From the IMG/VR virus record IMGVR_UViG_3300049812_001592, positions 1 through 37,586 of that record: 37,586 nt of DNA; one strand, written 5' to 3'. Source of the DNA: a virus. A program made the position numbers and the translations under genes. Position 1 is the first letter of the stretch; the number at the start of each line of letters is the position of its first letter. The notes below the pieces were generated by a model. That model saw nothing but the letters and a program-made list of their open reading frames with translations. It was not told the DNA's origin and ran no database searches. Shown here one piece after another: positions 1-37,586 of the stretch.

Positions 1-1651
1 TGTTAAACCAGCACTCAATTGTGTAATCACCAGTCAATCCCAGTCCAGAAGAGGCTGTACTTAGATAATCACCAGTGCCATCAAAATAAATGGATGAGTT
101 ACCAATCTTGGATTGCGCTCTTGTATTGGTTACGTCACCGTTAGCGGTAATGCTTTTGGTAGGATTGGTAAAAGCGGCAGTGGGTGCGGTAAAACTTGCG
201 CCAGAATATCTGCCTACGCCCTTCGTTATCCGGTAATCATCAATATACCCATCGAAATACTGACCAAGCGAACCGCCTTCGATCCTTGCTCCTATAGCAA
301 TTTGTCCGCTATTCGCATTTTGAGGAAGCGTTTTTGTGGTCGATGATGTAGCAACCCTGCTTCCATCGACGTAGATCGCCCACGCATCGCTTGCAGTTCT
401 TGAAAGCGCAACGTGATACCAAGTCGTATCGTTGATTGTGCCGCCGGAAATATACGTTGCTGATGATGAATCCGAGTTATACAGGCCAGCCCGAAGTTCA
501 CCACGATAAATTGTAAATTCAACTGACCGAGTTGATGTTGCTGAACTGTCGCCGCAAAACAGAAATCCCGCATCTGAGGCGCTGGGAGTGTTAAAGGCCG
601 CTCCGCTTGTTACATAGACCCAGCACTCAATCGTGAATGGGTCTGTGCCAAAGGTAAAGTCTGATGTGTCTGATGTTGTGAGGCCATCATTGCCATCAAA
701 ATAAGCAGACGCAGTGCCAAATTTCTTTTGACCTGTTTTGGTTACAGTTCCGGTGCGAGTGATCGAATGGCCTTCTCTGGAAGAATCGGGAAACGAAGTG
801 CCGTCATCTGCTCCATCGAAATGCAGTAACAGTTTGGTATCTCCCGCATAGCAAGGAGAACCATCGCCGCAATCTGTACTTGAATCACTAAAACTATTCG
901 CTAGTTCCGTACTTGAGAATGGAAGGTAGAAACCGTTAGTGCCGTAACTTCCTGCGTACTCAACAGGAACCCATTGGTTAGTGGCTGAATTGGTTTCACC
1001 AAAGTATGATGCGTCTAGGGCAGTACCGTCCACCACATTAACTTCTGCTATATAACCATCCCAGAATCTATCACCTGTATTACTATTAGTAACCGTACTA
1101 CCTACCCGAACCTTAACTACCGGATCGGCTGTTCTAAAACAGTCAGAATCGTAGTTTTGACTAGGCCATGAAGTGACACCCCAATCAGTTATTCTTTCTC
1201 CGTTGATATAGGCCTTTACCCTATTAGTATTAGTTGATTGGTTAGTATCCATAACCACCACAATATGATACCAAGCAGATGGGTCTCTAAATGCCTGAGT
1301 TGATGAAACCTCAAATGCTTGGCCTCCACCACTGTCTCTTTGACCTATAAACAACTGTGGTAGATTGTTATTGATCGCTGTGGCATTTGAAAATCCAACA
1401 TTCCATCTTCCGTCTGAATTCCCACAACAGAACAAAGTATGAGTTGGTTCAATAGTTCCAGCATCGTTGCTAAAAGTACTCCAACCAATTTTTACCCAAG
1501 CAGACCATGTAGATGTTCTACGATTACCGGCAACTGTAACACTCCTTACCAGTTCAGGAGAATCACCATCCTCAAACCGCAACGACTGGTCTATGTCGTA
1601 GCCAGTAGTCTGACCTGATGCGCCAGCAAGTATGTTGTTAAATACAGGCAT
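1..1651 (-). CDS. LamG/concanavalin-like tail adhesin, 3' end outside window
   Basis: This frame is open from the ATG at 1651 to the left window edge (about 550 codons), so the C-terminus lies outside. I translated the reverse strand and checked that conserved Trp codons near 622 and 10 stay in frame with the start. The protein has at least three modules of a LamG-like jelly-roll type. The second and third each carry a YFDG element followed by TIECW, and the modules also have WYHxx and DGYIxx elements. Such domains in phages are usually carbohydrate-binding parts of tail fibres or virion decorations. The start overlaps the stop of the upstream tail-fibre gene (TAATG), so the two are probably translated together. 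The exact virion location is inferred from the neighbours. Confidence 0.8.
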   Translation of the reverse strand, partial: MPVFNNILAGASGQTTGYDIDQSLRFEDGDSPELVRSVTVAGNRRTSTWSAWVKIGWSTFSNDAGTIEPTHTLFCCGNSDGRWNVGFSNATAINNNLPQLFIGQRDSGGGQAFEVSSTQAFRDPSAWYHIVVVMDTNQSTNTNRVKAYINGERITDWGVTSWPSQNYDSDCFRTADPVVKVRVGSTVTNSNTGDRFWDGYIAEVNVVDGTALDASYFGETNSATNQWVPVEYAGSYGTNGFYLPFSSTELANSFSDSSTDCGDGSPCYAGDTKLLLHFDGADDGTSFPDSSREGHSITRTGTVTKTGQKKFGTASAYFDGNDGLTTSDTSDFTFGTDPFTIECWVYVTSGAAFNTPSASDAGFLFCGDSSATSTRSVEFTIYRGELRAGLYNSDSSSATYISGGTINDTTWYHVALSRTASDAWAIYVDGSRVATSSTTKTLPQNANSGQIAIGARIEGGSLGQYFDGYIDDYRITKGVGRYSGASFTAPTAAFTNPTKSITANGDVTNTRAQSKIGNSSIYFDGTGDYLSTASSGLGLTGDYTIECWFN

Positions 1652-2382
1652 TACGAAAGATTAAGCGTTGCTACAGCGTGGATGTTAGATGCGTCTTTAA
1701 TAACATAATCTATTCTATCTACCGCTCCTGCTGTTGTAGTCAATGTAGGTGCAGTTCCTCCGGCAAAATCCCAATCAGTTCCCCAACTAGCAGTCCTTGA
1801 TCCAGTGCCGTCCTGCGTAATAAAAATGCTTCCGCTTTGTCCTGCTGTGTCATTTGATGGATTAGCAAATGCCGCATTATGAGCAAGTGTTACACTAAAG
1901 TTATTACTATCAGCCATATCAATGGTAATAGTTGTTGCTGAAGTTAACGCTGTAATTTCTCCACGCTGTCCTGCTGTCCATGTATTAGCATCAGATACGT
2001 CAGGTTTAGCGTCTAACTGAGTCTGAATGTTAGATGTTACTCCATCAGTGTAATTAAGTTCTGCTGTAGTAGCCGTTACTCCATCTATAATATTTATCTC
2101 AGATGTGGTAGCGGTAACCCCATCCATAATATTTAGTTCAGAAGTTGTAGCAGTAACACCGTCCATAATATTTAATTCAGACGTACTGGCTGTAACTCCA
2201 TCTAAAATGTTCATTTCTGCTTCACTGGTAGTGACAGCAGTTGTTCCAGAAAGACCAGAAAACTGAGTCTTTAGAACTGATTTGACAAGACGCAAATGGT
2301 CATCGCCTTCACTTACGGGGTCTGTCGCCGTTGGATTTGAACTATTTAATTGGCTGATGTAGGAGGCTGATTCCAATCCCAT
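1651..2382 (-). CDS. tail fibre protein with 13-residue repeats
   Basis: This is a 243-residue protein. Its N-terminus has the NPTxxDPVSEGDDHxRLxKS pattern common at the start of phage tail-fibre or tail-collar proteins. Residues 55-119 are five 13-residue repeats of the type (S/A)ELNIMDGVTATT, expected to form a trimeric fibrous shaft. The C-terminal part (about 130-243) is beta-rich with many Thr, Asn and Gly residues. It lies just upstream of the lectin-like gene and overlaps it by one base, which suggests that shaft and tip are made together. The family assignment rests on these recognisable sequence patterns; the attachment site on the virion is not visible. Confidence 0.82.
   Translation of the reverse strand: MGLESASYISQLNSSNPTATDPVSEGDDHLRLVKSVLKTQFSGLSGTTAVTTSEAEMNILDGVTASTSELNIMDGVTATTSELNIMDGVTATTSEINIIDGVTATTAELNYTDGVTSNIQTQLDAKPDVSDANTWTAGQRGEITALTSATTITIDMADSNNFSVTLAHNAAFANPSNDTAGQSGSIFITQDGTGSRTASWGTDWDFAGGTAPTLTTTAGAVDRIDYVIKDASNIHAVATLNLS
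2026..2220 (-). repeat. five 39-bp in-frame repeats of tail-fibre shaft
   Basis: There are five tandem 39-bp units encoding AEMNILDGVTAST, SELNIMDGVTATT (twice), SEINIIDGVTATT and AELNYTDGVTSNI. The units differ at the base level but keep the 13-residue period, so this is a protein repeat under selection and not a recent simple duplication. Confidence 0.85.
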
Positions 2383-2392
2383 TATTATTCTC

Positions 2393-2836
2393 CTATGCTA
2401 ATTCAAATATTCCAGTTGCGCTAGGAGTAACTGTCAATGTGTTATCCTGTGCAAGAGTAAATTGAGAAGTGGTTAATTTAGAAAAGCAAACAAGTTTTCC
2501 ACCTTCTTGATATACAACAGCGTATTTAACATTAGGAATGGTTCCACCAGTAGCAGTCCAAGTAACAGCGGTAGAATCAAATCTGTATTTGTTAGTTGCA
2601 ACAGATGCCCAAGTTCTCGCGGTAACAGATGCTCCACCAGTAGCATAACCATTTCCGTTAGCAACTTCATTTCCTAAAGATGCCTGAGTTGATAGGGCAA
2701 CATTGTTTGCATTAGCACTTGCCGCACTTGTGTGCAAAGCCATGAAAAAACCAGTGCTAGTACCATCTAGGTCAAAATTACCGTTTCCTAAATATTCTCT
2801 AAAACTATTATAAAAAGTCCATGCTGTAGCCGCCAT
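2393..2836 (-). CDS. beta-rich virion or tail-associated protein
   Basis: This is a 147-residue protein starting MAATAWTFYNSFREYLGNG. It has alternating Thr/Ala/Gly-rich strands and an aromatic motif around NVKYAVVYQEGG. Similar short proteins occur beside marine-phage tail fibres, which is why I place it with the structural genes; I cannot name a family. It sits between a DUF115-like gene and the repeat-bearing tail fibre, with almost no intergenic space. No catalytic motif or membrane segment is visible. Confidence 0.65.
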   Translation of the reverse strand: MAATAWTFYNSFREYLGNGNFDLDGTSTGFFMALHTSAASANANNVALSTQASLGNEVANGNGYATGGASVTARTWASVATNKYRFDSTAVTWTATGGTIPNVKYAVVYQEGGKLVCFSKLTTSQFTLAQDNTLTVTPSATGIFELA

Positions 2837-3679
2837 TTAAGCCGCCTCCTTAAGTATTTCTGGATGTTTAATAATGTACGCTATTAGTCCATTACCGTGA
2901 ACAGAAAGTTCGTAATGATCTCCAGTAGTGCTAACTAACTGTACAAACTCCTTTGCTTGTTGAAAATGGGCTACTGTGCATCTAAATTTTTTTTCCCCCA
3001 AAACAACTTCTATTTCTTGTTCGTCATCGTTTTCTGGCTGTGAGTAAGCATGGTGTTCATCCATGATGCAACTATCAAAACCAAAAATTTCAAACTTACA
3101 AAAACCTAACATTCTTAGCAAATGAATTGCTCTAAACGTTACGGTTGTACCCCCCATAACAGGATAGTATTTGCCATCATATTGGCTCTCTAACAAATGC
3201 TCGTTGTCAACATCACCCGCACAATGCCATATGTAAACTTCATGGCTAGATAGTTTTCTAAAAACACTAGGATGACACTGAGAAGAAATAAAATATTTAC
3301 AACTATCTAAAGTAGGCAAAACAAACCTACTATTAAATTTTCTGCTATCAAGCATTACCATAGCAGATGGCATTACTTTATTTTCTATACAAAAATTGTA
3401 AGCACCATTTAATGCAACAACAGGACAACCTTGTTCTTTTTTTTCTTGTAACAGATGAAATGTGTCTTTTAACGAAGGGCCTCCTGCAACAATACAAACA
3501 ACTTTATCCGGTTGTGTTTCATGCGGAGTTACTTGAGGAAGTCCTCTTGCAATATTTATTTTTATATTGTTGGTTATTTTTTTAGGGTCTTCGTTAAGAG
3601 AACATTTTATTTCTGAAATAACTTTTTTACTTTTAACCTCAACAGTAGGAGGCTCTGAATATACTCCAATTTGCAACAT
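2837..3679 (-). CDS. DUF115 / MptE-Maf-like protein, possible glycosyltransferase
   Basis: Taking the ATG at 3679 gives 280 residues; a TTG at 3694 is also possible. The sequence has a Rossmann-like start, VVCIVAGGPSL (about 60-70), then VVALNGAY (about 88-94), VMLD (about 108-111) and a later GGTTVTFRAIHLLRMLGF segment. This order resembles DUF115 proteins, a family that includes archaeal MptE pyrophosphokinase and is related to the Maf flagellin sugar transferases. In a tail-fibre cluster it may add sugar to a virion or host surface component, but that role is inferred. Its AT-rich composition resembles that of the adjoining fibre gene. It starts two bases after the upstream stop. Confidence 0.6.
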   Translation of the reverse strand: MLQIGVYSEPPTVEVKSKKVISEIKCSLNEDPKKITNNIKINIARGLPQVTPHETQPDKVVCIVAGGPSLKDTFHLLQEKKEQGCPVVALNGAYNFCIENKVMPSAMVMLDSRKFNSRFVLPTLDSCKYFISSQCHPSVFRKLSSHEVYIWHCAGDVDNEHLLESQYDGKYYPVMGGTTVTFRAIHLLRMLGFCKFEIFGFDSCIMDEHHAYSQPENDDEQEIEVVLGEKKFRCTVAHFQQAKEFVQLVSTTGDHYELSVHGNGLIAYIIKHPEILKEAA

Positions 3680-3680
3680 A

Positions 3681-4271
3681 CTATGCAGTACCAAAAACCA
3701 TTCTAATTTCTAATCCCTTTGTGTCTGTTGCAACAACATCAACATCTACTCTAATAACGTCTGCTGTTGTTACCGTATTATTTACACCAACAACGTGAGG
3801 AGTTGCGGCAGTAGAAGAATCTGTTTCATTTAAATCTATTGTTATAGGAGTAGACAACATATCTACGCTATCAGTAAGATTATGCAATTGAACGCTAGTA
3901 ATAGAACCGCTAGTTCCTGCTGTATAAACGTGCGCTTCAGCAGACTGAAGTTTTTTGTTGTTAAGAGAAGATGGTATAGTTATGTGAACAATTCCATTTC
4001 CAACAACAGGAGCAATACTGTCATTTACACACTTAACTATTAAATTTCTTTCAACAAAAGCAGTAACATTGTCTACAACAATTGATTTTGATTCTGTAGT
4101 AGAGTTATCGTAAAAAAGAATTTTGTCAACAGAAGAATCAATAGATGTTGCTAACTCTATGTTAGGTATGTTTTCTTGTTTATTTACGTCTAAACTTTGT
4201 AAATTAGAATCCATCTCTCCAAATGTAAGAGGGCTTCCTTTTGTTTGTCTTAGTGTTAGTGTAGTAGCCAT
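3681..4271 (-). CDS. tail fibre-like structural protein
   Basis: This is a 196-residue protein. Its N-terminus, MATTLTLRQTKGSPLTFGEM, followed by DSNLQSL, matches the LRxxKGSPLTxxExDxN pattern often seen at the start of phage tail or neck-fibre proteins. The remainder is beta-rich, and the region from about residue 110 (AEAHVYTAGTSGS) to the end looks like a Thr/Asp/Val-rich beta-sandwich. It overlaps the upstream gene by one base at its start. Role in the adsorption apparatus is inferred from the N-terminal pattern and position. Confidence 0.65.
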   Translation of the reverse strand: MATTLTLRQTKGSPLTFGEMDSNLQSLDVNKQENIPNIELATSIDSSVDKILFYDNSTTESKSIVVDNVTAFVERNLIVKCVNDSIAPVVGNGIVHITIPSSLNNKKLQSAEAHVYTAGTSGSITSVQLHNLTDSVDMLSTPITIDLNETDSSTAATPHVVGVNNTVTTADVIRVDVDVVATDTKGLEIRMVFGTA

Positions 4272-5263
4272 TAAAAATTCAACCTATATATAGCCATTAT
4301 TCTGTTTTCGCTGTAGTTACCACCAATGCCATGTATCCCAATCCTCATCTCTGTACCGATCTGAAAAGAATCTTCTGTTGCTGTCATAGTTAATGGAAGG
4401 TTCAACTTTGTAACCGCATAAAGGGTGACCATTGCGACCCCAGCAACGACCATCTCCTGTTCGTATTTCTTGTACCACTTCTTCTTTGTTTGCGTTTCTT
4501 GTTGACCACAGAAGATTACGTTTCTTCCGTTTCCTGTCCCTACGGCTCCCATTTGACATGCAATATCTCCATATCTTTTTGCAACAGTTGAGGAAGAATC
4601 CATATGATATTCTGAAACTATCACAGGCTTACCAAGAGAAAGAGCCTCAGTTACCTTTGCTCTAAACTGAGATTCATTTAAGTCAAACCCAGTTTGCAGG
4701 TATACTATATCAGCGTTGTCAAGATATTCCGGCTTAATACCGGGACTAAGATGTACGCCAACAGGCTTGTTTGTCTTGGCCTTTAAATCAGCAACCATCT
4801 CTCTAACTTGTGCCGCTGACCAATACTCATCTACTTCTAGCCCAATAACGTAACCATCTACTTTGTCATCAAACCTACGAACCATCTCAGAGTTGTGAGA
4901 CTTATGATAAGAAAGAGGTTTAGATGCTAGGTTAGGAGAGTCATCAGCCATTAACCACAGCACAGGGCGTAGACCTCTACTGTTAAGATGATCTAGTCTA
5001 ACTTCCCAATCGGATTGAGGCGAAACATTTCCAATACCGTCATCTCCATTCTGAGAATAAATATAGATATGTGTGTCACCTTGATTAATTAAAGCGTTTT
5101 CTACTCTTCTGCGCCAAGCATCATCTACATTAACAGATAGGTACGATAGACTCATCCAGTTACGCAGATCATTGTGCAAAAGAAAACTTGCTCTTGATCC
5201 ATAAATATCAGATTGTGCTATTGAAGCGTATATTACTCCAAATAATACACACAAATATTTCAT
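4271..5263 (-). CDS. exported protein with TIM-barrel-like glycosidase features
   Basis: This is a 330-residue protein. Residues 1-18 form a signal peptide (MKYLCVLFGVIYASIAQS). The body has repeated beta/alpha elements: GDTHIYIYSQ, LRPVLWLMADD, VDGYVIGLEVDEYW, KPVGVHLSPG, ADIVYLQTGF and KPVIVSEYH. This order recalls a glycoside-hydrolase TIM barrel, with acidic residues at the strand ends (GLEVDEYW, VSEYH) that could be catalytic. The C-terminus has one hydrophobic segment (VVAGVAMVTLYAV) and a beta-rich tail. It may be a secreted or envelope-anchored depolymerase or lysis factor. I do not recognise the exact family. It overlaps the lipoprotein-like gene by four bases. Confidence 0.55.
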   Translation of the reverse strand: MKYLCVLFGVIYASIAQSDIYGSRASFLLHNDLRNWMSLSYLSVNVDDAWRRRVENALINQGDTHIYIYSQNGDDGIGNVSPQSDWEVRLDHLNSRGLRPVLWLMADDSPNLASKPLSYHKSHNSEMVRRFDDKVDGYVIGLEVDEYWSAAQVREMVADLKAKTNKPVGVHLSPGIKPEYLDNADIVYLQTGFDLNESQFRAKVTEALSLGKPVIVSEYHMDSSSTVAKRYGDIACQMGAVGTGNGRNVIFCGQQETQTKKKWYKKYEQEMVVAGVAMVTLYAVTKLNLPLTMTATEDSFQIGTEMRIGIHGIGGNYSENRIMAIYRLNF

Positions 5264-5706
5264 CTAATGTATGGGTTAGGGTGTTTAGGTTCTCTGCCCT
5301 TCATTTTTACAGGGCCGGGTAAAAACCATCCTAACACCATGGGAATTATTACTACCAAAATAAGTAACCAACCCCCCATTTCTGCAAGGGAGCCAAGCAA
5401 ACTCCAGAAGTTATCTGGCGCACAATCCATATTAGTACTCCTCCCACCAAGATTGTCCATTGTCGAGGTCGCCACATCTGTCACAAAAGCAGTTGTCATG
5501 GCTCCCGCTATCGGTGCAATCGCACCCCCACCTAACACAGTCCCCGCAGTAGCACCGACTGCCGCTCCAGTTGCTACCACTCCCGCTTTCTTTATCGTCC
5601 CGCATCCTATAACTCCTAACGCTATCCCCAGATAGCAGAGGCTAACATAAGCACGGCTACGCCACCTATGATATACATTTTTGTTTTTTTCGGTAGTGCT
5701 TTCCAT
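5260..5706 (-). CDS. lipoprotein-like membrane protein
   Basis: This is a 148-residue ORF. A basic stretch (HRWRSR) precedes a hydrophobic segment ending in LGVIGC, a plausible lipobox with Cys35. A Gly/Ala-rich stretch follows (about 43-70) of the glycine-zipper type, then a second hydrophobic segment at about 112-130 (WLLILVVIIPMVLGWFL) and a basic tail. This suggests an envelope protein, perhaps linked to lysis or injection. The start is uncertain: the first 28 codons overlap a small membrane ORF in another frame (5622-5717), and the best Shine-Dalgarno suits that ORF better. The true start could be further in. Confidence 0.55.
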   Translation of the reverse strand: MESTTEKNKNVYHRWRSRAYVSLCYLGIALGVIGCGTIKKAGVVATGAAVGATAGTVLGGGAIAPIAGAMTTAFVTDVATSTMDNLGGRSTNMDCAPDNFWSLLGSLAEMGGWLLILVVIIPMVLGWFLPGPVKMKGREPKHPNPYIR

Positions 5707-5717
5707 TTTTCTTTCAA
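5622..5717 (-). CDS. 31-residue single-span membrane protein (TTG start)
   Basis: This short ORF encodes a protein starting MKEKWKALPKKTKMYIIGG and ending VAVLMLASAIWG. A basic amphipathic N-terminus is followed by one transmembrane helix. AGGAG lies exactly six bases before the TTG; an ATG two codons upstream abuts that AGGAG and is less likely. The LPKKTKMYIIGG pattern resembles tiny membrane proteins encoded near phage lysis genes. Its reading frame overlaps the N-terminal part of the lipoprotein-like ORF, and both frames are hydrophobic here. Confidence 0.6.
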   Translation of the reverse strand: MKEKWKALPKKTKMYIIGGVAVLMLASAIWG

Positions 5718-5744
5718 GGTCATCTCCTAAACATTTTAAAATTG

Positions 5745-6056
5745 TTACATTTCTGGAATAGCGATGCTATCACCACATCCGCATTTTCTTGTACCTTCAC
5801 TTGGGTTAACCACAAATCTTTTAGAAAAACCTTCATCTTTATAATCAAGGCTACCGCCTTGTAAATATGTCTGCGACATCTGATCTGCGAACTTGGCCTT
5901 CTCTCCTATACTCAATTCTGTAGTACCTTTCGATTCCGCTTTCTCCAAAGTAATCATAAGGCCACTGCACCCACCGCCTTTTAAACCAATTTCTAAAACT
6001 TCTCCAGAGTTTAATAAATTGTTTAATTGGTAATTTGCTTCTGGAGTTATTATCAA
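5745..6056 (-). CDS. A-type Fe-S cluster carrier (IscA/ErpA/HesB family)
   Basis: This is a 103-residue protein, full length for the family. It has the three conserved cysteines of A-type carriers: Cys30 in KGGGCSG, and Cys92 and Cys94 in RKCGCGDS. These proteins bind an Fe-S cluster or iron at a dimer interface and pass it to client enzymes. Homologues are known as auxiliary metabolic genes in marine phages. The start is TTG at 6056; the ATG just upstream is in another frame that encodes nothing recognisable. It lies in the late block between a basic small protein and membrane proteins. Its client is unknown. Confidence 0.88.
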   Translation of the reverse strand: MIITPEANYQLNNLLNSGEVLEIGLKGGGCSGLMITLEKAESKGTTELSIGEKAKFADQMSQTYLQGGSLDYKDEGFSKRFVVNPSEGTRKCGCGDSIAIPEM

Positions 6057-6076
6057 GACTTTTCATTTTCCCCCTA

Positions 6077-6295
6077 TCAGGTTCTTTTTTTTCCACTAGC
6101 GGTAGTAGACCACTTAACTTTTTTAGGCCCAGTTTTTTTACTGGCCTCAGATTTAGATATTTTAGACGCTACTTTTTTTGGGCGACAAGCAGGATAAGGT
6201 CTACCTGATTTAGTAGATTTTCTTCCACAAGATTTTCCTGTCTTAACATCGACCCACTCTTCATCAAACCATTTGCCAAGACCACCTTTAGCCAC
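6077..6295 (-). CDS. small Lys-rich Cys-containing protein (DUF5872/DUF6321-like)
   Basis: This is a 72-residue protein starting at a GTG that overlaps the upstream stop. The N-terminal part has GGLGKWFDEEWVDVKTGKSCG, then a second Cys in PYPACRP, then a strongly basic Lys/Ser tail. The pattern recalls small basic proteins found in many marine phages and giant viruses under DUF5872/DUF6321-type names; that is recollection, not a search. It is one of four consecutive tiny basic proteins. Nucleic-acid binding is a reasonable guess from charge only. Confidence 0.68.
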   Translation of the reverse strand: MAKGGLGKWFDEEWVDVKTGKSCGRKSTKSGRPYPACRPKKVASKISKSEASKKTGPKKVKWSTTASGKKRT

Positions 6296-6464
6296 GTTTC
6301 TTTACTCTGTTGTCTTTGCCGCTCCAAGTACCGCCCATTTTTTTGTACTCTTTAGAAGCATAAGCATTTGCGTAAGCAGAAGGGTATACTTTAAACTTTG
6401 CTTTTGCTTTTGATTTTGCTTTCGACCACTTAGCAGGATCATTTGGTTTAGGTTTAGAAGCCAT
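6288..6464 (-). CDS. 58-residue basic protein
   Basis: This short ORF starts with ATG at 6464 and stops at 6288. It encodes a Lys/Ala-rich protein beginning MASKPKPNDPAKWSKAKSKA, with a central VYPSAYANAYASKEYKKMGG motif. That motif (tyrosine-rich, then lysines and glycines) is familiar from tiny marine-phage proteins of the same class as its neighbours. It overlaps the GTG start of the next gene and shares the upstream gene's stop region, so the four genes form a translationally coupled string. The function is unknown. Confidence 0.65.
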   Translation of the reverse strand: MASKPKPNDPAKWSKAKSKAKAKFKVYPSAYANAYASKEYKKMGGTWSGKDNRVKKRG

Positions 6465-6586
6465 TATTTCCTCTTTTTTGTTTTCTTAGCACTAGCACTT
6501 AATTTTTTTAAAGCCTCTGATTGTTTCTTGTGCATTTTAGAAGCCTTGTTAAGTTCATTAGAAACTTTTTTAATCTTTTTTAACAT
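6464..6586 (-). CDS. 40-residue Lys-rich peptide
   Basis: This ORF starts at 6586 (ATGTTAA overlap with the upstream stop) and stops at 6464-6466, overlapping the next ATG. About two fifths of the residues are lysine (MLKKIKKVSNELNKASKMHK, then more Lys/Ala/Ser). It looks like a single amphipathic basic helix. Its exact fit between two coupled genes is the main support for it being real. It could condense or coat DNA, but nothing shows that directly. Confidence 0.55.
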   Translation of the reverse strand: MLKKIKKVSNELNKASKMHKKQSEALKKLSASAKKTKKRK

Positions 6587-6879
6587 TTCCACCTACGCCT
6601 TGCTTGTCTTATTCTTGAGTTAGGATCGTTACGAGTTTTAGCACTTGATCTTTCTAACTGGCCTTTTGATCTAGCACAATAAGACTTTCTTCTTTTAGCG
6701 TCCTTAGAACCTTTTTTTGGGTTACCTGTTACTGCTGTTTGTAGTTTAGAGCCGGGGTTTTCCCTGCGATGAGCGGCAACACCTTTTGCAGTCATACCCG
6801 CTCCAGACTTAGTAGGCCTATAGTTAGCACCTTTACCTTTAGTTGTTCTAGGTATAGGCTTTTGTCTTCTAGTCGCCAT
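6580..6879 (-). CDS. basic protein of a conserved marine-phage type (DUF6321-like)
   Basis: The ATG at 6879, seven bases after GAGG, gives 99 residues. The protein has a GKGANYRPTKSGAGMTAKGV motif followed by NPGSKLxTAVTG, KKGSKDAKRRKSYCARSKGQ and an Arg-rich end with a terminal Cys. I recall this motif set as a small, widely shared phage/virus protein (DUF6321-like); the name is from memory. The very high positive charge suggests nucleic-acid contact. It heads the run of tiny basic proteins at 6.08-6.88 kb. Confidence 0.7.
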   Translation of the reverse strand: MATRRQKPIPRTTKGKGANYRPTKSGAGMTAKGVAAHRRENPGSKLQTAVTGNPKKGSKDAKRRKSYCARSKGQLERSSAKTRNDPNSRIRQARRRWKC

Positions 6880-7126
6880 CAATAAGCCTCGCTACTATTT
6901 CATTTCCTTCCCAGTTAGTGCTAAGTTCTACTTGTCTACGTTCACAGGCGTACCTTGTGCTACCGTTTAGATTGTCCTTCCAACCATTACGTTTGAGTGT
7001 ACGCTTCATCTGTAAACATCCGCTAATACCCATTCGCTCCCATCCGCTATCAGTCTCATGGTGTCCCATGTACTCAACAACAGAACCATTTAAGTACAGC
7101 ACAAGCACCATCATAGTAATATTCAT
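6869..7126 (-). CDS. small protein with hydrophobic N-terminus
   Basis: This is an 85-residue protein. Residues 1-12 (MNITMMVLVLYL) could be a short signal or membrane anchor. The rest is polar, with Cys at about 37 and 60 and a CLQMKRTLKRNGW helix. The ATG overlaps the upstream stop (TAATG), and its end overlaps the next start. It belongs to the membrane-protein group at 6.9-8.1 kb. The family is unrecognised. Confidence 0.6.
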   Translation of the reverse strand: MNITMMVLVLYLNGSVVEYMGHHETDSGWERMGISGCLQMKRTLKRNGWKDNLNGSTRYACERRQVELSTNWEGNEIVARLIDGD

Positions 7127-7554
7127 TAATGCACCCCGTTGCTTGCTTTAATTTCGGATGTCTTATCTTTCAGTGTCTCAACATGGCGCTCTAGGTTTTC
7201 TATACGTTGCTTAAAAAAATCTAGCGTGAGAGCCTGTTGCTGATCGTATGGAGCCTTGCCTGTTTCGATCACCTCCTGTAGTTTAGAAAACTCTTTCGCC
7301 AGATGTTCTAGCAACATAAACTGTTCAGCATCGGCGGGAAGTGCGCCTAACTCGCCCCGAGGCCACTTGATGCGAAAATTTTCATTCTGCTCCACAGACT
7401 TAGCCATCAGGATTTGATTTGTCTCTAAAACATTAAGCCTCTCCTGAAGGCCAAACCAAGCCCATGTACCTACAGCCACAGCACTAGCAAGACCTATTAA
7501 GTTTCTTAATGGAAGTCCTACACTAGTTCTGTCAGATACCTCAAGATCACTCAC
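7126..7554 (-). CDS. membrane-anchored coiled-coil protein
   Basis: This is a 142-residue protein with a GTG start overlapping the upstream stop. One transmembrane segment lies at about residues 17-35 (LRNLIGLASAVAVGTWAWFG). Heptad-like helices follow (ERLNVLETNQILM, then 95-135 with LDFFKQRIENLERHVETLKDK). The topology, a short N-terminus then TM then coiled coil, resembles inner-membrane spanins or holin partners, but the sequence does not identify it. It is coupled to another TM-plus-coiled-coil protein upstream. Confidence 0.6.
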   Translation of the reverse strand: MSDLEVSDRTSVGLPLRNLIGLASAVAVGTWAWFGLQERLNVLETNQILMAKSVEQNENFRIKWPRGELGALPADAEQFMLLEHLAKEFSKLQEVIETGKAPYDQQQALTLDFFKQRIENLERHVETLKDKTSEIKASNGVH

Positions 7555-7763
7555 TTGTTCAAAAGCCTCTGCTCAAGGGTATCTATGCGATCAAGGATTC
7601 TATCTATATGAGTATCTAGTTCTTGTCTGCTAACTGTTTGAGTAGCAAGGTCTGTAACTCTAGCATGTAGCCTGTCTATCTGAGAAAAAATTCTCTTAAC
7701 TAACCACCCGCCAAGGAATAATATAACTCCGATAAGTGCGTCCACCATGATAGATGGCTCCAT
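7551..7763 (-). CDS. holin-like small membrane protein
   Basis: From the ATG at 7763 (overlapping the upstream TGA) the protein is 70 residues. It has one hydrophobic helix at about 7-23 (VDALIGVILFLGGWLVK) and then a charged coiled coil to the end (SRQELDTHIDRILDRIDTLEQ). Many phage holins and holin-associated proteins have this shape. The neighbours at 7126-7554 and 7763-8119 are also membrane or exported proteins, so a lysis module is plausible. No endolysin is recognised next to it. Confidence 0.55.
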   Translation of the reverse strand: MEPSIMVDALIGVILFLGGWLVKRIFSQIDRLHARVTDLATQTVSRQELDTHIDRILDRIDTLEQRLLNK

Positions 7764-8119
7764 CACATTTCTACCTTGCCTTCTTCTTTCTCGTTAGATT
7801 GATCTACAAGTTCTTTTGGAATTTGTGACAGTGTTGTTCCACTAGCAAAAAAACAAGCCTCTCCCGGTTTAGTAATAATAACACTCCAAGAAGGGTTATT
7901 AACATCATAATTATAAGTAAGGATTAAAAGTCCCGGCCCCATTTCTGCAATAATCATGGGGATTTCACCATATTTATCAGACGCAATTTTTGCTAACTCA
8001 AACATTCCATTTTCTGCTCTGGTGCAGTGCATTGGAAAAGTTCCACGCTGTAAAAAAAGACTGTCTTGAGCAAAAACAGGAATAGTAAAAGTAAAAAATA
8101 AAAGTAATATTTTAACCAT
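7763..8119 (-). CDS. exported protein with signal peptide
   Basis: This is a 118-residue protein with a clear signal peptide (MVKILLLFFTFTIPVFAQ, cleavage after about residue 17). The mature part has two cysteines (CTRAENGM and GEACFFASG) that could form a disulfide, and an acidic end. An exported, probably periplasmic protein in a membrane/lysis-like cluster could be a spanin partner or superinfection-exclusion factor; this is inference. I recognise no family. Confidence 0.6.
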   Translation of the reverse strand: MVKILLLFFTFTIPVFAQDSLFLQRGTFPMHCTRAENGMFELAKIASDKYGEIPMIIAEMGPGLLILTYNYDVNNPSWSVIITKPGEACFFASGTTLSQIPKELVDQSNEKEEGKVEM

Positions 8120-8282
8120 CTGCTACGTATCCTTCAGCGATATAAAAATTTTGAAAATAAGGGGTAACCCCATAGGGAAATTTACGTGGTTGTTTTTCGT
8201 AAAAGTCCCTTCCGTTTGACATTCGATAAGCAACCCTTCTAAAAGGGTAGTTTCTTTTACCAACTATTCTTCTTCTAGGCAT
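8112..8282 (-). CDS. 56-residue basic protein downstream of TerL
   Basis: This short ORF from ATG 8282 begins MPRRRIVGKRNYPFRRVAYR and ends with aromatic residues (FPYGVTPYFQNFYIAEGY). It starts in a TAATG overlap with the terminase stop and ends overlapping the next gene. It fills the only space between TerL and the exported protein, so it is probably real. Its N-terminus is very Arg-rich; the function is unknown. Confidence 0.6.
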   Translation of the reverse strand: MPRRRIVGKRNYPFRRVAYRMSNGRDFYEKQPRKFPYGVTPYFQNFYIAEGYVADG

Positions 8283-9946
8283 TAGTATCTAGCCTCTCTT
8301 GGCGGCTCAAGACTTCTTCCTCTGTTATTGCTTCTAGGAGGCATTGCATCCATATCGTAAATTCTAGACAAAGCATCTAAAAAATCAGGATGTATTGTAG
8401 GAAAAAGGTTGTATTCATTATCTTTTACCCACTTAGTTAAGTCGTAAGTCTTTCTTTCTTCATCAATACAAATTATTTTTTTTGATATAAGAAAAGATTG
8501 ATTGCGATCTTTAAAATCTCTCTGGTACGAAGTTAACATTTTTTCATCAGTAGGATACGGAAAAAACAAAGAACCATCTTTTAAGTCAGGCTCTAGTCTT
8601 TGTATCCTATCTCTTTTGGATTGAGAACCTCCTCCTCCAACCCAGTTTAACTCGTATATAGGAAAGTTACTTCCATCAGTAGACATCATTGCTTTAAAGT
8701 GTTCAATGTCACTTTGAGCGCCGTATCTTTCGTATCCTACCTTTACTTCCCTTACTCCCGGCGCTCTCTTCCACTTGGCTCTTAACCTTTTTAGCATTTG
8801 CCATTTTTCAGAAAGACTCATTCTGTGGCAAGCACCATCTAACAAATACTTGTTAAAGTTTCCATCTACTCCTACTACAGCAAACGCTGTTCTGTTAGAT
8901 TCTTTTTTCTTAGAGTGAGCAGGATCAACCATTATGTACACGTTTAACGTGTATGGTCTAATCTCCCATTCTGTCCACCACTCTTGTTTAAAAGAAACAT
9001 CACTTCCAATAATAGGATTAAGAAGTTGTTGACATGCTACGGTGTACGTGGACGTTGTTTTTTTAATTTCTTCCCATCTTTCTTTTTGTAAAAAAACAGG
9101 CTCTCCATCCATCTGACCATTATAAGTTGCGGGATGTATTCTAGGTTTGACTGCGGCTCTTTGTAGTATTGTCCCATAGGTGTCCCCGTATGCGTACCTA
9201 GTTCCCGCATATTGATATCTTGGATTATGTGTAGACCCAAGGTTCAAAGACAACTCCCATTGTGTAGTTGTCTTTTTAATTTGTTCTGGAGTAGTAATAG
9301 ACTCCTGCACCACAACATCATCGTAGACTATTAAAGAAAAGTGCCTACCTGTAGGTTGACCGTCAACTAATCCATGCGCTTCTACTGTTTGTTCTTTTGG
9401 ATTAGCAAAACGATTTACACACAAACCTTCGTTTTCAGCCCACTTAGGTGCTTGGTGTTTAGGATTACTCCAAAGAATATCTGGAAATAATTCTTTTAAC
9501 TTTTCGTTAGACTCAAACTCCTGCATTATCTGTCTAAGGAAAGGCTTTGCCTGCCTAGCAGAGTAAGAAAGTATTCCTATAGTAATGTCAGGATCACAAA
9601 GTATTTCTTGAACACATCCTAAAAAAGTTATTATTGTAGACTTGTAATGAAACCTAGCCCATAAGTCTAGATGATTATCTTTTTTAAATTCTACTTCTCT
9701 GCATCTTTCGTATATCCAAGGATGCAACATGTCGTGGCGATTACAAATAAAAACACCAAGATAAAATCTATCGCATTGAGCAAGAGTGCGAATAAAAGAA
9801 TCATCAATATTAGGGTCACGATGGCAATCAGCATACGCTTTGACTGCTGAATTATAGTCTGCTGTTCTTGCCCATTCTGCTAATTTAAGCGCCGCTTCAG
9901 CGTTTTTGTCATCTTTTAAAACATTTTTATTTATATGCACTAGCAT
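8282..9946 (-). CDS. terL: terminase large subunit
   Basis: This 554-residue protein is the DNA-packaging motor ATPase and nuclease. The N-terminal ATPase half shows a Walker-A-like ARFHYKST (97-104), in the RxHxKST form used by many phage terminases, and Walker B LIVYDD (205-210). The C-terminal RNase H-like nuclease half begins at VYIMVDPAHS with Asp341, and a second acidic site is likely at DFLDALSRIYD near 530. The length is normal. It is transcribed with TerS (11435-11881), separated from it by three genes, and it overlaps the following small ORF. No portal gene follows, so portal and capsid genes must lie outside the window. Confidence 0.92.
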   Translation of the reverse strand: MLVHINKNVLKDDKNAEAALKLAEWARTADYNSAVKAYADCHRDPNIDDSFIRTLAQCDRFYLGVFICNRHDMLHPWIYERCREVEFKKDNHLDLWARFHYKSTIITFLGCVQEILCDPDITIGILSYSARQAKPFLRQIMQEFESNEKLKELFPDILWSNPKHQAPKWAENEGLCVNRFANPKEQTVEAHGLVDGQPTGRHFSLIVYDDVVVQESITTPEQIKKTTTQWELSLNLGSTHNPRYQYAGTRYAYGDTYGTILQRAAVKPRIHPATYNGQMDGEPVFLQKERWEEIKKTTSTYTVACQQLLNPIIGSDVSFKQEWWTEWEIRPYTLNVYIMVDPAHSKKKESNRTAFAVVGVDGNFNKYLLDGACHRMSLSEKWQMLKRLRAKWKRAPGVREVKVGYERYGAQSDIEHFKAMMSTDGSNFPIYELNWVGGGGSQSKRDRIQRLEPDLKDGSLFFPYPTDEKMLTSYQRDFKDRNQSFLISKKIICIDEERKTYDLTKWVKDNEYNLFPTIHPDFLDALSRIYDMDAMPPRSNNRGRSLEPPREARY

Positions 9947-9968
9947 ATTAATTAATCTATTTTCTTAA

Positions 9969-10472
9969 TTAACGTTGATAAAAACCGGAGTACGATGGTC
10001 GTTTTACAGGACGAGGCGTTGAAGGAGCCATTGTATTAGCAACAGGAGTTGGTCTTGTATTCGGTTTTGGTCTTCTAGTTGGCGCTCCTCCCCTTGCTAC
10101 AATTTCTGGGTCAATAGTTCTATTAGGCATTTGCGGAGCAAAAGGTGGTGGAGTACCTCCTACAGTTTGCACTATTGGTGGGGGATGTGGCATAGCAGGA
10201 GGATTGTAGTTAATAGGTACACTAGAAGGAGGATCAATAAATACCTGAGGAGGCAATGGTTGTACTTGCGGCAACGGAGCAACATCGACTTCTGGGTGAA
10301 TAGGCCTATTAGGCATGTTACCAGTCACTGGAAAACTGTATTCAAGCGAAGGAAGCATTGGAGCAACAGTTGTTTGAGGCAAGGGAGCAACAGTAGTGGG
10401 TAACCCATAAATATTGTTCATTTGGGAACCAAAACTAGAAAGAAGTTCTCTATTATAAGGATTATAAGCCAT
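9969..10472 (-). CDS. Pro-rich protein with NRxIxPE motifs
   Basis: This is a 167-residue, strongly proline-rich, low-complexity protein that is probably disordered. It contains two related motifs, MPNRPIHPEV and MPNRTIDPEIVARGG. The second closely matches NRKLIDAEIIARGG in the protein at 11881-12450, so the two may share a binding partner. The C-terminus is basic (RRPKPNTRP, RPVKRPS). It lies between TerL and an unknown Gly/Asn-rich protein. It may be a virion scaffold or minor structural protein, but no family is recognised. Confidence 0.6.
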   Translation of the reverse strand: MAYNPYNRELLSSFGSQMNNIYGLPTTVAPLPQTTVAPMLPSLEYSFPVTGNMPNRPIHPEVDVAPLPQVQPLPPQVFIDPPSSVPINYNPPAMPHPPPIVQTVGGTPPPFAPQMPNRTIDPEIVARGGAPTRRPKPNTRPTPVANTMAPSTPRPVKRPSYSGFYQR

Positions 10473-10480
10473 AATAATTA

Positions 10481-11302
10481 TTAACCTTCTTTAGCCTTGT
10501 TATAAAATTCCCAAAATTTTATCGGGTTTCTAAGTAAATTTTTTAACTCTTCTTTGCTTATTGTTTTAAAAATTTCAGGATTTTTTCTAACAACACCCAT
10601 TAAAACACTAACACTTTGTTCTTGTTCTTCTGCATTAAATATAGGCAAATCTGGAGAACCTGCTACATCTTGTTGATCCATGTTCATAACATCTTGAGGA
10701 GTTGTATCGTCTACAAATCCCATGCTAGTCAAAGCATTGTCTACAGACTGAGCAACCCCTAATACTGGACTAACAAGGCTTCCCATCAATCTTGCTCCAA
10801 ACTGAAGCCCCGGATTGTTTATTGCCATTGCTTTAGAGTATTGATCAGAACGTGTAATGTTTCTTAAATTTTTTGTTAGTTTTGCTTTTTCAGCAAGAGA
10901 AAGTTTTGGGTCTTTTAGTTTGGTTCTAATTTTTTCTGCTTCAGTAATAAAGGCATTGTGAAACGCATTTTGTTTTGCTATATTCGGATCAGGTCTTTTT
11001 GCGCCAATTGCAAATGCATCGTCCATTGCTCGCTCTTGCTCGGCGCGTGTTATAGATTTAGATACTGGTGTATCTTTATTAACTAAACCAGAAAGCAGTC
11101 CTAACAATCCTTTGCTAGGATCATCTTGTTTTCCAATTAAGTTACCTAACGCTCCAATTGCATCTCCTAAGTTTCCTGAAGAACTTGAAGCACCCGGAGC
11201 AACAGGATCACCCTCACCTTTTTTGCCGCCGCCTGTTTTGCTACCTTGGTTAGAACCGTTTTGGTTAGCGCCGTTTACACTTGGATCGCCATCATCTAAC
11301 AA
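10481..11302 (-). CDS. unknown protein with disordered N-terminus
   Basis: This is a 273-residue protein that appears to start at TTG 11302; GAGG lies nine bases upstream and no ATG is available. Residues 1-40 are Gly/Ser/Asn/Lys-rich. The middle is helical and charged (about 95-155, AEKIRTKLKDPKLSLAEKAK), then a mildly hydrophobic patch (GARLMGSLVSPVLGVAQSV), then an acidic region and a C-terminal helix. Its place between the terminase genes suggests a structural or packaging role. I recognise no family. Confidence 0.6.
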   Translation of the reverse strand: MLDDGDPSVNGANQNGSNQGSKTGGGKKGEGDPVAPGASSSSGNLGDAIGALGNLIGKQDDPSKGLLGLLSGLVNKDTPVSKSITRAEQERAMDDAFAIGAKRPDPNIAKQNAFHNAFITEAEKIRTKLKDPKLSLAEKAKLTKNLRNITRSDQYSKAMAINNPGLQFGARLMGSLVSPVLGVAQSVDNALTSMGFVDDTTPQDVMNMDQQDVAGSPDLPIFNAEEQEQSVSVLMGVVRKNPEIFKTISKEELKNLLRNPIKFWEFYNKAKEG

Positions 11303-11304
11303 CT

Positions 11305-11433
11305 TTAGTACCCTCTTTTAGGCTTCATTTTTTTCATGGGCTTCATTTTCTTGCCAGTTTTCTTGGCTTCAGCCATCGCCATTTTTTTACCTTTTGCAGT
11401 GTAAGGGAATTTCTTTTTTCCTACGCTTGGCAT
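11305..11433 (-). CDS. 42-residue Lys/Met-rich peptide
   Basis: This short ORF from ATG 11433 starts MPSVGKKKFPYTAKGKKMAM and continues with Lys/Met repeats (KKMKPMKKMKPKRGY). The MPSVGKKKFPY start is familiar from tiny marine-phage peptides encoded next to structural genes. It exactly fills the gap between TerS and the 273-residue protein. It is another member of the set of small, very basic proteins in this late block; nucleic-acid binding would fit its charge. Confidence 0.62.
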   Translation of the reverse strand: MPSVGKKKFPYTAKGKKMAMAEAKKTGKKMKPMKKMKPKRGY

Positions 11434-11434
11434 T

Positions 11435-11881
11435 TTAATGCACCTTTTCCTTTTCTATTTGATCTATACCGGATTGGATAGATTTCTGTAAAATTGAATC
11501 TATGTCTACAGCATTTTTTACTTCAACCTTATGCTCGTTAATGATCTCTTTTTTCTCTTCTTTCTTAGCATAAGCAGAATGCCACTTGAATCGGTTAACC
11601 ATCATCAGTAGCCAGAGAGCGTGATTAAACTTACGGTTATCAACGTTCTCTCGGCCTTTCTCAATCCACCAAGATTCAGCGGCAATCATTCCATGATCCA
11701 CAACTTCCTTAAAATCTGGATAGGCTTCAGCCCAGTTGTAGAATGTCTTTTTTACAATACCGATTTCTCGGCATACCTCTACAATAGAAGCGCCATTGTA
11801 GAAAAGAATCTCTACTCTCCGCTTCATTTGCGGAGTCCAAAGTTTTACAAACTTATTATTATTGCTAGGTTTATTGTTCAT
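11435..11881 (-). CDS. terS: terminase small subunit
   Basis: This is a 148-residue protein. It has an N-terminal helix-turn-helix of the terminase type: WTPQMKRRVEILFYNGASI, then EVCREIGIVKKTFYNWAEAYPDF (residues 35-57). The phrase GIVKKTFYNWAEAYPDFKEVVDHG is typical of phage small terminases, which recognise the packaging site. A helical middle (ESWWIEKGRENVDNRKFN, then ALWLLMMVNRFKW) and a Lys/Glu-rich C-terminus follow, the latter probably contacting TerL. The start overlaps the upstream stop (TAATG). It lies three genes upstream of TerL in the same direction. Confidence 0.85.
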   Translation of the reverse strand: MNNKPSNNNKFVKLWTPQMKRRVEILFYNGASIVEVCREIGIVKKTFYNWAEAYPDFKEVVDHGMIAAESWWIEKGRENVDNRKFNHALWLLMMVNRFKWHSAYAKKEEKKEIINEHKVEVKNAVDIDSILQKSIQSGIDQIEKEKVH

Positions 11882-12450
11882 TAGACGCCTTCACCCGGAG
11901 CAAAAGGTCTTCGGGGAATATTCCCTTCTTTGTAGTCATTAGGGTCAGCAGTGACTTGCATAAGTTTATCTAACTCAGCAAGTTGAGCAGGAGTTAGCCT
12001 TCCATCCATTTCAAGTGTTGGTTGAGCAGGAGAGGGATTAGCCATTGCACCGGAAGGAACCCCCATATCTACCATAGAAGTTTGTCCTTCAAAATTTTCC
12101 ATTCCAAAAACAGGGTTATCCTGTATTCCAAATGACTGTGCAGAACTAGAAGGCATTCCACCAAAAGCCCTTCTACCTCCGGGCGCTCCGGGCATAAAGC
12201 CTCCCCTTGCTATAATCTCTGCATCTATTAATTTTCTATTAAGATAATTGTCAACAAAATTTTTAACGGACTCAGTTCCGTACTGTTGACTCATCATATC
12301 TAAGAAAGAAGCCATTTCGTTTTGCCCAGCAGGTGCGCCACCGGGAATTCCAATAGCGGCCCCACCAAATGCACTTTCCATTCCTGTACCTGCTGAACCT
12401 TGTAATGCTGAATCGCCTATTCCAAAGTCAGGGTGTCCTCCAATAGCCAT
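11881..12450 (-). CDS. first gene of late block, Gly/Met-rich unknown protein
   Basis: I start at the ATG at 12450, with GGAG eight bases upstream; this gives 189 residues. The N-terminus is Gly/Ala-rich. A helical stretch follows (MASFLDMMSQQYG), then NRKLIDAEIIARGG, which is shared with the Pro-rich protein at 9969-10472. Further on is a Met/Gly/Pro-rich region and a C-terminal LTPAQLAELDKLMQ helix. It is the promoter-proximal gene of the packaging/tail block, about 25 bases below a strong extended -10 promoter. The function is unknown; a scaffold or minor virion role is possible. Confidence 0.65.
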   Translation of the reverse strand: MAIGGHPDFGIGDSALQGSAGTGMESAFGGAAIGIPGGAPAGQNEMASFLDMMSQQYGTESVKNFVDNYLNRKLIDAEIIARGGFMPGAPGGRRAFGGMPSSSAQSFGIQDNPVFGMENFEGQTSMVDMGVPSGAMANPSPAQPTLEMDGRLTPAQLAELDKLMQVTADPNDYKEGNIPRRPFAPGEGV

Positions 12451-12476
12451 GTTAATCTCCAAATAATCTTTTTAGT

Positions 12477-12503
12477 ATATTATATCATACCTGTCAACCC
12501 CCC
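12477..12503 (+). repeat. left copy of 27-bp direct repeat flanking the cassette
   Basis: ATATTATANCATACNTGTCAACCCCCC is matched at 25 of 27 positions by 19192-19218 in the same orientation. The two copies lie on either side of the plus-strand cassette at 12.86-19.14 kb. This copy contains the leftward promoter. Confidence 0.75.
12479..12497 (-). promoter_or_regulatory. leftward extended -10 promoter for the packaging/tail block
   Basis: On the minus strand the sequence reads TTGACAGGTATGATATAAT. TATAAT (12479-12484) is preceded by TG in the extended -10 position. The TTGACA is only seven bases upstream of TATAAT, too close for a normal sigma70 -35, so it may be an activator or operator site instead. 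Transcription would start about 20-25 bases before the SD and ATG of the gene at 12450. The same composite box recurs at 19194-19212. Confidence 0.6.
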
Positions 12504-12860
12504 TGATATGTCCCAAAAATTTCAAAACCCCAAAAATTTACAGCCCTGTCCCATACAACCCCGTAATTTTTAGCACCAAAGTATAGTCCCTGCCCAAAAA
12601 AGTACCCTAAAAGTAGGATGTGTGTGGGTGTGTGTGTTTTTTGCTGTTGTACGGGGGCGGGTAGCGGTGCGTCAAAAAGGCGGTTTGTTCGCGGTTCTCG
12701 CTAGGGGTCCCTGCGCCGTTTATATAATATATGTACAGGGTTTGGAGCGTATCGGCCCTGCCTCGCGTCTGTTAATTATTAACACGGCGTAAATCATTGA
12801 ACCCTCGACAAGCGCAATTAAATATATGTGTGCAAGTCGGACACTAGGAGTAGCATTACT
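12504..12860. promoter_or_regulatory. non-coding control region between divergent blocks
   Basis: No convincing gene is seen here. The stretch holds a repeated CCCAAAAATTT/CCCCAAAAATTT pair (about 12510-12542), a GT-rich tract ending in a T run (about 12620-12645), a GC-rich part, TATATAATATAT at about 12721-12732 (TATAAT 12723-12728, a possible rightward -10), and the first TGTTAATTATTAACA palindrome at 12770-12784, 76 bases before the first cassette ATG. It probably carries promoters and operators for both directions. Confidence 0.55.
12770..12784. promoter_or_regulatory. cassette palindrome copy 1
   Basis: TGTTAATTATTAACA is a perfect 15-bp inverted repeat around a central T. It lies 76 bases before the ATG at 12861, unlike the other copies, which sit closer to their genes. 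Confidence 0.75.
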
Positions 12861-13382
12861 ATGCAATTCAATTCCAAGAAGTACATTACATCAGTCGGTC
12901 AATTCTCAAATGCCTGCGTAACCTTGCAGAGGCGTATGTCTAGCATTCTTGTTAGCGTACTGCTCGAGAAGCGTAAGGACGTAGCGTCTATCCTTACCCC
13001 TCAGGGCGGTATCCAGAAAGCAGTGACAGACGTTATCGAAAAGGACGTTGCAAAGGGTGGTGGCAAGGTTTCGCGTGGCACTCTTGTACAAACGTGGCAG
13101 TCTGTTATGAATGGCTATGACAATGGTCTTCCTACTGGTCAGCCCGGACTGTACAAGTTGGAATCAGGCGAGTGGGAGTTTGACACTGAGATCATCGAAT
13201 CCAACATCGAGGGCATTCTAGCCGGTAAGATCAGAGTCGGCTCCCATGTCCCTTCAAAGGGCGGGAGTAAAGGCGGTGCTGTTAATCGTCCTACTGCCGA
13301 TTCTATGCTTAAAAGAGTGGAAAAGATGACCAAGAAAGAGCGCGACAAGTTGATTGATGCGCTCAACTCTAAGTACAGTTAG
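12861..13382 (+). CDS. first cassette protein, unknown
   Basis: The ATG at 12861 has AGGAG ten bases upstream; the longer version from 12828 lacks support. The protein is 173 residues, helical in the N-terminal half (TLQRRMSSILVSVLLEKRKD), with a central region containing GGIQKAVTDVIEKDVAKGGGK and a basic Gly/Ser-rich linker (SKGGSKGGAVNRP) before a C-terminal charged helix. I recognise no family. It opens the palindrome-marked cassette and is followed by a long hairpin, so it may be expressed as its own unit, possibly early after infection. Confidence 0.7.
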   Translation: MQFNSKKYITSVGQFSNACVTLQRRMSSILVSVLLEKRKDVASILTPQGGIQKAVTDVIEKDVAKGGGKVSRGTLVQTWQSVMNGYDNGLPTGQPGLYKLESGEWEFDTEIIESNIEGILAGKIRVGSHVPSKGGSKGGAVNRPTADSMLKRVEKMTKKERDKLIDALNSKYS

Positions 13383-13434
13383 TCATCAGTGGTATGCGCC
13401 CCGCCTGCATGGGGGGCGTATCACAGTGCTGACT
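13381..13434 (+). terminator. long GC hairpin after first cassette gene
   Basis: An imperfect stem of about 22 bp runs from AGTCATCAGTGG to CAGTGCTGACT, with a GCGCCCC/GGGGCGT core closing on an 8-10 base loop. There is no T run after it. It could be a weak terminator, an mRNA-stabilising structure or a processing site. The second palindrome follows 13 bases later. Confidence 0.5.
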
Positions 13435-13446
13435 AGCACTACATGC

Positions 13447-13461
13447 TGTTAATTATTAACA
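13447..13461. promoter_or_regulatory. cassette palindrome copy 2
   Basis: TGTTAATTATTAACA lies 16 bases before the ATG at 13478, with the Shine-Dalgarno (CGGAG) directly between palindrome and start codon. Confidence 0.75.
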
Positions 13462-13477
13462 AATCGGAGTTTGCATT

Positions 13478-13720
13478 ATGCACAACATACTTGACAATTT
13501 GGACTATGTTTCACAATACCTTGAGGTAGCCCTGCATCGGCTCCTTTCTGACCCATCTCAAGATGATATTGATGAGGCCGAGACAGCGATGTTAATAGCA
13601 CGTACCTACCTTAACAAGGCTAAGAACAATGCTTGTGATATGGGCTACAGGCTTGGCGAGGGCGAGCCATCATCTGCACCACGTTACAGCAAGTTGAAAG
13701 AGATTAGACCAAAAGATTAG
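13478..13720 (+). CDS. small acidic cassette protein, unknown
   Basis: This is an 80-residue protein. An N-terminal helical pair (NLDYVSQYLEVALHRLL and DDIDEAETAMLIARTYLNKA) suggests a small two-helix fold, followed by a polar tail. CGGAG upstream supports the start. Palindrome copy 2 and a hairpin precede it, and another hairpin and palindrome follow it. I recognise no family. Confidence 0.65.
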   Translation: MHNILDNLDYVSQYLEVALHRLLSDPSQDDIDEAETAMLIARTYLNKAKNNACDMGYRLGEGEPSSAPRYSKLKEIRPKD

Positions 13721-13730
13721 GACTCAACCT

Positions 13731-13758
13731 AATGGGGGCGCATGTACTGGCCCCTATT
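13731..13758 (+). terminator. GC hairpin after 80-residue gene
   Basis: AATGGGGGC (13731-13739) pairs with GCCCCTATT (13750-13758) with one mismatch and a 10-base loop. No T run follows. The third palindrome starts 21 bases later. Confidence 0.45.
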
Positions 13759-13778
13759 GCGATGCGTCCTGCATCATC

Positions 13779-13793
13779 TGTTAATTTTTAACA
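13779..13793. promoter_or_regulatory. cassette palindrome copy 3
   Basis: TGTTAATTTTTAACA carries one change (A to T) from the perfect palindrome. It lies 13 bases before the ATG at 13807, which leaves room only for the AGGAT ribosome-binding sequence. Confidence 0.72.
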
Positions 13794-13806
13794 TAGGATA
13801 CAAACA

Positions 13807-13995
13807 ATGAACTATGAAATCTTTCGTACCATTCGGTACTTATTGCCTAACTCACGTTGGGCTACTGCTGTTGCTGTACTGAGCGCAGTTTGCATATCTG
13901 CGTCTATCATTATGCTGACTGGATCGGCTCTAACCTGTGTGCTGTACCCATGTTCGCCCCATGAGTTGATCTTGGATGCGATCTGGATTGCTTAA
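13807..13995 (+). CDS. small membrane protein
   Basis: This is a 62-residue protein with a basic N-terminus (FRTIRYLLPNSRW) and one long hydrophobic segment (ATAVAVLSAVCISASIIMLTG), then a short Cys-containing tail. It is probably an inner-membrane protein. Small early membrane proteins of phages often act in superinfection exclusion or host takeover, but nothing specific identifies this one. Palindrome copy 3 precedes it and copy 4 follows directly after its stop. Confidence 0.62.
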   Translation: MNYEIFRTIRYLLPNSRWATAVAVLSAVCISASIIMLTGSALTCVLYPCSPHELILDAIWIA

Positions 13996-13996
13996 C

Positions 13997-14011
13997 TGTT
14001 AATTTTTAACA
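13997..14011. promoter_or_regulatory. cassette palindrome copy 4
   Basis: TGTTAATTTTTAACA has the same variant centre as copy 3. It begins two bases after the stop of the 62-residue gene and ends 16 bases before the ATG at 14028; the SD (CGAGGAA) lies between. Confidence 0.72.
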
Positions 14012-14027
14012 AACGAGGAACAACATT

Positions 14028-14528
14028 ATGCCTATAGACCTTAACGAGCAGTACCATTATTGGTTCACAAAGATGAACGATCTTGAGGACGATGATGATG
14101 ACATCCCCACCAGAGTAGGTATTAAAATGTGGGATATGTTATCCTCTCAACCTAAGTTCCAACAAGCCTTTAGCATGAGTAACGCAGAGGTTGAATGGGT
14201 CGCATACAGAGATGGTTTGTCAGACCTTAACGGTGCAGACCGTTGGCAGTTCTCTGTGTACCACAGCGAGCCACGTTGGAATGATCCTGATGACTGCGCC
14301 CTCCGCATTGATGTACGTCGAGGATTAAAACCCGAAGATGTAACCATCACAGAGGAGTACTCTGGTAAGACCTACATTCTCAAGGAGAAACCAATGAAAC
14401 TGTTCGGACTGTTGGAGTTGCGCCGTGTACTTGGCCCTAAACACTGGCTGTTGTTTATCGCCGGGTGCGCTTTATTCACTGTGACTACCCTGTCACTTCT
14501 TATCACTGCTGTTGTGCTGTTGTCTTGA
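14028..14528 (+). CDS. acidic protein with C-terminal membrane anchor
   Basis: This is a 166-residue protein. It has a very acidic stretch near the N-terminus (NDLEDDDDDIP), a globular middle with many Trp residues (VEWVAYRDG, ADRWQFSVYHSEPRW) and a C-terminal transmembrane segment (WLLFIAGCALFTVTTLSLLI) with almost nothing after it. This is a tail-anchored topology with the soluble part in the cytoplasm. I recognise no family. It is separated from the next gene by palindrome copy 5 only. Confidence 0.65.
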   Translation: MPIDLNEQYHYWFTKMNDLEDDDDDIPTRVGIKMWDMLSSQPKFQQAFSMSNAEVEWVAYRDGLSDLNGADRWQFSVYHSEPRWNDPDDCALRIDVRRGLKPEDVTITEEYSGKTYILKEKPMKLFGLLELRRVLGPKHWLLFIAGCALFTVTTLSLLITAVVLLS

Positions 14529-14543
14529 TGTTAATTATTAACA
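14529..14543. promoter_or_regulatory. cassette palindrome copy 5
   Basis: TGTTAATTATTAACA starts at the base after the preceding stop codon and is 10 bases before the ATG at 14554. Its last base runs into the SD (AGGAG). Confidence 0.75.
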
Positions 14544-14553
14544 GGAGATTGTT

Positions 14554-14778
14554 ATGACCTTTGAAGGACTTTCTAAGTATGAACCAGAAAACTTCCAATC
14601 AATCAGGTGTGGCAAAGATATTGAAGGAGTTTTCAAGATTCGTGTTGTATTCTCTCGCCATTATCAAGCAGAGGAATACTGCCTCAATCTCAGGTGGTGT
14701 GACATCAACGAGGTGTCCACTGGTTGGGAGGTTAGTTTCCTTCCTGAAGACTGGTGGCACTATCCTTATGTAGCCTGA
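14554..14778 (+). CDS. small cassette protein, unknown
   Basis: This is a 74-residue protein rich in Trp, Tyr and Cys (VVFSRHYQAEEYCLNLRWCD, then a WEVSFLPEDWW end). It looks like a compact alpha/beta fold without membrane segment. AGGAG eight bases upstream supports the start. A shorter out-of-frame ORF over the same bases is a shadow. I recognise no family. Confidence 0.62.
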   Translation: MTFEGLSKYEPENFQSIRCGKDIEGVFKIRVVFSRHYQAEEYCLNLRWCDINEVSTGWEVSFLPEDWWHYPYVA

Positions 14779-14789
14779 CACTTAACCCT

Positions 14790-14832
14790 GATGCTCATCC
14801 TCTGGGTGGGCATCGAGGTGCAGTGTTGCACC
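14790..14832 (+). terminator. paired hairpins before DUF932-like gene
   Basis: Two stem-loops are visible: GATGC (14790-14794) with GCATC (14810-14814), and a perfect GGTGCA-GTGT-TGCACC (14817-14832). No T run follows. Palindrome copy 6 begins five bases later. Confidence 0.45.
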
Positions 14833-14836
14833 CTGT

Positions 14837-14851
14837 TGTTAATTATTAACA
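14837..14851. promoter_or_regulatory. cassette palindrome copy 6
   Basis: TGTTAATTATTAACA lies 30 bases before the ATG at 14882. The intervening leader includes TAGGT as a possible SD. Confidence 0.74.
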
Positions 14852-14881
14852 TCAGCAATCTTTTACATAGGTAAAACTATT

Positions 14882-15991
14882 ATGCAAAATGAGTACACTA
14901 TTGAAGAACTGGCCCAACGTGTCCGTGTAGATGCAGAGCGTAAGCGTGATTTCATTGCGCCTACTACTCAAGCAACTGTGTTCAACGGAGGTGCTAATAT
15001 CATGCTGTCTGACGGCAACACCAACTATGATGGTGTCTTTAGTAACAACGCCAGACGTCAACTTGGTACGCACCTTGGCATTCCTTCTCAGTACATAGAG
15101 AAACTGCAAGCAAGAGGTATGGATGATTTGGTTGATACCAACTTCAACCAGTTGCTTCACTCTCCTGTCGAGAAGGCTACGGATCGCTTGTTCCGCACGT
15201 ATGACAATGGTTCTGGACGAGATAGTTTTGAGAATGTGTTTCGTTCCGCACACTCACGCTCGTTCCTGACGTTTGACTACGTTGATCTCATGGACGGTGT
15301 TGCGCCAGTGTTGCATCAGATAGCCGACAAGCAGGAGTTGAAGTTCATCTCCACTGGTCTGACTGATGACAAACTCTACATGAAAATTGTCTTTCCTAAC
15401 ATGCAGTTACAGGTTAGGTCTAAGCAAGTCAATGACATCGTAGAGTGCGGGATCATCATCAGTAACAGTGAGACAGGACACGGCTCTATTATTGTCAAGC
15501 AGTTCATCTACAGGCTTGCATGTCTCAACGGTATGACAGTCGATGAAGCAGGTACTCGTCGCCGTCACGTTGGTTCAGCCAATGCACGTGGTGAACTGGA
15601 CTACCAATCTGACACAATAATCTCAATGAAGCAGACGCTCACCAAGCAACTGCGGGATCATGTGTTGGATTGTGTAAACGAAGACAAGTTCAAGGCTACT
15701 GTTGCTAAGTTCAATGCATCAGCACAGGATGAACTTGATCCTAGTATTGAGCCTGAAGATGCAATCGAAAGTGTGGGCAAGAAGTTCAGCCTGAGTGAGT
15801 CCGAAGTCAAGCAAGCCAAGCGTTCACTGCTTGAGGACGGTGACTACTCACGTTGGGGTTTCGCCAACGCCATCACCAACATTGCACACAAGTCGGAAGA
15901 CTATGATAGAGCCACAGATTTACAGGAGTTAGGTGGTAACATCATCAATCTGAATCCACGCGAGTGGAAACGAGTCGCACTAGCGGCGTAA
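14882..15991 (+). CDS. DUF932-like phage protein
   Basis: This 369-residue protein is the largest in the cassette. Segments ARRQLGTHLGIPSQYIEKL (about 58-76), RSFLTFDYVDLMDGVAPVL (about 122-140) and SIIVKQFIYRLACLNGM (about 202-218) follow the order I know from DUF932 (TIGR03299-type phage/plasmid) proteins. Those are of uncertain function and often sit in early or plasmid accessory regions. The C-terminal third is charged and helical. No nuclease or ATPase motif is visible. Palindrome copy 6 precedes it, and a UUCG hairpin and copy 7 follow. Family assignment is from memory of the pattern. Confidence 0.65.
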   Translation: MQNEYTIEELAQRVRVDAERKRDFIAPTTQATVFNGGANIMLSDGNTNYDGVFSNNARRQLGTHLGIPSQYIEKLQARGMDDLVDTNFNQLLHSPVEKATDRLFRTYDNGSGRDSFENVFRSAHSRSFLTFDYVDLMDGVAPVLHQIADKQELKFISTGLTDDKLYMKIVFPNMQLQVRSKQVNDIVECGIIISNSETGHGSIIVKQFIYRLACLNGMTVDEAGTRRRHVGSANARGELDYQSDTIISMKQTLTKQLRDHVLDCVNEDKFKATVAKFNASAQDELDPSIEPEDAIESVGKKFSLSESEVKQAKRSLLEDGDYSRWGFANAITNIAHKSEDYDRATDLQELGGNIINLNPREWKRVALAA

Positions 15992-16004
15992 CCAACCTAA
16001 CAGA

Positions 16005-16025
16005 GGGGGGGGGTTCGCTCCCCCC
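16005..16025 (+). terminator. G9/C6 hairpin with TTCG loop
   Basis: Nine Gs, then TTCG, then CTCCCCCC form a very stable stem-loop just after the DUF932-like stop. There is no T run; palindrome copy 7 follows two bases later. Confidence 0.55.
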
Positions 16026-16027
16026 AA

Positions 16028-16042
16028 TGTTAATTATTAACA
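16028..16042. promoter_or_regulatory. cassette palindrome copy 7
   Basis: TGTTAATTATTAACA lies 11 bases before the ATG at 16054, and CGGAG sits directly between them. The four genes that follow have no palindrome of their own, so they probably form one unit with this gene. Confidence 0.75.
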
Positions 16043-16053
16043 CGGAGACACTG

Positions 16054-16347
16054 ATGTCAGAAGCAACAACAATCATTATCGTTAACGACGATGCAAGAAA
16101 AGAGTTCGGTATGCTTACGCAAGATGCCGAAGGCGACTACACAACTGCAACTTTCGATAGTCTGGAAGGCGCTCACTTTTTTATCAAAGAGTGCCTTACT
16201 GCTGTCAATGGTATCGGACTGTGTTGGTCACTCAAATCCTTTCCTCATACTGGTCACAAAGTGGTCTACCACTACAAGACATACCAAAATAAACTTGGTA
16301 AGTGGTTTCCTATTGGAGATGAGAATGAAGAAACGCATTCACGTTAA
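16054..16347 (+). CDS. small cassette protein, unknown
   Basis: The ATG at 16054 with GGAGA upstream gives 97 residues; a longer frame from 15964 would run back into the DUF932-like gene and the hairpin and is rejected. The sequence is mixed alpha/beta (TTIIIVNDDARKEFGML, GAHFFIKECLTAVNGIGLCW). It overlaps the next gene by 23 bases. I recognise no family. Confidence 0.65.
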   Translation: MSEATTIIIVNDDARKEFGMLTQDAEGDYTTATFDSLEGAHFFIKECLTAVNGIGLCWSLKSFPHTGHKVVYHYKTYQNKLGKWFPIGDENEETHSR

Positions 16348-16582
16348 CCGTCACAACATTGCATGGAACAAGAAACATGCAACCAGTTGGGACGATGAAC
16401 GTCCTCCATTCACCGTTAAAACTTACAAGAGAAACTACCGTTCGTTCTATGTTGAGACACTCGGTAAGGTTGAACTTGTATACAATCCTGACAAGCCATT
16501 GTCCTGTGGTGCTGTGGCTTGGATGGAAACAGACGATGATGTTATTGTCTGGTATAGTGCTGATCATAAGATCACTATCTAA
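16325..16582 (+). CDS. small basic cassette protein, unknown
   Basis: The ATG at 16325, six bases after GGAG, gives 85 residues. The N-terminus is basic (MKKRIHVNRHNIAWNKKH), and the C-terminal part is beta-rich (GKVELVYNPDK, DDDVIVWYSADHKITI). The longer upstream version overlaps the previous gene completely and is unlikely. Translational coupling to the previous gene is probable because the overlap is short. Confidence 0.6.
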   Translation: MKKRIHVNRHNIAWNKKHATSWDDERPPFTVKTYKRNYRSFYVETLGKVELVYNPDKPLSCGAVAWMETDDDVIVWYSADHKITI

Positions 16583-16611
16583 TCAACACCACAACACATA
16601 GGAGATTAACT

Positions 16612-16836
16612 ATGGACTTAGTAGTAGCACCCCGCATTGCTGACATGCCCTCCGAAGGCATAGCAATCTACGACAACGATTCTCCCGGCCCTCCTCTCTT
16701 GGTCATCTCTGATGACTACGTTATGGAAGACCTGAAGAGGCAACTGGAACGTTGGATTATGTGGTCAAACGTAGCCAAGAATGTCGTTGATCCAAACGAG
16801 GATCAGATGCCTGAGTCATACGGAGGTAGCAAGTAA
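16612..16836 (+). CDS. small acidic cassette protein, unknown
   Basis: This is a 74-residue protein with a good SD (AGGAG, seven bases before ATG). It has a beta-rich start (MDLVVAPRIADMPSEGIAIY, PPLLVISDDY) and a helix (EDLKRQLERWIMWSNVAK), and ends acidic. It is one of a run of short unknown genes; the stop overlaps the next ATG (TAATG). Confidence 0.62.
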   Translation: MDLVVAPRIADMPSEGIAIYDNDSPGPPLLVISDDYVMEDLKRQLERWIMWSNVAKNVVDPNEDQMPESYGGSK

Positions 16837-17096
16837 TGGCCCATCCATCATACGATCCTTATTCGCCTGACTCTTGGGACATCGAAGGACATGGCACTGT
16901 CTATGTAGACGATGAGTTCTTTGATGACCATGAGAGAGTTCTCACTTGGTATAGACTGAACGAGATAACTTTGGAGCCTGTATCTAATGATGATAAGGAA
17001 ACTAAGTTAGAGCCTGTGTTCTGGTTGTCTAACAAAGAGAACTCTCTGGAGTTATCAGAGAGTGAGATGATACCTTACCTTTCTAACAAAAAGTAA
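16836..17096 (+). CDS. small very acidic cassette protein, unknown
   Basis: This is an 86-residue protein with a strongly negative charge (DEFFDDHERV, NDDKETKLEPV, SLELSESEM) and several Trp residues. Very acidic small phage proteins sometimes mimic DNA to block host nucleases or other DNA-binding proteins. That is only a guess from composition here. It is coupled to the gene before it. Confidence 0.6.
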   Translation: MAHPSYDPYSPDSWDIEGHGTVYVDDEFFDDHERVLTWYRLNEITLEPVSNDDKETKLEPVFWLSNKENSLELSESEMIPYLSNKK

Positions 17097-17157
17097 ACGG
17101 TTAGTTTCTATAGCCTGAGTATGCTTCTGAACTGCTCAACTTTAAACGGAGAAAAAA

Positions 17158-17529
17158 ATGGATAACAATATCCTTAGTGTTTTAATTGCTGTGTTCAAGT
17201 TCATCGAAGCCAACGAGATCAAGACTGTTGCTGACCTTGAAGGTAAGATTGTTTCATCAGGATCAGAGTGCCACACTCAACTTGGTATCAGTGAGGAATC
17301 CCTTGGTCGTTACCTCAAGAATCACGAGATTGAGACTCAGTTGGAGTGGGACAACCACGCTGATGAGGTTAGCAAGTGCCTGATGTTCGATGACATTGAT
17401 AACTTCGCAGACATTCGTGATGCACTGGATAGGATAGAGGAGTACAAGTCCTCTCTTGAATCTATCAATCACAGTTTATATGATCTGATTTCAACTGCTG
17501 AAGATATCAGGAGCGAGGCAGATATCTAA
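17158..17529 (+). CDS. acidic helical cassette protein, unknown
   Basis: This is a 123-residue protein. The SD is ACGGAGA about seven bases before ATG. It is acidic and largely helical: an N-terminal hydrophobic helix (ILSVLIAVFKFIEANEI), then a SEESLGRYLKNHEIE segment, and a C-terminal coiled-coil-like part (DALDRIEEYKSSLESINHSL). No family is recognised. Bases 17097-17157 before it contain CAACTTTAAACGGAG, which could be a degenerate palindrome remnant. Confidence 0.62.
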   Translation: MDNNILSVLIAVFKFIEANEIKTVADLEGKIVSSGSECHTQLGISEESLGRYLKNHEIETQLEWDNHADEVSKCLMFDDIDNFADIRDALDRIEEYKSSLESINHSLYDLISTAEDIRSEADI

Positions 17530-17531
17530 TA

Positions 17532-17546
17532 TGTTAATTATTAACA
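17532..17546. promoter_or_regulatory. cassette palindrome copy 8
   Basis: TGTTAATTATTAACA lies 12 bases before the ATG at 17559, with CGGAG in between. It is the last copy; none was found in the rest of the window. Confidence 0.75.
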
Positions 17547-17558
17547 ACGGAGAATCTT

Positions 17559-18227
17559 ATGCAAACAAAACAACAAGTAGTTAGCGCACTCAATGAGATC
17601 ACAGGTGGTCTGTCACAGACTACAAAGATGCCTGAGAGTTCCTTCTCTACACCTGCCAAGCATTGCAAGGTAGGTAGCAAACTGAGAGAAGTCAAAGGCT
17701 CTGTGTGCCATGAGTGCTATGCCATGAAAGGCAACTACAATTATCCCAACGTCAAGAACGCCCAACAGAAACGATACGAGAAACTGTATCATCCTATGTG
17801 GGTTACAGCCATGACCATGCTTATCTCTATCAAGGTTAAGCACAGGTTCCGGTGGTTCGACAGCGGTGACATCGACAGTGTGCAACATCTGCGGAATATC
17901 ATTGAAGTATGTAATGGTACTCCGCACATACAGCACTGGCTCGTTACCAAGGAGAAGCGCACGGTGCGTCAGTTCCTTGACGAGGGTGGTATAGTTCCAG
18001 ATAACCTAGTAATCCAGATGTCTGGTTACATGGTTGATGGAGACATAGTGAAGGGGTTCGATGATTGTAAGCAGATCACCCATCACTTAGTGCATACCGA
18101 CAGAGACAGGGCGCTTGGTCATATATGCCCAGTCGAAGACGGTAAGGGGTTCTCATCATGCGAGGAGTCAAACTGCTTTGCATGTTGGGATCGTGATGTT
18201 AACATTGTAACAAGTGGACTACACTAG
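17559..18227 (+). CDS. GP88-family-like phage protein
   Basis: This is a 222-residue protein. The pattern SSFSTPAKHCKVGSKLR (Cys36) then GSVCHECYAMKGNY (Cys50, Cys53), FRWFDSGDIDS, HWLVTKEKR and a C-terminal cysteine group (HICPVED, SSCEESNCFACWDRD) matches what I know of phage gene-product-88 (GP88) family proteins. The cysteines probably bind a metal or an Fe-S cluster. The biochemical role of the family is not established as far as I know. It is the last gene with its own palindrome. Confidence 0.65.
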   Translation: MQTKQQVVSALNEITGGLSQTTKMPESSFSTPAKHCKVGSKLREVKGSVCHECYAMKGNYNYPNVKNAQQKRYEKLYHPMWVTAMTMLISIKVKHRFRWFDSGDIDSVQHLRNIIEVCNGTPHIQHWLVTKEKRTVRQFLDEGGIVPDNLVIQMSGYMVDGDIVKGFDDCKQITHHLVHTDRDRALGHICPVEDGKGFSSCEESNCFACWDRDVNIVTSGLH

Positions 18228-18236
18228 GAGTAACCA

Positions 18237-18350
18237 ATGAATGAACCATAAGAGATTGAAGCCACGCCCCACATACCCAATCAAAAGATCAGGTGTGAGG
18301 CGCATGGTTTCACGTACATCCATACGCAAGTATGGAAAGGATGCAACTAA
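18237..18350 (+). pseudogene. short ORF broken by an in-frame TAA
   Basis: An SD (AGGAG, six bases) precedes ATG 18237, but codon five is TAA. Beyond it the same frame stays open and reads like a real small protein (EIEATPHIPNQKIRC, then EAHGFTYIHTQVWKGCN) to TAA at 18348. Either a gene was interrupted, the base call at 18249-18251 is wrong, or translation starts further in. The alternative 87-residue frame over the same bases looks less protein-like. Confidence 0.4.
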
Positions 18351-18373
18351 ATTAGAAACACAGGAGTATGTAA

Positions 18374-18544
18374 TTGAAAGGAACAAGAGTAACTCTCAAA
18401 TGCAACCGAACCGGAGCGGTCATGTCCGGCAAGGTGATTGCACACAGGAAGATAAACCTACCCAAGGAGTCTCAGGGACTATACCTAGAGTTAGCCCCAG
18501 ATAAATTGAGATGGTTTGATCTTTCTGAATGGAGTCAGTTATGA
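18374..18544 (+). CDS. 56-residue protein with TTG start
   Basis: TTG at 18374 follows AGGAG by seven bases and directly follows an in-frame TAA, so no earlier start exists. The product reads as a compact beta-rich domain: KGTRVTLKCNRTGAVMSGKV, then IAHRKINLPKE, LYLELAPDKLRWFDLSEWSQL in two parts. Its stop overlaps the ATG of the metallohydrolase-like gene (ATGA), typical of coupling. I recognise no family. Confidence 0.55.
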   Translation: MKGTRVTLKCNRTGAVMSGKVIAHRKINLPKESQGLYLELAPDKLRWFDLSEWSQL

Positions 18545-18984
18545 GAGACTTTCAACGTAGTAAGGTGTACGATTGGGAGTACAATTGCTTACGCAGTAAC
18601 AAGCGTAACTTTGATCTCCCTGAACTAAGCCAAGTCCAAGAGTTTGTTGACATGGTTCTTGCTGAACGTCGAAACAATCTTAAGGTCAAGGCAGTGCAGA
18701 CCTACAGGAAAAATGCTGTATGGGCGTGGGCTAGGTACAACCCACCTCGTATAGAACTTCCTTTAGGTTGGGGTCGCAAGAGCGGTATCATTCTGCATGA
18801 GATATCTCATCACATTGCAAGAGATATTGCAGAAGGCCCCTCGCATGGTACGTTGTTTGTGTCAGTGTACATTGACCTGCTAAACAGGTACATGAACATC
18901 GACACAGACGTACTAGTTCGTTCCTTATCAAAGTACAAGGTTAAGCACAGTGACATGTTCTTGAGGAGGTTTCAAGATGATTGA
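18541..18984 (+). CDS. HExxH metallohydrolase-like protein
   Basis: From the ATG at 18541 the protein is 147 residues. The zinc motif HEISH is at 86-90, and a probable third ligand is His102 (GPSHGTLF). The N-terminus RDFQRSKVYDWEYN and the WARYNPPRIELP segment resemble TIGR04338-type putative metallohydrolases, which I recall in actinobacteria and phages. The substrate is unknown; a SprT-like protease or other zinc peptidase fold is possible. It overlaps its neighbours on both sides. Confidence 0.65.
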   Translation: MRDFQRSKVYDWEYNCLRSNKRNFDLPELSQVQEFVDMVLAERRNNLKVKAVQTYRKNAVWAWARYNPPRIELPLGWGRKSGIILHEISHHIARDIAEGPSHGTLFVSVYIDLLNRYMNIDTDVLVRSLSKYKVKHSDMFLRRFQDD

Positions 18985-19141
18985 TACCTACCAAGGCATA
19001 TCTGACGTAGACAAGCAAGACTACGTTGCTGACCTTGAGTACATCGTAGCAGAGAAACTCGGCGTTGATGTCGAGGACTTAGAGAGATGTCCTAAGTCTG
19101 TATACGATGCAATACTCAGATACTTCGATTCACTTATGTAA
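18977..19141 (+). CDS. 54-residue acidic protein ending the cassette
   Basis: A perfect AGGAGGT six bases before ATG 18977, and an overlap with the upstream stop, support this short ORF. The product is acidic and helical (DVDKQDYVADLEYIVAEKL, GVDVEDLERCPKSVYDAIL). A strong terminator begins seven bases after the stop, so this is the last gene of the rightward cassette. Confidence 0.68.
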   Translation: MIDTYQGISDVDKQDYVADLEYIVAEKLGVDVEDLERCPKSVYDAILRYFDSLM

Positions 19142-19147
19142 CATTGA

Positions 19148-19173
19148 GGGGGGCTTCGGCCCCCCTTTTTTTT
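19148..19173 (+). terminator. rho-independent terminator of cassette
   Basis: GGGGGGC-TTCG-GCCCCCC (7-bp stem with UUCG tetraloop) is followed by eight Ts. It is a classic strong terminator for rightward transcription. On the other strand there is no T run, so it acts in one direction. Confidence 0.92.
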
Positions 19174-19191
19174 GTCCATATTCCCACAGAC

Positions 19192-19218
19192 ATATTATAA
19201 CATACGTGTCAACCCCCC
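19192..19218 (+). repeat. right copy of 27-bp direct repeat flanking the cassette
   Basis: This matches 12477-12503 at 25 of 27 positions in the same orientation. It holds the same TTGACA/7 bases/TGTTATAAT arrangement on the minus strand (19194-19212), but no leftward gene follows; a transcript would run antisense into the terminator and cassette. Bases 19219-19315 around it hold no gene. Confidence 0.72.
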
Positions 19219-19315
19219 CCTCTCAGGGTAAGGCCGGTGACGGTCAACATCCCCTACCCAGTACCACCCTACCAGTCCACTAGAGATCGTTCAATACACG
19301 CCATTACACGGCCTC

Positions 19316-19837
19316 TCACAGCCTCTTTCTGAAGGCATTGTGCAGTTCCCCCTCGTATGCAGACAGTATCCCCAACATATTTCTTTCAACAATATATTTG
19401 CAGTACTTGTTGTAAAACTGAATCGACACCTCCAAATCCTCCGCTATGTCCTTGCTCTTCTTGCTCCTCTTCCCTGTCCCCTTGCATGTGAAGCACACGA
19501 TCTGCTTCATACCCGTACTCACCCAAGATTTCCCATTGCACGTGCCACACATATGGTCTGATATCGCCTCTCGTATTGCGATCAGTGCCAACTTCCACAA
19601 CGCATCATCACTCAAAATTTTGGGCGCTTTCTTCCTCACACGCCTCACCAGTTCATGGGCCACTGGCCTCATGTTGCTATCATCATTGGCGTACTTCAGC
19701 CTGACAAAGTTAGATGCTTCCTTCGATATCCCTGCCAACACGTAGCATATGACTTCAGACCTTACCCTTGGTCTTTGGTTTAGTTCTGTTGTTGGAGTCA
19801 GGGAGCATAAGTCCTCCGCTGATATCCTTATACCCAT
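19316..19837 (-). CDS. zinc-knuckle protein, possible antitermination factor
   Basis: The ATG at 19837, five bases after GAGG, gives 173 residues. The central region has two DnaJ-type zinc motifs: CGTCNGK (Cys97, Cys100) and CFTCKGTGK (Cys115, Cys118). A helix (DALWKLALIAIREAI) precedes them. Phage Q-type antiterminators and DUF1133-type proteins carry this kind of CxxCxGxG motif between helical regions, so an antitermination or transcription role is possible but unproven. It is the last gene of the leftward replication block and overlaps the upstream nuclease gene by about 80 bases. Confidence 0.55.
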   Translation of the reverse strand: MGIRISAEDLCSLTPTTELNQRPRVRSEVICYVLAGISKEASNFVRLKYANDDSNMRPVAHELVRRVRKKAPKILSDDALWKLALIAIREAISDHMCGTCNGKSWVSTGMKQIVCFTCKGTGKRSKKSKDIAEDLEVSIQFYNKYCKYIVERNMLGILSAYEGELHNAFRKRL

Positions 19838-20159
19838 CAATCAATCCCTCTTTATTTATTATTATTGTTATAAACCCGACAGCCACACCGCTCTTTACAT
19901 CCTGCGTGGTGAATCTATACACAGTCCACCCATGCATAGCCGCCAAGTTGTACTTCTCTAGGTCACGACTGTACCCCACCCCTCTGGTATGCCTACCACC
20001 AGAGTACACCCCTCCCTCAATCTCAACCCCTAACATCAGGTTGATCCAAGCAAAGTCAAACCTGAACCTCCTCCGCTCCAGAAATTTATGCTCTCTCTCT
20101 GGGGCAGGGAGGCCACAGGCTACACACTGACTAAGAAATATCTCCTCTCCCTCACTCAT
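19755..20159 (-). CDS. PD-(D/E)XK-type endonuclease
   Basis: This is a 134-residue protein. FRFDFAW (Asp35), then GVEIEGG (Glu46, Glu48), GGRHTRGVGYSRDLEKYN and GWTVYRFT follow the order seen in Vsr/DUF559-like phage nucleases of the restriction-endonuclease fold. A CxxC (QCVACG) lies near the N-terminus. The likely role is cleavage of branched or packaged DNA, or recombination processing; the substrate is not shown. The start overlaps the upstream stop (TAATG). Confidence 0.7.
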   Translation of the reverse strand: MSEGEEIFLSQCVACGLPAPEREHKFLERRRFRFDFAWINLMLGVEIEGGVYSGGRHTRGVGYSRDLEKYNLAAMHGWTVYRFTTQDVKSGVAVGFITIIINKEGLIDGYKDISGGLMLPDSNNRTKPKTKGKV

Positions 20160-20425
20160 TACTCATCTAAAATTGATTGTGATTCTGGGTAGTAATTATC
20201 CCAGAATTTACTTCTATACCCCGGCTCCTTGTACCTTAAATCTTTTTGGTTACTAATCTTACGAACAGGATAGTTATATCTAGGAACATAGTGTCTAAGC
20301 CCTCTGTTTATTAAGGCAACAGTGTGGACAGATACTTTAAACATCTTAGCAATCTGTTTAATTTCCAACTCATTCTCCCTCAACTCAATCCGTACTTCTT
20401 CTGCCTGATCATCAGTTAGTTTCAA
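20159..20425 (-). CDS. small helix-turn-helix DNA-binding protein
   Basis: This is an 88-residue protein with a TTG start at 20425; GGAG lies seven bases upstream. A homeodomain-like HTH is visible at about 20-45 (EIKQIAKMFKVSVHTVALI, then NRGLRHYV), a type found as a stand-alone regulator or as the tail of homing nucleases. The C-terminus is polar and aromatic. It overlaps the primase-helicase stop. It is one candidate for a protein binding the repeated DNA sites in this window, but nothing links them directly. Confidence 0.65.
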   Translation of the reverse strand: MKLTDDQAEEVRIELRENELEIKQIAKMFKVSVHTVALINRGLRHYVPRYNYPVRKISNQKDLRYKEPGYRSKFWDNYYPESQSILDE

Positions 20426-22118
20426 AATAATCTCCTACGATTGGGTTATATCTAAGTGATGCCATTCCCATAGCACCGTCCTGTCTAAATCTCTGCTTCT
20501 GAATGTGGATGTCTACCAACTTGGAGTCAGGGTCTGACAGGTCACGGTATATCACCACCCCTGAATCTGACTTGTTCCTCCAGTGTGCGGAGCCTGAGAT
20601 ATCCCACAGGCTAGGCACTGGGTAGCCTCCATCCTTGTCACGGTACATCTTGGCAGGGTGGGCTACGATCCACAGGTGTATTCCGTACCTTCTGGCGAAC
20701 TGTCTCGCCCTCTTCAAGCACATGCCAATGTACTCTGTCTCAGAAAACCCACCTCTCCCACTCTCCAACTCATTCCACGGATCAATCACCAAGCCCCTGA
20801 TCCCATGCCTCCTGACCAATCCCCTCGCTGTATCCAGTATCTTCTCAAGCGTCCACTCTGCATCATCCTCAGGCAGTATCCAGTGGAAGTGTTCCTTCAC
20901 CCAATCCTTGGCGTAGTTCAGTTCTTCCTTGGTCATGCGCCTGTTGAATCCCTGCCTAAACGGAGCGCCTATGTACTTCTCCATGATTCGGGACATATGA
21001 TCCTCCAATGGCTGATTCTCTGGAGAGAATATGGCGAACCTCCAACCATTCTTCTTGGCTATGTTCACCATCATGGAGTCAATCCAGTTGGACTTGCCAC
21101 TGCATGGTATGCCTGTCACAACAGAGAAGCATCCCGGCCTGACTAGGTAGTGCTTATCCAGACATGCCCACCCTGTGGATGTTCCCTTCTCTAATCCGTT
21201 GTCGTACAACTCTCCCAACTTGTCAGACAAATCACTGGCTGTGAACGTACCCGCTATGGGGTATGGCTCCGCATGTTCGATGCACTCAGCCAACACCTTC
21301 TTGCCATGCTTGACCAGTACATCGTTGGCATCCTTGCAGTCTTCGGGCCATGTCACCCTACTGCATACCTCTTTGCCAAGCCTACGCGCCAGTTCCTCTT
21401 GCAGTCTCTGTCCGGGGGCATCGTTGTCTACCGCTATGATGTACGTTCTCCCCTTTTCCACTCCGTTGATGCGTGACTCGTTGAGAAATTCAAACTTAGA
21501 GGAGTAGTTCTTTGACTCAACGGATGGCGCACCATCAGGCACACTGACACACTGCTTCATCCCCGCCTCATACAGAGATAGTTTGTCCATCTCTCCCTCG
21601 ACAAAGATAACAACACCATCCTCATCTGTTATATCGTCAAGACCATACAGTATGCGCTCCGCATTTACCTCAGACCTGAACTCCTTGGAGCCTGACCTAT
21701 ACTTCACGTTAACCAAATCACCGTTGCGGTAGTAGGGAAACGTGAGGGCCATCTTCTCTTCCTCAGACTGAGGCATGTACACCTTCTTCATGCCGATACC
21801 ACAGTCGATTGCTGTCTCTTCCGATATGCCCCTCTTGTTCAGCCACTCAATCGTAGCCTCTGGCAGATCGCTCTTGGGTATAGGCTCTGGCTTTCTGAAC
21901 TCAGGCTTGCGCCAGTGCAAACCAAGGCTGTCATCAGTACCCGATAACAGGCTACCACTCCAACCACAGTGATGGCACAACCAAATCTTCTCATCTGTGT
22001 TGACAGACAAACACTTGGCATTCTTCTTGCGCCTGTCCTTGCTACATTTGGGGCAAGTGGTTGCAATCTGAACACCAGTGCCAGTGAACTTGATACCAAA
22101 ATCAGCATAGTCTTTCAT
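20412..22118 (-). CDS. bifunctional DNA primase-helicase (T7 gp4-like)
   Basis: This is a 568-residue protein. A zinc-binding domain has CPKC (22-25) and CHHC (48-51). The TOPRIM primase core has VEGEMDK (Glu174) and AVDNDAPG (Asp231, Asp233). The RecA-like DnaB/gp4 helicase has Walker A GIPCSGKS (336-343) and Walker B LVIDPWNELE (443-452). All essential motifs are present. It unwinds DNA and makes primers at the phage fork. The start overlaps the initiator-like gene by four bases (ATGA). No DNA polymerase is found nearby, so the polymerase is elsewhere in the genome or from the host. Confidence 0.93.
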   Translation of the reverse strand: MKDYADFGIKFTGTGVQIATTCPKCSKDRRKKNAKCLSVNTDEKIWLCHHCGWSGSLLSGTDDSLGLHWRKPEFRKPEPIPKSDLPEATIEWLNKRGISEETAIDCGIGMKKVYMPQSEEEKMALTFPYYRNGDLVNVKYRSGSKEFRSEVNAERILYGLDDITDEDGVVIFVEGEMDKLSLYEAGMKQCVSVPDGAPSVESKNYSSKFEFLNESRINGVEKGRTYIIAVDNDAPGQRLQEELARRLGKEVCSRVTWPEDCKDANDVLVKHGKKVLAECIEHAEPYPIAGTFTASDLSDKLGELYDNGLEKGTSTGWACLDKHYLVRPGCFSVVTGIPCSGKSNWIDSMMVNIAKKNGWRFAIFSPENQPLEDHMSRIMEKYIGAPFRQGFNRRMTKEELNYAKDWVKEHFHWILPEDDAEWTLEKILDTARGLVRRHGIRGLVIDPWNELESGRGGFSETEYIGMCLKRARQFARRYGIHLWIVAHPAKMYRDKDGGYPVPSLWDISGSAHWRNKSDSGVVIYRDLSDPDSKLVDIHIQKQRFRQDGAMGMASLRYNPIVGDYFETN

Positions 22119-22651
22119 GCTTGGAATCCTTTTCTTCTGGGCTTGTTGTTTCTGAGTATACCGTAGATGTATTGCTTGGGATCAGCGGGTCTTTTCAACA
22201 GCACAATCCCCACCGCCTTGGCTACCTCATTCTCTCCGTTGGCCTTTATCAATTGCCCCAAGATACCCCTTGAATTAGGGCCTGCCAACTGCTCCCATAC
22301 ATCCCAAATACTGTTGTTAGCAATATGTAAAGATTCTATTACAGATTCCGTGTCAACTGACTTGACAGGGGGTGTCAACTGAGATGACACCGTATTTATT
22401 TTATAAATGTTACTTGTCTGGCCCTTCTCCCCTTTCCTGTGTTCAAAAGATATGTGTCCTTTTTCACGTAACCTGTTGATAATTAAGTTAACATTCTGTC
22501 TTGACATACCCGCCCTTTCAGCAAGGTATTTTTGAGAAGGCCAACATTCACCTGTCTCATCATTAGCATTGTCTGATAGAAGGATCAATATCATTTTCTC
22601 AGACGTTGTAATGTCAAGGTCTAGTGCCTTTAGTATTCTTCTTAGGCTCAT
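22115..22651 (-). CDS. winged-HTH replication initiator-like protein
   Basis: This is a 178-residue protein. Residues about 1-86 form a winged helix-turn-helix of the phage replisome-organizer type (MILILLSDNANDETGECWPS, then QKYLAERAGMSRQNVNLII with a wing GHISFEHRKG). Residues 87-105 are a Ser/Thr/Pro-rich linker, and 108-178 a C-terminal domain (WDVWEQLAG, LGQLIKANG, YIYGILRNN). The layout is like lambda O: DNA-binding domain, linker, and partner-binding domain upstream of the helicase gene. The linker-coding DNA carries iteron-like repeats. The role is inferred from fold and position. Confidence 0.75.
   Translation of the reverse strand: MSLRRILKALDLDITTSEKMILILLSDNANDETGECWPSQKYLAERAGMSRQNVNLIINRLREKGHISFEHRKGEKGQTSNIYKINTVSSQLTPPVKSVDTESVIESLHIANNSIWDVWEQLAGPNSRGILGQLIKANGENEVAKAVGIVLLKRPADPKQYIYGILRNNKPRRKGFQA
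22350..22389. repeat. two 18-bp iteron-like repeats inside the initiator gene
   Basis: GTGTCAACTGACTTGACA (22350-22367) and GTGTCAACTGAGATGACA (22372-22389) match at 16 of 18 positions and are exactly 22 bp apart, about two helical turns. Each is itself an inverted pair, TGTCA-N7-TGACA. They lie in the linker-coding part of the wHTH gene. Confidence 0.75.
22350..22415. other. candidate origin of replication
   Basis: Iteron-like repeats at 22350-22389 are followed directly by an AT-rich stretch (about 22391-22415, containing TATTTATTTTATAAATG) that could melt. In lambda the origin has the same layout: iterons plus AT-rich region within the linker part of the initiator gene O. This is inference from arrangement only. 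Confidence 0.5.
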
Positions 22652-22681
22652 AATTTACCCTAAAGATTAAACGAACATGGG

Positions 22682-22710
22682 ATTATACTAAATCTATATG
22701 TTATAATCAA
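22682..22710 (-). promoter_or_regulatory. leftward promoter of replication block
   Basis: On the minus strand TTGATT (22705-22710), a 17-base spacer and TATAAT (22682-22687) form a good sigma70-type promoter. The start point would be about 25 bases before the ATG at 22651. Confidence 0.65.
22698..22707 (+). promoter_or_regulatory. rightward extended -10 of recombination operon
   Basis: ATGTTATAAT (22698-22707) contains TGTTATAAT, an extended -10, and shares TATGTTATAAT with the 19.2-kb box. No -35 is clear. TATAAT ends only six bases before the ATG at 22714, so transcripts would be leaderless or nearly so. It overlaps the leftward promoter. Confidence 0.5.
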
Positions 22711-22713
22711 CCA

Positions 22714-22977
22714 ATGAAAAGTAAAAAGTATATGCAGTGGGTAGCGGAACACTCATGTATACACTGTGGAACTTATCCGGTGCAGGTTCACCATCTCAGA
22801 AGCCAGTCACTAGGAGCAGGGATGGGCAGAAAAGTTCCTGACTATTTTACCATACCAGTTTGTCAGCAGTGTCACTCGGACTGCCACTCTCTGGAACACG
22901 ACAAGGAGACACAGTACAGATGGACGTTGCAGATGATAGGGAGAGCGATGGAGAATGGCATACTAAAGATGTCCTAG
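22714..22977 (+). CDS. HNH-type nuclease (YbcO/DUF968-like)
   Basis: This is an 87-residue protein. It has CIHCG (Cys15, Cys18), VHHLRS (His26, His27), KVPDYFTIPVC (Cys50) and CHSDCH (Cys53, His58), the zinc and catalytic order of small HNH nucleases in the YbcO/DUF968/Ref group found in phage recombination (Nin) regions. The catalytic His is probably in VHH. It is the first gene of the rightward operon, just below the divergent promoter, and may nick recombination intermediates. Confidence 0.75.
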   Translation: MKSKKYMQWVAEHSCIHCGTYPVQVHHLRSQSLGAGMGRKVPDYFTIPVCQQCHSDCHSLEHDKETQYRWTLQMIGRAMENGILKMS

Positions 22978-23129
22978 TCGCTATAGAAATCGAACATGAT
23001 GGCGAGCCGGACGATGAGATTATGAGGACTATAATTTCTCAAGAGTTAGACCACAACATATACGTAAGCAACAATGTTTCATACAGAATTGAGGTCAAGA
23101 ACATAACCTTCATGGATAAACTAAATTGA
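22920..23129 (+). CDS. small unknown protein
   Basis: The ATG at 22920 has AAGGAG 11 bases upstream and is the only usable start near the true coding part. It gives 69 residues and a 58-base overlap with the HNH gene. The coding-like part is beta-rich and acidic (DVLVAIEIEHDGEPDDEIM, NNVSYRIEVKNITFMDKLN). The extended version from 22860 is not needed. No family is recognised. Confidence 0.55.
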   Translation: MDVADDRESDGEWHTKDVLVAIEIEHDGEPDDEIMRTIISQELDHNIYVSNNVSYRIEVKNITFMDKLN

Positions 23130-23353
23130 TAGAAGAAAAAGCGGTGGAGACACTAGACAGAATAGACAATATTTTTGAGGATGAAATATATCCCAAGTTA
23201 CTTTTCGTACACACAGATATTGCCCCCTACAAAGAGATGCTAAGAGGATTGTTTATAGAGGGAGCAACCGTGGGTATGAAGGAAATCTTCAAGGAGATAT
23301 CAGGTGAAGAGGTACGTGATTCGATCACAAGACATCAGAGAAAGATGCACTAG
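23126..23353 (+). CDS. small acidic helical protein
   Basis: The frame opens at TTG 23126, overlapping the previous stop (TTGA), with a GTG at 23141 as an alternative; neither has a strong SD. The product has up to 75 residues and is mostly helical (KAVETLDRIDNIFEDEIYP, YKEMLRGLFIEGATVGMKE). It overlaps the NinB start. The function is unknown. Confidence 0.55.
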   Translation: MIEEKAVETLDRIDNIFEDEIYPKLLFVHTDIAPYKEMLRGLFIEGATVGMKEIFKEISGEEVRDSITRHQRKMH

Positions 23354-23684
23354 AGCAATACAGGACATAGACCTAGACGGCAAGAACCAAGAAGTAGTAA
23401 TCAGGGAGCATAAGAACAGTCGTAGCGTGGAGCAGAACAATCTATTCCATGCTATACTCAGGGCCTTGGCAGAAAGCACAGGACACAGCGTAGAAGAGAT
23501 CAAGGAGTACGTCAGTCAGGAGTATCTTGGTAGTGTAGAATACACAGGACTCGACGGCACACCTAGAACCAGAGTACGTGGTACTTCTGAACTTGATGTC
23601 GAGGAGATGTCTGGCTTGATCGAAAGGGTCAAGCAACTAGCAAACCAACTTGATGTACGAATGGAGCATATTGAATATGGATGA
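23304..23684 (+). CDS. ninB: NinB-like recombination protein
   Basis: The GTG start at 23304 has a strong AAGGAG seven bases upstream. The 126 residues match the NinB (lambda Orf) pattern: VVIREHKNSRSVEQNNLFHA, then LRALAESTGHSVEEIKEYV and a final SGLIERVKQLANQLDVRM helix, as in lambda VTIQERNRSLDQN. Lambda Orf/NinB helps the Red pathway by acting on SSB-coated DNA with RecF/O/R-like function. The position beside HNH, annealing-like, exonuclease and SSB genes fits that role. Confidence 0.82.
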   Translation: MKRYVIRSQDIRERCTRAIQDIDLDGKNQEVVIREHKNSRSVEQNNLFHAILRALAESTGHSVEEIKEYVSQEYLGSVEYTGLDGTPRTRVRGTSELDVEEMSGLIERVKQLANQLDVRMEHIEYG

Positions 23685-23781
23685 CATGACTGAAGAAGAA
23701 ATTCAGGAGATGGAAGCGCAAGAGGAGTACGAGCAGACCGTAGCCCAATGGCAACAGTGGGAGGAAGAGCATGACAAGTAA
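23677..23781 (+). CDS. 34-residue very acidic peptide
   Basis: ATG 23677 overlaps the NinB stop (ATGGATGA) and its own stop overlaps the next ATG. The product begins MDDMTEEEIQEMEAQEEYEQ and is Glu/Gln-rich, a single acidic helix. The precise coupling on both sides suggests it is translated. No function can be assigned. Confidence 0.5.
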   Translation: MDDMTEEEIQEMEAQEEYEQTVAQWQQWEEEHDK

Positions 23782-24181
23782 ACGAGACTTCCTTAATGAC
23801 TTGGTTAAAGAGAACGCCTTAGAAGTTAAGGAGGATATATTTACTCTTGAGAGAGGCGGCAAGAAGATACCTATCATTACGAGAACAGGCATAGAAAAGA
23901 TACAGTATGCCAACAACATCAAGGTATCGTTTGAACTGATGAGCGTACCTCCTCAAAAAGACTTTGCAGTTGTGAAGGCAGTTGCAACTAAGGGTGACAC
24001 AACCATTGAAACCTTTGCCTCTGCCTTGTTTGGCAAGGGGAGAGAGGGTAATGTCACAACCTTGTATGTCGTAGAGATGGCAGAGAAGAGAGCATTGTCA
24101 CGTGCTGTACTCAAACTGTCAGGCGCATACAAGTATGGTGTTTATGGTCAAGATGAATCAGAGGAATTTAAGAATGACTGA
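23771..24181 (+). CDS. phage recombination protein, possibly Sak-like annealing protein
   Basis: This is a 136-residue protein. It has TRTGIEKIQYANNIKVSFEL (about 38-57), a beta-rich core (VVKAVATKGDTTIETFASAL), then the signature EMAEKRALSRAVLKLSGA followed by VYGQDESEEF. The AEKRAxxRAVLKL signature occurs in small phage proteins next to RecB-type exonucleases and SSBs, some of which have been placed in the Rad52-like annealing superfamily. Calling it an annealing protein is inference; the neighbour order (annealing-like, exonuclease, SSB) supports it. Confidence 0.55.
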   Translation: MTSKRDFLNDLVKENALEVKEDIFTLERGGKKIPIITRTGIEKIQYANNIKVSFELMSVPPQKDFAVVKAVATKGDTTIETFASALFGKGREGNVTTLYVVEMAEKRALSRAVLKLSGAYKYGVYGQDESEEFKND

Positions 24182-24401
24182 GAAGAAAGTAACCAAGAAA
24201 CCCGCAAGCAAAGTTGCAGTTAGTGAGAAGCAAAGAGAACTAATTATCAAAGTCATCAACCTATCGGCAGAGGTGACAAGGGATGTCATGGAGATAGGTT
24301 CTGCGTATGCCAAGGACTGCATTGATGCACAACGTGCCGTAGAACAACTTGCCAAGGAGATGAACCTTACGCAAGAATCATACTGGAGTAAGTGGAAATG
24401 A
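24174..24401 (+). CDS. small Lys-rich helical protein
   Basis: The ATG at 24174, overlapping the previous stop by eight bases, gives 75 residues; a longer frame from 24102 lies inside the previous gene. It has a basic N-terminus (MTEKKVTKKPASKVAVSEK) then an amphipathic helical bundle (LIIKVINLSAEVTRDVM, YAKDCIDAQRAVEQLAKEM). It lies between the annealing-like and exonuclease genes. The function is unknown. Confidence 0.58.
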   Translation: MTEKKVTKKPASKVAVSEKQRELIIKVINLSAEVTRDVMEIGSAYAKDCIDAQRAVEQLAKEMNLTQESYWSKWK

Positions 24402-25162
24402 GCCACTGGTATGACAAGGAGGGAACCCCAAGGTACGAGATTGAAAACCAATCTCTGGTAAGTGGCGCTCCCAAAATTCGTAAAACGACTTTGCGTGACG
24501 CTCGTAAGTATGGCTGGGTTCCTTCTGTGTCTACCGTTTGGAAAGATGTGGTTGCCTCTCCCGGTCTGAACAGATACTTTCAAGACCAGTTGTTTGAGTC
24601 GATGTTAGAATCTAAACAGTACTGGGATGAGGATGAGAAAGAGTTCAAGAAGCGTGTGTTTGCATTGTCCAAGGAGCATTCGATAAAGTCTTCTGAGAGA
24701 GGGACGTACATGCACAACCTGATTGAGCAACAACTACTAACTGGCAGTTGTGGGTCAGAAAATCCAAACGAAATACACATGGTCACGCAAACCCTCGCAA
24801 AGATGAGAGAAGTTTGTGGCGATCAGGACTGGAAGGTGGAGAAGTCATTCGCTCACCCAATGGGGTACGGAGGTAAGATAGATGTACACTCTGATGAGTG
24901 GGTTGTTGACTTCAAGACCAAGGAAGTTTTGGATGAAGGTAAGAAGCCTGATTTATACGACTCTTATGGAGTACAACTGGCGGCTTACAATCATGGGATA
25001 GGTGGAGGTAGGAAACTCCTCAACCTTTTTGTATCGGTTTCTTCTCCCGGTTATGTAGTAGAGTACCAATGGGAAGAAAGAGAGAGGTTGTTTAGTATGT
25101 TTGAAGCGGCCTTACAATTATGGAAACTAACCAAGAGGTACGATGCTAGATGGCAAGCGTAA
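24398..25162 (+). CDS. RecB/Cas4-type PD-(D/E)XK exonuclease
   Basis: The ATG at 24398 overlaps the previous stop (ATGA); 254 residues. The motifs of RecB-family exonucleases are in order: H106 in GTYMHNLIE, Glu149, GGKID with Asp162, DFKTK with Asp171 and Lys173, and QLAAY (193-197). It probably resects DNA 5' ends for phage recombination, working with the annealing-like and SSB proteins encoded on either side. The overlap with SSB (13 bases) supports joint expression. Confidence 0.83.
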   Translation: MSHWYDKEGTPRYEIENQSLVSGAPKIRKTTLRDARKYGWVPSVSTVWKDVVASPGLNRYFQDQLFESMLESKQYWDEDEKEFKKRVFALSKEHSIKSSERGTYMHNLIEQQLLTGSCGSENPNEIHMVTQTLAKMREVCGDQDWKVEKSFAHPMGYGGKIDVHSDEWVVDFKTKEVLDEGKKPDLYDSYGVQLAAYNHGIGGGRKLLNLFVSVSSPGYVVEYQWEERERLFSMFEAALQLWKLTKRYDARWQA

Positions 25163-25521
25163 ACAAAGCGATATTAGTGGGTCACGTTGGCAAAGAGCCA
25201 GAGTTCCGCGAGACTAAATCGGGAGACACAGTGGCGTCTTTCTCACTGGCAACCAACAGTGGGTATGGAGACAACAAGACAACCGACTGGCACAGAGTTG
25301 TGTTCTTTGGGAAGACTGCTGATGTGATCAAGCAGTACGTAAACAAGGGATCACAAATCTATGTCGAGGGAAGAATCTCTAACCGCTCATATGATGACAA
25401 AGAGGGGATCAAGAGGTACGTGACTGAGATTAATGGGTATACAATGCAGATGCTAGGAGGTGCAGGAGGAGATAAGCACACCGCTGACGTAGTTGAGAAG
25501 GGAGAGGACATTCCCTTCTAA
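25150..25521 (+). CDS. ssb: single-stranded DNA-binding protein
   Basis: This is a 123-residue protein. It has the classical bacterial-type OB fold: SVNKAILVGHVGKEPEFRET, then VASFSLATNSG, TDWHRVVFFGKTADV, KGSQIYVEGRISNRSY and the acidic tip GEDIPF, which binds partner proteins. It lacks the long Gly-rich linker of host SSBs and is shorter than typical E. coli SSB (178 residues). It coats ssDNA during replication and recombination. Confidence 0.93.
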   Translation: MASVNKAILVGHVGKEPEFRETKSGDTVASFSLATNSGYGDNKTTDWHRVVFFGKTADVIKQYVNKGSQIYVEGRISNRSYDDKEGIKRYVTEINGYTMQMLGGAGGDKHTADVVEKGEDIPF

Positions 25522-25555
25522 TGTAAGTTCGTTAAACTATGACCTAGCAGAGCAT

Positions 25556-25735
25556 ATGAAGTATTCATTTGCTAGGTACTGCTACCGTAAGTCGAGAAAA
25601 GACTCCTCAAAAAACTGGAGCAATGTGTTCAAAAGTTTTTGGGGAGTCTCTCTTGAAGAGTATATAGAGTACGCAATTAAAAAGAATCTGAAAGAAGATT
25701 ACGAGGAACTTGAATGTCATTTTACAGAGAAGTAA
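25556..25735 (+). CDS. small unknown protein
   Basis: The frame could start at TTG 25493 inside ssb, but ATG 25556 gives an independent 59-residue protein and is preferred with low certainty; the 25522-25555 stretch is in frame and also reads plausibly (NYDLAEHMKYSF). The product is basic then acidic (RYCYRKSRKDSSKNWSNVF, SFWGVSLEEYIEYAIKKNL). No family is recognised. The end overlaps the next ATG region. Confidence 0.55.
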   Translation: MKYSFARYCYRKSRKDSSKNWSNVFKSFWGVSLEEYIEYAIKKNLKEDYEELECHFTEK

Positions 25736-25995
25736 AGTTTTTCAAACGGTCACAGGGAACAAGGACTGTGATCCTACAGAACTTTCCAGTGATCATAGAT
25801 ATAGAGTCAATATGTTGGGCCAAGAAATCAGGCAGGCAACAGGAGGTACTTGCAGGAGACATGTCATCTCAGAGTTCCTTCAAGGACATCACCGTGTATG
25901 AGATAGGTCTTGCCGATAACAGCAAGTGGATCATCCCAATGTCTGAGATATCCAAGTTAGAAATCGAAGTAGAAGAGGGGCCTGTCACATTATGA
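25714..25995 (+). CDS. small unknown protein upstream of RNR
   Basis: This is a 93-residue protein from ATG 25714, with GAGGAA upstream inside the preceding gene. It is beta-rich (TVILQNFPVIIDIESICWAK, KWIIPMSEISKLEIEVEEG) with no cysteine pair or nuclease motif. Its stop overlaps the ATG of the ribonucleotide reductase gene (ATGA), so both are probably translated together. No family is recognised. Confidence 0.6.
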   Translation: MSFYREVKFFKRSQGTRTVILQNFPVIIDIESICWAKKSGRQQEVLAGDMSSQSSFKDITVYEIGLADNSKWIIPMSEISKLEIEVEEGPVTL

Positions 25996-27842
25996 ACGAG
26001 TATCAAAAGTTTATACACAAGTCTAGGTATGCCAAGTATCTTGATGATCAGAAGCGTAGAGAAACTTGGGAGGAGACAGTCGAGCGTTACATAAACTTCT
26101 TCCAGAACAGAACCTCTACCAATCTTGATCTTGTTCGTGATGCCATTGTTAGCATGGATGTAATGCCTAGCATGAGATGTTTAATGACCAGTGGCAAAGC
26201 ATTAGAAAGAGATGCAGTCGCAGGATACAACTGTTCCTATCTTCCCATTGATAGCCCAAGAGCATTTGATGAATGCATGTACATTCTCATGTGTGGTACA
26301 GGGGTTGGTTTTTCAGTAGAGAGACAGTACATCAATGCACTGCCACAGGTAGCAGATGAGTTTCACAGTAGCGATTCAGTTATTGTTGTAAGGGACAGCA
26401 AGATTGGATGGGCCAAGGCTTTAAAGGAACTGGTCAGTCTGTTATATGCAGGGCAGATTCCAACATGGGATGTGTCCAAGATCAGGCCTGCGGGGGCTAG
26501 GCTCAAGACATTCGGGGGCAGGGCATCAGGCCCAGAGCCACTGGATAAGTTGTTTAAGCATTTTGTTGCCGTGTTTAAAGGCTCTGCCGGAAGGAAACTA
26601 AACTCCATAGAGTGTCACGATCTGGTGTGCTTTATCGGTGAGTCAGTGGTAGTAGGTGGTGTGCGTAGGTCAGCCACTATATCGCTATCAAATCTGACTG
26701 ATGATCGTATGCGTCATGCCAAGTCTGGTCAGTGGTGGGCTGAGAATCCACAGAGGGCCTTGGCTAATAACAGCGTGTGCTACACGGAGAAGCCTGACAT
26801 GGGCGTGTTCCTGCGTGAGTGGACTGCCCTGTATGAGAGTCGTAGTGGAGAGCGTGGCATCTTCAATCGTGAAGCCGCAAAACATATGGTTCCAGAGCGC
26901 AGAGACAGTGAGCATGACTTCGGTTGTAACCCATGCTCTGAGATTATTCTAAGACCAAAGCAGTTCTGCAATCTATCGGAGGCTGTATGCAGAGAGAGCG
27001 ACACACTTGCTGACATCAAGAACAAGGTAGAGATCGCCACTATCATTGGCACTTTACAGGCTACTCTCACTGACTTCAGGTATCTTTCTCCCGCATGGAA
27101 GCGTAACACTGAAGAGGAGAGACTGCTTGGCGTTAGCCTGACAGGGATCATGGACTGTCCCGCTTTAATGAATGCCAGTGCAGATGATCTGGAATCTCTC
27201 AAGGCACATGCTGTAAGTGTCAACAAGAAGTGGGCTAAGAAACTTGGCATCCCAGAGAGTACCGCTATCACTTGTGTCAAGCCATCAGGTACGGTCAGTC
27301 AACTTGTGGACAGTGCATCAGGGATACACCCTCGTTACAATTCACACTTGATTCGCAGGGTTCGCAACGACAAGAAAGACCCTCTATCACAGGCCCTGAT
27401 TGACTGTAAAGTGCCATACCACACTGACCCTTACAACGCAGAGGCTTGGGTATTTGAGTTCCCTCAGAAGTCTCCTAAGAAGTCTCTCACTAGACATGAC
27501 CTGTCAGCCTTAGATCATCTTGAGATATGGAAGAGATTCACTGTACACTGGTGCGAACACAAACCGTCAGTCACTATCTACGTTAAGGAGCATGAGTGGA
27601 TGGAGGTAGGAGCATGGGTTTGGAAAAACTTTGACATCGTATCTGGTGTTTCATTCTTGCCTAGCGCAGACGAGGCTCACTCGTATGAGTCTGCTCCCTA
27701 TGAGGACTGTGATGAAGCAGAGTACAAAGAGAGAGCCAAGCAGATACCAAAGGAGATTGACTGGGACTTGATCCTTGAGGAAGAGGACGTTACCACTAGC
27801 AGTCAGGAGTTTGCCTGCACAGGAGGTGCTTGTGAACTGTGA
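25992..27842 (+). CDS. nrdJ: class II (B12-dependent) ribonucleotide reductase, monomeric type
   Basis: This is a 616-residue protein. Cys81, Cys315 (GCNPCSEI, with Asn313 and Glu317) and Cys326 match the two disulfide cysteines and the thiyl-radical cysteine of Lactobacillus leichmannii RTPR, with the same 11-residue gap between the last two (408/419 there). The C-terminal CTGGAC (609-614) matches the CX4C shuttle at 731/736. No class I small subunit or class III activase is nearby. It makes deoxynucleotides for phage DNA using adenosylcobalamin, so the host needs or imports B12. It is shorter than RTPR (739 residues) by about 120. Confidence 0.9.
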   Translation: MNEYQKFIHKSRYAKYLDDQKRRETWEETVERYINFFQNRTSTNLDLVRDAIVSMDVMPSMRCLMTSGKALERDAVAGYNCSYLPIDSPRAFDECMYILMCGTGVGFSVERQYINALPQVADEFHSSDSVIVVRDSKIGWAKALKELVSLLYAGQIPTWDVSKIRPAGARLKTFGGRASGPEPLDKLFKHFVAVFKGSAGRKLNSIECHDLVCFIGESVVVGGVRRSATISLSNLTDDRMRHAKSGQWWAENPQRALANNSVCYTEKPDMGVFLREWTALYESRSGERGIFNREAAKHMVPERRDSEHDFGCNPCSEIILRPKQFCNLSEAVCRESDTLADIKNKVEIATIIGTLQATLTDFRYLSPAWKRNTEEERLLGVSLTGIMDCPALMNASADDLESLKAHAVSVNKKWAKKLGIPESTAITCVKPSGTVSQLVDSASGIHPRYNSHLIRRVRNDKKDPLSQALIDCKVPYHTDPYNAEAWVFEFPQKSPKKSLTRHDLSALDHLEIWKRFTVHWCEHKPSVTIYVKEHEWMEVGAWVWKNFDIVSGVSFLPSADEAHSYESAPYEDCDEAEYKERAKQIPKEIDWDLILEEEDVTTSSQEFACTGGACEL

Positions 27843-27848
27843 AACACA

Positions 27849-28322
27849 ATGAACGTATCTCTAAACTTCGGTGAACAGGTTGTATGTGAAACTTTAGCAA
27901 AGCAAAGGTACGAACTGGCTAGAAAAAATGGCAGACCGGATCAACAGATAGGAAAACAATCATCAGAACAAACTGATCTTGAGGGCATTGGCGGGGAAAT
28001 AGCCGCAAGCAAAGTATTAAATGTATACCCAAGCCTGATACTTGAGCCTGACTCTGGTTGGGATATTAAGTATAGAGGGATAAAGATAGATGTAAAAACA
28101 ACAAAGTACAAAACTGGAAAATTAGTTGCCAAGTTAAACACAAGATCGGAAGAGGTTGATGTTTACCTGTTGGTAACAGGAGTGTTTCCAGATTATATCA
28201 TAAGGGGGTTTGCCTTAAAAGATGAATTACTATCTGATAAAAATATAAACGACTTGGGGCATGGGCCGGGGTATACATTAACTCAAGATAAATTGCGTCC
28301 TATAGATGAACTATACACCTAA
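27849..28322 (+). CDS. restriction-endonuclease-fold protein
   Basis: This is a 157-residue protein. LEGIGGEIAASKVLN (Glu50), DSGWDIKYRG (Asp72) and IKIDVKTTK (Asp81, Lys83) form a PD-(D/E)XK core in the order seen in small phage nucleases. A DVYLLVTG strand follows. It is a second or third nuclease in the operon, distinct from the RecB-type one. It may process DNA ends or attack host DNA. The target is unknown. The stop overlaps the next ATG (TAATG). Confidence 0.68.
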   Translation: MNVSLNFGEQVVCETLAKQRYELARKNGRPDQQIGKQSSEQTDLEGIGGEIAASKVLNVYPSLILEPDSGWDIKYRGIKIDVKTTKYKTGKLVAKLNTRSEEVDVYLLVTGVFPDYIIRGFALKDELLSDKNINDLGHGPGYTLTQDKLRPIDELYT

Positions 28323-28651
28323 TGGCTAATGACCCTTGGCCTCTACAAGAGAGCGACATAACTGAGAGCCTGTGTACCAAGTGCGCTTTATGTTGCGAGA
28401 TTGAAATCAATCCTAGTTGGAAAGACCCAAGGCAGATGCAGTGGTTACATGCAATAGTAGAGAAGCATGAACACATTGAAGCAACAAAGACTGGCATCAA
28501 GATTAGATGCTCCCACTTAGTAGACAACAAGTGTGGAATCTATGAAGAACGTCCTCAACTATGTAGCGACTTTAACTGTGTCTCATGGGCCAAGGTCAGT
28601 AACAACAGGGAGCAGTACAACAAAGTATTGGAGATTGCTAAACTACTATGA
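28322..28651 (+). CDS. CxxCxxCC metal-binding protein (YkgJ-like)
   Basis: This is a 109-residue protein. CTKCALCC (Cys18, 21, 24, 25), RCSHL (Cys63), KCGIYEERPQLCSDFNC (Cys71, 81, 86) form the YkgJ/UPF0153 zinc- or iron-chelating cluster signature. The family's biochemical role is poorly known; it probably holds an Fe-S cluster or metal. With the A-type Fe-S carrier at 5745-6056 it is a second metal-related gene in this phage. It lies between a nuclease and a phosphoesterase. Confidence 0.75.
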   Translation: MANDPWPLQESDITESLCTKCALCCEIEINPSWKDPRQMQWLHAIVEKHEHIEATKTGIKIRCSHLVDNKCGIYEERPQLCSDFNCVSWAKVSNNREQYNKVLEIAKLL

Positions 28652-29430
28652 ACCTTCTTATAATTCCTGATGCACATGCCAACCCAGACTATGACAATGA
28701 AAGGTTTACCCATCTGGGTAAGTTCATTGTGGCTCACAAGCCAGAGTACATAGTATGTCTGGGTGACTTTGCTGACATGCCATCACTATCTTCATATGAC
28801 AAGGGAACCAAAGGCTTTGAAGGCAAACGCTATAAGAAAGATATAAATAGTTGTATTGAAGCCCAAGAGAAACTTATGGAACCGTTGAGGGCGTACAACG
28901 CCCAGAAGAGAAAGAACAAAGAAAAGCAGTACAAACCTAAGATGCACATGTGTCTTGGAAACCATGAAGACAGAATCAACAGGGCGACTAACTCTGCTCC
29001 TGAGTTACATGGCACAATTGATATTAGTGATTTACATTACGAGAAGAATGGGTGGAAGGTTACGCCATTCAAGTCAGTGCTGACTTTAGCAGGGATATCC
29101 TTCAGCCACTACTTTACCTCTGGCATATCTGGAAGGCCCATCAGTAGTGTCCACCTTGGCTTCACACTGGTTTCCAAACTGCACTGTAGTGCTGTACAGG
29201 GTCACACCCATTTGTACAACCACGCTGAACAGACGAGGCCTGACGGCCAGAAAATATTCGGTCTTAGTGCCGGATGCTATAGTCACCCCAAGTACTCTGA
29301 GAACTGGTGCAGAGACACTGAGCATCAGTGGTGGAGAGGAGTGATTATGTTAAACCAACTAGATGGTGAGGGTTACTACGACGAGATAGTTGCCGTTACT
29401 CAGCGGAAACTGTTGAGGGAATATCAGTAA
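28648..29430 (+). CDS. calcineurin-like metallophosphoesterase
   Basis: This is a 260-residue protein. The five metallophosphoesterase motifs are present: PDAHAN (Asp8, His10), LGDFAD (Asp40), LGNHED (Asn105, His106), FSHYF (His154) and GHTH (185-188). Such enzymes cleave phosphodiesters or phosphomonoesters, including cyclic nucleotides and DNA ends. The substrate is unknown. It ends the rightward operon. Its last 35 bases overlap the convergent gene on the other strand. Confidence 0.86.
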   Translation: MNLLIIPDAHANPDYDNERFTHLGKFIVAHKPEYIVCLGDFADMPSLSSYDKGTKGFEGKRYKKDINSCIEAQEKLMEPLRAYNAQKRKNKEKQYKPKMHMCLGNHEDRINRATNSAPELHGTIDISDLHYEKNGWKVTPFKSVLTLAGISFSHYFTSGISGRPISSVHLGFTLVSKLHCSAVQGHTHLYNHAEQTRPDGQKIFGLSAGCYSHPKYSENWCRDTEHQWWRGVIMLNQLDGEGYYDEIVAVTQRKLLREYQ

Positions 29431-29632
29431 TGGACACCACGCAACCGATGGGGAAGGCAGTGATACCAAAGTAGTTGTCCTCCACATCCTTGGTGTTGGC
29501 AATCTTCAACACCTTTGAGTCTTTAACGATGAGGTATCCGACAGTCCAAAAGGTTTGCGGCTCTATCTCATCTTCTTTTTCCCACCCTGCTGACGCAAGA
29601 ATATCTTGCCATTCTACGCAAACCAATCTCAT
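29396..29632 (-). CDS. small protein downstream of giant gene
   Basis: This is a 78-residue protein starting at an ATG that overlaps the giant gene's stop (ATGA). It begins MRLVCVEWQDILASAGWEKE and has a WTVGYLIVKDSKVLKIANT segment, and looks like a compact alpha/beta domain; similar proteins occur in phages without known function. Its 3' end overlaps the convergent phosphoesterase gene by 35 bases, so transcription of both blocks would collide or share a terminator; no hairpin is visible there. Confidence 0.6.
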   Translation of the reverse strand: MRLVCVEWQDILASAGWEKEDEIEPQTFWTVGYLIVKDSKVLKIANTKDVEDNYFGITAFPIGCVVSITDIPSTVSAE

Positions 29633-32600
29633 AGCGTTCTCTCTATACCAGATGTCTTCCTGTTAAACTCCGCTTTCTCCTCCCTTGCTTCATCAATCCT
29701 TCTCTTCAACTCGTTGACCTTTCGCTTCTTTTGATCTGGCGCGAGACTTCTGTTCTTTCTGGTAGAAGTTATGTCTGCCTTAAATCCTCTTATCTCAGAA
29801 TTGTATCTCCTGTTCTGTGCTGAACGTGCATCAGGAGATATTGCGTAAGGGTTAAGGCCTATAGAAGAACCAAGAAGTTTTCCAAAACTAACCTTAGTGT
29901 CTCCATATCTGTTAGTTCTACCCAAAGCAAAGTCGAACAACTTTCCTTCTATCTCTTTAGGATCAAGCCTGTACATGGCCTCACCTAATGAGGAAACAGA
30001 CACTAGACCATTACGAGTTAACCAAGGAGGTAGCATCATTGAGTTCATGTAACTGATCTTGTCAAACACTCTGTCAGATAATGGATCGTTCTCGTTGACA
30101 ATATCGTAACCACTCCAAGGGTCTTTGTTGGTTGTGATGGCTGTCATCAATTGCCAACCGGGGCCTATGACGCCACCCTCAATCAGTGCTTTTGAGACAT
30201 CCCCCTGTCCAAGTTTAGTTGCCATCTGGGTATACCAAGACCAAGGGAAGAAGTAAGAGATATCAACAGCCTGCCATCTACCTTCTGAATCCTTCCAAGG
30301 CAGGAACAACATCGTGTTGTCCTTTGTAAACTCAGGCAGTAACTCTTCCATCTTATCCCAATCATCCTCCACGAATGGAAAGGAACCGAACAATGCCTGT
30401 GCGCTACCAATCAACATCATGTATGGGATGAACCTATGGTACTTGCTTGGATCATTCAGAACCTTGACCAACTCAGGCAACACCTTAACTTGGAACGTTA
30501 TAAATGGCGCTCCAAGAAAGGATGATCTCAATCCTCTGATAGTAGGGCTAACCTCGCTGTAGTCAAACAAAATCCTGTTCGCTTCCTGAACTGCTATGTC
30601 TTCAATAGTAAGTATTTTTGAATTCTCTTTCGCAAGAATATCGTTTAGTTCTGCCCTCTGAGTATCGTTGTTAAGTTTGTCCATGATAACCGCAACCTTA
30701 CCAAGTATCTCTATGTTCTGGTAAAGGTCACCACCAAACTCTGCCAGTTTGTTCCACATCTTCTGGCCTCCGGTTAGTATTCCCCATGCTCCTTCCTTCT
30801 CCATGTATTGGAACACTATCTCCATCTTCTTTAACTCAGCAGATGTTAGTGTCGTGCCTGATACGCCCTGCTCTTGAGCGAGTTCATAAGCAGTAAACTT
30901 TTTACCTGTCTTTGAGTGAGTAAAGACCATGCCTGAGTCTTCTCCTCTCATCTCTTTGATAGCCGCTCTCAATAATGCAGGTTGTCTATGGAAAGCAACG
31001 CCTCCTATCAACTGCATCAACACTAAGTTAGATACAAAGTTTCTTACTACTGTCGGAGGGTTAAGAGGAACCTTAAGAATCTTGAACGCACTTACCAACT
31101 TGGCATGTTTACCATAAGGAAGTAGCATTCTCTGAAAAAGATTCTGCTCACCTTTCACCATGTCTGCATTGCCTATGATGTCTTCATAAATCTCCCTGCG
31201 AACATACAGCCCTGCCATAGAGCCGTACTTATCAGGTATGTTAGGTATTCTCCTAAACATTTTTAAGTCATAGTTGTCATCATAATACTTAGCAATGCTA
31301 GAGGCATCTCCTTCTTGGTTTGTACCCAACTGATCAAGAGGAACACCAAGGCTGTCATAGAATTCCTTACGAGCCAACTCAAGTTCAGCAGACCTCTCTT
31401 TTAATGCCTCTATTGCTTCAGGTTTCATTGTTGATTTGCCTTGAGCAATTAGATTATTAAATGCAGTTATTTGTCTTTCCAAACTTGCTAGTGTTGTTAG
31501 CCTTTTTCCTTTTGTGCCATCCTTTTTTATAAATGGAATTTCAACCCATTGCATTGGCATTACCCAAGGAACATCCCCTGCTACAGACCTCTCATCCTTG
31601 GGCATATCTTTTATTTGTTTTTTTAAATCTTTTATATCTTGATCAAGTGCAGTTTTTTGCTCATCAGTGGTTGCATTATCTCTGTCAACCATCTTCTGGT
31701 TAAGGTTCTCTTTAAGTTTTTTCAGGGCCTCAGACTCTTCGATAGCAGATCGAACTGATAACTGCTTAAGATAATCTATAACTACAATGTCATGTTGAGA
31801 CATTGTGAGTGCATTGTAGAGTAGATACTTAACATCTTTAATCTCTCCCATCATTTCCCTTACAGACTCATCAAACTCTTTTCTTGGCATAGTCCAAAGT
31901 TTTCCAGTAGTTCTAAACTTACCTCCTATGTCAGTGGAATGGGATAGAATGTTTGTGAGATAAACCCTTGGCAGATATGCTCCCCTAAGTTCTGCAAGTT
32001 GCTCCTTGCTTGCCTCTGGAAACATCTCTCGTAACTCTGCTTCAGTAGCGATTTCTTCTATCTTGTTTTTTAATCCAATGGAAGCCTGTTGTAGTTGTTT
32101 GTCCACCGTAGAGTTTTCTGCAAAGGTAGCGCCTTTAGTTGTAAAGAACTCAAACAGTTCTTGGTTTTGTTCTTCCGTCAGGTTGTCGTATGCCTTGAGG
32201 ATATCTCTACCCAATGACTCAATCTCACCCATCTTACCTGCCAGTAGTGATCTTAGTTTTCTTAAGTCTCTAGCAAATGGTAGATTAGCAAACGGATCAA
32301 AGAACTTCTTTGTTGCTCTCCATGCAGAGCCTGCCTTCTCAGTGTAGCCTGCTCTCTCTGCGGCATCATGCAGTTTCCTTCCTCCTTCTGTTTCAAGGAT
32401 ACGATCAGCCGCGCCCTGCACCAAGGAGTAGTACTCCTCATCGTCAGAGTCAATAGTTTGTTGGTTGTTTCTTTGTGACATGCCACGTGCCGCACCTCTT
32501 GCAAATGCAATCAGTTGTCCGTCAGACACTGGCTTTCCAATGTACATCTGGAATCTTGCGGCTACTCTCTTCAGAGTGTCAAAGATTATTTGCCAAAAAG

Positions 32601-35600
32601 AATTCTTGTATTCAGCATTAGACTCAACAAAATATGCAAAGGCTTCTTCTGAAATATAGTTTTCTCTTGCAACATCATCAGCAAATGTTTTCTGGTTTGC
32701 TGAAATAGTAGCGGCATCGAATGCGTCAGCCCATTCTGGATTGTTTCGTCTGCTCTTTACTTCGTTAAGGATAGAGTTGAAGTCATCTCCGTATACCTGC
32801 TTCATGCCAAGGTGTACACCAATCTCATGCAGGTACAGCCCAGTGATCTCGCTTTCCTTGATGTTGTTGGTTATGAACCAAGTCTTTCCGTTGCGAGTAA
32901 CAGCATGAACACCCATGTTAATCAAGTTAAAGGGAACATCCTGTTGGTTCTGTACTATGATTACCTCGCCACTCTTGATAAGCCTTTCCAAGTTTAGCCT
33001 GCCAACAGTACTGCCAAGCACCTCTTTAAATCTCTTAGGTGTTAGTCCAGTGTTGTACTTGAAGGAGCCTTGCCCATCTGCGGGAATGGGGCGTACTATT
33101 GAGTAGTTCTCAAAGTCAGTCTCAAAGTTATCGTAACTTATGCGTACGCTCATGTTGTTAGGAGTAGACATTCGATCAACCTCAATTGTCATACCCTTAG
33201 AGAATTTGGTTACGTCCTTCTTGCCGTGTACAATTGCTTGAAACTTTAAGTCTGGCGCTTTTCCTCCAGTAAACTGCACGTAAACAACGTTACTTACCTT
33301 TTCTGTTACTTTCCACTTGCCTCCATACTTGTCCTCAAAACTTTGTCCTAAATCCATTCTAACAAAAGGAGTATCACCTGTTATAGGTTTAGCAACTACC
33401 TGTTCAGGGTCTGTAGGAACATCATCTGTAGTTTGTCTTTCTTCTTCAAATGATTCATCAATGAGATCATCCATTAATGCTTCTTCTGTAGTAGGAGCAT
33501 CAGGTTCAGTTACAACTTCAACAGGCGCAATCTTTTTGACAAAATCAAAAGAAACCTTTCGACCATCTGAATATAAGGTTGTTGTCGCACTCCGAACAAT
33601 TTTAAATCCGGGCTGTCTTCTTAAGATTGGGCTGTATAAAAGTTGAATTTTTTTAATGGAAGGCAACCCAAATGAGTTGAGACTATTTAAATCAACCTCA
33701 ATCCTAAATTGTTTTCTAGGACTCTCAGACTTGCGCCTGTCTCTTTCTTGGATTAGCACATCAAAGGCTTCTTTCCCAGACTTTAGTGGAGGCCCTTTGT
33801 AAAATTGTTCGGGAGTAAAGTTTTTAGTAGTTGCAGGTGTAGTTTCAACAGGAGCGGCTTGCTCTTCTCGTTTCTTCCTGTTGGCTTCTTCCATCTCTGC
33901 TACTTTATCTACAACTTCTTGAGCGGCCTTTTGTGTTTCAGTATCATCAGCCAGTTTCTTTGCGGCATCTGGATCAGACAGGACTGCACCATATTTTTCC
34001 GCAATTTCCGGTGTGATCAAGTCATCCCTTGTCGTTACTTCAAAAACAGATTGTGCTTTTTCAATGCTTATGCCTAACTTTTTAGCAATAGAACTGAACG
34101 ATTTTCCACTCGCCCTTAAATCTTTTACCTTTTTGGAAAGTTCTGGTTCAGCAATAGGCATTGTAGTTATGCCTAACTCAGCCTCCTCTTTTCCGGGGCT
34201 GTACTTATAACGAACCTCTACTCCTGAAAGAGGATCAGGGGGAACAGAAACTTTAACATCCTTTTTCCTTAGTATAGTTCTACGAACTTCTCTCTTTAAT
34301 CCTTCGGGAAGTTTGCGTACTTTGAATTCCCCTTCTGTTACTTTGTCTAGGTTGTTTAGGAAAGCGGCGGTTTGGTCAGCAGTAGCACCCTCAAGGTCTT
34401 TTGTGCCATCAACAGAAACACTATATGTATTATTTAACTTTGAGTAATACACTCTTACAATAGTTTGCTCATCTGATACAGCACTTCCAAACACAGGTAC
34501 ACGCTCTACATCTACTGTCTCTTCTTTAAATGGATAGTAAGTAAGCATACTATCTGGGCGACCAATGTCTTCAATAGGAGCGCCCTCTCTTACTTCTATA
34601 GGTTTCTCTGGCCTTACTACCTGAACTCTTTGGTAGTTAAGAACATCAAACCCAGTAAGTTTTCCATCTACCTTTATCCCTACGCTGTTAGCGTTGACAT
34701 AAGAGATAACGCCAGAAACAACAGATCCATCGTACATCTCAAACATTGCTTTATTGCCTATGTTTTCAGATAAAGATTCTGATCTGGCTTTTTGTAAACG
34801 TTCCCTGTCTGTACCAAACATTCCATAACGATGTGCAGTCTCGCCAAACACAGCGTCTACAAATTCATTGTATTTCGGTATGTCTCCCTTCCTGCTAACA
34901 GGAGACAGATTGTAAGAAGCGACTAGTCGAGAGCCTCTCTCTGGCCCTGCTTCTACCAAGGCTTCATAACTTGCCATAGCACCAATAAGTTCAGGCACAA
35001 CTGCTGTTTGAGTAGCCTCTAGTACAGAGTCAGCACTAATCGTAATGATGTTACTGCCGTCAGAAATATTAATAAAGCCCTTTCTACCTTTTCCAAAAAA
35101 AGGCAAAGTGCCGAATTCTTTTATCCCCACCCCTCTTTCAATTCCTTTAGGTATAGCATAAGAACGGAGCGAATGTTGGCTTACCTCAAATGGAAACTTA
35201 AAATCCTTTATAGGCTTAAGACCCTTAGACTTTCTAATCTTGTTTACCCTATACAAAACATTAGGCTTAACAACAGCAGTAACCCTGCCTCCACGTAGTG
35301 ACTGGGCTAGATCAGTAGTAAGAAACTTTTTATTATCGGTTGTGTTTACAACACGCTTGATTGGCCTAACCTTTCCTTCCGTTTCCCTAGCCATTGGCAT
35401 CAGAGCATCTCTAAGGGCTTCTACTTTTGCCTCATGCTCCTGCTTATTGGTAAAGGTAATGTACACTTCGACATCAGAAATAGGAGACAACATTGCAGGA
35501 TCGAACTCTACGTCCTCATCCTTTTTTCTTTTTACTACAGTCACCCCAGTCCTTCTGTCAACAAATACTTTGTCAACTGTTTCTGGATTAGGTATCGTGT

Positions 35601-37586
35601 CTGGAGTTACAACCTCTATAAAGTTAGCCTGTCTTAGTTGTTTGGTAGGCGCTCGTTGCTCTACTCCAATGATGTCAGTCTTAAGAACCAACTGGCCTGC
35701 CACCTTAAGGTAGGCATTACTGAGATCACCCTTGGCAGTGTTCCATTGAGGCACTGTGCCAATGTCTTCCCAAGGATAGAAAACACCTTCCTCTAGCCCT
35801 TTCTCTTTTGCTACTGAAGGGCGAACCTTTACTCTGGTTGTTTCAGGTGTTGGCCTTTCACCAGTTTCGGGGTCTAGAGTATCTATTTGTACGTCATCCC
35901 TCTCTGTTTCAGGTTTTTTAATAAACCTGACTTTACCCTTTTGCCTTCTGTCTAATCTGCCAGTTATAGCCCTTTTAACTGCGGCCCTTATTTTGGTTAC
36001 TTCAGCGTCCGTTTTTCCAAATACTTCATAAAGAGTCTCATCTGTCTTGTAAGTCTTTTTTACATAGACATCATCTCTAAACTGCTGTTCAGTTATTCTT
36101 GCAATTTCACCTGCTTCTTCTGCTTTTCTTTCTGCTTCTTCAGGAGTTTTAGCAGGGCCTGCTTCATCAATTCCCTCTTCAAGATCAGTGGATTGCCTAT
36201 CCGCTTCTCCTTTAGCAACCAGTTTGTTTACATCGACATTCTGTAAATCTTTTGTTGCGGCTCTTTCTTCTTCTGCGCTTTTTGTTGCGGAAGGTAATTC
36301 GTTTTTGCGAATGTAAACCGTAAACGAATTGTCTATCCATTCTTCAACAGCCTCCATGCTACTTTTAGATAACAGGTTAAGGTTGTCGCCAACAGCAGGA
36401 AATGCTGTCTGGATTTTTGCTTCTCGTTTAGCAAATGGCCTGTACCTTTTCTCTCCGGTAGCCTCAAGAGCCTGCCTTGTTATACTAACCCTAGTAATAG
36501 CATCTTCAATTTCTTCTCTAAATGCTATATCATTTTCTAGCCTATCGTAGAATTCAGAAATTCTTTGAAGTGTCTCTTGCTTTCTTCCTTCGTCAGTGTA
36601 TTTCTGTAAATCGTCTACTGTTATTGTTTCGGCAAGTCGTTCCCTGTCCTTCTTTGGAAGACTGGCTAAATCTGCTTCGGTTAACTCAGTTGAAAGATCA
36701 TCGCCTGCTTCTTCAACTAAGGCCTCTATCTCTGTTACTGGCTCACCAAAAAATTTAGGATATTTCCAAGCGCCTTGCTGACGTAAAACTAGCCTAACGT
36801 TTTCTTCTGTAGGAGGTATCGTCGCCGTTCCTTCCTCATTCGTAGAAAGATTTCTTAGTTTGTAAGTAACGTATATCGGAGAATTTACAGTGAACTGCTT
36901 TCCTTTTAAGTTCTTTGGAACTTTAGCAGTAGGCTTTTCCAGTAGTAAATATATGGTATTGTCTGGGTAGTACCACTTACCAGTTTCTGGATTTCTTCGG
37001 TAGAACCTTACCTGATCCCCTTTTCCTACCTCAAGAAGCCCTTTCTCAGACATAGCCTGCTCAAATGAAATGCCTACAACTTCCCTTTGTTGCTCTTCTC
37101 GTTCTCTTTTTTGTACAACATCAACAGGCCTGCTTTCATATTTTTCAGCAAGAAACTTCATTCCTCCCTCGCCAAAAGCGCGGTCAATTACCTTGCCAGT
37201 TTTTTTATCAGTAATTTCCCAGAAAGATTTTTTAAGGCCATCCTCTTTTTTTAGGATATGATTTTCTGTTTCATATATATATGTAAAGTCGTAAGGCCCT
37301 GCCTTTGTCTTTTTAATTGTTCTTGTTAAATCTGTGTCTCCTTCAAAAGCAGGCTCCTTCCTAGCAGTTTTGTTTATAGCAGGAGTTTCCCCAGTAACAT
37401 TCCAACCAAGTGCAGTCATCTTGGTTCTGGCAGTCTGTTTTCCTTTAGGCCCATACTCAAGATCAGATAAAATATCTTGAGTTGTTTCTGTTGGCACTCT
37501 CCTAACACCTGTTTGCCCTCTCTCAACAACAGGTGGCCCTGTAAGTGGTTCACTTCTATCTACAGGAGCGTCAGGAGCAGGAAGCC
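29629..37586 (-). CDS. giant polyvalent-type phage protein, 5' end outside window
   Basis: The frame is open from its stop at 29629 to the right edge (over 2,650 codons). The GTG at 37497 is only the first start inside a reading frame that continues upstream with Pro-rich codons, so the true start is outside. The N-terminal 1,300 residues are charged modules with long Glu/Lys/Arg-rich linkers. A small HTH-like stretch (GKSFSSIAKKLGISIEKAQS) lies near 34.05-34.11 kb, and a zincin-like LHEIGVHLG (HExxxH) at 32812-32829. The C-terminal third is helical with hydrophobic segments (NPPTVVRNFVSNLVLMQLIG, IPYMMLIGSAQALFG). Such proteins (large polyvalent / PLxRFG type) are thought to be packaged and injected with DNA. 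Confidence 0.78.
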   Translation of the reverse strand, partial: LPAPDAPVDRSEPLTGPPVVERGQTGVRRVPTETTQDILSDLEYGPKGKQTARTKMTALGWNVTGETPAINKTARKEPAFEGDTDLTRTIKKTKAGPYDFTYIYETENHILKKEDGLKKSFWEITDKKTGKVIDRAFGEGGMKFLAEKYESRPVDVVQKREREEQQREVVGISFEQAMSEKGLLEVGKGDQVRFYRRNPETGKWYYPDNTIYLLLEKPTAKVPKNLKGKQFTVNSPIYVTYKLRNLSTNEEGTATIPPTEENVRLVLRQQGAWKYPKFFGEPVTEIEALVEEAGDDLSTELTEADLASLPKKDRERLAETITVDDLQKYTDEGRKQETLQRISEFYDRLENDIAFREEIEDAITRVSITRQALEATGEKRYRPFAKREAKIQTAFPAVGDNLNLLSKSSMEAVEEWIDNSFTVYIRKNELPSATKSAEEERAATKDLQNVDVNKLVAKGEADRQSTDLEEGIDEAGPAKTPEEAERKAEEAGEIARITEQQFRDDVYVKKTYKTDETLYEVFGKTDAEVTKIRAAVKRAITGRLDRRQKGKVRFIKKPETERDDVQIDTLDPETGERPTPETTRVKVRPSVAKEKGLEEGVFYPWEDIGTVPQWNTAKGDLSNAYLKVAGQLVLKTDIIGVEQRAPTKQLRQANFIEVVTPDTIPNPETVDKVFVDRRTGVTVVKRKKDEDVEFDPAMLSPISDVEVYITFTNKQEHEAKVEALRDALMPMARETEGKVRPIKRVVNTTDNKKFLTTDLAQSLRGGRVTAVVKPNVLYRVNKIRKSKGLKPIKDFKFPFEVSQHSLRSYAIPKGIERGVGIKEFGTLPFFGKGRKGFINISDGSNIITISADSVLEATQTAVVPELIGAMASYEALVEAGPERGSRLVASYNLSPVSRKGDIPKYNEFVDAVFGETAHRYGMFGTDRERLQKARSESLSENIGNKAMFEMYDGSVVSGVISYVNANSVGIKVDGKLTGFDVLNYQRVQVVRPEKPIEVREGAPIEDIGRPDSMLTYYPFKEETVDVERVPVFGSAVSDEQTIVRVYYSKLNNTYSVSVDGTKDLEGATADQTAAFLNNLDKVTEGEFKVRKLPEGLKREVRRTILRKKDVKVSVPPDPLSGVEVRYKYSPGKEEAELGITTMPIAEPELSKKVKDLRASGKSFSSIAKKLGISIEKAQSVFEVTTRDDLITPEIAEKYGAVLSDPDAAKKLADDTETQKAAQEVVDKVAEMEEANRKKREEQAAPVETTPATTKNFTPEQFYKGPPLKSGKEAFDVLIQERDRRKSESPRKQFRIEVDLNSLNSFGLPSIKKIQLLYSPILRRQPGFKIVRSATTTLYSDGRKVSFDFVKKIAPVEVVTEPDAPTTEEALMDDLIDESFEEERQTTDDVPTDPEQVVAKPITGDTPFVRMDLGQSFEDKYGGKWKVTEKVSNVVYVQFTGGKAPDLKFQAIVHGKKDVTKFSKGMTIEVDRMSTPNNMSVRISYDNFETDFENYSIVRPIPADGQGSFKYNTGLTPKRFKEVLGSTVGRLNLERLIKSGEVIIVQNQQDVPFNLINMGVHAVTRNGKTWFITNNIKESEITGLYLHEIGVHLGMKQVYGDDFNSILNEVKSRRNNPEWADAFDAATISANQKTFADDVARENYISEEAFAYFVESNAEYKNSFWQIIFDTLKRVAARFQMYIGKPVSDGQLIAFARGAARGMSQRNNQQTIDSDDEEYYSLVQGAADRILETEGGRKLHDAAERAGYTEKAGSAWRATKKFFDPFANLPFARDLRKLRSLLAGKMGEIESLGRDILKAYDNLTEEQNQELFEFFTTKGATFAENSTVDKQLQQASIGLKNKIEEIATEAELREMFPEASKEQLAELRGAYLPRVYLTNILSHSTDIGGKFRTTGKLWTMPRKEFDESVREMMGEIKDVKYLLYNALTMSQHDIVVIDYLKQLSVRSAIEESEALKKLKENLNQKMVDRDNATTDEQKTALDQDIKDLKKQIKDMPKDERSVAGDVPWVMPMQWVEIPFIKKDGTKGKRLTTLASLERQITAFNNLIAQGKSTMKPEAIEALKERSAELELARKEFYDSLGVPLDQLGTNQEGDASSIAKYYDDNYDLKMFRRIPNIPDKYGSMAGLYVRREIYEDIIGNADMVKGEQNLFQRMLLPYGKHAKLVSAFKILKVPLNPPTVVRNFVSNLVLMQLIGGVAFHRQPALLRAAIKEMRGEDSGMVFTHSKTGKKFTAYELAQEQGVSGTTLTSAELKKMEIVFQYMEKEGAWGILTGGQKMWNKLAEFGGDLYQNIEILGKVAVIMDKLNNDTQRAELNDILAKENSKILTIEDIAVQEANRILFDYSEVSPTIRGLRSSFLGAPFITFQVKVLPELVKVLNDPSKYHRFIPYMMLIGSAQALFGSFPFVEDDWDKMEELLPEFTKDNTMLFLPWKDSEGRWQAVDISYFFPWSWYTQMATKLGQGDVSKALIEGGVIGPGWQLMTAITTNKDPWSGYDIVNENDPLSDRVFDKISYMNSMMLPPWLTRNGLVSVSSLGEAMYRLDPKEIEGKLFDFALGRTNRYGDTKVSFGKLLGSSIGLNPYAISPDARSAQNRRYNSEIRGFKADITSTRKNRSLAPDQKKRKVNELKRRIDEAREEKAEFNRKTSGIERTL

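Follow-up and report, generated by a model that had tools for sequence, protein, structure and literature searches.

Positions 22308-22389 of the linear virus record IMGVR_UViG_3300049812_001592 (37,586 nt, possibly incomplete; the whole record is referred to as the window) are best explained, with a probability of about 85%, as a replication origin within the gene of its own initiator, where the encoded protein would bind, an AT-rich element would open, the phage's primase-helicase would be recruited and replication would fire. The window derives from an uncultured virus of bacteria, probably marine judging by the kind of phage. We propose the following course of events. Dimers of the 178-aa initiator would bind two 17-bp dyads through the recognition helix SRQNVNLIINRL, and the dyads, two turns apart, would lie on the same DNA face. 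Strain exerted on the DNA by the resulting nucleoprotein complex would open the neighbouring AT-rich element with its GAAYC repeats (22311-22350), and the C-terminal domain of the protein would then recruit to the opened strand the phage's own primase-helicase, the product of the next gene. Transcription from a promoter at 22682-22710 would cross the site and may aid opening, as pR does in lambda.

The initiator gene (22115-22651, minus strand) encodes a winged helix-turn-helix (wHTH) domain of the HTH_36/DnaD_N-like type, a disordered linker and a helical C-terminal domain. The 178-aa protein matched HTH_36 (1.1e-13) and DnaD_N (2.8e-9) in Pfam and many replication-initiation/O-like PHROGs (best E 5e-20), and its wHTH together with these PHROG matches places it among the HTH_36/PHROG O-like phage initiators. 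PF04492 (Phage_rep_O, the lambda O family), which lambda O itself matched at 5.7e-36, and RepA_N PF06970 were both absent from its Pfam matches at E<=1. In an AlphaFold model based on 16 sequences (mean pLDDT 78.5), the wHTH occupied residues 3-85 (22397-22645, minus strand) and the helical C-terminal domain residues 115-167 (22151-22309, minus strand), with pLDDT below 50 at residues 89-95 and 101-110; the top PDB fold match of the model was DnaD (E=1.4e-3), which is weak taken alone. The dyads lie within codons 88-101 and the AT-rich element within codons 101-115, and the low-confidence stretch of the model coincides with the linker holding the array. The model thus bears out the location of the array between the wHTH and the C-terminal domain given in a preliminary description of this DNA. 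The helicase gene expected next to the initiator is indeed present; it encodes a 568-aa primase-helicase with TOPRIM and DnaB_C domains (20412-22118, minus strand) and overlaps the initiator gene by ATGA. In phages with primase-helicases 58-60% identical to this one (L038-L065, L067, L072, L073, L087 and L094), no wHTH ORF was found directly upstream within the upstream DNA covered. The TGTCATGYYTKATGACA site that occurs in loci, such as L040, whose primase-helicases are about 59% identical was rejected as unrelated, being in an apparent coding stretch far from initiators.

The two 18-bp copies, GTGTCAACTGACTTGACA (22350-22367) and GTGTCAACTGAGATGACA (22372-22389), are identical at 16 of 18 positions, and each contains a perfect TGTCA-N7-TGACA dyad; the inverted repeats and their 22-bp pitch, measured start to start, are present as claimed previously. 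Read in the gene sense on the minus strand, iteron 1 (TGTCATCTCAGTTGACA, 22373-22389) is followed 22 bp later and in another reading frame by iteron 2 (TGTCAAGTCAGTTGACA, 22351-22367), giving the order TGTCATCTCAGTTGACA-CCCCC-TGTCAAGTCAGTTGACA. When any pair of 5-N7-5 dyads at a pitch of 20-24 bp was scored out of 20, the pair at 22351-22389 (20/20) was the sole array in the 37.6-kb window scoring at least 19, compared with a mean of 0.01 arrays of such score in Markov-resampled (shuffled) windows. The same scan applied to lambda O as a positive control recovered the annotated iterons, which are followed on the same side by the least stable 40-mer. DnaA boxes numbered three in the whole window, none of them close to the array. 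GC skew in the window tracks gene direction and carries no information on origin position.

A repetitive Ser/Thr/Val linker is extremely improbable as the cause of the repeats. Linkers are compositionally biased, and peptide repeats occur in those of L020-L024 and L166; however, a pitch of 22 bp is not divisible by 3, so that the two copies here lie in different frames and encode different peptides (VSSQLT and VKSVDT), and the needs of the protein cannot explain both. Furthermore, only 1 of 1000 codon permutations that kept the protein and its codon usage equalled the array score anywhere in the initiator gene, and the dyad arms are kept in relatives while amino acids vary. An amino-acid repeat as the cause of the dyads was thus ruled out by the frame, codon-permutation and synonymous tests.

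The comparison of relatives supports well the reading of the linker as a putative origin. The array was kept in relatives with 87-89% amino acid identity, either with both copies intact or with one of them perfect and the other imperfect. In L011, L015 and L016, one copy was perfect and the other had an altered arm, the first dyad being degenerate in L011. At 54-60% identity, the central bases and the amino acids differed and the array was still present: L013 and L014 (60%) had an additional 30 nt, with three copies at a 21-22-bp pitch, one perfect and two imperfect, and L154-L158 and L161 (54-56%) carried two imperfect copies at a 23-bp pitch, the array of L161 being no better than chance (110 of 1000 codon permutations). 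In an alignment of ten sequences, synonymous differences fell to 0.12-0.47 of expectation over codons 88-110, compared with about 0.8-1.6 over most of the rest. This synonymous constraint, the differing frames and the third copy in L013 indicate that the repeats are conserved more than the amino-acid sequence requires, and lend the candidate origin of the preliminary description the support that it called for.

The strong purifying selection on the in-gene array also bears on the possibility of an origin elsewhere in the genome, with the array serving as an accessory binding site or persisting as an ancestral one. In favour of this, the record is a linear, possibly incomplete fragment, and phage SPP1 carries a second origin at a distance from the initiator gene (PMC6316719); against it, the 37.6 kb contain no other dyad array scoring at least 19, and we consider such a location very unlikely. 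The same alignment showed a second synonymous dip (0.32-0.68) at codons 49-69, over the recognition helix. A match to the IHF consensus, TATCAACAGGTTA (22469-22481, minus strand), precedes the array by about 80 bp; its 5' flank, up to 22495, is AT-rich and under synonymous constraint. The consensus was perfect in seven of the ten aligned sequences and had one mismatch in the other three, and the window has two perfect matches; the site is nevertheless only a candidate because the protein is also conserved there.

On the C-terminal side, as in lambda-type origins, the array is adjoined by an element that is AT-rich by sequence. This candidate DNA-unwinding element (22311-22350, minus strand) is 68% AT, and no other 40-mer of the initiator gene is less stable than 22308-22347. 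The 40 bp on the C-domain side were 60-70% AT in nine of nine close-family members, the window included, and were mostly among the least stable 40-mers. Likewise, in 51 distinct arrays found by pattern, the following 40 bp averaged 58.6% AT versus 44.9% for the ORF and were richer in 45 of 51 cases (P=1.6e-7), while the preceding 40 bp averaged only 48.1%. A conserved putative unwinding element is thus located on the C-domain side of the array, with the polarity of lambda, and is predicted to open. The preliminary description had assigned this role to an AT-rich tract after the array at 22390-22412. The tract exists, but it is not conserved as a functional part: it lies before the array in the gene sense, and the 40 bp there are only 42-60% AT in relatives, so that it was rejected as the unwinding element.

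The candidate unwinding element contains a GAAYC repeat. The first GAATC (22344-22348, minus strand) starts 2 nt past the end of iteron 2 and is invariant across the 10 close-family genes compared; the second (22332-22336, minus strand), 12 bp from the first, is GAACC in L013, L155 and L156. In many relatives, the first GAAYC likewise follows the last dyad by 1-3 nt and is succeeded by one or two more. The motif is read in differing frames (E-P, R-T, N-R-T and K-N-H), which argues for selection on DNA. Over 26 genes, which are not independent, 42 copies were found, compared with a codon-permutation mean of 20.9 and a maximum of 32 in 2000 permutations, this test rarely being significant for single genes and only so for the sum. 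The window thus carries a linker dyad array followed by a GAAYC repeat, a combination that we propose here as a feature of the HTH_36/PHROG O-like phage initiators and that is not a published definition of them.

A 38-bp GAACC box was detected in 123 phage records (108 at >=80% coverage), mostly in replication genes among the matches listed, and in 16 records of a plasmid collection (14 at >=80% coverage). Measured against Vibrio phage 381E49-1, the box was 92-100% identical in the mEp460, ST64B, Ayreon, Stenotrophomonas, Klebsiella, Vibrio and Microbulbifer copies and 87-89% identical in ZF40 and SI8, while wHTH DNA was 55-76% and C-domain DNA 17-42% identical to the same reference. It abuts the array in the lambdoid and Vibrio relatives and exceeds every other compared segment of the gene in DNA conservation. 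In several gammaproteobacterial phages, the box is 92-100% identical where the wHTH DNA is only 55-64% identical, pointing to an origin part that some common factor needs to recognise or melt. The box is, however, not universal among array-bearing initiators: it is absent from the array-bearing genes of L108, L122, L098, L099, L133 and lambda, and of the 51 arrays found by pattern, only 7 had a GAAYC at an offset of 0-4. O-like initiator genes of the gammaproteobacterial phages L178-L188, L134 and L136-L138 contain the 38-bp box. In the linker of L162, the GAACC repeats are followed by TTATCCACA, a match to the DnaA box.

The initiator gene is preceded by a sigma70-like promoter, TTGATT-17-TATAAT (22682-22710, minus strand), the TATAAT of which is retained in L006 and altered in other relatives. 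The dyads might accordingly be taken for an operator through which the wHTH protein acts mainly as an autoregulator, blocking its own gene and that of the primase-helicase from within the coding region. Binding of inverted repeats by a wHTH dimer is the usual design of a repressor, there is a promoter upstream, and autoregulation could coexist with origin function. The array, however, does not overlap the promoter but lies about 290 bp downstream of it; an operator needs neither the conserved adjoining AT-rich GAAYC element nor a spacing near two turns that is kept despite changes in copy number, and the protein family is annotated with replication initiation. A mainly regulatory role is thus unlikely. 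An HNH-endonuclease-like gene (PHROG; 22714-22977, plus strand) points away from the initiator gene, and its transcription in that direction implies divergent promoters beside the candidate origin.

Origins inside initiator genes are established for lambda and the Stx phages (PMC7466680, PMC5043065). In SPP1, oriL lies in gene 38, the gene of the origin-binding protein, which holds repeats and an AT-rich unwinding element (PMC6316719), and in plasmid pSK41 the origin repeats lie inside rep, the linker being dispensable as protein (PMC5703833). The window therefore adds a member to a kind of origin that is already known. The resemblance to the lambda origin noted previously extends to 5-N7-5 iterons, a pitch of about 20-24 bp, an array in the linker and a helicase-system gene next to the initiator. 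As in gene O of lambda and the Stx phages, dyad iterons (TCCCT-N7-AGGGA in lambda) are spaced by 20-24 bp in the initiator linker, and, as in lambda, the AT-rich element is on the C-terminal side and a gene of the helicase system follows. The initiator of the window, however, belongs to HTH_36 instead of PF04492; there are two iterons versus four in lambda, the GAAYC repeat takes the place of the A-rich tract of lambda, and the next gene encodes a TOPRIM/DnaB primase-helicase, not a loader like P. Two iterons with an AT-rich region form the minimal unwinding unit of lambda, as Dodson (1986) is quoted in PMC7466680.

Among the other systems, the RepA_N plasmid pSK41 shares with the window a DnaD-like wHTH and origin repeats within the initiator gene, though the window lacks PF06970 and pSK41 has antisense-RNA copy control and the lifestyle of a plasmid. 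The Rep protein of pPR9 has a PF13730 N-domain like that of a phage replication protein, and this N-domain and the origin have been swapped as one module (PMC5703833). The pairing of a phage-type PF13730 N-domain with an origin resembles the window, whereas pPR9 is a staphylococcal plasmid with a C-terminal domain of the pSK41 type. In SPP1 oriL, the initiator gene also carries repeats and an AT-rich unwinding element; unlike the window, SPP1 has a separate loader (gp39) and helicase (gp40) and a second origin, oriR. The O-like initiators of ST64B, mEp460, ZF40 and Vibrio phages show an HTH_36-like wHTH, linker dyads and a GAACC box 1-3 nt past the array, as in the window, but use other half-sites (TATGG, GTGCA, TGTGC and GTGAC) and have unrelated C-domains and partners.

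DNA-only scans with half-sites picked beforehand found paired dyads at 35 (TGTCA), 45 (TGTGA), 20 (TGTAG) and 76 (TGTCG) loci in viral_contigs, compared with two loci for the mirror control ACTGT. One of these control loci, L133, is itself in the linker of an apparent wHTH initiator to which Pfam assigns no family. By a seed HMM, the array lay in the linker directly after a wHTH at 101 of 176 loci (20, 20, 2 and 59 for TGTCA, TGTGA, TGTAG and TGTCG, respectively), about 11 of the TGTCA loci being the window's own family. The other array loci include L189 and L291, which encode Phage_rep_O proteins of the lambda O family. The scan of genome_contigs yielded one locus, which was irrelevant. A dyad array is not by itself diagnostic, because 17 of the 20 TGTAG loci and some others showed no wHTH gene by HMM.

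Half-sites covary with the recognition helix. The helix motif of the window is SRQ, and its third residue, Q52, was compared with the fourth base of the half-site. In Fisher tests on representatives that still share ancestry, E was present in 8 of 11 TGTGA representatives versus 0 of 26 others (P=4e-6), Q in 13 of 24 TGTC representatives versus 0 of 13 others (P=9e-4), and V in both TGTAG representatives versus 0 of 35 others (P=0.0015). Within the window's clade (99% SH-aLRT), L162 (TRE, TGTGA) and L018 (HRV, TGTAG) changed residue and base together. The tree, built with the third helix residue masked and poorly resolved, requires 15 half-site changes; its supported branches give two to three independent pairs, too few for significance, with the residue as predicted in most and opposite in none. 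This covariation indirectly suggests that the initiator binds the repeats in its own gene.

We lean slightly towards the view that phage initiators of a large, scattered class (HTH_36 and some Phage_rep_O) share a portable origin design together with a helix/half-site code. The design would consist of 17-bp dyads at a pitch of about two turns in linker codons, with an AT-rich tandem repeat, GAAYC in many, on the C-terminal side. The code, if true, would relate a single helix residue to the fourth base (E to TGTG, Q to TGTC and V to TGTA), and would allow both the origin and its specificity to be read straight from the genomes of uncultured phages, most of which have no mapped origin. The covariation would thus provide a testable code for initiator specificity that shifts together with the origin in the same gene. 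A partial literature search found no description of the GAACC box or of the helix/half-site relation, and the matches listed for the box sequence were unrelated.

Several minor observations were also made. An ORF of 2622 aa in the window (29629-37497, minus strand) had PHROG matches of E=0.057 at best. Paired TGTAG-N7-CTACA dyads, in some cases more than two copies, occur outside detectable wHTH genes in L234, L237, L240, L246 and L250. In L114, L126 and L130, TGTCA dyad arrays occupy the end of a helicase-like gene, and a few hundred bp separate them from an HTH_36-like gene; this arrangement suggests a candidate origin beside, and not inside, the initiator gene.
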